Shown in pieces: positions 1 to 64,000 of a stretch of 64,000 bases of DNA. Position 1 is the first letter of the stretch. Every line of letters begins with the position of its first letter. Source of the stretch: Xiphophorus maculatus. Lineage: Eukaryota > Chordata > Actinopteri > Cyprinodontiformes > Poeciliidae. The notes under the pieces are model-generated. The model was not told where the DNA came from, did not search any database, and saw only the letters and a list, made by a program, of their open reading frames with translations. The position numbers and the translations under genes were made by a program. Location of the stretch: NCBI RefSeq assembly GCF_002775205.1, contig NC_036450.1, positions 11,923,479 to 11,987,478 on the forward strand. The letters are read 5' to 3'.

Positions 1-147
1 CGGTAAGATGTCTGGGATCCAAGAGCGTTTGTCTCTGTGACTCCAAATGTGTGGATAGTCTGCCAGAATGCGGGATCTTGTACAACACAGTGCCTGTTGG
101 TGGAGTCCACGATGCACAATTTGGTTGGCTCCTTCTCTTCCTTCCCT
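1..147 (-). CDS. il11ra: il11ra exon, second half of fibronectin domain D2 (cut by window edge)
   Basis: It starts after acceptor ttttcaag at 147 and is still open at base 1. It encodes KLCIVDSTNRHCVVQDPAFW and then VTETNALGSQTSY, with the second disulphide pair (Cys160, Cys169). The downstream splice site is not in the window. Confidence 0.88.
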
Positions 148-3100
148 CTTGAAAACAAGATCAAAAGAGTTTAATTATTATTATTATTATTTAAAAAAAA
201 CAACGTTCTGAATATGACCGTTCCGATGCAGTAACTGTGTTATACCTGAAGGAGGTGTTGTACTTGGATGGCAGGAAGGTTTTCACAGAGTCCCTCCAGG
301 AGCAGCGAACAAGTGTGTGATTGGGTACACGACAGGAAATGCTTAGCAGCCCAGGGGGATCTGACAAACAACAGTGTCCCCATTATGAACCAAAACAATC
401 AGGAGGGCTTTGACCAGCAGAAGGCAAAACTCCCAGTTCCTTAGAAGGAAGCTCAGTTGGAAGCCCCTTCCTGTTTGAGACAGTGGCAGGATGTGGATGG
501 CTTTGTGATGGCTGATAAGGCCAGTTTCTTCTGAAGACTAATAGCTCTGTTCCATTTATCACTGATTTTATAAGTAATCTTACTATAAACAGAAAAACAT
601 TCATAATACTACAACAACCTTTCACTGGAAGTGGAATTACACTTTCAAGTTTTTCAGTTTTCAGTTTTTCAGTGTACTTCTTTCAGCTTTGCACACCCAG
701 ACATGGACATTTTTGCCCATTGCTCATTTTGTTTATTTAATTTAAAAATGTTCAAACGCATTTATTAATTATCTATTGGCATGCACTAACTGAGCCATTG
801 TAACATGATTTATGAATGTGCTTTACACTATACCGTTCTAGCAGGTCAGAAAATGCCAGAAAATTAACCTTAACTTTGTCATGTGTGTATCTCCAGCCAC
901 TTCTCCGTCCACTTTGATTATCTTTTCTTGTCCCTTCTGAATAAAAACATGCCTACAGTTTGGTCACACCACCACCATGTTTCATTCTGATTGCAATGTT
1001 CAGGGAGATGGATGCATCCAATTTCTCTTTCATCTAAGCAGAACACCTATTTGTTCAAACTATCACCAAGTCTCATACTATGCTGTCATAACAATGACAG
1101 TTTCAACAGCGGTATAAAAAAATATATCTTTTTTTTTATAAAAGAATATTTTTTGTAAAAGTTTCATACTGCAGTTTTATGATAAACATTATTGCTGACC
1201 TGTCTGGTGTGCTGCATTTGGTCTTCATGATTTGTGCACCAATGTTCTCAAACACATTGACGTTTAAGTGGTATGAGTACTTTTGCAAGAAGACATTGTA
1301 TATGTCTAATACTACCTTTTAACTCCTAAACCTTCGTATTTCTGAAGAAGTCAAAGCATCACTTACAGCCCAGTCGGAGTATGACCGAGTGGAGGAGGAG
1401 CCCGCTGTCGTCATAGCAGCTGTAGTTGCCCTGGGCTGATAGGTCGACGAGAAACAGGACTAAGCTTCCGTTGGATGTCACTTGGTGCCACGACAACACA
1501 GAGCTGTGGTTGTGACGCCACACCACAGGGAAACTAGACAGAGGAAGGTACTTTATTCATTTTTATGATAGTAACTGATGTTGGGGAATCTTTCATACTA
1601 ACTGTGTTCTTTGTCATTTTTGCCACAATACTCATGAAGATGAAAGCTCTTAGTGCTTGTAGTATGCTGGTCTTCCTACCTGATTTGTGACTTCCTACAT
1701 GCCAGTGTCACGTTCGACTCCAAACGCCCAAACTGCACGTCCGACACTGCAAACACAGACATCGTATAAAACATTAAAGAGCTTTTCGTGCTCGCTTCCA
1801 GAATGTGCACACCGAGCAGTCTGACATACAATGTGTCTGTACTGTCTACGTTAATGTGATTCAAGCACCATCACTAACAGTCCAGTCAGCAGGGCTACAA
1901 TAACATGACCATACACGGTTCGGGATCCGGCAAACTGAGGAGTCTTTGGCACGCATCGTAAAGCTGCTGCAGAGTGTTTGTGTTTTATCTTTTAAAGCTG
2001 GTTGTAGTCACTTTTGAAATATTACTGACTTTCAAATAAATCCACTTTGAAACTGTTTTAAAAGTAGAGCCCCGCTGGGACCAATAAAGTAAGCTACACT
2101 TTAGAACTCAAATAGTCAAAAGGAATAGACTACAATATACTCTGTCTTGTGTCTGGATTAAGTATTATTACTTAAAGGCTATAAAATAAGTAAGTAAATA
2201 AAAAATCAGAAGCAGTACCCCAACTACAATATACTGTGTGTACTTGTTATGTATGTTAAAAGAAGCATGATTTAGATACAGATATTTATGTAGCTATGCG
2301 GAAAAACAAAGAGAATATGCGGACCGATATCTGATATTATTATTGGATCGGGACAAGAAGCAGATGTGCTCTGAGCTCATAGAAAACAATGAGAATTTAA
2401 TCATTTAATTAGTTTGTTTCTCGATACTGTCTTGTTCAAACTTATATGAAATGTATGCCAAAAGAAAATTTACTTTTTGGAACTTGGAGAAGGCCTGATC
2501 ATAAGACAAACAACCATTAGTTAGTTTGTTTACTCCATGTATCCCACAATACAACATAAACGTGACTATGGGAAGCAGTTTAGCTCAGGCTTGCAGTGAT
2601 GAGCTTCAGACATCTTTACTAGTAGCACTACTAATTATGGTCAGTGCTGTATAGATTAAATGCACCTTTTGGATTAGAGTGGACCAGATAACATCTTCGT
2701 AAGTAATCCAACGTCTTTATATCACTTCAGGATTAATATCAAACTGTTAATGGTACCAAAGCTGAATAAACAGAAAATGCCAGATGTAGCTCTACTGCAA
2801 AAGTTTGATGATTTCTATCACTAACATGTGGAGAAATCTTCAATGTCAATACTTGCCAACTCAAACAAAACTGAAGGGTGATGTTGATTTAAAGTATAGC
2901 AAGTGTAGTGTTTACTCGAGCAAATATTTGTGGTGGCTGTAGTAATTTGCAAAGAAGATATTCTATCTAGTGTGTGTGAGAGCATTTGGGCACATGTTTA
3001 GCTTGGCTTCGTAACGTGAAAGCTGGCATTTACGAGAGATCTGGGGTGAAAAAAGGAAAGAAAAAAAAAACAGCATAGTTTGGGCTGCCAGTGTGCCACG

Positions 3101-6100
3101 CAAACAGCTTCATTAATTCACAACCTCAGCCACTGAGGCATGCATACTCCCTGCTGGCCTCTCCTACCATAGCAGCAAACAATCTACCCTTAGTTTTATG
3201 TTTTTATCTAATCTATTTTAAAGAAAAACTGCTGAACTGCAGAAAAGGTTTTTTTAATTACTAGTACTACCTAAGACGGTTTATGGATCTGCTCTGTCTG
3301 AAATAAACCAATATTTCATGAATGTTTGCTGCGGATTTGTAACAAACTTGGTTTTCACTGGCAGCTTGTATTTAGCATTTTTTGGGGGGGTTTTGTAATT
3401 TTTTCTGCTGATGGTGGCTGCATGGACTGAAACAGCTGGAAATGAGTTTCACAGGGCTTGCATTTAGATTTCTAAGAGTGAGAGACGAATGGTGAAAGGG
3501 GAGGAGAACACTGAAATCTATTGAGACCTTCTAAAGTGAAATAAAGTTGTTAATAATGCTGTGGAATGTACAACATAACTAATCACATATGACAAAGGGC
3601 ATGGTCAATAAATTTTCATTTCAAGACGGATGTTGTGGGAGGGTTACTACTTCGATAAATGGAATGTCTCTTTGCCTGAAAACTCAAAAGTTACCTCAAA
3701 CAAAGAAAGAACACAAGAATTTTGACAGAAAAAAACTGCTGTTAATATTGTGAGTTGATCCATGAGTCCTGCAACTGCCATCCACGGGTCAAACCAGTCA
3801 AGCTGAAAATTGACTAATTGAGCTTGAGCAATTATTGGATTCCTGTATTTCTAAGTAAATAAAAAATTCTCGAAATGAGTAACATTAGCCAAGTTTCAGT
3901 CAGTAGGTTTGAAGTTCAGATAAGAAAACATTAATACATTAAGAAAGATAAAAAAAGGATCATGCACATGAATGTACAGATAACGACACAAACTGGAAGC
4001 AAAGTATTTTACACATATTATTTCACTTGCATAAAGCTAAAAAATTATCTGGAAAATCTCAATTTTACTCCGTAGTAAAGGGAATATAGCATTCAGTGGT
4101 TTTCTAATCATTACGGCAAGCATACAGTCGCACCTAAAATTATCCAACCTCTACTGCAAGCTATATTTTTTTGTGAAAACGCAAAACTGTTCAGATTTGC
4201 AATAAACAACCTGAACCAGAAGAGGCCAAAATGCTAAGTAGGACTAACACCGCAACTATTTTAACCAAATTCACAATTAAACTTTATTGTTCATGACTTA
4301 TGCAATCTCAAAAATATTCAACGCCCTAAAGAAAATTTTCCATGAGAGCACGAGTGGTTTCACTAGACGCACCAGGAGGCTGGGGACAAGAGACCCGTCA
4401 TAATCCTGCCGATAGACTCCAACTAAAGAAGACTGGAGGCTGAAACTGAAACTTGTGACGATACAATAATGTAATAGTCTCTGGGTTTGAACAATATGTA
4501 ACAAGGTTATGTCACATGGTAAGAAAGAGTCCAGAACAAATCTAGACTTACACCGTCTATAACATCTCGATTACTAAAGTTTACAAGTGGTTTTGTTTGT
4601 CCTATAATAGACCATTGTTCTTTCTTATTGTCTCACTTTCCTCATCAGTCTTTCCATTTAATCAGTCATTTTATACAGAGCCTCTCTCAACAATTTTAAC
4701 TACATTTTCTTTTTTCCTTTCACCACACTCCATCCCTTTTTTTCTGCATATGTGTGTGTGTGAGTGCGTGTACCTGGGGCCCTGGTGTAGCACAAAGAGT
4801 TGGCTGGTCTGAATGTGTGTATTCATGTTTTATTGGCAGTGAAGTACATTATTCCCCAAACCCGCAGCGTTCCACTCATATCTGATTCTGCCTCTGGCAG
4901 GAGCACCCCGACATGTGCGCACACACCTACACACACAGCCCCGCACGCCGACATAAAACAGCACATCCATTCATACACAAACATGCGTTTATGTACACAC
5001 ACTCACACACACACACACACATCCACATAACAATGTGCACAGAAAGGCTTCAGGTTTGTCTTGACATTAAAATCAGATGGCAAAGCAGACACAGAAACTG
5101 CAAGCTGGATGAAACTCAGTACTTTCAAAACAATAGAAAGGAGCCTCAGGGTGGAACGGACGGCCTCATATGAAGGTCAGTTTGTTCACTAATTAATATG
5201 GGGAAAAAAAAGAAAGACTGGAAAGGAGAAAGTAAGAAGGGAAAAACAAAGAAAGAAAAAAGATGGAAAAAAGGAAAGGAAGCAAGCAAGAAAGGAAGAA
5301 AGATTTGATTTTCAGAGGCAAATAAAACTTCTTCAGACATAATTTAGCAAGGTTTTAAGTCTTTCTTAGTTCATAAAGTATAAATACAAAAGTCCATAAT
5401 AATTTATTGTAGCTCTGTCTATCAAGGCTATGCTTTAATTACATCACTACAAAAAAAAAAAAAAAACAGTCAGAAGGACAAGTGGATGAATGGATGAGTG
5501 GATCAGTGGGGTTAGATTTCACATAGCCATTGTAATCAAATGAGTGAAAGGCAGAGAACGATACTCACAGGTTGCTGCTGTGATTTGCAATATGCTTTGA
5601 TAAATTACATATGAATGAGGAAATTTGTCTTATTTTCCTGCTGGTGGCTATCAGAAAAAACATTGCACCCAGAACTAAGAAAAAAAAAGGCTGACTTTCA
5701 TTTAGACAGTTTATTGTCACAGTAAAACACATTTTCTAAGAATAATCTGACTTGTAATTCCTGAAAAAGGGATGACACATCGGGTTGTTACGAAAATAAA
5801 ATATTTGCACTGCTTTGCTGACATTCGCATACTTGAATGTGCGGATGTGCATGAGGTTAGGCACCTGATTGTGTTATAAAATGGGTGACAATTAGCTTAA
5901 ATCACTTAATCACAACAGCTCATGATATAACATCTTAGTTAAGTATTAATGCAGCCATGGCACACACCGTAGAGAGCTATGCTTCAGACTGCAGGGAGTG
6001 ATCATAATGAAGTGAGGCAAAAAAAAAAAAAGCATAAGTTTGCTATCCCGCTTTGAAAAACAAACTGTTGCTCCATTTGCTCTGTTGGTCAGGTTGCTAT

Positions 6101-7061
6101 GTGCACCTGCGTTTGATGGCTAAGAGGCAACCACAAGTCATTTCTGCACACCTGAAAAATCACCTGTTTGAGTTAGGACGTTCTGCCTAAACTGCAAACA
6201 CATTTAAATAATTACACGTTTCACTCTAACACCTGCTGAAATCCTGAACAATGGCTCTGTTATCCATGACTCTCTGTCACTATAGTTGGAATTTTACAAA
6301 GGCAAAAAGTAAATAATTTAAAAAATCATATCCAACACAATTACGTCATCCTTAAACCATAACAGCTTATCGGGTTTAATTAAAGTCTGTTTGTACAGGT
6401 TTTTGTCTCATGACCTAGAGTTATTACTGAAGGTGTTGTGCTGTAATAACTTTAATCAAGTTTAAAACAAAAGCTGGAGTTTCAGGTAATCATCTGTGGA
6501 AAATCATGGCAGGAAAGGTGAGAAGTACTGTTATTTATTTAATTAATCTTTCCTATAGGTCACCATGACACATCTCTCAGATTTCTTTGCAACTAAATTT
6601 GTTACCTAGTGTGGGAGTTTATAGCCGTTACAGCATACATTACGAGCTCTGACCTTATGAAATTGCTTTCACAAGAAATGAAAGACAAGCACTGAAGTTG
6701 TCAATAAAAAAATGACATTTTACACTTTCTTTCATTCTTACACTAAGCTCTATATATACATAAAGCCATCAAGCGTAAAGGATCCAGAGGACTCCTCGTC
6801 AGACTCTCGACAGGATGTGCGTCGGCGTGTGTTGTTGCTGGGTTGACGCGAAGGTATGTGCCCAGACAAATGTGCAGCCACATATATTTTCATAAAAATG
6901 TAACTGTCAGTTTTGTTTGCGACAAAAGTGTGTTAAGGCGTGTGGGGGTGTGCGCATGTGTTACCTTCATCACTCCAAATCTCAGCACGGCTGGGAGGCA
7001 GTGACCAAGACAAAAACCAGATGACTGTGAGACAAACAGGACTGGACAGAAGGCCTGGCAT
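1..7061 (-). CDS. il11ra: interleukin-11 receptor subunit alpha, 5' coding exons (partial gene)
   Basis: Five minus-strand exons (7061-6965, 1746-1680, 1533-1367, 360-246, 147-1) join in consistent phases (1, 2, 1, 2) to 197 residues and run off the left edge. The order is: signal peptide (about 1-26), Ig-like D1 with Cys49 and Cys94 (VTLAC, GNYSC), and cytokine-receptor fibronectin domain D2. D2 has the four expected cysteines: SISC at 120, the CSW at 130-132, KLC at 160 and RHC at 169. The stretch RHCVVQDPAFW followed by VTETNALG resembles mammalian IL11RA (RCVVHGAEFW, VTEVNPLG) more than CNTFR or IL6R, which is why I chose this family member. Six N-glycosylation sequons are visible. IL11RA binds IL-11 at the cell surface and recruits gp130 for JAK/STAT3 signalling (family knowledge). 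The second fibronectin domain with WSxWS, the stalk and the membrane segment lie outside the window. Main uncertainty: an il11ra-like paralogue rather than il11ra itself. Confidence 0.88.
246..360 (-). CDS. il11ra: il11ra exon, first half of fibronectin domain D2
   Basis: 115 nt between acceptor gtttgtcag and donor gtataa. It encodes PPGLLSISCR...VRCSWRD...SKYNTSF and so carries the first cytokine-receptor disulphide pair, Cys120 and Cys130, with the diagnostic C-x-W. It enters in phase 1 and leaves in phase 2. Confidence 0.9.
361..1366 (-). other. il11ra intron; nothing else seen
   Basis: Intron between the D1 and D2 exons. It is AT-rich with an A/T run near 1125-1145. I see no repeat family or second gene. 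Confidence 0.7.
1367..1533 (-). CDS. il11ra: il11ra exon, C-terminal part of Ig domain D1
   Basis: 167 nt between acceptor tctgtctag and donor gtaagt. It contains the Ig tryptophan (VVWRHN) and the second Ig cysteine in LSAQGNYSCYDDSG, then a closing strand HSVILRLG. It ends in phase 1, and the split codon with the next exon makes Tyr in LRLG-Y-PP. This is the same junction sequence as LQLGYPP in mammalian IL11RA. Confidence 0.9.
1680..1746 (-). CDS. il11ra: il11ra exon, N-terminal part of Ig domain D1
   Basis: 67 nt between acceptor tgtttgcag and donor gtagga. It encodes SDVQFGRLESNVTLACRKSQI, matching the VQYGQPGRSVKLCC region of mammalian IL11RA, and supplies the first Ig cysteine (Cys49) and an N-V-T sequon. 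It enters in phase 1 and leaves in phase 2. Confidence 0.85.
4998..5021. repeat. CA microsatellite
   Basis: A tract of mostly CA dinucleotides inside a wider CA-rich zone from about 4919 to 5030. The open frames with His-Thr repeats here are translations of this repeat. Confidence 0.9.
5200..5304. repeat. polypurine (A/G) tract
   Basis: About 105 bases that are almost all A and G on the plus strand (gaaag and ggaaa motifs). Lies inside the il11ra intron. No gene is implied. Confidence 0.85.
6965..7061 (-). CDS. il11ra: il11ra signal-peptide exon (start codon)
   Basis: A strong acceptor (tctttctag) sits directly before ATG, so translation starts on the first base of the exon. The 97 nt encode MPGLLSSPVCLTVIWFLSW and a few more residues, a typical hydrophobic signal peptide ending near PSRAE. 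The exon ends in phase 1 at GAAG|gtaaca. Phase 1 matches the exon at 1746-1680 exactly and gives ...DE-V-SDVQFG. No other minus-strand exon that I found between 2 and 39 kb has both a signal sequence and the right phase. Confidence 0.8.
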
Positions 7062-9022
7062 CTAGAAAGACAGAGGGACACAGATGGAGGAGGCGGTTAT
7101 TTAAAATTTAATCAAAAGTAACCATTTCCTGGTTATGCTTCCGAAAAAAAGATAAATACGGCAACTGATGGCTCGTAGTTCTCTTTCACGGGGTTTAAGG
7201 CCTCAAACAGGAAACGGCTGTAATCGAGCAGCAGAAGCTTCAGTGAAAGAACTTTTCAACGTCAAATAGCAGACTTTTCATAACAATTTATATACAAAAT
7301 GACTATAAGATAAGTACAGAAAACTGCATTGTATTAATGGAGAGATAAATCCTGAAGGTCTGGAAAGAGTTTAGCATGTAAATGTATTTAAAACATATGC
7401 TTATATACATCAATTCAGCAGTCTTGCTTTACATGAAGCTGCTCAATGCCGAAACCTAATGAGACATCTTCCGTGGGTTGACTGGCACGACGCACGAAGC
7501 ATAAAAAACCCACTCGTTTTATTTGAACACAAACACCATTTCTTTCAATGTCAAACATTCACCACGAGCAAAAGAGGAGACAAAGTATGAGCAAATAATG
7601 AGCGACAGACATTTAGTTCAGAAAACATATTTACACCTTGAAATGAATAATAAAAGTATCAAAACATACATATTCATTATCATTATTTTCACTCTGTTTA
7701 ATCGTACCAGACATGTTTGGAACAGAAACATTTCTTAACCTGCAGTACCATAGTCTGAACCTTCGTAATACATCACAGCTAATCCATATTACTTTTTATT
7801 CAGCACTATTTGTACTGTCTAACCAGAGTTATATATTGTTAATAATAAAGTCAAATTAAGCAAACCTTCTTAAAGTTTTTATAAGCACTGTTAAATTGTC
7901 CCACAGGCTGATTAAAACAGACAAATTAATTTGCTGTCTATTATGAATGAGGCATTAAAGTGCCTTAAGAGCACACCCTAAAACAGACGTGCATCTACAA
8001 TCAGGTCAGTACCACTGGTTAGTCTTACATTAAGAGGTGATATATGTAAAACTTGCATTGGCATTAAAAAGATTTTAAAAAGTATCATGAACATAATATT
8101 CTAACGCTGTTTGGTCAAAACCTCACTGCTTATACCTACAAATGGATTGCTTTACTATGCCACAAAGATTAAGCAGTGTTACTGTATTACTAAATGATAC
8201 ATCCATATACCATTATACTTTAAAAATTTAACACTCAACTTCTGCCTCTGCAGTTTTTGTCACACATGAACAAGTGAATGATGTATGAAAACAATCCAAA
8301 CTCGTGTTCATCAATTAACACAGAAAATTAATATGACAAAAGAAACTATTTAAGATCTAATAAGGGAGATGTGGATGTACTTAAAACTTTCTAAAAATCT
8401 AAAATAAAGATCAATACTTTGAACGACTTTAAAAAGGCAACAGAAACTTTGCAAAGCTAAACACCTTCTGCCAAGATTTCAGCCACATAGGTAACAGTCA
8501 GTTATCGGAGTCAAGGTATAGCAAGGCTTTCAACAAAGGCTATGGTTATTAAAAACTCAAACGTATTCCATCACACCACTCCTAAGGTTTAAACTCCTTT
8601 TTAATGAGAAGATGCAGAAACTGCCAGAGGCTCTGTCCCTAGACAAACCTTGAGAGTCATCAGAGTGAGATGTCTCTCCTACTCCCCCATCTGTTACTTC
8701 CCACTGCTGGTCAGGAGGCAGAAAAATGGCGGCTGAACTTTTCTGTCATTTGTTTGACAATGTTTCCAAAGCCAAAATTGAAGGATAGTGAGAGTGTGGA
8801 AACTACTAGGGCACCATTTACAACTCTTATCAAAGTAACACAACAGTTGGAAAACAACAAAACACATGTATGCTAGGCAGCAGACTGCAGGCTGGTTATC
8901 TGTGCCGAGAGCCATCTAATTAACTAGCTACTAACAATTTAAACATGTGCTTATGCATATAAAAAAACCCCACCAAATATATATATTTTTTTCTGCACAA
9001 GTAGCTCTTAAAAATTTTAATA

Positions 9023-9135
9023 TTGGATTGGTAAAGCCAGTATTCAGTCAAGGCAGGCATTTATTTTTTGCCAAAGTCTAAATATACATTTTCAAAACAT
9101 TGTATAAATAAGATTACTGTAGCTGTAGTAATCTG
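9023..9135. repeat. left arm of perfect 113-bp inverted repeat
   Basis: The reverse complement of 11753-11865 matches this segment at all 113 positions by my reading. The arm begins ttggattggtaaagcc and ends in an imperfect hairpin, agattact...agtaatct. Identity stops sharply at both ends. No clear target-site duplication is visible outside the arms. Confidence 0.85.
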
Positions 9136-10239
9136 GATTATTTTTGCAACAGTAACATTTATGTTTGAAATCTTTGAGCTAACGCTGTCAACTGGATATT
9201 CTTTCCCGTTATCACATGAGAATTTTGTAACAGTTCTTCCCTAATAGGTAGTAACCCAATGTCTATTGTATGAATACTACTGACCACTGCAAAACCAGAT
9301 TTTCCTCTCATGCCATCTGCAAAGACAATCTGAATTCTGAAGGTTTATTTATGGGTGCTTGAACTGCGATCATTGTGGTTTAGTGAGAATAACACTCCAA
9401 CATGTGGTTCACAGCATCTCAGCCAAACAGATCATCTGTTATATAAACCTTAAAGTAAATAGGAGAATGAGGTGTTATGTTTGAGGCTGCCAGCGTCTAA
9501 GCAATGTGTTACAACTTAGTGACTGATTAATAGTGTTTCTTAAAGGGTTATTTACAATATATTATAAAGAGGACTCTTAAGATAACGTGACAGAAACATA
9601 TGGACGAACAGAAATAAAACTGTCAGTGTTTCATTGTTTTCTCCATACAACTTGCCTCAAAACACATTTTAATATGACCAGCAGCTTTAAATGTTAAATA
9701 AACTAAACACATTGGCACAACTTGACTATATTACAGCTCACATTTATGCAGTTTGACCGCCATTAAATAAACACTGACCCGTGACGAGTCTCGCGCATCA
9801 TGGGTTCAGTCACAATAAGCTGTTGGAAATCTCTGCAGCCTTGCTTTCCAGACATCCATTTTGTAATCAGCAATTTAATTACAGGTTCGTTGTGCTATAA
9901 AAGTTTACAATAGCAGACTACCTCCTTCTCCAAATAATTCATGCAATTAACCAAAATGGGAAAATTGAGTGGTTTCTACATAAACTGTTTCAAAAATATT
10001 CTTGATGTCTGTCAGCCCCCTTGTGCCTACCATGCTAGGAGGTAGCACAGCCGTGTTACATTCACCACCACCACCTCAGAGTATAGGGCAAATTTAAATC
10101 TCACAGCTTTCTCACTCACTTGCTTACATTCCCCCTTTTTACTGTTAAGCTGCTGAGAAACATTCCATGAACAAAACCCAGTGGGAACTCTGGATGGTAT
10201 TCATAAGCTACACAGTGATGAGAAAAGGTAATTGAATGT

Positions 10240-10640
10240 CTGGCCATTAGTGTGTGACCCTAACCTCAATTACACATGGGTTATGCTGCAAAACAGTGAT
10301 CCAAAGCACACTAGAAGGTCCACCTCTTTATGGTTAAAATGTGCTTTTTTTTCTCCTTAGTGGTCTAATAAAATCCTGATATAAATCTAATTGAGATGGC
10401 GTCATAATTTTAAACAGTTTGTTCAAGGAAAATCCTTCCAATGTGGCCTAAAAAAAATATCTGCAAAGAGCAGGTCAAAACACCTCCACAGTGACATAAG
10501 CATAGCTAAGCAAAGCACAATTACTTATTCACAAGATGGTCAGGTTGACTGGGATGATTCACTCAGGCAATGTTTTTTAAATATGATTTTTATTTTAATT
10601 TATTTAAAAAGTTTGACCAGCAAAACCAACTAATCTTTAA
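10240..10640 (+). pseudogene. decayed Tc1/mariner transposase
   Basis: The plus strand carries recognisable Tc1-family transposase text in order. First comes a segment related to the QDNDPKHT region (gatccaaagcacac), then aatctaattgagatggcgt from the NPIE block, then RWRHNFKQFVQGKSFQ matching the W(R)HDLKQ.V...KP region, then ctccacagtgacat. Stops and frameshifts are frequent and the N-terminal half is missing, so it cannot be active. Confidence 0.75.
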
Positions 10641-11752
10641 GGAAAGGTCTTGACAGTTCACTTTGTTCATTGTGCTCAGAAGCAAAAGACCTACATTCTG
10701 ATCTACATCATTTTTTTTCCAGTAGCATAAAAAAAAGCTTTTTTTTCAGATGACTAAATGTTTCCAGTGTAATGGAAGTGTTATCTTAATGTATTATTTT
10801 TCATTTTGATATAAAAAGGAAATTCTGATAGTTAAAAGGAAACATTTCTGCCAATGGGTTAAAATGTGCAAATGGAATATTAATGTAGGAGCTTGTCAGC
10901 AACACTTAGTCTGATGTTAAACCTCACAGACATGGTTTCTGCTATCCTCCACTTTCAGCCTGTTGCTTTCTTTTTTTAGACCTTGACACTTTCACCACCT
11001 CATCTACTTGATGGCTTTTCATCACTCATATGTCAAAATGTTCAAAGTTAAGCACCAAGATTTCTATTGCTCTATTTGTATAGCTTGGCTGTTCGATCAT
11101 CTTAAAAAATGAAATATGCAGCTCACATTTATTCATATATTTTTTGTATACAACCCCAGTGAAAAATAATTCTTCTGTTCTATCAGTTCCAGACGGCTGG
11201 TTCTTATCTGTATCTGACCCTGATGAGTTGTAAAGCTCCTGCTCTTTCTCCCTGTCTGACTGAGTTTTCCTAAAATCTAATCCCTGCCAGAACAGAGTTC
11301 AGTAAATACATTTTCTTAAACCATTTGATTCTCCTTAAACCACACGTGGCAACACTGGCATACATTGTTCAGCCAATACTAATGGTCAGCAGGAATACAT
11401 ACAGTTTTAAAGCAAAGAAAAAGTGAAAAGCAGTGCCTTTTTGATCTTCACTTATTTGAATTCACATTTCACAAAAAATTGTGTCAGATTATGAGCAGAA
11501 GTCCACTGAGTAAAAAAAACACAAAACAAAACAAAAAAATTATACTTTTTCCTTGCCTACAAAGTAGAATCAATTCAGCTGTGTAAAAATATTTTCAAAT
11601 GTGAAAAATATGACCAGTCAGTGTATGGAAACAAAAGAAACACCCATTACTCAGTAAAGTAGCTCTATTAAGAGCAGAATTGGAAAATAGTTATATTATG
11701 TTTGTAGTATGTTGTTTAATTGCATCTCTGATTAAAGATGAGATGCTTTTAA

Positions 11753-11865
11753 CAGATTACTACAGCTACAGTAATCTTATTTATACAATGTTTTGAAAAT
11801 GTATATTTAGACTTTGGCAAAAAATAAATGCCTGCCTTGACTGAATACTGGCTTTACCAATCCAA
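11753..11865. repeat. right arm of perfect 113-bp inverted repeat
   Basis: Partner of 9023-9135. The arms are separated by 2,617 bp that include a Tc1-like transposase relic, so they may be the ends of a composite element or two inverted copies of one short repeat. Confidence 0.85.
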
Positions 11866-14022
11866 CATTTAAATTTGTGTCTTTACCTGTGTCCAGGGAT
11901 TCTACATAAAGTTAAATGTAGGCTGATGAAGATGAAGATCTGGTGATTAATACTGCTTTCCAGGCTTCTAATCAGTACTGATCTTTAGTACTAGTCTCCA
12001 AGTCTCCACTTAGTTTTTATGTGAATGCATTCATCTAGAGATCTTTTTTCATTTTTGAACTCTCTGCTAGACAACAAAATCTAATTATCTGTGCAAAACT
12101 AGTCTGAAATTGTACATGTTAAATACGAAAAGCATATGGACAACATCAAGCGTCACAGAGAGATTGACTGTGTTTGCCGTGCTCTCTTTTCAGGTTTCAT
12201 GTTTGTGTCTCTGTCAGAGTGTGTAATCACAAGCCAATAGCCTGAGTCACACCCTCCAGTCACCCTTCTACTGTGAATACTAAACCAAACCTCTCTAAAG
12301 ACATGGGAATGTGGTCATTGTCACTAGGATGCATCTTTAAAGAAAGTACTCACAATTCGTAAAAGCAGAAAAACAACAAAAGTTGTAAATCCACCACAAA
12401 GCACAAGTTAGCCAGTAATAAAGCTGAAAGTGTTCTCAGAGCTTTTAACTACAAAGTGATAAAAAGTAATTGCTAAACCGGGACATAGAAACTTTCTCGG
12501 TGAAAAATGTTCCGCCCAATTCAAACATAGTAAAAAGTGAAAGTCAACGTATCAAGACAAAACTCAAGCAACACCTATGTGCTGAGGGGTTAGTTGAAGA
12601 TGTCTTTATTGGTTCTCAAGTCGCGATGACAAAATGAGACAGAGACAGAGAAAGATCGCATTTAAAAAGGCTTTTTATTAACCAGTGTTCTCCATGGCAG
12701 CACAATCCCACGTGGTGAGTCACTGTTTTTGGCATGCCACTGCACATTCAGGCAGCTTTACAAGAGAAGAAACAAGACACTGAAAGGACAGACACAGAGA
12801 ATAAAAGTAAGGGAGGGGGAAAAAAAGCCAGGCCTGGGGGGTTCGGTAGGAGGTGAAGTAAATTTGGTGAATCTTGTTTAAAGTTAGCTGATAGACATAT
12901 CGCAGATCTTAGGTGTTGTAGGGAAAAACCCTAAATACACCAACAATACAGTACTGGAATATTTGCATTTTGAAAAAGAAAAATGACTGTTCAGTCAGGT
13001 ACACTCTGCTTTGCTGGCCAGTGACATAACAAATCATTGCAGGATGTCCTGTTCAGGAGGACAGGTCATTAGAGTACATGTCATAAATTAGAAATTAACA
13101 AAGACTGATGTTTCAATAACCCTACAGCCTCCACAACAATAGTCAAAGTGTGTTTACTTGTTTGTGTCTCACATCTGTTTCCCGAGAGTAAAATGATGAC
13201 AAACTGTAGGGTTTTAAATGACTTAACTGTGCATTGTGTGTGAATGTGAATGAGACGGAGTGAAAAAATACACTCTGTGTGTGCGTGTATGTGCACTAAA
13301 CTAACAACGCATCGATGCTAAGCCAAGATGGTGGGGGGGAACTACAATGGAGCTGGTGTTTACCCAGGTCACCATGGCAATCCCTGCACACCCTGTCTTC
13401 CTGACCTTTCCAGGCGATAAGAGCACCGCTGACTGACATCCGTGTGTGTCGGTGTATATTTCCATATGTGGAGCAGCTCAAAGAGCGTCAGTGGACAAAG
13501 CGCAGGGCTTTCGTTTTTGACACACAGACTACAGCCGTCTTTAAATGAGTGCCAGTGAATTTCTTGCTTTGCTGGTTGGGGTCTAGGTGTGAATGAGCTA
13601 ATGGAACAAGAGAAGGGAGAAGATAAGTTTGAAGCAAAAGCAAAAGTATTCACTGCAGGCCAGACACTGGCCAAAAAATGAATGGAATATGTGTTGTGCA
13701 TGTACTGTACATAGATCAATTTAAAGTGTCAACCTTATTTTCCCTTTGTATCTCTTGCAAAAGGTAAACAAAAATCCTAAATATTAGCATTCAGTGGATC
13801 ACCAGTATTTAAGTAGGTTTGTGACCACAACCACCTGTGAAAGGCTAAAATCCGCAAATACTTGAAGCCCCACTAAAAATAGAGGGGGCTCTCACATTTT
13901 AATAGTTTGCACACCAAATATATAAATTTGCATTAATACACACAGTGGAAACTGTCTTAGCAGTAACACAAATACCAACATCTCTGCTCTAGACAGGACA
14001 CATATATGTATATGTAATGTAA

Positions 14023-15229
14023 GGGTGCATTCAGACCAACCCAGGATTAGAGTCCTGAATCAGACTCTAATCCATTTGTCTAGAAAGTCCAATTTTTGGG
14101 GGAGGTCAGAATGCAAAATTGAATTCCAAAACAGAGTTAAAAAGCGAACTCTAATCTGCCTAAAAACCTCGGTCTCGGTCAGGTTCTAGTGAATTCTAAA
14201 ACGGTAGAAAACCTGTCTGAACGCAACCTGACTAGAGACCAAAACAAAAAGTTAGCAACAGTGCAGGATATTCTGGTCAATATTTTAGTCTTTGCTCTGC
14301 TGGTTGACGAAGATGTTGTGTCAGTTATCATGGCAACGGGTCTGCGTGCCGACACATAAAGCGAGGAAAACCAGAATATAAGTGGTATAAAGTTGTTTTA
14401 CTGTTTATCAGATTAAATCCCCATTGCTGCAGCTGCTGTAATTTTTAAATCTTTAATAAATATTAAAGATCTTTAAATCTTTAATAAAAAGAGACTAGTT
14501 GCCTCGGTTGAACATTTAATCATCAAATAGGATGACATATTTCATATGTCCCATATATAAAGTATATGAGACATGGTTTGTTACATTTTGACAAACTAAT
14601 AAAATTAACAGCAGCAATTATGTAATTATTCACCAATACAAAAGAGCAATTTGCTTAGTCCTCTCTTGCATCTTGATAGAAACCAAACTGTTTATAGATT
14701 TATATCAAGGGAGAATACTTACAAACATCAGCAATTTTCTCAGCTTTAATTTGAGCCATATTTATAGAAATCAGGTAAGAAATAAAGGCGCTGTGGTCAT
14801 TTTGTGACTCCTGCTCCTCCCGCATTGGAACAGCCTGGTTTAGTGGACAGACTCACCGCATAGTAATGGTGTCTGCAGGAGCGTCACTAGCGTTAGCGGC
14901 TAACAGGTGATGTCCAAATCAGTAATGTATATGAATGAAGAAATCCTACAACCGCTAAAATCTGACACCACTCCGTTTTTGTTTACTTTTTGTGAAGGAG
15001 GAAATTGCGCTGGTCTTCTTAAGAGATTTTGTGTCGATTTCTTCAGTAAATCTTGGTGCAGCGCCACCACAGGCGACAGGGGGAACAGGTTTTTCAGTTA
15101 GTTTGACAGTTAGTCGCTTGACACAGTGCAGTGTGAATGCAAACTACAAAATGCAAAAATGTAACAAATGTTGCAATTTTAGTCCCCTATCGAACCAAGT
15201 CTACCGGACTACCCGGTCTGAATGCACCC
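14023..15229. mobile_element. non-autonomous PIF/Harbinger-type transposon
   Basis: The 1.2-kb segment starts gggtgcattcagacc and ends with its exact reverse complement (15-bp terminal inverted repeats). It is flanked on both sides by TAA (14020-14022 and 15230-15232), the 3-bp target duplication typical of PIF/Harbinger. I see no transposase in it, so it would depend on enzyme from elsewhere. The perfect ends suggest a fairly young insertion. Confidence 0.8.
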
Positions 15230-15712
15230 TAAATCTACATTCAAAATTAACATTTACCCAAATGAATTTTTTTTACACCGCTTTAATCTAATTTAAATAA
15301 AAGAGGAAAACAAATAAGTTTCTGCTTGGCATCAAAGCCAACATTACCTGCTGACAGCTCTCGAGCACCGAGAGAGATAAACAACAAGGTGGTAGGGAGG
15401 AATGAGAGGTCAAGGTCTTGGCAGAAACAGGAGTGGGCAAGCAGCGTTGTAAATATGTTACCAAAAAAGGGGGCTGACAGACGGGAATGTGAAGTAGGTC
15501 AAAGTGAACTGCTTCATTATTAAATTGGCACCTTCCAATTTGAAGTAATTGTCTTCCGTATGACTTAATCAGTTTTACGTCATTGTGAAGGAATTTTGGC
15601 TCGCTCATCTTTATAACATGATTTATGTTCATTAATATCTGTCACATTTGTGCATTCTTAGCTTGGTGAAGGTCCCGCTACAGCACTTCAAGCAAGTCAG
15701 GTGGTGGTCTAG

Positions 15713-15751
15713 AATTTCACTTAGCAAATACAATGCCTTTATTGTTTTTCC
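15713..15751. repeat. 39-bp direct repeat, copy 1
   Basis: aatttcacttagcaaatac and the following 20 bases recur at 17337-17375 with two differences. About 1.6 kb separates the copies, including the hAT-type element. Confidence 0.75.
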
Positions 15752-16674
15752 TTTAAAGGTATTTTGTTCAAGCTTTTACTGTGCCTGAGATCATTGTCTT
15801 GTGCTTTGGCCCAGTTTCTGCTAAGCTTCAGCTGCCAGTTGGCATGAGATGTTTGTATTGATACGCCGTGGTTGGTTTTCACTAAACATCTCAACCTCAG
15901 CTATGTCCGTCTAAAGGACTTTGCTTAGGATGTTTGGTGGTTCAAGTTGCATCCTCCACATGTTTTTTTTTTTTTTAGTAAGATATTTTGATTTGTGGCA
16001 AACTTCCAAGCTAAAGGTTATTGTTTGAACTTTGTTCCAACTACATTGTGGATGTTAACAGAGGGAATGTTGTACACACTAACCAAAATGTGTGTTGTTC
16101 AAGACATAGCTCTTTGGTGTTCGCAGCTTCACCGACCATTGCACAATCTCGTTCTAGGATGAACTTCCAAGCACATCTACTCTTGGGAACATAGAAGATG
16201 TCTGTAATGATTTCCACTAGTGAATAATCCTCACAGAAAAACCATTAAATATAGAAAGGTTTCCAAATAGCCTCATAATTCTTCTCTGGTGCCAATAGTA
16301 ATGATCTTTTTGCTTGCATTTTCTAGCTTAGGGAACCAAAGAAATCTGATAGTTCTTAATCATGTTGTTTGCAAAACTTTAGAATCAAAGAAAATGTACT
16401 TTCTGGTTTTTGTCTGTCAATTAAGACATCACAGCTATGGCTCAGTTTTGTAACAAGAAATTAGGTGACCAGAACCAAAGCAAAGGATTTTTAGCTCTTC
16501 TCAGTGGGCCCTGTTGCTAAGGGAAAGTAAAGTTCAGGTAAAATTTTCAACGAGATTTTAGAGGAAGTGCAAAAATGTAAACAACTAGTCAAAAGGAAAA
16601 TGTCTTGAATGACATTTCTGTGGCCCAGTCAGTCAGTGGTAGACTCAGAGAGTGCGGGGCCTTTAGTAGATAAT
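15752..16674. other. unassigned low-GC sequence, probably an old repeat
   Basis: It lies between the first 39-bp direct repeat and the hAT-type element. It reads like decayed transposon DNA but I cannot name a family, and it has no open frame worth noting. Confidence 0.3.
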
Positions 16675-16683
16675 AGAAAGGCT

Positions 16684-17044
16684 TAGGCCTGCCATGATAG
16701 CAATTTTTTCTGGATGGTAAATTGTCCCAGAAGTTATAGCGATAAACGATAAAATTGTAGTTCTGTGAAGACCAGTTTCAAATAATGATTAAAAAAAAAG
16801 AACATATTCTCTAAAATCAATAAACTTTACTTTCTAATGAACGTTTAATACAGGAATTGCAAGGCATTTTAAATATCCCCCAAAAAATACAAAAACTGAA
16901 ACATCAAATTAAATAAATTATGAAGTCTCTGTAAACTAAATTGTCTTTCAAAAAGAAAAACAACAAATCATACAAATGGAAATTATTGAATTCGTTTTAA
17001 TTTATCATGCAATAAATTGATTTACGGGTGATTGGGACAGGCCC
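16684..17044. mobile_element. hAT-type non-autonomous element with target duplication
   Basis: The ends are related inverted sequences (taggcctgccatga at the left; reverse complement of the right end gggcctgtcccaatca). The element is flanked by agaaaggct at 16675-16683 and 17045-17053, an 8-9 bp duplication as expected for hAT. The sequence type (ataaacgataaaattg near the left end) is familiar from fish genomes. It has no coding capacity. Confidence 0.75.
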
Positions 17045-17336
17045 AGAAAGGCTAAACATATTTGTTTCATATCATAGAACATGCTGGATTTGTAAAAGGA
17101 CAAGCTTTTGAGAATCTCTAATTAAAACTAAGATTTCTATTCACTAGAATGGAGACACTGCTAATTTTATAATGCTACATGCACTAACTGCTAATTACTA
17201 ATTTAAGATGCAAAACACAGTTCAAAATTGCAAGTAAGGTCTTTTCAGTGCCATTTCAAAATACTAAAAGTCTTATTTGTGTTTATTTTTTGTAAAGTTC
17301 ATATTTACTTTAGGAGTAGATGATAAAGTGAAAATT

Positions 17337-17375
17337 AATTTCACCTAGCAAATACAATGCCTTTATTATTTTTCC
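17337..17375. repeat. 39-bp direct repeat, copy 2
   Basis: Second copy of the repeat at 15713-15751, same orientation, 37 of 39 bases matching. It is followed by an AT-rich stretch (about 17375-17505) with many TTAATTA palindromes. Confidence 0.75.
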
Positions 17376-20300
17376 AATACTTAATTATTATTAACATAGT
17401 AATTAAGTATTATGCATCAATACCATTATGTTAATTAAATAATTAACATAATTAATTCATACTAATTATGTTAATTATTATTGACATAATAATTATGTAT
17501 TATGTTTTCACTCTTTAAATGCACCTCATGCTTACAAAAGCTTAAGACTATGATGATGATAATATAAATGATAAAACCATAAAAACAATCAACATAGAAT
17601 GTTAAGAGCACAAACAACTCTATCTAGGAATATGCTGTTAATGAAAAAAAAGAACTGTAAAAGAACTATTCCTTGCCAGAAATATTCAGCTAACAGGTTT
17701 CTCAAGTTGTTTCATTCTTTTTCCCAAGCCTTAGAACATAAAAAGTAAAGGCTCCATCTGTGCACTGAGATAACACCAAGACAATTTACAGATTAGGCCT
17801 TGAGCATGCAGACACATGTATATGTGAAACAAAAAGGGAGAGGGGGGGGACATTAGGCAGAAAGAGTGGAAACTTTAAATACAAAACAGCTTTTGGCTCC
17901 TATCTGAGAATTTTCCGTTAACTTTTCAATACTTTTAGACGTAAAAATATTACTTTGTGTGTGTGGGTTTGGCACAATCGGTGCATGTGTGTGTGTGTAT
18001 GTGAGTGAGAGAGAGCGAGTGAGTGTCTGTGGCAGTAAGGATATCTTGGCTTCAGCACTATAACGCTGGAATTTCCTCCATCTCTGTCGCCAGGGCAAGA
18101 TGGCTACCATATGCCAGCTATTTGCACACACACCCCTACACACACACACACAAAGACCGCAGTCCTGTGAGCACTCAAGTTTGTAATACCGAAGCCAATG
18201 TAACATATAAATAAACACGTACTGAACAGCATCATTTGGAGTGGGGGTTGGGAGTTTGGATTTAGCAGAAGTACATCTGCATACAAATGCTTCTCTTTAG
18301 ACTCTGCATTGGTGTTTCTCATCAAAGAAGTACACGTCTAAAGAATTAGAAACACACGACTCAAGACAACTACTCAGCTACAACAAATTAAAGACGTACA
18401 TATTCACACTGTCAGCGAATAAACCTCCTGTAACAATTTCCTGCCATGCAATGAATTAGTTGCATAAATATCTACTGCAAGATTTTACAATCTAATGATG
18501 AACCCAAGACATCCAAACTAAAAAATATACAAGTTTAACCTGGAACTCCCAAAACATATGTCCTACTTTTCTTTTTACGTGTTGATTGGGTAATTTATTT
18601 GAACTGAAAGGTGTTAAATCCAGGATTTGATTCAGACAAGTAACCAAAACAAGGAAGCATTAAAAAGGATAAAACCAACTGGCTCATCCTCAAAGGGGGG
18701 AAAAGCTTCTATGCCATTAATTGTTGACCTATTTCAGTTAGATATTAAGGAAGAAACTCAGTGAAGCCATGCATTTCACTGAGATGTGAATAGGGCAGGG
18801 TAGTATTTGTAATATTATAGTTTAGTACTGAAATAAAATTATGGTGAAAATGTTGTGGGGACTCTAAATGACATTTATTTCCTTAAACATGTTTAAATTG
18901 TTCCACAGTACAAATTAGTCTAATTTTTAGTCAAGATGAACCAGATTTGGAATAGCCAGTTGTCCCTTGATACACTCTGACTGGTCAAAAAATATCTGTC
19001 AAAATCAGAATTAGCAAGTCAGACTTTGAAAAACCCCCAAAAATTATCAGCTCATCTCTAACGTCTGTGGTATTTATTACCAATCTATGAAGGTCTCATA
19101 CATACAGAACAGCAGCACTGCCTGGCTGACCACATATTACTAAAAACAACCAAAAAAAAAAAAAAAACACGGAAGTACAGAAACTTAGCAAGGTCTACTG
19201 ATTAATGATAATCCACAAAAAGTTAAAGTTAGACTAAGCACTCCTGTAAATGGGTCTTTAGCTTTAGTTTTCATTTTTTCACTCAGGAAAGTTAGCACAC
19301 GTTGCTCCAGTTTAGCAAGGCTGAAGCCTTTATGCCCAGAAAACCAAATGACCACAAACTGAGTTGCCAAGCAGATGTTGTCCAATGGAAGCTTCTTGAC
19401 TGCCAAAAAGAAGAAAGCCCTCTTCTTGGGTTTTAACAGTGCATCTATTGTTCCATACAACCCACAGTTTTTGTGGTGCATCTATGCTCCAGCTCTATAC
19501 TTTTTGCTCCATCGTCATGGTAAATGCAGTCTGTATGTGCACAACACTATTCACATGTAGACGCATGTCTAGTAAAGAAAATGCTTTACAATAAAAACTG
19601 TTTCCCGTTCTCCTCACTGTTGGTCTTGGAAAGATAAAGTTGAGTCTTTGCCCAGCCTTATTTGTCACACTTCCAGTTGTTTAAGCTTTCGAGCAAATTT
19701 AGGTGAGTAATTGTTCATTTTCTGAGGCCATTTTACTGACTTAAGATCAACACACATCTGCTTTACATCAATGTCTAATTCTCTCATCTTTCCCAATTTG
19801 AGGAACAAAGAAGGATTAACACCCTCAGGTGTCCCTGGGCGGTGAATCTCAAAGGCCTGTTGGCACATATACTCGGGAACTAAGTATTACATTCACATGC
19901 CATGGTAAGCCATCACACATAAAATCTACCAGAAGATAATCACAGTATTTATATATAAAAAATAAAAAATAACCAATGAATTTTCCTAAACATAAATCCA
20001 TCATGTTAGGATCATTTCACAAAGCACATAAAGTGAAAATCTCTTCAACTGTTTCAGCATGTACTCTGACTTTAGTAATATTTACAGTCACAATAAAAAC
20101 AAATTATATAGATTTTTTATACAATCGGTATGCATTAAGACTTTTTGGGTGTACTTAGCTGAACAAATTCTACCCTATCTTATATATGCCACAAGAAAAC
20201 AGAAAGGCATGGATTACTAATCGTCGTAAGGCTTTCTAATACGCATTAATCAATATATTACCTACACACTTTGATCACCTAAAAAAAAAAAGTGAAAAAA

Positions 20301-21674
20301 TGTTTCACTTACCAAATACCAAAAGGTAAACTTTAACTGAACATGTCTTCATACTCTTTTGAAAAGGAACCATCACACATCAGCAAATAAATACAATAGA
20401 AAAAAGCGAGAAATGAGGAGTTTCCACAAGAGAAATTGAAACCATAAATCGCCAGAAGATGTGATTTTATCGTTCTTGCTTAACTTTATCCGTTTTACCC
20501 GTGATTAATTGCCTGAAGTTCATTCAACGGAAATCAGCTGGGAGTATTAGAATTTTACCGTAAACCACATTTTATTAGTGTTTAGGAAAATACCATAGCA
20601 ATGGTGTACTGGGGGTGAAGAGACTTCCAGCCATACGCACATTGACCCAAAAGTCAACCTCTCTCTGCTCTGACAAATCCCAACCCTCACAACAGCATCT
20701 ATTAGAATAAATTGGCTTTCTGTCTCCTTATATTGTGAGGTTTGTTTATGCTGCTTGTTCAGCGTGTGAAACGCAGCAGAACCGTTTGACTCAGAGCAGC
20801 TACTGGCCAAAAGGAAGATGATGGTCCAACACACGTCTGCTCTGCGTGAGCCAATGACAGGGTCTTTAAACACTACTCCTCCACATCTGCTCTCTGTTAT
20901 CCCCCCAAAAAAGTTGCACACAGAGGCACATATACAGCACAATATGATTTGTGATCATCACCATCAGCTACAGGTTTGACAATGAAATCTAAAAATATTT
21001 AAATAAAAAAAACCTTTTCTTTGTATTTAATAGTAAGCAAACAAAATATCTGTTTGCCTATATCTGAAAATGTATGAAATGCATGAACAGACATGCTCAG
21101 AAAAGCTCACACATATTGCTTGCTAATCTTGCCTGATGTTAAACTCAAAGGCAATAAGGTTAGTTAGCTTGGATCAGTTCTGCTCTGCCATGCTCCAACA
21201 ATGATCTGCTGGGTAAGCTGTGAGTGTCTGAATCTATGTGTGTGCCTGTGCCCGGGTGTGCATACTAGCACCATAGACTGGCGCCTCTCTACTGCTGGAA
21301 GTAATTATAAAGACATAAAGCAGATAGTTGAAGATTGCTGTTTGATCCAACACTGAGACGCTCTCATGTGCATAAACATGTACACATAATATTATAAACT
21401 GCATTGTTTCCACTTCAGAAAAATTAGGTATTACTTCCATTGACACTATATTATTAGTGTAAAAACTGTGATGACAGAATTGTTCTGAGGTTTTACCCAA
21501 CAAAACAAAAATGTTGAGCTGTCTAAGCCCCGACATGTCAGATGCCAAGTTTTTGTCATAATGCCTAAACTGCAACACTGTGTGCTCTCTGGTTTCCATA
21601 TTATGTCAACCACTACCTTAGAAATGAAAATGTACCTAATGCTGGACTATGACCTTTGCCCAACAGTAACAAAG

Positions 21675-22030
21675 TGTCATGAAGCGGTGCGGTGAGGGGT
21701 GGTGAGGCAGACGCAGCGGACCCAGGTAAGATGAATAATGAATTTTAATTATGAAAAAACACAGTCCAGCAACGGGCAGCACGGCCGAGCGGAAGCCAGG
21801 GCTCGACGCCGGTAGCAACCGTTAACATGACTGGACAACACGAAAGACAGAACGCACATTAGACGAGGACCCGACAGAGATACAGAGACACAGGTGACAT
21901 TAAATACACGGGAGGGTAATCACAGAAACGAGACACACCTGGGAAACAATCAAGGGGAAGACAGGACAACACAAAGACTCAGGGACACAGAAAACTCTAA
22001 ATAAATACACAGAAAACACAGAACATGACA
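21675..22030. mobile_element. 356-bp TG...CA repeat with 5-bp target duplication
   Basis: It begins tgtcatgaag, ends aacatgaca, and is flanked by caaag at 21670-21674 and 22031-22035. TG...CA ends with a 5-bp duplication fit a solo LTR or TRIM. The 7-bp inverted ends (tgtcatg/catgaca) would also fit a small DNA element. It is more GC-rich than its surroundings and has no coding capacity. Confidence 0.65.
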
Positions 22031-23113
22031 CAAAGATGGTTTTGTGCATAATTTTAAATGACCCTTTTGAGGATTTAATGTGATGCTAAGCAACTCTTAT
22101 AGGTGAGAATGGAGTAAGATGAGCCATTTTTCAAATTTACATCAAGGCAACCTTAGTTTGGTGGCTTCCATTGTCTGCTTCTGCCACTGCAGAGTCAATT
22201 GGAAAAGATTACAATGACTAATCTCTAACCAAAAGTAAAGCTTACATAAAATATTCAATATTCTACATTGGTCAGCTAATGAAAGTCACGCACTGTTTCA
22301 CATAATCAAGAGTGTTTTGCTTACACTGTATTTTAATTACAAAGTTGGATAGGTGTCAGAGCTGACGTCACAACATCTGGAAGGTCAAACTAGCTGCTGA
22401 TGCGAGTCCCTTCAATGGTGCATTTCAAATCCAAACATTTCTGGGTTAAAGCGTGCCTCGAGTGAGTGAAAAACCTAATGTCACCCTTGGGTACATGTAC
22501 ACTCATGTGAACACATTCAAAAGATAACTCTCAACAATTAGGAATGTCCCAATCCTACCTCAGTTTTCAGAGTGAATCAAGTAATTGGTATGGAAATCTC
22601 TGAATACACCCAACTCCTGAACCTCGATTTTATATTAGTTGCACTGTATTACAGAATCCATTAAAAGTTGTCACATGCCAACATGTCTACAGATACAGTT
22701 TTAATTAGAAAATCTGACAATTTCAATGGTCATTTCTAAAATGTAAGTGGTGCTGAAGGTGGCATAGAACTGCATTTCATATCACCAATGTGAAAAAAAG
22801 TCATTTCAAATACAAACATGAGACACCATAGATATTTTGATCATTTGTTACTATGGGAAAACAACAGAGAACAAGATAAACAGGTTATTCCCTACAGTGT
22901 AGAGCTGTAGGGGTGTCAAGCATTCTAAATGCTTTTATTTTATTATGTTTTATTGTAATATTTGTGATCTGCTATCTGAAAATACTTGGATTGGTAGGGG
23001 GCAAAATATTCAGATTGTAATAACAGTTTTACTTAAGATTTTTGAGTCAACAGCTCTACAACATAAACTTATGCAATATATTATGTAACACTATATGCAC
23101 AGTGTTACTGAGT

Positions 23114-23370
23114 AAATCAAATCAAATTTTATTTGTATAGCACATTTCAGCAGCAAGGCATTTCAAAGTGCTCTACATCATATCAAACACAGAAACACAA
23201 TGCAACATAGAATCAACAATCAAAACACAACATTAAGTCAGGTTCCATCAATAAATTTGTAATTGATTACGTTTCAAATACAATCCTAAACAGGTGGGTT
23301 TTAGTCGAGATTTAAAGGAAGTCAGAGTTTCAGCTGTTTTACAGTTTTCTGGAAGTTTGTTCCAAATTTG
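23114..23370 (-). repeat. interspersed repeat, LINE-tail type
   Basis: Starts aaatcaaattttatttgtat and continues with agcacatttcag and caaagtgct. This is a very common teleost dispersed sequence whose reverse complement ends in the usual aaataaa-cttgatt form. A second piece of the same family lies in the opposite orientation at 53470-53575. Confidence 0.65.
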
Positions 23371-25349
23371 TGGTAAAGTACGATAGTAATTGATTCAAAT
23401 TTCACAACTAATGGTGCTCCTCTGCTGATTGAAAAAAAATCCCGACATTTGTTATTTTAAATTTTTTTCTTTGATTATATTTCACAGGAATTTTATTTAT
23501 AAAAGTGAACATTTCTAAAATAAAGCCAAGAATTAAACTAGATGCTGTGCATATTTTCCCTTTTCTTATCAGCATCCCATTTCTAATCTAAAATATTTGC
23601 CTTTGAGGCACTTAAATCACACATGAAACTGGTGGAAAATTGCTTGTACAATCATCTGACAAAGAATCAGATCATTGGGCAAATTTGTAATTTTGCAGGC
23701 ATTTTACACTCATGGCATTACAGCTACAAAAAAATAGAACCTGCAGATAACAGTCCTAAGATTGTCAAACTATGCACTTATGATGCTGAAGTAAAGCAAT
23801 GAGAAACAGTTTGTTTACAAATAGATATGAAAGTTATCATCCATTCATTCCCGCTCATCCTTTCACAATCACAAATTCCTTTCACATAACTGATAAGAAT
23901 TATTACATAAATATTAATGACCAGCTTTAGCAACATCACTATGTTCAAATAAAGAACATATTTGCATACCTAAAGACAGAGACATACTTTGGGTTTTCTC
24001 TATCTACCAGGACAATTCACAATACAGTGCCCACAAAACAGGAAATAATCAAAACTGGAAAGTCATAGATAAATATGTCCAAGATGGAAAGATTGACATG
24101 TTTATTGGGAGATAAAAATATCCATATGTATGGGAAAAGAAAACAAGTTTATTCTTCCTCCTTGGGCTCATTTTAATTTGAGTCCTGATATATGTGTGCT
24201 TCACTCCTGACTACCAAATGACCTTTACACTACCGACAAATCTCTCACCATGAGCCGAGCAGGAAGGAAAACATGGCAAACATACACCCAAATTACATAA
24301 ACATGTTTGGGCACACACCCACACAGACCCACACGTGATATAGTTATCCCTCCCCCCCAACACCCACACATATTTCAGCTGTCCCACACACACATATACA
24401 CACACACTTGCACGACCCCTGCTTGCTAGAACCATGAGTCACTCTGCTGGGAACTCCATGCTTTCCCCATTACTACAGACTGGATGACTGACTGTCCTGA
24501 CATGTTGAGGAAGACAGGTAGAGTTTAGCCGCTAACAGAAAGACAATGATGGAAATAGGCAAAAAGAGGAATAAAAGACGAAAGGAAGTAATGAGAAAAA
24601 ATGAAATAAAGTATTTAGAAAGATAAGAGGAGAAGAGACAAGGCGGAGTTTTACTGTATTTTATCTCAGGAAGTCGGATGTGAACTGGGGTAAAAACATC
24701 TTGGTTTCCATTGTTGCATTTAAAGATTGACAAAGCCTTGAGGGAATGGAAGTTTTATTTTTATTTAAACTTATAAAACTTATAAACTTATAAATCCTCT
24801 CTTGGATTAAAAGTAAGAGCAGCATTAGCTATAGCGCCATCCTCCGGCAGGACTATGCAGCCTCTTCTCTTTGTATCATACTATTGTTTTCTAGAGGTTG
24901 CTTTTTTCTCCCTCTTTAGATTAGTTCAATATGCTTCGCGAAGGAATGTAGACCTAGTAAGTGGAACAAAAATGTAAATCCCAGGCGAAAATAAATATGA
25001 GAGAATTGCACTTTCTTCACTGGCAGATGACTGCTCGCTCATAAATACAATTGGAAGAAGAAAAATACACAGATGGTGGTAGAGAATGGTTGTAATGAAA
25101 TCTACATTTAGTTTAAATAATAGCAGTTCTTCTGCATAACAGACGCTAGATTTAAGCAATTCTATAAGTAGATGTTTATTGGTTTAAAATGAATTAAATG
25201 GTGGGAGGTTAAAATTCCAAGAGGGGAAAGAAACTATGCATAACTGATGAGTTCTGCTGGCATCTTTCCTAAAAGACGGTCTTCAAACGGGGTAATGAGA
25301 CACCAATAGCTTTCTCAGCTAACCATATCACACCTCAAGTTCTCAAGTG

Positions 25350-26340
25350 GCATTCAGAATGACGCCGAGAAGCCTCGGTAAAAAGAATGCATTTCACTTT
25401 ACCTTCCCTTGGAAATGTATTTTCAGTTTAGATTTCTTGGCCGCATGTACTGTATTAAGACACAAGGGGATATCTAGAGAAATTCCCACAAATTTGGTTT
25501 TGCTGACCGTCCCCACAGGGATGTACACTGATGTACAGACCCAAAATAAGTTCAGTAGCGTTTCGACAATGTGGGACTGAGTATTGTCCACAGACCAACT
25601 CATGAACTGTTCCACGTCTTCTCTGTAGTTCATCCTCATTTATGAATAGTATCACTCTGGTTGAACTATGATAAATACTCAATGACCTACTTTTCCTGAA
25701 TCTGTAAAATAATCAGTGGCTGAGTACATATCCCTGTGGGACTCCACTGCTTAGTTTTCTGAAACACACAGTCATTTGGTTTTTTTGAAAAAGACATCCA
25801 AAATCCTGTCTGAACAGACAAGGTTTCACTTTCAGCTACTGGGAACAAAATCTTGGCACCAATGTCCATTTTCTCCTGGAGTGATAAAATACTGCACATG
25901 GCACCCAGTAACATGATGTAGTGTGAGGAACGATCTCATTAAAAGGATCCACTGCACTCCATTAAAATAGCTGACTGTGGTTTTCATAGCAATATGGACA
26001 GCTTGATATAACATCAGCTCAAAACTGTGCATATTCTATTCCTTGTTATGATATCTAAATATATCCATATGTTTTTGTATATTGTTTAGGAATATTCTTT
26101 ACAGACACTCTTTAAGCTTTCCCTCTATCTAGAAAAAGTAGGTTTTTATTGCCCTTTTTGTATCCTTTGTTGTGCTACAGACAACTAAGATTTCCCTGTA
26201 AAAATCTACCTCCAAGTCAGCAGCAGTAGAATCTTTCAAAATGTTAGCTGAAATATCATTTGGCCCTCAGGCTTTATGCGGGTTGACCCTTCCCATTCAG
26301 CTCCAGTCAGCTGTGAATGGTCTCAACACCTGCTCACTAT
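25350..26340 (-). pseudogene. decayed non-LTR retrotransposon reverse transcriptase
   Basis: On the minus strand the order of motifs is that of a LINE reverse transcriptase. VNPHKA then GP-DIS occurs near 26289-26240 (compare VNPRKAAGPDNI), SGVPQGYVLSPL near 25754-25718, and TVSKTKFVGISLDI near 25508-25465 followed by a KKSK stretch. In-frame stops and frameshifts separate them and the catalytic F-DD box is not readable. The family is probably Rex1, L2 or CR1-like. Its orientation matches il11ra, in whose intron it sits. Confidence 0.7.
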
Positions 26341-29300
26341 CTTTGTTTTCTCCCCATGGCTGTAAACACAAGGTGGTATATTTTATGTCTGGCGAATGAG
26401 CACTGGCAACTCTTTTTAAATTATTTAAACACAGCCAAGGTGTCGATGTTGTATCTTGTTCATTTATGGAGGACATTGGAGACAATTACTGTGACTCAAC
26501 TTTTGTACGAAAAACAGTGTCCTGAAATATTTCTTTTTCCTGTTTTAATGGTTTCAAGTGACATTCAGAATAAATCTGAAAAAAAAAAGTTTTTTGTAGA
26601 CAAGTGTAAGTCTGAGTGGCAGAAAGCTTTCTGAAGCACAGATCAGGCTAAAGAATCACACAGTGAACAACCGTCACAGACTCAACATCTCACTAAATCT
26701 AAATAACACACTTACAGACAAAATCACATAGTTGAGCCCCTGTAGAATCTAAAGTGAGACTACAATTAAGGCAGACTTTGGGGCTAATGGATCCTAAAAA
26801 TGTCAAGCTGAAGTGAAATCTCAGGAGACTTTCTGACTTTTCAGTGAAACCAAGTCAGCAGAGCAAACATGTCACATTTGAACTAATACAAAGAAACTTT
26901 AAATTCTTGCTGCATATATTCATTTTACAGAAACAAAATCAACAACCTCACAGAGTTCTTAGATGGCTCGTAGAAAGCAGATGCAACACAATTTGCAATG
27001 ATGTTTCTTTCAGCATGAACAAATGTCCAATTACGAGAAGACCCCTCATCAGACTGCGTGGCTCCAAGAATAGCGCTGGCTTCACAGGGAGCAGATTATC
27101 CAAGCCTGAGATGACACAGGAGATAGAAAGGCTGATTTACAGAGCACCTCCATGATTTGGTTGAAGTTTGTTGACTTTAAGATGCTTGGTGTTTGTTTGT
27201 GTACGTGCATACAAGCGGGGGTGAGCGCGTGTATGTGCTTGTGTGTTGATGGGATCCAAGAGAAAGATTAAAAGGGCTGTTCATGATCAAAGGCAGAAGC
27301 ATATGGAGGGTGGAGTTTAACCAGAGAACCCTCTACATGACCACACTAGTTTGAGGTATTAATCTGACTTCGAGTTCAGAAGTCAGGTTCCAGGCAAATC
27401 TGCAGAATTTTTACTTCAGTAAGAATACACTGCAACGTGTTTGCACCTGCAAAGATAAGTTCTAATTTATATATTTCTTTAAAAACTCTTTTAAAACTAC
27501 AACAATTTTAAAAATGAAGAATTACATGAATGTAAATTGATAGAAGCTGGGCTTGATTCTAATTTATTTTATTTTTTAGCACAAGACTGAACACAGGTGA
27601 GCTCAGTACCATTGCCCACTTTAACTTTATCTAAATCTTAAGGCAAATATTGACACAAGGAATAGACTATTTAACAAGAAACAAAAAGGAGGTCATATGG
27701 TCATCAAATAAGTTTATCATCAAACAGAGAGGAACGCTTCTCTTCTGTGATAATTTGTGGATGTTTAAAGTGATTTACAATTAATTTTTCAACATTTTAA
27801 ACATGTTCCCTTAAAGTATAGTCTTATGTAGCCATTTAGAAACTCTAGGGGACGGCTTTTTAAATTATGTTTAATATGCATTAAAAACATCTGAGTGTAG
27901 ATGTGATATGAAAAGAATGAATGTACTGTAGATGTGGTATGAAAAGAATGCATTTTTTCAGGCTAGATGATTCCTCACCACAATCTAAAACAAATGTTAA
28001 TCTGATTGCTTTACTGGCTACAGTAAAGATCCTACTGAAGTTGTCTTGCCAAATGCAGTTTTTCCTAACACTGTTGCTGAAATGATCTGATTTCTGTTTG
28101 ACAAACAACCTTAACATCTGCTGCAAAGCTGTCATCAGCAGGGCCTTCTCTTTGTCTGAAAAAACATACATCTAACAAAATATTGTCGGCTGAAAATGCA
28201 GAGGCCATCATACAAGCCAACAAAGCTGTCGCTGGTTTTTGACATCTGGAGTAAAACAGCACTCAGTTAGTCATTTCTGATTTACCGCAAGTTTGGAAAA
28301 TAAAACAAAAGTGAGACTCAAGAGATTAAAACCTGCCATGAAGCGTAACGCGTACATCAATTCTTAATGAGAAAAAAAAAATTATGAACTTAGTTGTTTA
28401 TTATAGAGAAAGACTGGATGGTGAATGAAATTCAAATTGGTCGACTTGTGACTGGTAGGTCAGAAACCAAAGATGATCTGTTTCCAATTAGTAATTCTAC
28501 CGTGCTACCATATCAACAAAACTCTTCATATTGCAACCTGTGGCTGAGTGATGATGAGAATACTGACAGTTTGCTATTTTTAGTATTGGTGAGGTGTTCC
28601 AACATGAAGCAAGAAGAGGCACAGAGACGTCAGAGGAAATCAAGATGACAGAAAAGCTGAACAGAGTACAACACAATTGTTTTTTGAGCTTTCAATTGTT
28701 GCCTTGAATAATGATGGTTTTGGAAATTTAATTTTATCTGTTTTCTGTTAAACATCTGTTATTGCAACGCTAACTGTGGCAACAGGTAATATAACAAATT
28801 GTAATTGATTAACATTAGTCAAGTCAAAGCTTTCTAAAAACTAAAAATCAGAAATCTACCACCAAGTTCAGATCAAAAGCTTTCTAATAATTATCTGTTC
28901 AGCAAGAGAGAGGATACAGTAGACATGTCCATTTACATAATGTACCTCATCGGTTATATAATGCAATAAAAGTGTCGCATATGTAGCTCAGTGAGGACAG
29001 AGAATCCACTATTGTGATACTGCAGAAAAATAACTATTGACAGAGTTTAGTTCGAATCCTCTTAAACTTGGAAGGTCAGAGAATAAAGAGTGCACCCACA
29101 CCTCCTAAAGTACATAATAACACCTGACATGAGTCATCTGAAAAGCATCAGCGTGCAGCAAGTTAACGAACACCCGTCAATCTGAACACCAAAATATCAC
29201 ACCAGCGTTATGTTTAAATAATGTCTAGCTGCATTTTAATGAAATTCTTCCAGATAAACCATTGACTACCACCTAAAATAGCTGACAAAACCTAAAAAGC

Positions 29301-32021
29301 ATACATATTTTGCAAACATCCATCATCCCCAACCTGTAAAAACAAAACCGGTTTATTTGTTTGCAAAAACTATTTGAACAAATAGAGCCGTAATTCTACA
29401 ACAAAGCAACACCGGTGCAGCCGTAACTTTATACTCATTTGTTTTTGTCACCTGTCTGCCAAAGCAGATATGATCATCATGCTCGATAGCATTCATTTAT
29501 CCTTTAAGTGTGTCAATGCTCCATAAAGACAACAAACACAGACAGAGCTAAAAGAGAGGGAGTAGACAGATGCTCAGTGCTAAGAGGGAAAGAGGGCGAG
29601 AACGACAGAGGAGAGAGAGAGCAAATGTAAGAAAACAGAATAAGACAAAAAGACAATAAAATATAACTAGGAAAAGGGGAAGTACCACTGGAGTATCATG
29701 CACATACTAATTTACTGTATGCTAAATCACAGCACACATGTTCCACCTTTAGACATGCTAGCAAAATCCAACTGACTGTCACATAACTTAAACAGACAAG
29801 TCCATCAAATATACATCACCACCAGAGTGAAAACAGTCACTTCCTCACAAGAAGGACACATGAAGGAAAGATGGTTACTTCTTAGGGAACTACTATATCT
29901 GTTATCTATTCACTATTAGGCACTAAAATAACACTCTCTGCAAAAGAAGCATGCACATATAATCAAGATTATTAGCAGAGAATCTATCTGGGGTTTTTCT
30001 TTCTTTCAGAAATTGTGTGAAGTTTGCCTGTTTTCAATTCACATACTACAGCTTTGCTTTTATTGTGAATCTGATTCGTTTTCTTTTTAATCACTTCAGT
30101 AACATAGTACAATCTTTATGGCGACAATAAATGAGATTAATTCAACACAGGAAAATGTAGGTTTTACAATGTTGGCATAATAGTTTTCAAAGTCCCATCT
30201 CAATCAGTATATGATTGAAGGCATGCTTTCTGTCAGCATTGAGATATAGTTTTAAATTTACAGTTTTAAAACCACAACACATTCTCACTAAGAGTTTTAC
30301 ACAATTTAAAGTCAGACTGAAACAATTTTTCAAAAAGTGCTCAAGAAAACAAGCTTGGTGTTTTTCATAAATCTATATACTATTCAGAAGTTATGGTTTT
30401 TCATGCAGTCACTTGTTTCTTTTCACAGTGACTGTGCTCACACAATGTTTCAATAAATGAAGTGTGGTGGAGAAAGGCTGAGAGGGAAAAGGCCCAAAAT
30501 GTTGTGGGTCTGGCACTATATCAATGAAAAGAAAAGCCAGCATATTTTACAATAAATCAAATTAAGTTTGTATAGTAGTACATCAACAATAACTTTACAA
30601 CAACTTAAAATATTCCTGTTATTAAAAAAAGACTGTGTCCAAACTAAAGAAGCGTCACTCATAAGTCTTAGGCAACCAACTATAGCAGATAGCTAAGGCC
30701 GTCTGCTACCTGAGCAGATAGCCCAACTAATCATACTGCTAATATCAGCCTGATTCATGTGTCATTCATTAAGGAATGGGGGAAAAAAAGAAGTTATACA
30801 GCTCAGCATAAGAACTTGAAATTACTATATTTAGAGAGAATTGGTGCAGTCTTTGTATCAAAATAATAAAAATTCAAAATAAACATGTTACCATAATAAT
30901 TAATTTGGCAGATTTTTATTTGCACTAGTATGAAAAATTGCCAATTTTCTGTCTTAAAAATAAAATTAGCATGGCATTGAGGGCAGTGGTCAAAATAAAG
31001 CTCACAGAGCAGATGGTAGCATACTGATACAAAATTTAAGAGATGGAAGAAGAAAATTTGCATTCATGACAACCAATTTCAGCATTGTCTTACTTAGCAA
31101 AAATACTAATATCAAATGTTTTACAATTTTTGGAGTCTTACTTTCAATGAAATGTAGTTTTACTGTTGCTCAGAAATGAAAAATAGTTTCCAGAAAAAAC
31201 AAAACAAACAAACAAAAACAAAAACAGGAATCCCACCGAAAAAGCAATAAAAATAGATAGATATGTTATGGTCTTTATAGACTTGAATATGCAAAACACA
31301 CTTCCTCTTCTGCACAGTTGGGACAAATGTTGCAAAGACACACACAAGCTTACGTGTGTAGAAACATGCCTACAATTCCCACGAGATGAAAATTTATCTT
31401 TGAACTAAAATAGCAATTGAAAGTATAGCCTTATTTTGTAGTGTATCGAAATAGTAAAGCATACATCATACTTTCTAAATAAAAATGAACTTTCCCCGCG
31501 TGAGAATAGGGTTTCCAGTTGCTATTATGTTACATAACAACCAAAACTATAAAATGAAAATTTTAGCGTGGGACAAGTACAAATGTCACTACAGGAAATG
31601 AAGACATGAAACCACAACACAAAGATGAATAAAAAAAAGCTCTAGCTTTGACTTGTCCTGTTAGCTCAAAGGTCCACAGCCTCCATCTGAAAATATACTT
31701 CACTGATTTACAAGAGTAAGAAGTCTTCAATGACAAGCCTGAAAAAAAGTTTTTAAAATAGAAAATTTCAGAAATGACAGTAATAGTAAGCAAGACCACC
31801 TGCAGGATGAAAGTCAATACCAACAAACTGAACAAATCTGTTGCATTTTTGCCTGACTGTTTAGAAAAACAATCCTGTGTTTGCTTTAAGCTGGTCTGGT
31901 AAATAACAGTGAACAAAATTTGAAACCAACACCCTCGACAGAGTTTTTACATTAAAGACTATCTACTGTACATATCTTGAATAATCTATCAACTTGGATC
32001 TATTTTCATTAGTTCTAATGA

Positions 32022-32054
<33 letters not shown>

Positions 32055-32091
32055 GGTGTGTGCGTGTGTGTGTGTGTGTGTGCGTGTGTGT
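32022..32091. repeat. compound AT/TG microsatellite
   Basis: An (AT)n run of about 18 bases passes into an interrupted (TG)n run of about 50 bases. Cys-Val repeats in frames here are repeat translations. Confidence 0.95.
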
Positions 32092-35000
32092 AAAACCTCT
32101 CCGGGAAACTGTCTTACTTTGGAAAGTGCTTATCTTTTCTAGTAATTCTGGTTCAAGGCAACAGACAGGGAAACCTCACAAAAGCCCTTTTTGTTTTAAA
32201 AGGTGATAAAATAAATCAGGGACTGTCTGGATTTCAGGGTTATTCGACTATATTAAAAAAAAAACCTGCTTCCTGAGTGGAGACCGTTAAGTAACTTATT
32301 TCCGTCGACGTGAAATAAATGCATATTTATTGACAGAGAAAACCTTCCTTCATTCACTTAAAACATAAAGCCACACAGACATAATATAAACATAGTTTAT
32401 GAAATTTTCCGTTAGTTCAATTTAAGACCTTTTATCAGATCAGTGTGCTTTGTAAGAACTACATGAATTATGAAATGTAAGTCAACCTAATTTCTTCCTT
32501 ATGCAATATCTTATTATGTAGCTAACTTATCAACTGAAGTTAGTTAGATGAACCTTTGTGTATCTAATGTGTCCTGGTGTGTGTGGCTAAGTCATGGGAA
32601 GCAACTGATTTTGCTTTTATGTTACAGAGTTGCAATGCATTTTACACAAGATGCCAATTATGGTTATTTATAAGAGTTTCCCCCCACAAACTATTAAGAT
32701 CTGTATTTTCAAATCCTGAAAAAAAAAAAAAAACTGAACTCTTCCACTATAGAAACAGGTGTTTACCTAAGCCTAGAATGTAACACTCCAACATTTTCAT
32801 ATCTTCCAGCTGCTTCAGTCACATATTAATTTAAACGTAAATACAGAAAGCAAGCCAATAAAAAGTAAGAGTTCGAACAACGCTGTGAATTTTTTGGAAA
32901 TGTGTGTTGTTCGTACCCTGGCAACAATTGAACTTTGAAAAATAAAACTAAAGGTGTGAAAATACCTCCTGATAGAAGTGGAATCAGTAGGGTTAAACCA
33001 AGCCAACATTGAAAAATGGAAAAACATCTTAGTATAAAGTGCTTTGGTGTCTTCAGAATAGCTTTGAATACCATAAACCTCACTATAAAGAGAAGACTCG
33101 TCTCTTCTAGCCCTTGAAAGTTATTGCTATTAGATGTTTTATTAAAATTTCTTGCATTTATCCAAAATTTCATTTGTACTTGAAATTGTATCTTTTGTTA
33201 ACTTTAACTGACTAAAACATCTTCAACACATTACCAAAGACTATTTTTAGGGATAAATTATTTACAATTCTTCCTCTTTGCTCTCCACTTTGAATCAGTC
33301 CTATATCCCAGACAGTCCTTGCTCAACTTGTCTAGATTTGGGGTCTTGATGTTGACATTACTTTGGGCTTTGAGAATCAGATCACTAACGGCATAAACAC
33401 CACATCTGTCAAGCCAGTGTAGAATTTTTAGAATAGAAAGAAAAAAGCTAAATACACTATTTGAGAATAGCCTTGGTCCTGTTAGCAAAACCAATGTATC
33501 CCAAGGTTTTAAAAAGAAAATAAAAAACCTTATTTCATGTCATTTATCTGCACTGTAAAAGAGGGACTGGCTTTTTTTACAGCGGCAGCCCATCCCCCTC
33601 ATGCCGCCAGTGTTTTTATTTAATTTTAATACTTTTAAAATCGTATATTTTAAGTTCATTTAAGTTCATCAAAATGCAAAAAAAACGAGATTTGAGAAAC
33701 AAGTCCTGAATACTTATATGCATGTAAAGTGAGACTGCAGCAAGGTTGCGAGATTTGACAATCTATTCTAGAAGCAAATGTTACAAAATTATCAATTAGT
33801 ACAGATGCATTTCCTTGATAATGGAAATTCCTACTTTTACTTAGATTTTCAGAAGACAGTCAAAATTTCCAAATCCAGAGAGCTTTAACGCCCAAAGGAA
33901 AATGGCAGAACAACTCTGCTACTCTAGTTATCCTTCCTGTTATCTGTTGTGCCTTGCTCTCTAGCAGCCTGCATAAACTACAAACATTTCTCACTGAATT
34001 GAAGAAAATATAATTTCCTTTTAAACAGCCTTTAGTAGGTCAGTACTTTCTCTGACTTTCTGAACAATTATGAAGACTGAAAATGGTGTACTTTACTCAG
34101 TAACAAGTTGGAAGTTGGTAGCACTTACGATGAAGACTTTACTGATCAGAAAAAAATGGGGTCTTGATATTTCTGTTCATTAGACATCTGTTGTGAAAAC
34201 AACTTAATGATTACCTTACAAAAGTTTCAATATTGTAGTATAAAAGTAATGGAAAGGCCAACCACAGCCAAAATATTGGCATAAAATGACTGAAAAGTCC
34301 AATTTATTAAAGTATCATCCTTAGAAGGAGTAATATACTACTACAAGTAGTGTGGTGAACACAACAAGAGTTGTAATAAAACAGCTCAGAAAACCCAGAA
34401 GCGACTTGACTCTGTGGCTTATAAAAAGCTCTCCAAAATAATAAGGTCAACAAACAAAAATAACGAGGAACTCTTTGTTAAGATTGTTTCATGAGTTAAC
34501 AGAGATTCCTTAAGGTTTGACTGAAGTAGAAACTGCATGAGCAGCAGCACAGAGGGATACAGACCCCATTCAAGGCCCCTTAAAGTTGGTTTAATATCAA
34601 GGGCTGGCTCTTTTGTTTCTCCATCTCTCACATACACACCAAGTGCAGTATGGCCTCAGACCTGGCACGCTGCTCTCAAGTTCTTGGAGCAGATTTCTCT
34701 CTAATTTGGAGTTGATTGCTGTGAGCCCTCTGTGAGTGACTAGTGAAATATGAGTGTGGAGCGAGTATGGAGGCTTGGACGTCGTTTAGGGCTGTGTGCA
34801 TTTGATTATGCGAGTGTGCAGGCACAAAGCCACTGGCCAGTCTGAGTTTGTGTCTTTACATGTATACTGTACGTGCTTGTGTGGAGCTTCTATCAAGGTC
34901 TATGTGGAGCCAGAGTGTTTTTTTTCCTGTGCACATGTGGTTTTTGGCCAGAGCTAGTGCAAAGACTCAGAGCAGTCTGCAGGGAAAGCGAAAGGCAAAG

Positions 35001-36357
35001 CTGAATAATTACGTTGCTAAATCCAGAATAAATTATCTGGAGGTAAGTTTCAATGAAGCAAGTTGTTCCAAACTTTAACTAAGGTAAATAAGTCAGATAG
35101 TGTCCTTGTGCTGTCCAAATCACACTATTTGTTTAAGACCAATGTCAGAGAAAGAGAGGGAACTCATTGTTTTTACAGAGAAGTGCATATTACGTTTAAT
35201 CCTTTTCTGTGCCTCCTGTGTTCTTACTGATTTGTTTCATTTATTTTGCCCATTTTGAGAGTTTATCTTAAAAAGTACCGTAACAAGTAACCAGAGAGAA
35301 TTCTTTTGATGAAAGTCTTCCAATGAATTACTGTAAATTCAGCAGGTGACTCAGTAATTTGAGTTGAACAAGTTCAGAATCCCTCCCTGATACAAAACTG
35401 GATTTTGCAAAATCAAACTTTAGTTTTAGTTTTAGTCTCAAGATCTCTTGATATTTTTTTTTTCTTTGTTTGGGTGTTGGAGGATGTAGGTTTGTTTTGT
35501 TTTGGTTTAACTAATTAAACTATCATCTTTAAAAATGGTGTAAGAAAATGAACGGTCAAGCCTTCAGATTTACTCCTACCCTTACCTCAGAAATTGAAAT
35601 AATAATAATAAAAAAGATTTTAATGAATAAAACATTTTTTTATTTATACAATATCAATTTTTTTTGTTAAAATACATGTTTACAGGAATGAAAAAAAAGA
35701 TATTAAAATTGCTTGAAGCTCTTCATTTTTCTACAGCCATGTCAACAAACAAACATCTACCAATGATGCTCAGAATAAGGTGGGCTGTTAAAGATACACC
35801 AGACTCTTCAAATGTGGCCTTCAAAGGATGCAGCCTCTGAATTTGGATGCAGGCCTGGTTAGAAAACCCTTTCAGATTCTTTTCTTTTTTGAGGACTCTT
35901 ATAAAGCCTGTACTTGTAACTAATATTCTTATTTTAACTACTTCCAAAGTTTTGTTTTTCCTTTTAGCCTCAGTGTTTGCATGTAAAAATACCCTAAATG
36001 TTTCTTACTTTAGAACCAACCTCTTAGCCAAAGGCAAACATTTATTTTTACAGTCCAGCATGTTTAAGATTAGATTCTGTTGAAGGACGTTCCACATAGA
36101 AATCATCTTAATTCCATCGTCCAAATTCTAAAATGTAACGAAACACAGAATGTTTTCTGCTACAGCTTTCCATCTCAGTCGGAGCGCCGGAATAAAGAAG
36201 GACTTAAGGAAAGGAACAATGAAATAATTTCCAGCCGTAGCCAGCACACACACAAACGTATCAATTGACTGACCAAAGTTTTCTTGGATGTGATAAAGTT
36301 CCCTAGATATGCTCTATGGATTCATCTCCTCTGACTCACAAGATTCCTCCATCCAGA

Positions 36358-36822
36358 TCAGTCTCTTAAGCAATTCAAGTTTCTGAGTGTCTTATTCAAT
36401 GACATATAGCCTCGTCTGCAGGATGCAGGGATTCCTCCAGCCTTCCAGGCAGAAGAAAGAACTTCAGCAAAAAAGCAGGCACATTTGGATGAAATAAGCT
36501 TTCTCAAATGGTGAGGCACGCCGAAGTGGAGCTGCTGCTTTTCAGTCAGTGGATGTGGTAAGGGAATTTGATCAGGATTATTGTGGAGCACCTCTCTTTG
36601 GATAATTTCCTGGCATGTTTTGTTGGGAGGAGACCCAAAACCCAAACTTCCAGGGGTGAGTATCTCTTCTAGCCAGTAAGCACCTTGGGTCCACAAGAAA
36701 TATCTGGATAGTGTCACTGGGTTTAGGTCACTGCCACAACCCCATCTCAACGGTATAAGCAGCTTCAAGACAACAGGTGTAAATGGGCTGATTAACTTTT
36801 CTACAGCTGACATAAAACTCAA
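36358..36822 (-). CDS. 154-codon open frame of unknown status
   Basis: This is the longest open frame in the window. It opens at TTG; the first ATG gives MSAVEKLISPF and the frame ends in NLNCLRD. I recognise no family. It contains several cysteines, KLISSKCACFF and a proline-rich middle, but no signal peptide or transmembrane segment. A chance frame of this length somewhere in 64 kb of such DNA is not improbable. What makes it worth recording is that it lies 400 bp downstream of, and on the same strand as, the candidate secreted-protein gene at 37.2-38.0 kb. No splice signals tie the two together. Confidence 0.2.
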   Translation of the reverse strand: MSFMSAVEKLISPFTPVVLKLLIPLRWGCGSDLNPVTLSRYFLWTQGAYWLEEILTPGSLGFGSPPNKTCQEIIQREVLHNNPDQIPLPHPLTEKQQLHFGVPHHLRKLISSKCACFFAEVLSSAWKAGGIPASCRRGYMSLNKTLRNLNCLRD

Positions 36823-37221
36823 ACTACAGATTTCAGGGTCTGGCCAAACGTCTAGCTTTTTTTTGACAAATAGTTAGTAATGAAATGATCATTGTTAAGC
36901 TTCATAGCTTTTTATTGACTGTGCCTTTTTGTGTTTTACTACGACAAAGACGTTCATCACCAAAATGAGTTACAAGTGATCGAATGTCAGCTACAAATTA
37001 CTTCCAGCATGTTTAAGATTTTGTTTTGCCTCTTTTCTCTCATCTTTCAAAAATTAAGCCCGCAGTCTGAGACGAGTAAAAAATTATTTATATGGATTAT
37101 AAAAACAGCTGGGTAACCCTGGGAAAACTCAAATTCACCAATCTTGAATTTATCGTATGTGCACAACAGAAAGAAAATGAAAGACATAATTCAAGAACTT
37201 GGAATTAAAATCTGAAGCTAA

Positions 37222-37227
37222 TTTATT
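37222..37227 (-). terminator. polyadenylation signal AATAAA
   Basis: Minus-strand AATAAA, 10 nt after the TGA of the open frame ending at 37237. It supports transcription in this direction and a very short 3' UTR. Confidence 0.4.
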
Positions 37228-37236
37228 GAGAACACA

Positions 37237-37973
37237 TCACTGTATATTGCAAACACATTGTTCCCGACCATACATTGAACAGTACCAGAAACCGGACCCG
37301 GTTACCGTATTTGTGTATACACACTTAGCAAATAAAGAACCCTCTGACTCAATTTCAAGCTGTATCATTTCTTTGAGGCAATGCAGACGCGCCTGCTGTA
37401 TAAACACAAGCGTTCTGACGTCACATAGCAAGATCTGTTGGTCAAAATCTAATTTTATCACTGATGGGTCCAGTTCCACATTGAAATCGTACGCCTTTAT
37501 TGCAGCTAGAACTTTCCTAACAACATTACCCTTTAGAGGAGTAATTCTACACCATGAACTTTGACCTATATGCTCATATTCATTAGGAAACATTGAAGAA
37601 AGTGCCATAATTCAATCTAAATCAAAAGAATATATCTTCCAGCAGTTTGTCCTATTCTTTTTACGACTTACCTTCCTGCTCTTACTCCCAGGACGCCCCC
37701 AGGGTTCATCTGTCTGCTTTTTTTGTGCTTGCATTCCTGCCGTACTCTATTTAAAGACTGGATCTCTGCACTGGCACAAGGAATGCACATCTGCAGCGAG
37801 ACCCCCATGCCATTGTGTCTATCATTCTCACAGTATTTGTGTCTAGTTGCATATAGAGTTTGCAACTCCCGTGCAGTAGCCCTGCAGGAGCTCTGGCCGC
37901 ACAAAAGAATAAATATACAACCAGAAAAGAGCTGAATGGAGAGTAATCTTGTTTGTTGCATCAACAAGTGCAT
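37237..37973 (-). CDS. candidate two-exon secreted cysteine-rich protein, unrecognised
   Basis: The proposed model is exon 1 37973-37672, donor GGAAG|gtaagt, intron of 113 nt, exon 2 37558-37237, for 207 residues. Exon 1 opens with a clear signal peptide (MQQTRLLSIQLFSGCIFILL, ending near GQSSC) and has cysteines in KYCEND, MCIPC and RQECKHK. Exon 2 stays open for 107 codons and has further cysteines in SSWCRI, LLCDV, LHCLK, AKCVY, YCSMY and QCVCNIQ. A TATAAAT box lies at 38000-37994 and an AATAAA at 37227-37222, 10 nt past the stop. Weak points: the in-frame acceptor (gtcaaag) has a poor pyrimidine tract. The better acceptor (ttttgatttag at 37617) would give a 55-nt intron and a stop after about 10 codons. 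The TATA box also puts transcription start very close to the first ATG. It lies inside il11ra intron 1, same strand. I do not know its family. Confidence 0.35.
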
Positions 37974-37993
37974 TTGGTTGATGTAAGAGTCTC

Positions 37994-38000
37994 ATTTATA
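37994..38000 (-). promoter_or_regulatory. TATA box of the candidate secreted-protein gene
   Basis: TATAAAT on the minus strand, about 21 nt before the ATG at 37973. Transcription would start near 37970, so the in-frame ATG at 37961 may be the one used. Confidence 0.4.
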
Positions 38001-39292
38001 CTCTGACAAGAGAGCATCTGCACTTGAGAGCTGGAAACCAAGAAAGTAAATGAGAAAAAGTAGTGGTTGTACATAGGTCAGCGTGACAATACAACATTAA
38101 GACAACCTTAAGGAAAAATTACGTTTTTAATTATTGGCAAGTCTAACGCTAGGAGTTTCAAGAACATCCATTCATTGTATCATATTATCCATTATCATTT
38201 TGTTTCATTCTTGTTCCAGACATAGCCACGGCTCGTTGTTTATCTTTTGGTCCAATAAAACTATGTTTTATTTACCTAAAGTCAAGTAGAGTTTTAAAAT
38301 GGCCCAATAGTGTTTTTTTTTTAGTATTTAGATAAATAACAATACCTAGTTTGATAGACAAGTAGATACTTAATTAATCCATGCAAGGTCCAAATTCAAT
38401 TAAAGAATTATTAATTTGGACGATTTAGAAACATATAATTATAATATTTACTTTAAAAGATTATCTATTTTTTATTGTTGAATATAACTGTACTGTAACA
38501 ATCATTGTTATGGGTGAATAAAAAGAAAGCTGTAAGTTAATCTGCCATGTAAAAAGATAAAACTTTACTCAAAGACCAACTGCTCAAAGTTTATTGGCAA
38601 TGTATACAAAAATACATTTGAAATAAATTATTTAATTATTTAATATTTAATGGTTTTGTTTTACAAATTTTCAGTTTTCAAATTGCATTTAAGGATACAA
38701 ATTACTCACCTTTTACAAAGAATATGGCTCTTATTATCATTTATCTGTTTTGTTTTTTTGTTGTTGTTGTTTTGTTTTTTTAACCTAAACATTATCTGGG
38801 TTTGATTGAATTATTTTATTGTCATCAAAGACTAAATAATTAGGTGGGTTTTTTTTCATAACTTGTACTAATAAACATTAAAAAGTTACTTTTTTTCAAC
38901 CAGAAGTTGTTTATTTTTAATAAATGTTTTATTAACTAAAAGCGTTTTTTACGTTTAAAGTAAAATCCAATAAGAAATAAACAGTTTACACTCTAAATAA
39001 ACACTTGAATAAAACACATAAAAAATATATTTTTAGAAGTTGGCTTGTTGTGCATTATAATGTAGAAGCTAAAAACTTCAAAATAAAGGGAATTATTCAT
39101 TGTCTAAAACCCTAAACAAAAAGCGAGCCAACACAAGCTAGCATCATGACATACCGCCCCACAGAGCAACACTGGAGTACATTTCCCTCCTGTCCGGCGG
39201 ATAAAACTTTTCGCCTCCCCCCCTCCACACAGCCACAGCTTCATAGCCGCTAATCCCGTTCTCTCCTGACTCACAACCCCCGGCAAACTCAC

Positions 39293-39420
39293 CTTGGACA
39301 AGCTCCGTGGGTCAAACGGGCATTATTATGTTGTCTTCTTCCATGGCTGTGACTTCGGCGGGCAGTTCTCCGAAGAGAGAGTACAGTCGGACTAGTTGGT
39401 TGAAGAGCGACACACGCGAT
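39293..39420 (-). other. il11ra: probable il11ra non-coding first exon
   Basis: Minus-strand sequence ends in CCAAG|gtgagt, a consensus donor at 39292. The exon contains an ATG (ATGGAAGAAG...) whose frame closes after 10 codons, so it looks like 5' UTR with a short upstream frame. The 5' end is not defined; I use 39420 as an estimate. The assignment to il11ra rests on strand, on the il11ra ATG exon needing an upstream exon, and on the absence of another minus-strand recipient except the candidate gene at 37.2-38.0 kb. Confidence 0.5.
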
Positions 39421-39530
39421 GAGACGGGATGAGAAAGAGTTGGAGGAGGAGGGCAAAAACGAGGTCAGCCGGATCCTGCTGTCTCATTGGAGGAGCTGGT
39501 TGTAAATCACCCGAAAGAGTGGGCGAGTCC
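39421..39530 (-). promoter_or_regulatory. GC-rich promoter region with CCAAT box
   Basis: The region from about 39170 to 39540 is clearly richer in G+C and CpG than the AT-rich DNA on either side. A minus-strand CCAAT (ccaatgagac, about 39482-39491) lies 60-80 bp upstream of the estimated transcription start. No TATA box is seen, as is usual for such promoters. Confidence 0.5.
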
Positions 39531-39939
39531 TAACTGTAAAGGGATTATCGAGACTGATCCTAATTCAGAAGTTCAGTGGAATGGGAAAACAAGCTGGCTG
39601 CTGGGAGAGAAAAAAAAAAAAAAACATAATAGTTTCAAGATTTTTGTTTAGTTTTAGCAAATACATGTTTTGAAATTAAACTTGGTGACACAATGTCAGC
39701 TTCATTTTGTATAAAAATATATATTTTTAAAAATGGCAATGACTTTTATAAAAAAAAAAAAATACAATAAATGTAATTAGTTAATAAGTTGATGGTTTAT
39801 TAAACTATAATTTGTGGAATAACCAGGCAATATATAACCTCAGAAAATATTTAAAAACGGAAAGCAAGATCTGGGTTCCAATACTAAAAAGAGTAAATAA
39901 CATGAACGTAAACCCCATTTGTTTAAATGTCCCTTAGCC

Positions 39940-40180
39940 ACGCTGTGACCCTACTACACCCATTTTGTGACTATAATCCAAAATCTGGTATACTTTTGTT
40001 TGGCCATTTGCGTTTCTTATCAGAAATAGTAGAGCTTAAACTGCTGGATTTCTTGAAACTGATCAGGCTTTTATACATGGTCCATAAATTTTCAATAGGG
40101 TTGGGGTTTGGGCCATTCAGGAAGCTTAATGTTAGTGCTGTAGCCATTCTAAGACAAGTTTTGATGTGTATTTGAACTAA
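39940..40180 (-). pseudogene. decayed Tc1-like transposase C-terminal half
   Basis: On the minus strand the text reads NPNPIENLWTMYK, the SPDLNPIENLW block of Tc1-family transposases, followed by degenerate sequence. Only the C-terminal part is left. Confidence 0.7.
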
Positions 40181-43100
40181 TTTTATTGTTGCACCTTAGG
40201 TGCCAAAATTATAACCATTTATGCAGTGATTCAATGTTTAGTTGAATCTCTTGAAAACCAATAAATACAACTTCTGATTTCAAATATTAGAATACTGCAC
40301 ATACTGCCAGGCATGGTGATTGTAGCAACATGCTGTAAGGTTATTTCACTGCCTGCGGTTTTGGAGTATTACATAAAGTGGGTGCAGATTGAAGGAAGAG
40401 TTCTATGTTCAAATTCTTCACTTTTGCAGAATCAATAGATAGCAGTTGAAACTTGTAAACAATTGGGTGTTTCTGTTTAAACATCCAAACAAACATCAGA
40501 ATTGGAAGACTAAACTTCTTCCCAAAATCCCATCCTTTGCCTTATTGAACTGTACATCAGCTAATAGTGACTAATAATGTACTTAAATCACTAATGCACA
40601 AATACTGTCTTCCTGCAGGTAAACCTCACAGTTAAATCCCAACTGACTATATAAAGACACCAACCGTTATCCTACCTAGTTGGACATTTTTTATTTTATT
40701 TTTTGCACAAATGATAATTTAATTTTTTGGGGTTAGTTATTTCTTTATTGTAACAATACTTATTGATAATAATTAGACACTAGTACTCCTGGGCAGATAG
40801 ACTGTTAGCAGTGTTCTTGTTTTCTACAAAACACTTTTATTTTGAGCTGGGAAAATTTTCAAGAAATGACTTAAAAATATACATTGCCAATGCCAAAAGC
40901 TTATGCTACTTGGTTTGTACCAGCTACTGGAATGAATGGATGAAGTTTGGAGACACAAGACATGATGGCAATTTACTAGTTTCTTCAGTCAACATACAAG
41001 GAGACTAAGTAGTGTGTGAGAATCATAGGTACAGTAGTAAGGGAACTCCTCCTCATGTGTCACACAGAGCGGACCATTCTACAACCAATATTTGTTGCAA
41101 GTCTGCCAAATTGTTTGTATTATTCAGTTTGGCATGAGCAGCACGCCGAAGCTGATCACACTTGTTCAAGAGGGTTGTACTCAATTCTTTCTGAGTGCAG
41201 ATACTCATTTTGATATCACTACATGCATTGAGTTAGCCTCCAATGACCAAAAGCCAAAAAGTTGTTTGGCAGGATTTTCCAAGGTTTTTTGTGTATAGAA
41301 CCTATGTGCTCAGCACTACTGCTCAACCTGCGGGTGGCTTTTCCTTAACAATGTGGTTTCCAACAGTTTAAGATTTATTTCCATGAATCAGGGAGACAAT
41401 GAAGACATAACTGAGCAAATGCAAATTTAGTATAGGTGCATGGTTCTTGTGCTACCACTACCCTTTAACAGGCTTGCACTCTCTCCAGTGGTACAAATTG
41501 TGTTGATTACTTACAATTTAAATGACCTTATTCAATATCACATTCTGAATGGTGGTGAAAAGTTAAAAGGAGACATCGCCAAAAAATATGAGCGGTTTGA
41601 GCCTTTTCCGTTTCTTGACGCCAGGCAGAGACTACCGGAAGGAGAAGTGCAGAGGAAACTATTTTAAGGTCATCTGTGGAAACTAAAGTGAATAACGATC
41701 AACTAAGAGCAGCCCCAGTGAAGTCTTTGTAGGATTGTCTTCTTAAACTGTGAGGAAATGTGGCACAATTTTTCTCAAGACAGGACAGACAAAAGAAGAG
41801 GTAATCCAGTTGCGAGTGCCGGTGACAGCTCAGGTGGTGCTCTGGATTGAAAACCGCTGATGTAGAACACTCTGTTTCCGTCTTTTCATGAATGGAAACA
41901 CAAACAGCTTTTCCATGTTTTCCTCGAATCCGGTCAAAATGTTGACCCTCTTCTGTGAGATGGCACCTTGTTATGCTTCATTTATCTGGCTCACCTGTTA
42001 CTCACTGGGTACACACACTAATAAAATCCATTAGCTCTTCCATCATTCTATGCTCTGGTGGATAATAAACAGAATGACAGTCGCATCTCATTATCTGAGT
42101 CAGTGACCTTTTATCTTCCGTGATAAATGTAGGTGGAGATGGAAAAACACATTTGTCATCGGCAAGTAAACTAATAAAATCCCACTATCTTCTGTTAGTT
42201 ATTGTTAATTGTGAAGATGTCATATAAGATTCCATCAAAAGGTCCTATTTCCTTTCGGGCATTAATATAATTTCAGATTCATGTAAATGATATGATTGTT
42301 TGGAATAGCATCGCTTAATTTGAACATGATGGCAATAGCAATATGTAAAAAAATAAATAAATCCTGCAACAACAGTGCTTTGCGAAAGTTTTTATGGCCT
42401 CATACTTTTTCACATTTTGTCATGAATTGACTCAAAAGGTAATGGAGTCAAATCAAGGAGAGTGCAGGAGGAAAACCAGTTAGTGGATGCAGAATTCTTG
42501 AGCCTGGATCAGAGGTTTGCTTTCAAATGATCCAATTATTAATCCGTGTTTATTAATGTTCACAGAGCAGACAGAGTTAGACCTATTTCACAAAGAAAAA
42601 TGGGGGGAAAAAAACTCAGACTCAGCAAGTACAAATCTGATAGACACATCTGAGAGATTTGCAGCAATTTCAGCAAAAGTTACTTCTATAAGGTTTTGAC
42701 TTTATAATAGTTATAATGATGGCTTATCACATTATTAATACAATTCATTAAGGATTATGAATCATTAATGTGACAAAATGCAACTACTATGGCATGCTGC
42801 AGCAGCAGAATCCGTGCTTTGATTTTGTCACCTCTTCCTAAATAACCTTTTACCTAAATTTCTTTGGGAGCAATAACGAGGGACTGGTCCCCTAACTGAC
42901 CCAGTTTTATGATTAACAGACTCAACATGGTGAATGGATTTCAGTCAATTCACGGGGCAAACTAGACTGACATCAATTATTGCACTGAAGAGGGGATTTC
43001 CAGTGTCCAGCCAATTCACAAAGACCCCGAGGTTGAGCCTGACCGTCATGCAGTGGCACAGAAGTGTTTCAGTAAAGTATCTCGTTAAGAGCATGAGTTC

Positions 43101-45970
43101 AGCGATGAGTAACCATGCATAAAGGGGAAATGACTTGCTGTCTATTTAACTTATTTTGGTACATTAGCTTACAATAAGCGGTTCTTATGTAGTTCAGATT
43201 TAATTTTTACATGTGTCAAATTATGAACCAATTATAAAAAAATGCCTTTGTTCTGTACACTGCATCAGTTTGTGTTATTGTTGGACAGCATGCCCTGCAG
43301 GTGCTTCTTGTTTTCTCACCACTCGGCCATCTAAAGGACCTTTGTCTTTCAATTTGAGTTTGAGCACCGAATCTTTCTGTTTGTACATCTACAGATGAGA
43401 CATCACAACGGTCAGTCAGTTCCCATCTGGCTGACTCTGCAGTCATTCCTGCCTCTTCTTTTTTTTTATCCTGTCCAGTCAAAAATCTTTGTACATAATT
43501 TATTACTTAACTCAAAGAAGAAAGGAAAGGTTTATTACATTTGCATGATCATATGTCTTATATTAGCTAATAAATGCTGAGGAATCTGCTAAGCATAGAC
43601 TTTAAATCGCTCAATTTTACTTGTACCAAATATACACAAAATTTAAATTGGGACGATGATTGTTGCTAAGTAAGACTCATTTAAATAGCAGAATATATGA
43701 ATGCAAGAAATAACAAAATAGAAATGCAATTTCAAGATTCTTCTTGCTTCAGCCACATTCCTTGGGCCAGTGGGATATGCGATTATATAAAAGAAAATGT
43801 TTCTGTTCATACAGACACTAGTTTAAATTGAGTTTTGACTGTGAACGTCTGTCTTTGTCTGCCCTCTGCTGGACATGTTGAGTGCTTACACACAGGTTTG
43901 ACGTGATTTTATGTTTGCGGATGCAATTACATTTTCATAGCATGCACCACACTTCTTGGCACCTCTGGCAAAGAGTCATAAATTTAGTAGATTAAATTCA
44001 TGCACTTGCATTGTCTAAACCTTGAAAAAAAAAAAAACTAACCTTTTTACTGTAATTGGATTTAATAAGTTGGAGAAAAACTATACTGAAGGTGTTACAA
44101 CCATAAAAATTGGTACTATTGGTATAAATGCATATATTTTGTAATGTTAATTTTATTTTTTCAAAAAGACAGTAGAATTTGGCATTCACATAAGACAAAT
44201 ATGTGATGTGTGGTCTTTGTTGGTGACAAAATGGCTAAAAAGGAGCAGCAACTTTCATAAACTTAGCCATAAGTGACTTAGCCAAAATTGGAACAGCAAC
44301 AAAGAAACCTTGACAAAGAGTCAAGTTGACATCTAGACTTTTGTGGCAATTTTTTTTTTCAATTAGGTATCTTTTGAATTTATTCATCTGATGCCTATGA
44401 TATGTGTTTTGTTTACTGGTTTATGAACATTCTCAGACCAGAACTTGTCTAAGCTACTAACGATCCAAACAAGCTGTTCAGTGAATGAGTTGTTTTTTCC
44501 TTTTACTGTTGCTGTAAAACAGATGTGCTTCATCTCCATAACGACTAATTACTAGCTATTGACATACCAACTGGTAGGCATGCCAGAAAAATGCCCGTTC
44601 TGCATGACCGTTACAAACTTAAATGGAGAGTTTGCTAAATTCAGCAGGTCAGATGATACTAAACCTGATGGCAAGTTTTGGACATGCAGGACAAACATGT
44701 GAAAAAATCACCAAAGGGAAAAGAATCTGTGGTCCTGATGCATTGCAAAGGGTGCAGCTCTTTACAACTTTTACCATAAAATTTAAAAAATAAATAAATA
44801 AATTAGGTTGACTCTGTGAGAAAAGTGAAATTAGGTTATCCCTGGGTTTTCAGCAGGATTTTGATTCTATCACTAGATCATATCAACAGAAATTCTTAAA
44901 AAATAAAATAAAAACATGGATCATGAAAACAGGAATGGACAAACATTCCTCTCCATGCTCCAACTTTATGGTGTTTTATTAAATGTTGTCCTATTTACAA
45001 AATGGGGTTGAACAAGATACTGAATGTTAGAGTGCTACAGTTATTGCTTAGTTCAAAACAATTAAAAAGTGTTTCCAAGATAAATTTTCTGTCCCCAGTT
45101 TTGTAAAATGTAGAGTTCTATTTTCTTTTCTGTGTCATGCCATTGTCATGCAAGCAGCTTTTGGTAAGAAAACAGGTTTTTCTGAAATTCTTCCAGCAGT
45201 CGGGAGTTTGGTTCTATTTGTGGTATAAACACGTGGGTTAGATGTCCAGACATTCTTATCAGAAATAATAACATTGAGGCCAACTTTGCACAAACCACAA
45301 TGACTCATTCTGTATTTGTCTCTGCTTGGCCTAAATATGTTTTGAATTCCAATTCAGGTGAAACTTGGACAACAGGCTTACAATCAATCTGGGTAAGCTG
45401 TTAAATGTAATGGTGTTTTTTTTTTTTTTTCAATATAAATGCAGGTAATGTCACCATTATCACAATGGTGGCCCTTCATTGCTATTACAACATGGTATTG
45501 GAATCCCAGTGAGGGAAAATATTTTTACCTTTAAGGTCCAGATGTTTCTATAATAAAAATGCTCTCATAGAACTTATGAATTTTATTGAAATGTTGAATA
45601 CCAAACAAGTAGATTATAATTGTGCAGTGGAAGGAAAATGCGTATTGTTCTTTATGACCAGTTACCTGAAAAATGTTTAATCTTTACAGATTTACAGGAC
45701 TTTTAAGACTGCTTCAACAAGCCATTTCTTCACAGTACTCTTCCATAAAGGACACAATTCCGTTGTGTCCCTCCAGCATGTCCTGGACTTTCTTCTTGTT
45801 TTGCTCCTAGAGCAAAAATCTGAGAAGACTTCATCACCGTGGCATCCACAAGGTTTCCTGACTGCCTGAGCCACATCAACTGGTTACTTTAAGTGTGGGG
45901 GAGTAGCAGCTGTAACTTGAGTCCCTCCCAGATGAGGGAGTCATCTGGGGGTGTCTCACTCCAAACACTG
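40181..45970. other. intergenic region, no gene supported
   Basis: AT-rich DNA between the il11ra promoter and the cystatin cluster. Apart from the Tc1 end at about 42375 I see only short chance frames and A or T runs. Confidence 0.6.
42375..42435. repeat. Tc1-like transposon end relic
   Basis: The text cagtgctttgcgaaag, followed by tactttttcacattttgtca, matches the usual outer end of vertebrate Tc1-like elements. No partner end is seen nearby. Confidence 0.6.
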
Positions 45971-46760
45971 TGTGTAGGAAATTTGTTTTTGCCACTTGTC
46001 TCCACGACATTGTGCTTTTGGACAGTACCCATTGCTTACAACATGTGAAATATGTAAAATAATCTGCCAATGGAACAAGTACTTTTTCATCAATATGAAG
46101 GAATTATTATTATTGAGAAGAAAAACAAGCCTCTGTATCTTCCTGAAAAGTGTTAAGTTAGTTTTGTTTTATTTCAAGTGTGCTAAGATATTTGCAATAG
46201 AAACTAGATCAAAAATACTTGGTAAGATTTTGTGTTTTTGCAGTGAGCTCTCTCTGAACCATAACAGACCGGTAGCTTTCACATCACTGCAGACGCCACA
46301 CCAATCCACCAATTGATAGGTAAAATCTAAGTTCTCTTAATTACTATGTGAATCAATCTTTCTCCATTGATTCAATGTGTGTACAGCAACAGGTTTTTGC
46401 TCAACTACAATGAAAAAGCATCCCTCCGCATTTGTTAGCTAAAATAAGACATATGACTATGTAAATGTAATAAACCTTTCCTTTCTTCTTAGAGTTAGGT
46501 AATAAATTATGTACAGTGTTGAAAAATAATCTTTAAAATGTATATGAGGCCAGGAATCCTGATACCTGTATTCTGCAGAGCCGTGTAGGCACACCCTTAC
46601 AGTCATGGCACTAACAGATGACATGCCCACATATACGACATGAAGTTTCCTGAATAACTGCAGGGAAACATCACCAGACATCCACTCTGCAGTTTCCCTC
46701 CAATGCTCACCAAGGCTGCTGATGGCTTAGAAGTATGCATGGTGTCACTCCTAGGCAGTA

Positions 46761-46800
46761 GGTGGGTGTGGTCTTCACTGACTGGTTGAACATAATGAAG
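46761..46800 (+). promoter_or_regulatory. cystatin A promoter motifs
   Basis: ggtgggtgtggtc, a CACCC/KLF-type box, is followed 20 bp later by cataatgaag. The corresponding TATA-like sequence in copies B (54922-54931) and C (61857-61866) is cataataaag, so copy A has one change in the TATA-like core. The CACCC box is the same in all three copies. Confidence 0.4.
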
Positions 46801-47068
46801 TCTGAATGCTGACACAAACACATTCACTCAGAGAACACAGAAGCTGCTTCTTCTGCTCCATTTTCCCCCAGCTGAAGCAACATCTATCGATAAGGTTGGT
46901 GTTGGACGTTTTACAGTTACTAATCAATATTTAACTGTTTTTCTTCTGTTCTGTTGTATTTAATAGTTTCTTTTTTATGTTTCGTTCTGTTAAAATGGAC
47001 CTGGACTCATCAGAATCTTACAAACGTCCTGGGATCGTCTGTAGCTGACAAGTTGTTGGAAAGCAAAT

Positions 47069-47156
47069 ATGTCTCTGCCATTGTCCTTGCTGATATGTCT
47101 GTCAGTCTTCCAGCTGTGTTTGGGAGCTCAGCCTGAGAAGAGACACATTAAAGAAC
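47069..47156 (+). CDS. cystatin A exon 1 (signal peptide)
   Basis: Opens at ATG with the hydrophobic leader and ends PEKRHIKE plus one base before gtaagt (phase 1). Several earlier short ATG frames lie in the presumed 5' UTR. I chose this ATG because it alone gives the signal peptide, and it is shared by copies B and C. Confidence 0.85.
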
Positions 47157-49313
47157 GTAAGTAGAAATATGGATGCAATGTATCCTGAATAGACCTGTTT
47201 AGTTTCGTAACACAATAAAATGGTTAAAATGTAAGCTAAATTTAGAGTTTGATGAGTTTCAACTCTTCCGCCATGAACACACAATCATGACTATCAGTTG
47301 GGAAACAAGTCAAACATCATCAAAACATAGCTTTGTGTTTTCATGTAAACATTCTGACACATTTTCAAATGTAAGAGATAAAATATTAAATTATGTTTTT
47401 TTTTCTTTTGTAAAAGAACAAACTGTATTAGATAACAAAGCAGCTAGTTTGTTTCCATCAGTCTGTGAAACCCTTTAGTGATCACAGAGAATCTAAGTTA
47501 ATGTAAGATAGGTAGCAAAATTGTCTTTAAATTTAAAGACAATAATATGATTCTGCAAAAAGAAAGGACCTGTTGTTCTAAAACTGTGTGGCTTGCTGAC
47601 TTCATGGTCAAATACATTGTGTGTTTGTGGACTTATTCCACAGCTGATGACTCCTCACTGCAGTACGGTTGAGTACAGTGAGTCAGAAGTTTTGCCTCAG
47701 CTACAAATCAGATTAATTTATCATTGTCAAAGTGCTGTGTATTTTGGCAGATGGAACGCTAGTTTTGGAAAAAAGAAATAAGATGGTGCAGCTAATTAGC
47801 AGGACTTTAAATTGAGTGTAAAAAGGATAAAGTTTTTAGTAATCTAATACCTTATTATGTAGACACAATAAGGTATTAGACTACTAATACCTTATTTTAT
47901 TAGTAACACAATAAGGTATTACTAATACAATAAAATGGGACCAATTCCTTTGAGGTTTTACCTTAATGAAATCATACATGTGGTGATGTTAATTTGTGCA
48001 GTTAAACAAATTCAAATCCAAAGAAAAACTTGAAGAAAAAGCCCTTTTGGTAGTCTAATACCTTACCATGTCTTAATAGGTTTGGGATTTTACTTTAGTG
48101 GAATCACATATGATTTGTGCAGTTAATCAAATTCAAATCCAAAATAAAGCTTTATGAAATGTCTTGTTTGCTTCTCTGTTCCAAAGTTCTGATTAGCAAA
48201 AGTGCTGAATAAAGAAGTACAAAGTTGGATGTGATCAACACCCAGTTCTTCAGATTGCCATTAGTCATGAGAATTTGTTTTGGACTGGGTGGGGATGGAA
48301 CATACAAGAGCTGCTAGCTGCCAGTACAAACAAGTCCTTCCACCTTTAAGAAGGTGGAAGTCACAAGAATTGTGTGAATTTGAAATAATCATGTCAACAC
48401 CAGTTATATGTATGAGAGAATTCACAACATGAATAAAAAAAGTGGTAAAGTCAATGGAAAAAATACTCACAGGATCCAATCAAAACACTCCACTAGAAAA
48501 TTTACAATTCTCCTGTAGCTCTGATGGTTTGTTTATGGTTGTTGTCCTGCTGTAAGGAGATCATTTTAAATTTCCTATTTCATTGTGTAAAAGAGATTCT
48601 ATGATGTGAAATAAAGCCACTGCACTGCTGGTCACAATGGGCAGAATGCTGAGAATCCGTCTTGCCCTTTCTTTGACCCTACAAACTGATTCAAGCTTGA
48701 TAATTTTTGTTTCTATTCTGTGATCTTTTTTTAAATTTTTTTTTTATTTTTACTGATATACTTTATGTTACAGTCAACATACCTTTGTCAATTTTGTCAT
48801 CTTTTAGAGGGTTGGACTGAAAAACGTCCTGAGTCAAAAGATGTTCAGAAGGCGGCTCAATATGCTGTAGAAATGTTCAACAAAAAAGTAAAGAACAAGG
48901 TGTTCTTCAAGCTGATCTCAATTACCAGTGCTAAATCCAAGGTTGGACTGATTTTCCTTAAAACAATATAATGTACCCTATTAAAACATACTTATAATCA
49001 CTGTTTTATCTGGTTCTATCTGCAGGTAACCAATAGGATCAACTTTAAAATCATTGCAATCCTCAGAAGTACCATATGTCCTAAGATGAAAACCATTGAC
49101 TTGAGAAACTGCATTTTGGGCAAAGAGGTAAATCTGTTCACCCTCTGTTCTTTATAGAACCATTAAGAAAATGTGTCAATTTCCATTCAACACATATTGT
49201 CGTCTTCTCTTTCACAGCAACTAAAGTGCCAGTTTGTTGTGACTTTAGACCCCGGCAACAGCAAATATTACCTGAAATCCAAGAAATGTCACAAAGTTGC
49301 AAAGAAGGGTTAA
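47069..49313 (+). CDS. type-2 cystatin-like secreted protein, copy A (cationic)
   Basis: Four exons (47069-47156, 48808-48941, 49026-49127, 49218-49313) join in phases 1, 0 and 0 to 139 residues. The signal peptide is [19 protein letters not shown]. The mature protein has [12 protein letters not shown] (the cystatin helix) and four cysteines at 92, 103, 112 and 132 with type-2 cystatin spacing. Introns after SAKSK and after LGKE are at the two classical cystatin intron positions. The inhibitory loop QxVxG is replaced by KVTNR and the C-terminal PW hairpin by DPGN, so papain-type protease inhibition is unlikely. About 24 Lys and 5 Arg against 9 acidic residues in the mature chain give a net charge near +20. 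Exon 2 starts 18 nt later than in copy B. I see no frame-breaking change. Confidence 0.85.
47157..48807 (+). other. cystatin A intron 1
   Basis: 1,651 nt, ending in catcttttag. It contains an inverted AATACCTTATT/AATAAGGTATT cluster (47840-47930) that is absent from copy B. From about 47460 on it is nearly identical to B outside that cluster. A minus-strand 72-codon frame (48261-48479) is repeated unchanged in B but is intronic and not taken as a gene. Confidence 0.75.
48808..48941 (+). CDS. cystatin A exon 2
   Basis: 134 nt encoding [18 protein letters not shown] through SAKSK, with donor gttgga. The acceptor used by copy B (tctttcag) is destroyed here by a 6-bp net deletion. The next tttag restores the frame. 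Confidence 0.8.
49026..49127 (+). CDS. cystatin A exon 3
   Basis: 102 nt, phase 0 at both ends, encoding [13 protein letters not shown] through NCILGKE with the first disulphide pair (Cys92, Cys103). Confidence 0.85.
49218..49313 (+). CDS. cystatin A exon 4 and stop
   Basis: 96 nt encoding [16 protein letters not shown] through CHKVAKKG and TAA, with the second disulphide pair (Cys112, Cys132; the 20-residue spacing is the canonical one). Confidence 0.85.
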   Translation, partial: QLKCQFVVTLDPGNSKYYLKSKKCHKVAKKG

Positions 49314-49458
49314 TTCTTTTTTACAGTGTCAAGATAACCTGAGATCGTCCCATTATTTCCATGCTGAATATTTTAGGTAAACAGTCACAATACATGAAGT
49401 TACATTTATAATTAATTACACAAAGTAGCATCTATAAGCAAGGGTATAATCAAACCTC

Positions 49459-49464
49459 AATAAA
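49459..49464 (+). terminator. cystatin A polyadenylation signal
   Basis: AATAAA about 145 nt past the stop, followed by a GT-rich stretch (gaggttgtgtg). The same arrangement is seen in copy B at 57382-57387. Confidence 0.7.
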
Positions 49465-49469
49465 ATCTC

Positions 49470-51054
49470 TGAGGTTGTGTGTTTCTTTTGTCTCATGCAA
49501 ACTTTACCTTTAAATTCTATTTCTTTTTTAATTTAATCATAAGAAATCATAGTCAGGCAGAGAGGGAGAAAGTTGCCAAGCCATGAAACAGGAACAGCAG
49601 GCTTTCTGATAAGACGAAGAAAGTTTCTAGCCTGCAGATTTATAGAAATATGTGAGAGACTATTCCTTATTTCAATGCAAGAAAGTTTTAAAGGCTGAAG
49701 TCTAAACAAATTGAGTAATTTAATAAAACTTAAAGCAAAATACTTATATTGATAATCTTGAAAGAATGAACAACTTTGGTTTCAAAAAATAAGAATAGTG
49801 GATGATTCCTGTTTTCTTGTCAGAAGAACACCTATAATTACTCACATGATGATTATAATAAAAGTAACTAATAAAGCATGGTTAACATAATATTATAAAT
49901 GACTGCTAAATCAGAAGCTAGAGAGGTTATAGATGTGATTTTGATAATGAACTTGAAATGACGTAAAATGTGTAACTGCAATTAAAGATCATTGATGTTG
50001 TGTTGGAGGTAGATAGTAGGTGAAGGATTATGGAAAAGAGGAACTGAAAGGAGAGCAGAGATGACCAACACCTCAGAGTTAGCTGATTTGGAAACAGATT
50101 ATTGTAACTCAAACTGTTGAAAGAAAAAGATTGTGCAGGTAAAGGGTTTAGGGTGACTTTTGAACACCAGGACATGAACACAGACATCATTGTCTCTAAG
50201 ACAATGATGGATATGAGATCATCTATCCAAGCAGACAGCCAGCAAAACAAGCATGACAACAGTGCCAACCAATACAAGTTTATATATAGGGTGGAGAAAT
50301 GCTATAAAAACACTATAAAATGTCAATGCAAAAGAGGAACCTTTGGTTCTATTCTCTAGGCGGCTTTGAGCTGCAATTGAGATGGACAAAGAATTCTGCA
50401 GCTGAAGAAGATCCAGGGCCACAGAGAGCTGAAGACCAACCCGTTAGCCTTGCAACATGTAGCCTCAAAATGGACTTCTCTCATCATCTAAATTCAGACC
50501 AATAAACGTTGGTGTAAGCTTTATCTGTTTTTTGTGACATTATGGACATTTGTAGTGTTTGTTTTAACACTACCCTAGCCCAGTGATGGTGCAATAATAC
50601 ACTCCAACCAATTTTCTGACAGAAGACTAAACTCCATCCAGATTCCATTTGGAAAATCTATCTGCTTTTATGGTGACTAAATGTAATTCATATTGGTTAC
50701 AACATTAGGGGAAATTTATCCTCACTGTTTTATAACATGAGGTTGTCGGGCAGGCAGTTTTAAAATTGTTTCTCTTTGTTGCTAAATAGATACTTTTTAA
50801 ATTTCTATTTTAAAAGTTCTGGAAGACTATATCTGTTTTCTTTCCACTTTATCGTTTCACTTTTGCCACTTTGTGAATAAATTGCTTAATCTCCCAACGT
50901 CACACTGAAGTTTGTTTACTGTAATGTAATTAAACCTGTAAATGTTCCACAGATGCTAATACTTTTGCAAGAGTATTAACATCTGGTGTTGGTACCTGAT
51001 ACAAACACAAATCCAAGGAAGTTATCAGTAAAAATTAAGAGAATCAAAAAACAT
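49470..51054. other. downstream flank of cystatin A
   Basis: Non-coding. Parts match 57470-60400 of unit B (for example around 50500-50930). Segment about 50120-50490 is specific to unit A and has only short chance frames. Confidence 0.55.
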
Positions 51055-51437
51055 GTAGGTTAAAATGATGTCTGGCTCCACCAAGAGACCAACCAATGTA
51101 ACTGCACCTTTAAGCACATCTGTGAGAGATATACTGAAAATATTAATACAGTGTCGATGCAGCACTTATAAAGTTAAAAAAAATGTTTGCCCCAGTGGCA
51201 ACATAAAATCCTTTTTGTGAATAAAATCGCCCTCTTACTTGTTGATGACCCTTTGAATCTCTCTGTTTTCCTCCTCTCTGAGTTTGAGCAGAAACTGATC
51301 TAAGATGGGTAGCTCCAAGTTCAGATACTGAGCAACCTGAACACAGGAAAGAGGAAACGTGGTGTTTTAAGAAAAATATGACTGACTTTCACTCAAATAT
51401 AGCTTTAATATTGAATAAATACAAAATATTCTACAAA

Positions 51438-51480
51438 AAGGGCTGCACAGTGGTGCAGCTGGTAGAGCAGTTGCCCCCAA
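51438..51480 (+). repeat. truncated tRNA-like dispersed repeat head
   Basis: ggctgcacagtggtgcagct, then ggtagagcagttgcc, is the start of the very common fish repeat with a tRNA A-box-like segment. The rest of the element is missing and unit-B sequence resumes. Confidence 0.55.
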
Positions 51481-52309
51481 CATGTCAATTCTTGGTCTTT
51501 GAGCCAAACAATCCACACCCTGCAAATGTGATCTCAACTACTATTGCAAAAGGCAAATCTGTGCACAAAACATGGACTTTGATGAACTGCAAAACAGTCA
51601 GTAGACTAGAAAATGTCTACTTTGTCCTACAGGGAAGTTAAGACAAATGTGTTTGTTCTTTAGCGTTAATAAATGTATCTTTTTTATCTAAAGAATTCCC
51701 ATTTAGATTTTTTTGCGACATCTAGGAAATCTATTGACCAGAAAAGAAAATGCATGAATATTCTGTCTTATAGGGTCACTAAATTTTACATCCCCAAATC
51801 TTGAACTAATTGACAACTTGTAGTTAATCTTCATAAAGCAATTGAAAGGTAGCAAACTGTGATCAACATAAAACACTAATAAGAAAATAATGGATTATTA
51901 TCAGTTGTGAAGCAAGTTTTTTTTTTTTTAATAAAAGATCAACATTAAAAAGTCATTAGCCATAGCTGTACAAACAAAGTCGTGGAGACAAATGGCAAAA
52001 ACGTGTTTCCTGCTCACAGGAAATGTGTTTTTGCCATTTGTCTCCACGATCTTCTGCTTATGGACAGTACAGTACCCATTACTCGTAACATGGGAAACAT
52101 ATCTTGTTATGAGTAAAATCATTTGCCAATGGAACAAGTACTTTTTCATCAATATTAAGGAATAATTACTATTGAGAAGAAAAAAAACAACCCTCTGTAT
52201 CTTGCTAAAAAGTTACTTTTAAGTTAGCTTTGTTTTATTTCAAGTGTGCTAAGATATTTGCACTAGAATCTAGACCAAAAATACTTGGTAATATAACAGT
52301 TATGGGGCT

Positions 52310-53469
52310 AGGCAGCTAACTGTGGCTACAAAAGCAGCACCAGAAGATTGTTCTTTAAAATAAGAGCCCGAGTTGTGAATGAAAAACAGGAGGCAGTGCT
52401 TTTAATTTTGGGGTATATACACTAGTGATTTGAATAAAAACAGACAATTAAAGTAGCACAATGAGAGACAAGAATGAATTAATTCCAAAATCATAAAGTC
52501 CATTGTCCTTTTGCTAGCTCGACGTCTTCAGATCCAGATGAGGATCTGGCCCAACAGGAGAAAAAAACCCCGACCTAAAAGGTCAGAAAAATCCATTAAG
52601 TGTTTTATCAAAACACAAACAATTATGTACAAACATATAAAAGGAAATAAATATAAAATTTGGACATTTGGTTTATGCATGTTAAATGCAAATTCAATTA
52701 TTAAATTTATAATAATTTTGACAAGATCAAACATTTCAATAATCAGGTTACAAATTAACCATAATTTAAATAAAGTAAAACAAAAAGTGTATCAATCAAT
52801 CATATATCAAGCTTATCAATTTAAAGTTATCATTCAAAAGTTAAAGTGCACTTTCAAAATATCAATCAAGAAAAATAAAATAAATTGTCAAATACTCAAG
52901 TAGAGCGAGAGAAAAAAACAAAAATATATTTAATAAATAAATATACTGCGCAATATCAAACTTAAAAGTGTAGCTACATTCCGTTCTGATCAATTTCACC
53001 GTCATTTTAAAGTGCCAGAACACGCACAAAATCAGCAAACAAGCTACCTCTCCAAAGAGAGTGGGCCGTACTTAACCACAATCAGCTGTGACAGAATCCA
53101 GGTGACGTTCCAGGAAGTGATGGCCATCTGACGTCAGACTTCTAGGCGTGTACCGAGTAAAAAGGGGGCGTGTCAGATGAAGCTGCTTGTATCGCCTTGC
53201 TGAAAACCGCGTGACTGACAACAAGCTATGCCTCACATTGCATGGGTCACGTGACTGCTTCAGTTTGAGTGTCGGTTTTCAAAATAAAAGCATGATGAGC
53301 CGTGCAACTTCATGGGTTGATGTATTTGATCGCGCGTCAGAGGAGTATTTGTTTTCAGCAGTGGCCGAAATAAAAGGAACCTTGACCAACATAGTTCATG
53401 TGTATTATTAGTTGTGATGATGGCACTCTTCAAAATGTAATGTTTGTTACCGGTTATCTCAATTTTTGA
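52310..53469. other. inserted DNA in unit B, unassigned
   Basis: Unit A has no counterpart. It includes an AT-rich part (52600-52960) and a higher-GC part (53000-53430) with a TGACGTCA palindrome at 53129-53136. No gene is supported. Confidence 0.45.
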
Positions 53470-53575
53470 TTATGGTATATTTTATGATTTTATATTTGTG
53501 TGTTTTTATTATGTAAAGCACTTTGAAACTGCATTGTTGCTGGAATTTGCTACACAAATAAACTTGATTGAAATG
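53470..53575 (+). repeat. LINE-tail type dispersed repeat fragment
   Basis: agcactttgaaactgcattg, then gctacacaaataaacttgat, is the reverse complement, with differences, of the repeat at 23114-23178. It is the 3' end form of a common teleost repeat. Confidence 0.6.
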
Positions 53576-53824
53576 GAGCCAGCAAGAGGAAAAACATCTG
53601 ACATCTGAATACTTTGAGATGATCGCTCACAAGATTCTTAAATAAAAATAATTAACCACTTCACCTCAAAAATTCTCACCTCCTTGAAATTTCCACTATT
53701 TCTTTACTCTGCAAAGATAGGCTATTTGTGTAATTCAGACTATGCAGTTTTCCATCAGCAACAATTGTTGCTCAGTATAAAACCAACATTTTCACTAACA
53801 TAATCATAATAAAATGTATTAATT

Positions 53825-53945
53825 CTACGGATGCTCCGATCAGGTTTATTGCTGCCGATTCCGATTCCGATACCGATACCGATCACCCATGAGGTCGATC
53901 TCTGCCGATCACCTGAATTGGTTGTTTAATTTTGCATTAGTTATA
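53825..53945. repeat. dispersed repeat rich in CCGATNCCGAT
   Basis: ggatgctccgatcaggttta followed by repeated ccgattccgata units is a familiar fish repeat head, usually attributed to hAT-like non-autonomous elements. The ends are not clear. Confidence 0.5.
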
Positions 53946-54278
53946 AATGATATTATGTGATCTGGCAAAATGAAAAAATTATCTGGTAATAAATTCACCT
54001 AATTAACGTAAACATGCAACATACTTACAGGCACGATACAACAGCTACTCAGTCAAAAGAACAACTGAAAAACCTGCAACCAGTTAAACATTTAACAGTA
54101 ACGTTCTCTGTACCATAAATTATACATGAGTCAAATAAGTCTCACAGCACTTATTATATCAAATAATGTCTAGTAAAAGAAGAAACATTCCTTCAAAGTC
54201 AAATGCAGATTACATCAAAATAAATAATCCTAAATTACTAAATCCAAACTGCCTGAGAGCGGCTAGCTGATTAATGCA

Positions 54279-54455
54279 GGTTCTGCTTCTCTGGCCTCAG
54301 CTCTGACCTCCAACCCCTCCCATCTCAAAGAGTTGGACCTGAGCTACAATCATCCAGGAGACTCAGGAGTGAAGCTGCTGTCGGCTGGACTGAAGGATCC
54401 ACACTGGAGACTGGAAGCTCTCGGGTATGGAGGAACCTGCTGCAGGAGCAGAGAA
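54279..54455 (+). pseudogene. orphan NLR leucine-rich-repeat exon fragment
   Basis: The frame reads [20 protein letters not shown], then [15 protein letters not shown] and [13 protein letters not shown]. This is the stereotyped terminal LRR of the large fish NLRC3/NLRP-like (FISNA-NACHT) receptor family. Only one repeat is present. The upstream conserved text is degraded (GSASLASAL), the downstream frame runs into unrelated codons, and no NACHT or other LRR exon lies in the window. It is best read as a transposed or duplicated exon remnant inside unit B. Confidence 0.75.
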
Positions 54456-54889
54456 GGTCTGATAGAGGAGGAAGAGGGAGAAATGTCTTTAGTCAGTCTG
54501 CTGGGAAACATTTAGTTTGAAGCTAAATATTAGCTAATATTTCCATGTTTGCTGCTGAAAGAGACCGATGGTCTGACCAAAAGAGAATTTTTGAAGAATT
54601 TTAGTTTTTCAGGAGGCAAATCAAAACTCAAAGAATATTGTCTGCCCCAACAAGCACTGCACTCCAAATACACTAAAACAAATGTCTATCGTTCTCCATT
54701 CACTCACTGTGTACAGCAACAGATTTTTGCTCAACAATAAAAAAGCTAATTGTAGGCACACCCCCACAGACATGGCACTAACAGATGACATGCCCACATA
54801 TACAACATGAAGATTCCTGAATAACTGCAGGGAAACATCACCAGACATCCACTCTGCAGTTTGCCTCCAATCGTGTCACTCCCACGCAG

Positions 54890-54931
54890 TAGGTGGGTGT
54901 GGTCTTCACTGACTGGTTGAACATAATAAAG
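54890..54931 (+). promoter_or_regulatory. cystatin B promoter motifs
   Basis: The conserved CACCC-type box ggtgggtgtggtc is followed by cataataaag, a TATA-like element. The presumed start region (attcactcagagaac) lies about 30 bp downstream. Confidence 0.45.
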
Positions 54932-55202
54932 TCTGAATGCTGACACACACACATTCACTCAGAGAACACAGAAGCCGTTTCACTCTTCCTCTGCTCCATT
55001 TTCCCCCATCTGAAGAAACACCTATAAGGTTGGTGTTGGACATTTTACAGTTAGTAATCAATATTTAACTGTTTTTCTTCTGTTCTGTTGTATTTAATGG
55101 TTTCTTTTTTATGTTTTGTTCCTTTAAAATGGACGTGGACTTTTCAGTATCTTGGGAAGTTCTTGGGATCGTCTGTAGCTGACAAGTTGTTGGAAAGCAA
55201 AT

Positions 55203-55290
55203 ATGTCTCTGCCATTGTCCTTGCTGATATGTCTGTCAGTCTTCCAGCTGTGTTTGGGAGCTCAGCCTGTGGAGGAAGTCATTACACAAA
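55203..55290 (+). CDS. cystatin B exon 1 (signal peptide)
   Basis: 88 nt ending CAQ-type codon plus one base before gtaaga (phase 1). The first 22 codons equal those of copy A. The last seven, which begin the mature chain, differ at most positions (PVEEVITQ against PEKRHIKE). Confidence 0.87.
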
Positions 55291-57236
55291 GTAAGAAGAG
55301 ATATGAATGCAATGTGTCCTGAATAGACATGTTTAATTTTGAAACATAATATAGTGTGAAAAATGTAAACATATCAAAACAAAGTTTAGAGTTTGATGAG
55401 TTTCAACTGTTCAGCCATGAAAATCATTGCCAACAGTCGAGAAACAAATCAAACATCAAAAGGTAACTTTGTGGTTTCATGTAAACATTCTGACACATCG
55501 TCAAATGTAAGAGCTAACTTACTAAATCATGTTTTCTCTTTCTTTTTTTAAAAGAACAAACTGTATTAGATAACAAAGAAGCTAGTTTGTTTCCATCAGT
55601 CTGTGAAACCCTTTCGTGATCACAGAGAATCTAAGTTAATGGTAACAAAATTGTCTTTAAATTTAAAGACAATAATATGATTCTGCAAAAAGAAAGGACC
55701 TGTTGTTCTAAAACTGTGTGGCTTGCTGACTTCATGGTCAAATACATTGTGTGTTTGTGGACTTATTCCACAGCTGATGACTCCTCACTGCAGTACGGTT
55801 GAGTACAGTGAGTCAGAAGTTTTGCCTCAGCTACAAATCAGATTAATTTATCATTGTCAAAGTGCTGTGTATTTTGGCAGATGGGACGCTAGTTTTGGAA
55901 AAAGGAAATAAGATGGTGCAGCTAATTAGCAGGACTTTAAATTGTATGTATGAAGGGTTCCTTTTTGGTAGTCTAATACCTTACCATGTCTTAATAGGTT
56001 TGGGATTTTACTTTAGTGGAATCACATATGATTTGTGCAGTTAATCAAATTCAAATCCAAAATAAAGCTTTATGAAATGTCTTGTTTGCTTCTTTGTTCC
56101 AAAGTTCTGATTAGCAAAAGTGCTGAATAAAGAAGTACAAAGTTGGATGTGATCAACACCCAGTTCTTCAGATTGCCATTAGTCATGAGAATTTGTTTTG
56201 GACTGGGTGGGGATGGAACATACAAGAGCTGCTAGCTGCCAGTACAAACAAGTCCTTCCACCTTTAAGAAGGTGGAAGTCACAAGAATTGTGTGAATTTG
56301 AAATAATCATGTCAACACCAGTTATATGTATGAGAGAATTCACAACATGAATAAAAAAAGTGGTAAAATCAATGGAAAAAATACTCACAGGATCCAATCA
56401 AAACACTCCACTAGAAAATTTACAATTCTCCTGTAGCTCTGATGGTTTGTTTATGGTTGTTGTCCTGCTGTAAGGAGATCATTTTAAATTTCCTATTTCA
56501 TTGTGTAAAAGAGATTCTATGATGTGAAATAAAGCCACTGCACTGCTGGTCACAATGGGCAGAATGCTGAGAATCCTTCTTGCCCTTTCTTTGACCCTAC
56601 AAACTGATTCAAGCTTGATAGTTTTTGTTTCTATTCTGTGATCTTTTTTAAAATTTTTTTTTATTTTTACTGATATACTTTATGTTACAGTCGACATACC
56701 TTTGTCTTTCAGAAAAAGTGCATCTTTTAGGGGCTTGGACAGAAAGACTTCCTGAGTCGAAAGATGTTCAGAAGGCGGCTCAATATGCTGTAGAAATGTT
56801 CAACAAAAATTCAAAGGACGAGGTGTTGTTCAAGCTGGTCTCAATTAACAGTGCTAAGTCCCAGGTTGGACTGATTTTCCTTAAAACAATATAATGTACC
56901 CTATTAAAACATACTTATAATCACTGTTTTATCTGGTTCTATCTGCAGGTAACCAATAGGATCAACTTTAAAATCGACGCAATCCTCGGAAGAACCAAAT
57001 GTCCTATGATGGAAAACCTTGACTTGAAAAGCTGCATTTTGGATGAAGAGGTAAATCTGTTCACCCTCTGTTCTTTATAGAACCATTAAGAAAATGTATC
57101 AATTTCCATTCAACACATATTGTCGTCTTCTCTTTCACAGCAACTACAGTGCCAGTTTGTTGTGACTTTAGACCCCGGCAACGAGGAACATGAGCTGAAA
57201 ACCAAGAAATGCCATGAAGTTGCAAAGAAGGCTTAA
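55203..57236 (+). CDS. type-2 cystatin-like secreted protein, copy B (near-neutral)
   Basis: Four exons (55203-55290, 56713-56864, 56949-57050, 57141-57236) join in phases 1, 0 and 0 to 145 residues. The signal peptide core is identical to copy A. The mature chain reads [20 protein letters not shown], then [12 protein letters not shown], with cysteines at 98, 109, 118 and 138 in cystatin spacing. Introns fall after SAKSQ and after LDEE, the classical cystatin sites. The first loop is QVTNR: Gln80 and Val81 are kept but the Gly of QxVxG is Arg. PW is replaced by DPGN. About 19 basic and 19 acidic residues make it nearly neutral. Likely secreted; the inhibitory role is doubtful and the true target is unknown. 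Confidence 0.87.
56713..56864 (+). CDS. cystatin B exon 2
   Basis: 152 nt after acceptor tttgtctttcag. A second acceptor, catcttttag, ends at 56730 and would shorten the exon by exactly 18 nt in frame. That second site is the one copy A must use. Confidence 0.85.
56949..57050 (+). CDS. cystatin B exon 3
   Basis: 102 nt encoding [18 protein letters not shown] through [15 protein letters not shown] is close to the VELGRTTC of canonical cystatins. Confidence 0.87.
57141..57236 (+). CDS. cystatin B exon 4 and stop
   Basis: 96 nt encoding [20 protein letters not shown] through CHEVAKKA and TAA. Confidence 0.87.
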   Translation, partial: QLQCQFVVTLDPGNEEHELKTKKCHEVAKKA

Positions 57237-57381
57237 TTCTTTTTTACAGTGTCAAGATAACCTGAGATCATCCCATTATTTCCATGCTGGAGATTTTAGG
57301 TTAACAGTCACAATACATTAAGTTACATTTATAATTAATTACACAAAGTAGCATCTATAACTAGGGGTAAAATCAAACTTC

Positions 57382-57387
57382 AATAAA
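57382..57387 (+). terminator. cystatin B polyadenylation signal
   Basis: AATAAA about 145 nt past the stop with a GT-rich stretch just downstream, as in copy A. Confidence 0.7.
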
Positions 57388-57601
57388 ATCAGTGAGGTTT
57401 GTGTGTTTCCTTTGTGTCATTCAAACTTTACTTTTAAATTATATTTCCGTTTGTATTTAATCAAAAGAAATCATAGTCAGGCAGAGAGAGAGAGATAGTT
57501 GCCACGCCATGACACAGGAACAGCAGGCTTTCTGATAAGATGAAGAAAGTCTCCAGCCTGAAGATTTATAAAAACAAATGAGACTATTCCTTATTTCAAT
57601 G

Positions 57602-58477
57602 TGTAACATAGTTAAAATGATTCAGGTTAAATCCTGATAAAATGCACCATCTGCTGGTTAAACGGGGTATTGCATTCACCCTAGAAAGAGCGGGGTATTA
57701 CGGGTAATCCTCAGAGCCATGAGGATCACTGTCGAGGTAACGTGTCTCTGCGATGTGATAAAGAAATATTATTTATAAAATATGTGTATGGTTTTCGTTT
57801 TTGCATATTATTGAAATATGCTTAATTCATGTTATGCTAGCTTTGCTATTATATTGTTTTTGTTGCGTTATAGACATGTTTAGTTCGTGTGAAAGTGTGG
57901 CGGGATTTTCCCACGCGGTAACATTATGGCTCCTCCTTGCAGGAGTCTTTCATGCCAGAGACTGACTTTACCTCGGTGCCCATGTGTGAAATGCAGGTAT
58001 GTTTCACTAAATCTCTGTAGCAGATGGCTAATATAAGGCAGTTTTATATTAATAGTTTTATATAGATATGGTTAATGTTTTTGCATTGTTCCAAGATGCA
58101 AGTTTGTATAAGCTAAAATATAAAAATGGCATCTAGTAAATAAAATGTCAGCATTTTATTTTATTTTTCAGAGCGTTTTAATTAATTGTGTTACTTTCTT
58201 TAAAAAGGACACTCACTGGTTGTTCCTTTGATGTAAACCAAATCCACTATACAATCACTGTAATTTTCAATTATTTTATTTTGGTTACTGTATGATGGGT
58301 AATCCTGAGAGCCATGAGGATCACTGTCGAGGAGTCTTTCATGCCAGAGACTGACTTTACCTCGGTGCCCATGTGTGAAATGCAGGTGGAGAATTAAAGA
58401 AAACAACTGATGCCAGATTGAGTTCCTTGTCGTTCATTTCTGCACCAAGAGAAGCCACCAGAACCGCATAGGCCACA
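57602..58477 (+). mobile_element. 876-bp solo-LTR-like insertion with 4-bp target duplication
   Basis: Comparison with unit A shows a clean insertion. A reads ttcaatgcaagaaag; B reads ttcaatg, then tgtaacatag...aggccaca, then aatgcaagaaag. The ends are TG...CA and the duplication is aatg (57598-57601 and 58478-58481), as for an LTR retroelement reduced to one LTR. It codes for no retroviral protein. Inside are two copies of a short sequence, one with a GT-AG intron (57737-57942) and one without it (58300-58385). The orientation is given by that intron. Confidence 0.7.
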
Positions 58478-58481
58478 AATG

Positions 58482-61133
58482 CAAGAAAGTTTTAAAGAAA
58501 AAAGTCTAAACAAATTGAGTATTTGAATAAAACTGAAAGCAAAAATACTTATACTGATAATGTTTTCTCTTGAAAGAATGAACAACTGTAACTTTAGTTT
58601 CAAACAATAAGAATATTGGATGATTCCTGTTTTCTTGTCAGAAGAACACCTATAATTACTCACATGATGATTATAATAAAAGTAACTAATAAAGCATGGT
58701 TAGCATAATATTATAAATGACTATATGACTATATATATATATGACTGCTAAATCAGAAGCTAGAGAGGTTATAGATGTGATTTTGATAATGAACTTTAAA
58801 TGATGTAAAATGTGTAACTGAAATTAGAGATCACTGATGTTGTGTTGGAGGTAGATAGCAGGTGAAGGTATTAGGGAAAATAGGAAATAAAAGAAGAGCA
58901 GAGATGACCAACACCTCAGAGTTAGCTGATTTGGATTTTGATTGTTGCAACTCAAACTGTTGAAAGAAAAAGGTGGAAAACATTTCATAGATTGCTTTTA
59001 GCCCAAAACTATATGTAAAACAACACCCTTGGGACTCGCCGAAGTCACTAAACCCAACCTGGTTCAGTAACAAGTGCAGGTTGTAACAAAGACAAGGAAT
59101 GACAGTTAACGTGTGTGGTCTGTGAAACTAGCTGTATGCAGGCTGCTCAGTCTGACTAACTCACAGGGGGAAAAAAGGTGAGGCACCTGGATGGAGGTCG
59201 TCAGGAACCAGGTGAGTTTTTCTCGACAGGCCAGTTTAAACAGATTTTACCTCAGTTCTGGAAAGGGAAGTATCCAGCAGATTTTGATTTGTGATTGGTT
59301 TTAAGAAACCTTTAAGACACACCCTAACATGTTGCACCTAATTAAATGGAAATAGTAAAACTGGGTGCAGATAATTTTTTTGGGAGAACAATCAAAAGCT
59401 CATACATTTAGCTTTTATAACTGTTGGTAAATAAGGATTAAATAAACGTTGATCTAACCTTTATCTGGTTTTTGTGACTTTTTTGTACAATTGTAGTGTT
59501 TATTTTAACACTACCCTAACCCATTGATGGTGCAATAATACTCCCCCAACCAAATAACACCAACAACAACAAAATCCTAGATAAAAGGGATCGAGACTGG
59601 CAGCTTCTGAGAATATCAAGATCTGAAATATTTCGACATATCAAACAGTAACAATTGTGTGTGATGGAATCTCAGAACTGGTACAACCGTGGTTGTGAAA
59701 TGATACAAAGTGGATATTTGAAAAGAAAGTTAAACATCTCCAAGACAGTGTTCATCCTTCAAGCCAATCTGAACCACCAATAAAGGACCCCAGATTTGTC
59801 TTGGGCTTTTACATTTTCAAAATTTCTGGAATTATTACCCCAACTTCAATTAGGCGCAATAAAATTAATATTTCAGACCAAATCTTATTCATAGTGAACT
59901 TCTTCTGTTGTTTCTAAGATCAAAAACAAAAGGACAGCACAAGAAACAGGAAAAATATGATTTTAGTCATGGAGATTCTTTTCAGATGTTCATCACCTAA
60001 ATCAGCGTCTCTGGATCTTTACCAGAACGTAAAGCCACACTGTATTTTTCCATTTCTCACAGAAGAGTGAGCTCCTGATTCCATGTTTAAATATCTATCT
60101 GGTTTCATGGTGACTAAATATAATTCATATTGGTTAAAATGTTGGGGGAAAATTATCCTCACTGTTTTATAACATGAGGTTGTCGGGCAGGCAGTTTTAA
60201 AATTGTTTCTCTTTGTTGCTCAATGGATACTTTTCAGATTTCTACTTTAAAAGTTCTGGAAGACCATATCTGTTTTCTTTCCACTTTATCTTTCCACTTT
60301 TGCTACTTTGTGAATAAATTGCTTAAACTCCCAACGTCACACTGTAGTTTGTTACTGTGATGTGATTAAACCTGTAAATGTTCCACAGATGTTAATGCAA
60401 GATTAACTATGTGGACAGAAGGAAGTGCTGCGGTATCTATGAAAATGTTAAGGCATTGTGGAAGTAAAAATACTTTGAACAAATACAAATCAGCAAATGT
60501 TTTCATTACAACAAAATACACAAACAGATTTGTGATGTTTGGTACGTTACAGTCTTACACTGACAATGTTTACCTCATTTCAGCATTTATCTACTCTACT
60601 TGTTTTACCGTTTGACTTTTAATGGCCTCTAAGCTTGTGAAACACAAATACATAATACATGAAATGAATCATATATTTTATTTTACCAGACAGAGATGTG
60701 AAACCTTCTAAATTCCACACAAATTTTTAATGAAATTTTTATGACACCTAATCTTCATCTGTTCTACCTGATAAATACTGACCGATTCTAATATAAATTT
60801 GTGGTGTGCTATCTGTATTTAAACTTAGAGAAGTAACAACACAAAAAGGTTATATTTGTCACTTTTTAATTCAGCAAGTCTCTGAAATAAACATATTTGC
60901 AACAAAATGTATGACTGAATACTTCACAGTTTTTCTTAAAAAAAACCTCAAGTTTATGGAAAAGAGCTGTAAATTTTAATTGTTCTTTAGGACAAAACAG
61001 AATTCTGTGCAGTATCATATGTGTTTTTTTATGTTTTTTTCCAAACTCTTTTTCATAGCCTAAATGTTATGAAACAATATGTTGTTCAAATGTTTAGAGT
61101 TCCTCAGAGATACTTTTTCTTCCTTTCAAATGT
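58482..61133. other. downstream flank of cystatin B
   Basis: Continues the unit A/B similarity in patches (58482-58960, 59445-59545, 60100-60400). The rest is specific to unit B. No gene seen. Confidence 0.55.
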
Positions 61134-61856
61134 AGGTTAAAATGATGTCTGGCCCCACCAAGATGCCAACAAATGTAATTGCACCTTTAAGCACATCTGT
61201 GACAGACAGATGAAAATATTAATGCAGTGTCGATGCAGCACTTGTAAAGTTAAGGATTTTTAACGTAGCTCCCATTAAATTTCATTCTACTTAATTTTAG
61301 ATGGTTTCCCGACATTTGAATGTTTAATCAAGATGACCCAACATGTCAATTCTTGGTTTTGAGCAAAACAATCCACACCCGGCAAATGTGATCTCAACTA
61401 CTATTGAAAAAAGTTATAACTGTGCTACAAAGGTGGACTTTGATCTGCAGGCTTTCTACTGTCAGTACACTAGTACATTCCCACTACTTTGTCCTAGAGA
61501 GAAGTTAAGACAGATGCGTTTGTTCTTTAGCATTTATAAATGTACCTTTTGTCTAAAGAATTCCCATTTAGACTTTTTGGCAATGGCAACAATAGGTTTT
61601 CTACACACATGAAATGCGTTTTTGCCACTTGCCTCCAAAATTTTGTGCTTTTGGACAATACCCATTGCTCATGACATGCCCAGACATGCCCACATATACA
61701 ACATGAAGTTTCCTGAATAACTGCAGCAGGGAAACATCACCAGACATCCACTTTGCAGTTTGCCTCCAATGCTCACCAAGGCTGCTCATGGCTTAGAAGT
61801 ATGCATGGTGTCACTCCTAGGCAGTAGGTGGGTGTGGTCTTCACTGACTGGTTGAA

Positions 61857-61908
61857 CATAATAAAGTCTGAATGCTGACACACACACACACACACACGCA
61901 CACACACA
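61857..61908 (+). promoter_or_regulatory. cystatin C TATA-like element and expanded CA repeat
   Basis: cataataaag at 61857-61866 is followed by a CA tract of about 30 bases (61879-61908). Copies A and B have only a few CA units at this place, so the spacing between TATA-like element and start region is about 18-20 bp longer in C. Confidence 0.5.
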
Positions 61909-62155
61909 TTCACTCAGAGAACACAAAAGCTGTTTCACTCTTCCTTTGCATTTTCCCCCAGCTGAAGAAACATCTATAAGGTTGGTGTTGGACTTTTTAC
62001 AGTTGTAATCAATATCTAACTGTTTTTCTTCTGTTCTGTTGTATTTAATAGTTTCTTTTATTCATGTTTCATTCCTTTAAAATGGACCTGGACTCATCAG
62101 AATCTTGCAAATGTCCTGGGAACGTCTGTAGCTGACAAGTTGTTGGAAAGCAAAT

Positions 62156-62243
62156 ATGTCTCTGCCATTGTCCTTGCTGATATGTCTGTCAGTCTTCCAG
62201 CTGTGTTTGGGAGCTCAGCCTGAGAAGAGATTCCTTACAAAAC
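62156..62243 (+). CDS. cystatin-like copy C, exon 1 only
   Basis: Same 22-codon signal peptide as A and B, then PEKRFLTK and one base before gtaagt (phase 1). The exon is intact. No exon 2, 3 or 4 follows in the remaining 1.75 kb, although copies A and B need only 1.4-1.65 kb to exon 2. Similarity to their intron stops at about 62374. Either intron 1 has received an insertion and the gene continues beyond the window, or the copy is a truncated pseudogene. Confidence 0.6.
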
Positions 62244-62374
62244 GTAAGTAGAGATATAGATGCAATGTGTTCTGAATAGACCTGTTTAGTTATGTAACAC
62301 AATAAAGTGGTGAAATGTAAGCATTTCAAAACTAAGTTTAGAGTTTGATGAGTTTTACCTGTTCAGCCATGAAC

Positions 62375-62610
62375 ATTAACAAAGCACAATTACAAATTAC
62401 AAAAAACGCTACAACATTAACAAAACGGAAGAGGTATATCCCAGTGAGACTTGAGAAATCGCTGATTGGACAACAGGTAGGAATACGTATACGCTGAGTC
62501 CTACTTACGTCGCCGCCATCTTGAAAGTGGCAGTGGAGAGAACGTGCTGTGTGGACTAGTTTCAACCATTTTACAGTACAAAGTGTACCCACTGCCTTTA
62601 TCCTTCGCAG
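62375..62610 (+). promoter_or_regulatory. promoter-like segment with YY1 motif and splice donor
   Basis: Foreign sequence within intron 1 of copy C. It contains gccgccatcttg (about 62513-62524), a consensus YY1 site in the position and orientation typical of start-proximal elements, then about 85 bp ending CTTCGCAG|gtaaga at 62610. This looks like a non-coding first exon on the plus strand, of a gene or of a mobile element. No start codon context or coding exon follows in the window. Confidence 0.35.
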
Positions 62611-63602
62611 GTAAGAATTAAAGATAATAGTAACGTGAATTTACGAGCATAATTTCTTGACTTTATGGCTCGTACTGTGCATTTCCGTGGTGAAACAAAC
62701 TTCTAAACAACAGAGAAGTATTTCCTTTGTAACTAAATTGCCCCAGTTACCTACTCTGATGTTTTTTATTTTTAGTTTAGCTAACGTTTTTTTATACTGT
62801 GTTGTTTTTCTAAAGAGAGAGGCAATTAGAAACCTGCAACGAGCGCTTTTGCCGTTTGTGTATTGTTGCCATGGATAAGTAGAAGCTTGCAAGACAAGTT
62901 GCGGTTTGTCTGTGGTCAAACATGGTTACTTTAAGGTACTGTGAAAGTCAGCAGAAAAAGACGAAAAACTAATTTGAGTCTTGTTTTCTTCTCAATGTCT
63001 TCCAATCAAAACCAAAAATACAATGTAGGACAACCGTTGGTGTCTTCTCACCTCACATCCTCCCCTTCATAATAAGAGTATACATTCGGGTGTGAAATAT
63101 TTACATTGTATCCACCACAGTACGTCAGTTGTCTGTAAGATGTTTCTTATAATTTATGTAGATTAAAATAATTGGTTTGATATAAGAGCGAACCTGAAAG
63201 TTCATTAATCCAGAGAGCAGTGCGGAGACCCGGGGATTTCGTCAGGACAGGTCCATAAAGATCAGAGCTTTAGCTGTTTTTCTTCAGACTTCTGTCTGAC
63301 AGGTCATCTCCACAATGTCTGTGTTTAGATGCTAAGTCAATGAATGCCCCGATATGGTGATGATATATTTTTTTTGTCTGAATGTGAATGAATCAGGGAT
63401 GTATTTTCTATTACACTGTTAAATCATTTTTATCATTCGCCTTAACCTGTGGCTGGCCAGATGTCTCAGAAGGCCCAGTCACTGAATTGCTCCCAGCTTG
63501 ACCAGCAGACTGAACCCCTGCCTGTACAATATAAATAAATTTGTAATGCACTGTAGACTTCTTTCTTTCATTTTTTGTGTATTTTAAGTGAAATATCTCA
63601 AT
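62611..63602. other. no gene recognised
   Basis: AT-rich sequence after the YY1/donor segment. Short frames on both strands look like chance. Confidence 0.5.
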
Positions 63603-63735
63603 TTGAACCAACCAACCAACCAACCAACACCCTTGTCCCTAGTGGGGTCAGGAGGGGTGCTGGTGCTTATCTCCAGCTAACGTTCTGGGCGAGAGGCGGG
63701 GTACACCCTGGACAGGTCGCCAGTATTATGACAGT
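63603..63735. repeat. CCAA tetranucleotide repeat and dispersed repeat
   Basis: (CCAA)n at about 63607-63627, then tagtggggtcaggaggggtg and gagaggcggggtacaccctg. The latter is a widespread fish repeat, much more GC-rich than its surroundings. Confidence 0.65.
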
Positions 63736-64000
63736 TTAAGAAATTAAAAATAATTTAGTCTGTTAGATTTTGTTCACACTACTGACTAGAGCACAGTTGA
63801 CATATTACACTGTAATAAATATATTTTTTTAAAGTACAAATATGTAGCTAAAGATTGACAACTACTATCAAAGTTTGTCTTTTTAATAAAATGCTTAAAA
63901 ATGTTAATGAAGTTGCGTTTTTTTTATTCATATCTTGAATTTGCAAATGCACATTGATTTATGGAATTGTGTTAATATGTTCATGAATACACCACTGTAA

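Follow-up and report, generated by a model that had tools for sequence, protein, structure and literature searches.

In the human red and green opsin genes, conversion has homogenised the introns and divergence peaks over a functionally important exon, at which selection has been inferred to limit conversion (available portion of PMC3924837). Between the colobine duplicates RNASE1 and RNASE1B, noncoding divergence is below coding divergence, parallel change and conversion are disputed as the cause, and the duplicate has dropped in charge; RNASE1/RNASE1B of howler monkeys is likewise a small, secreted, basic, duplicated protein (PMC3924837 and PMC6937293, in the portions available). In Tigriopus, islands of divergence between GOT1p1 and GOT1p2 persist despite conversion, which also makes novel combinations (accessible part of PMC3728101). 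Among the listed open-licence PMC titles and abstract openings on cystatin duplication or conversion, we found no description of the cystatin array analysed here, which is not proof that it is unpublished.

A tandem array of secreted cystatin genes

Judged by sequence, the window, by which we mean the whole 64-kb stretch of DNA that was analysed, contains tandem copies (A, B and C) of a single gene for a secreted type-2 cystatin, from a Xiphophorus-like poeciliid. An earlier sequence-only reading had described two copies. A and B are indeed undisrupted type-2 cystatins, and Xiphophorus hellerii has a close counterpart of each, but that reading had missed the third copy at 62156 and the likely start of exon 2 of B at 56713. 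The parts of the array are as follows.

47069-47156, plus strand: A exon 1, signal peptide and mature start EKRHIKE; matches X. hellerii P0003
47157-47430, plus strand: 5′ part of A intron 1 (first ~270 bp), not homogenised with B, 41/266 differences
47431-48789, plus strand: 3′ part of A intron 1, homogenised with B, 7/382 differences in 47431-47820 and 7/747 in 48042-48789
After 47828, plus strand: A-only insertion of 212 bp in intron 1, 4 differences at its edges
48790-48807, plus strand: dense block before A exon 2, 7/18 differences plus a 6-nt gap
48808-48941, plus strand: A exon 2, 16/134 differences from B
48942-49025, plus strand: A intron 2, 0/84 differences from B
49026-49127, plus strand: A exon 3, 15/102 differences from B
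49128-49217, plus strand: A intron 3, 1/90 differences from B
49218-49313, plus strand: A exon 4 and stop, 13/96 differences from B
55203-55290, plus strand: B exon 1, 9/88 differences between A and B
56713-56864, plus strand: B exon 2, likely model with upstream acceptor TTTCAG, predicted from the DNA and X. hellerii P0001
56731-56864, plus strand: B exon 2 as modelled earlier, giving the 139-codon frame
56949-57050, plus strand: B exon 3
57141-57236, plus strand: B exon 4 and stop
62156-62243, plus strand: C exon 1 (EKRFLTK), third array member; counterpart X. hellerii P0009

In the earlier models, A and B each form a 139-codon open frame and all introns are GT-AG. Exon 2 of B most likely starts at 56713; B would then have 145 aa, among them KKVHLLGAW, and so agree with X. 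hellerii P0001. In A, the acceptor and six codons (KVHLLG, coding in B) are gone from 48790-48807, and by the predicted structure this altered splice acceptor has cost A the N-terminal segment of cystatins; in the predicted 145-aa model of B this segment, with its Gly, reads VHLLGAW. The likeness of C to A and B ends near 62375, and no exons 2-4 of C were found within the 64-kb window. Across all three copies, 95 of 95 aligned bases of the 5′ UTR and signal peptide are identical.

Both A and B match the Pfam cystatin domain PF00031 above its curated cut-off (2.7 × 10−12 and 2.6 × 10−15, respectively), have the helix wrapped by a beta sheet of solved cystatins and begin with an N-terminus that is hydrophobic as judged by eye. 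Both retain four cysteines, of which C92, C103 and C112 are invariant and C132 nearly so in an alignment of 32 proteins. For the open frames at 17853-18296, 20547-20954 and 36358-36873 (minus strand), Pfam returned nothing at E 0.01.

Divergence of exons, introns and flanks

The sequence-only reading had counted about 31 amino-acid-changing and about 5 silent codon differences in exons 2-4 and 12 and 0 in exon 3, had noted nearly identical introns and an unchanged signal-peptide core, and had taken the 31:5 ratio as the signature of strong diversifying selection. The counts could be reproduced: we obtained 32 and 5 for codons 30-139, and again 12 and 0 for exon 3, where two multi-hit codons imply silent steps, so that the zero counts codons and not sites. 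Introns 2 and 3 are as similar as claimed, and 19 of 19 signal-peptide residues are identical between A and B. As such a signature the ratio is not supported; changing sites are about four times as numerous as silent ones (262.5 vs 67.5, codons 30-139).

Near-identity of noncoding DNA holds for introns 2 and 3 and fails for the early part of intron 1 (41/266) and the 3′ flank (46/384). With the flanks and 5′ intron 1 excepted, ~1.3 kb of homogenised noncoding DNA is ~1% diverged, at 15/1294 compared with 44/332 in exons 2-4 (p = 8 × 10−20), a count without the insertion edges (4 differences: 47821, 47822, 47827 and 48041) and without 48781-48807 (7 differences), in tracts whose limits were set once the data were seen. 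Silent-only codons differ at 5/68, above introns 2 and 3 together (1/174, p = 0.007) and above all homogenised noncoding DNA (p = 0.002), and are not different from the near flanks (123/1068, p = 0.43; 49314-49344, with 0 differences, left out). The anomaly sits in the introns, and the silent sites of the exons have diverged to roughly the same degree as the flanking DNA. Because these silent sites exceed the intron rate, the exons would keep the old divergence and the introns would be the young part. Divergence of the far 3′ flank is uneven (29/456 and 30/343), and the exons are more diverged than some flanks (p = 0.003 for far 3′, 0.02 for 5′ and 0.06 for all flanks pooled), which favours a real acceleration.

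Omega between A and B took values from 1.28 to 2.73 depending on method and exon pooling, with significance in the all-exon maximum-likelihood (ML) fits and not in exons 2-4. By NG86 it was 1.28 for exons 2-4 (Fisher p = 0.39) and 1.68 for all exons (p = 0.15), exon 1 having no silent change, and 1.00, 1.67 and 1.38 for exons 2, 3 and 4, respectively. Codon ML gave 1.8-2.1 for codons 30-139 (p = 0.08-0.15, four settings) and 2.4-2.7 for all exons (p = 0.01-0.03). In neutral simulations, at most 5 silent-only codons arose with a probability of 0.03-0.07 for all exons and 0.12-0.19 for codons 30-139. Positive selection on the exons is plausible but unproven from these sequences. After NG86, four ML settings and neutral simulation, we demoted the high-omega reading to a rival explanation. 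In this strong form of the sequence-only reading, the gene body would have been converted recently along its full length, and positive selection would then have changed the exons in a burst.

That sequence of events, which we regard as unlikely, agrees with the all-exon ML values and with the excess at nonsynonymous sites (37/263 vs 182/1867 in all flanks, p = 0.04). It also agrees with replacements at K60, V66, G88 and K111, which are invariant in seven related fish, and with the many replacements that look private to Xiphophorus. Exons homogenised together with the introns would have intron-like silent sites; they do not (5 silent-only codons vs 0.8 expected, P = 0.0013), which argues that exon divergence is old, and neither NG86 nor any of the four ML settings puts omega in exons 2-4 significantly above 1.

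To measure clustering, the A/B differences were shifted circularly along the alignment and those falling in coding DNA were counted. When the likely exon 2 of B was treated as coding, the observed count was reached by 0/2848 shifts over 46580-49699 and 2/2015 over the gene body, and under the 139-aa model by 44/2848 and 95/2015, respectively; within 47431-49346 it was reached by 4/1694 (139-aa model) and 2/1694 (likely exon 2). Five clusters in 47431-49346 contain at least 4 differences; four of them overlap coding DNA, and the fifth lies at the edge of the insertion. The longest identical A/B run is 273, compared with a permuted maximum of 174 (2000 permutations).

Relaxed constraint, with one or both copies near-neutral (omega ~1) and the intron mosaic left by chance conversion, would fit an NG86 omega not significantly off 1, the lack of canonical inhibitory motifs in A and B and the 95 matching gene-body shifts under the 139-aa model. 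We consider it highly improbable: the 420 sites coding in both copies hold no indel (4.3 expected, P = 0.013; 11 in 1068 flank sites, p = 0.04) and no stop (2.8 expected, P = 0.06), the four cysteines are kept, the coding islands coincide with exons, and the charge change described below is directional.

The explanation that we favour, and hold to be probable, is an old A/B pair in which conversion did the homogenising and selection preserved the coding islands as distinct, with precedents in primate opsins and colobine RNase1 (PMC3924837). It starts from what is observed, namely the copy structure, divergence in a mosaic, silent sites in exons that have diverged like the flanks, reading frames without disruption and the same split in X. 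hellerii. Interlocus conversion would later have copied anew the block that holds the signal peptide, the greater part of intron 1, the whole of introns 2 and 3 and also short exon stretches adjoining the converted DNA. Tracts that erased the coding islands would have been purged by selection because, as we propose, basic A and neutral B now do different jobs, so that in the islands silent and replacement sites alike would have kept their old divergence, with some excess of replacements on top that would push the charge of A up and that of B down. We infer that the tracts owe their limits to selection and not to chance, and that the gain lies in having one basic and one neutral secreted binder with a cystatin fold. 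Intron gene conversion and selection on the secreted proteins, both proposed by the sequence-only reading, are to this extent supported.

Charge, related fish and the protein surface

The mature net charges of about +20 in A and about 0 in B that had been claimed are +20 and 0 past residue 19 (145-aa model of B), and the whole proteins in the 139-aa model carry +20 and -1. Seven related fish proteins, hand-picked, as were the 20 tree rows, from the 120 matches listed, have +7 to +12, which indicates that A rose and B fell; from the reconstructed state, A moved by +8 and B by -7. The direction of the replacements is equally as claimed, with A the more positive in 23 of 28 lineage-specific charge columns (p = 0.0009; 13/15 in Xiphophorus, p = 0.007, and 10/13 in Gambusia, p = 0.09). 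Gambusia has an A-like protein at +15 and a B-like protein at 0, split partly at other residues.

Between A and B, 24 fixed differences are common to the window and X. hellerii in codons 31-139, columns before residue 31 being left out; Gambusia A and B are the same at 20 of these 24 and differ at 4. In the protein tree, from which the putative hybrid protein of X. couchianus described below was left out, A-like and B-like proteins do not group by copy across genera, and both Gambusia proteins cluster with Xiphophorus A (support 81/84). This grouping and the 20 shared sites suggest either that the exons were also converted at some time or that the differences are younger than the pair. A pseudogene or an assembly chimera, both named as alternatives by the sequence-only reading, was considered as well and is disfavoured by the intact frames, by the lack of indels in shared coding sites and by X. 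hellerii A-like and B-like proteins, in which the majority of these differences recur.

In A, some of the basic patches might have come from C by short gene conversion and not arisen by point mutation, an origin to which we give a small chance. C-like proteins are basic in three genera (+15 to +17), A and C match at 15/16 residues in 123-138, and X. hellerii A and C match at 9/11 residues in 54-64, a patch that differs in Gambusia A. Among the 38 residues differing between A and B, non-majority states (the majority being that of the seven related fish) are common with X. hellerii C at 10 in A and 3 in B (binomial p = 0.09). Against it, A does not resemble C in exon 3 (20/34 differences), their resemblance in exon 4 is partly ancestral, and exons 2-4 of C were not found in the window, so the comparison is on the protein level only. 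Such transfer from C is compatible with the old, conversion-homogenised pair that we favour.

The X. couchianus protein P0002 joins A-type exons 1-2 to B-type exons 3-4 and has a charge of +7. We give a similarly small chance to the idea that the introns act as a shuttle: conversion or crossover among A, B and C through the homogenised introns would reassort charged exon modules, and selection in each poeciliid genus would rebuild a basic/neutral pair, partly with other residues and on the legumain-facing side of a cystatin without papain-binding motifs, P0002 being one such hybrid.

Papain-binding cystatins carry QxVxG on the first hairpin and PW on the second, and have an N-terminal segment with a Gly ahead of the fold. 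In our alignment, chicken cystatin has QLVSG at the first hairpin, and PW is present in cystatin M and chicken cystatin. QxVxG is not kept in A (KVTNR) or B (QVTNR) opposite chicken QLVSG, and both have PG at the position aligned with PW. The two papain-facing hairpins are almost unchanged between A and B; the surface that has diverged is formed by the N-terminus together with the turn between helix and strand and the beta3-beta4 loop. Replacements hit 10/16 residues of the turn and loop compared with 1/10 in the hairpins (p = 0.014, in zones picked once the data were seen).

The helix-strand turn and the beta3-beta4 loop are the two sites where cystatin E/M binds legumain. Legumain inhibition was considered because replacements crowd there. 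In a legumain-inhibiting cystatin, Asn39 lies on the helix-strand loop (PMC6109925, in the portion available). At the aligned place, A and B both have K58 (A numbering) and not Asn, the next residue being Asn in A and Asp in B, and we rejected this function because both lack the key Asn. The basic copies A and C may have an antimicrobial role; such activity is reported for CRES (available part of PMC3504038).

Meaning and comparison with known systems

The A/B locus is a compact natural case, ~10 kb and a 140-residue protein, in which conversion and selection seem opposed, and it would be a good test case in which divergence islands mark residues under selection. The charge split, present in two genera and running both ways from related fish, offers a concrete division-of-labour hypothesis for a secreted family. 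A warning comes with it: where homogenised introns are the unusual part, counts of replacement and silent codons in a pair of duplicates can mimic extreme positive selection.

By name, several matches point to zebrafish si:busm1-57f23.1, a predicted secreted protease inhibitor whose UniRef name is on, for example, P0008 of Poecilia formosa; the gene is reported in cones, larval brain and spinal cord (available portion of PMC10382231). Cystatin E/M, CRES/cystatin-8 and chicken cystatin differ from A and B, which are without QxVxG and PW, and from A, which is also without the N-terminal segment. As far as the available portions of the cited reports go, RNASE1 is alike in being a small, secreted, duplicated protein with lower noncoding divergence. 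Unlike RNASE1, both A and B appear to have moved, up to +20 and down to 0 from relatives at +7 to +12, and RNase activity has been measured, whereas A and B are known here from sequence alone. The Tigriopus pair is alike in its persisting islands and differs in that GOT1p1 and GOT1p2 are aspartate transaminase paralogues compared across copepod populations and not in one assembly (PMC3728101, in the part available). Closest are the opsins, likewise tandem duplicates with homogenised introns and a divergence island that is kept (PMC3924837, as far as available); here, by comparison, every coding exon has its island, and the protein is small, secreted and known from the sequence of one assembly.

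Cystatin copies and the exon 2 acceptor

The sequence-only reading described two tandem cystatin copies, A and B, and both were found to encode an intact secreted cystatin-family protein (PF00031), but a third copy in the array, C, had been overlooked.

47069–49313, + strand: gene A, four exons, complete, intact open frame, PF00031
55203–57236, + strand: gene B, four exons, complete, intact open frame, PF00031
61683–62375, + strand: copy C, exon 1 with its upstream region and the beginning of intron 1, by similarity to A/B
62156–62243, + strand: copy C exon 1, by similarity to A/B; counterpart, Xiphophorus hellerii protein P0009

Protein similarity places the fish among the poeciliids, near Xiphophorus: A is 96% identical to its X. 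hellerii counterpart P0003, and the protein nearest to B is X. hellerii P0001 (90% identity for a 139-aa model of B, 94% for a 145-aa model). The likeness of C to A and B ends near 62375; from there to the window end nothing matches A or B, and no C exon beyond exon 1 was found within the window.

In B, a TTTCAG acceptor precedes 56713, upstream of the exon 2 start in the sequence-only reading, and would give 145 residues including KKVHLLGAW, the same form as in the X. hellerii annotation. A similar segment is present in all seven related fish compared, which were chosen from 120 listed matches. A has lost the upstream acceptor and the residues KVHLLG (48790–48807 in A, corresponding to 56713–56730 in B). 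In the protein alignment, the N-terminal KVHLLG segment is also absent from Gambusia A, from both A and C of X. hellerii, and from a Poecilia latipinna A-like and a P. formosa C-like protein, and is kept in B-like proteins and the seven related fish; Gambusia C has the similar LHFLAS.

Between A and B, 54300–54425 holds a short open leucine-rich-repeat-like piece (PF13516, 8.3e-05, 22.8 bits, below the curated cut-off of 23.4), perhaps, as a guess, the remnant of an NLR-type gene. Downstream of B, 57695–57998 and 58290–58387 hold segments repeated about 400–600 bp apart (43 nt at 93% and 58 nt at 100%).

Mosaic divergence between A and B

Aligned to each other, A and B show a mosaic of diverged and near-identical stretches. 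With one allele per copy from one genome, and with tract limits and structural zones set after looking at the data, the copies differ at 36/449 positions in the 5′ flank, 41/266 in the first part of intron 1, 44/332 in exons 2–4 and 46/384 in the 3′ flank (29/456 and 30/343 farther 3′), and at only 15/1294 in the rest of intron 1 plus introns 2 and 3. Intron divergence is below exon divergence, the first part of intron 1 excepted, and the near-identity of introns 2 (0/84) and 3 (1/90) seen by eye was reproduced. Uninterrupted identity reaches 273 bp (permuted maximum 174). Within 47431–49346, four of the five clusters of at least four differences overlap coding DNA, and the fifth borders a 212-bp insertion. 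When differences were circularly shifted across 46580–49699, 0 of 2848 shifts reached the observed coding count with the likely exon 2 of B taken as coding, and 44 of 2848 did with the 139-aa model; for the gene body alone, the values were 2 and 95 of 2015.

Silent divergence of exonic sequence, at 5 silent-only codons (7.7 changes by NG86) in about 68 sites, fits the level of the near flanks but departs from that of the introns (p 0.007 and 0.0002 in the comparison with introns 2 and 3); the intron rate would yield 0.8 silent changes (P of at least 5, 0.0013). Because exon silent sites are at the near-flank level, the exons look left out of homogenisation, rather than homogenised with the introns and changed afterwards. 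A database protein of X. couchianus, P0002, with a net charge of +7, has A-type exons 1–2 fused to B-type exons 3–4. The junction falls where intron 2 lies, the intron in which A and B of the window do not differ; as a database model, P0002 may be a prediction error.

The 212-bp insertion (47829–48040, intron 1) is present in A and absent from B. It contains an inverted self-match (58 nt at 86%, 47830–47893) and is perhaps a small mobile element.

Selection and charge

Of the codons that differ in exons 2–4, 32 change the amino acid and 5 are silent-only (exon 3: 12 and 0), in line with the earlier count, which had been taken as a signature of strong diversifying selection. Since roughly four fifths of sites are amino-acid-changing, these counts do not imply a dN/dS near 6, and that reading was not supported in its original form: NG86 gives 1.28 for exons 2–4 and 1.68 over all exons, in neither case a significant excess over 1 (exon 2, 1.00; exon 3, 1.67; exon 4, 1.38; exon 1 lacks silent changes). 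Maximum-likelihood estimates are 1.8–2.1 for codons 30–139 (p 0.08–0.15) and 2.4–2.7 for all exons (p 0.01–0.03). Replacement sites changed slightly faster than all flanks (37/263 versus 182/1867, p 0.04) and silent sites no faster (p 0.68).

The 420 sites coding in both copies contain no indel, against 11 among 1068 sites of the flanks (p 0.04); a 6-nt gap at the acceptor block falls in sequence coding in B only. No stops were seen in A/B coding sequence where 2.8 were expected (P 0.06). Because a mean omega of at least 1 is unusual for proteins whose frames stay open, this suggests that some sites of A/B are under positive selection.

The proposed charge switch was borne out: net charge after the signal peptide is +20 in A and 0 in B, and +20 and +1 in X. 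hellerii. With A and B assigned across genera by exon 1 and splice form, Gambusia affinis has +15 (A-like) and 0 (B-like), and P. latipinna, in which the A assignment is uncertain, +8 and +4. C-like proteins of three genera carry +15 to +17, the sole Poeciliopsis prolifica protein +11 and those of the seven related fish between +7 and +12. In codons 31–139, 24 differences between A and B are fixed: A seems to carry the derived state at 8 and B at 7, with no clear direction for the other 9; relative to a reconstructed state, A rose by 8 charge units and B fell by 7. Charge differs in 10 columns common to Xiphophorus and Gambusia, with the same sign in 9, and A is the more positive in 13/15 Xiphophorus-private (p 0.007) and 10/13 Gambusia-private columns (p 0.09). 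The split thus seems, if the A/B assignment is right, to predate both genera and to have been extended separately in each. Against an old split, A-like and B-like proteins of different genera do not form separate groups in the whole-protein tree, and at 20/24 of the fixed Xiphophorus A/B sites Gambusia has one residue in both copies, so either the exons were also converted at times or the A/B differences at these sites are younger.

Comparison with known systems

UniRef gives some homologues of A/B the zebrafish gene name si:busm1-57f23.1; expression of that gene, described in cones and also in the brain and spinal cord of larvae (PMC10382231), hints at a first tissue to look at for the fish copies. 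The A/B pattern matches that described for the red/green opsins of primates and for RNase1/RNase1B of colobines, in which noncoding DNA is homogenised and coding differences are protected (PMC3924837), and the charge change can be likened to the charge drop described for RNase1B of howler monkey and colobines (PMC6937293). By analogy, with introns compared here within one genome, we file the fish cystatin pair as a putative further case of the opsin/RNase1 kind.
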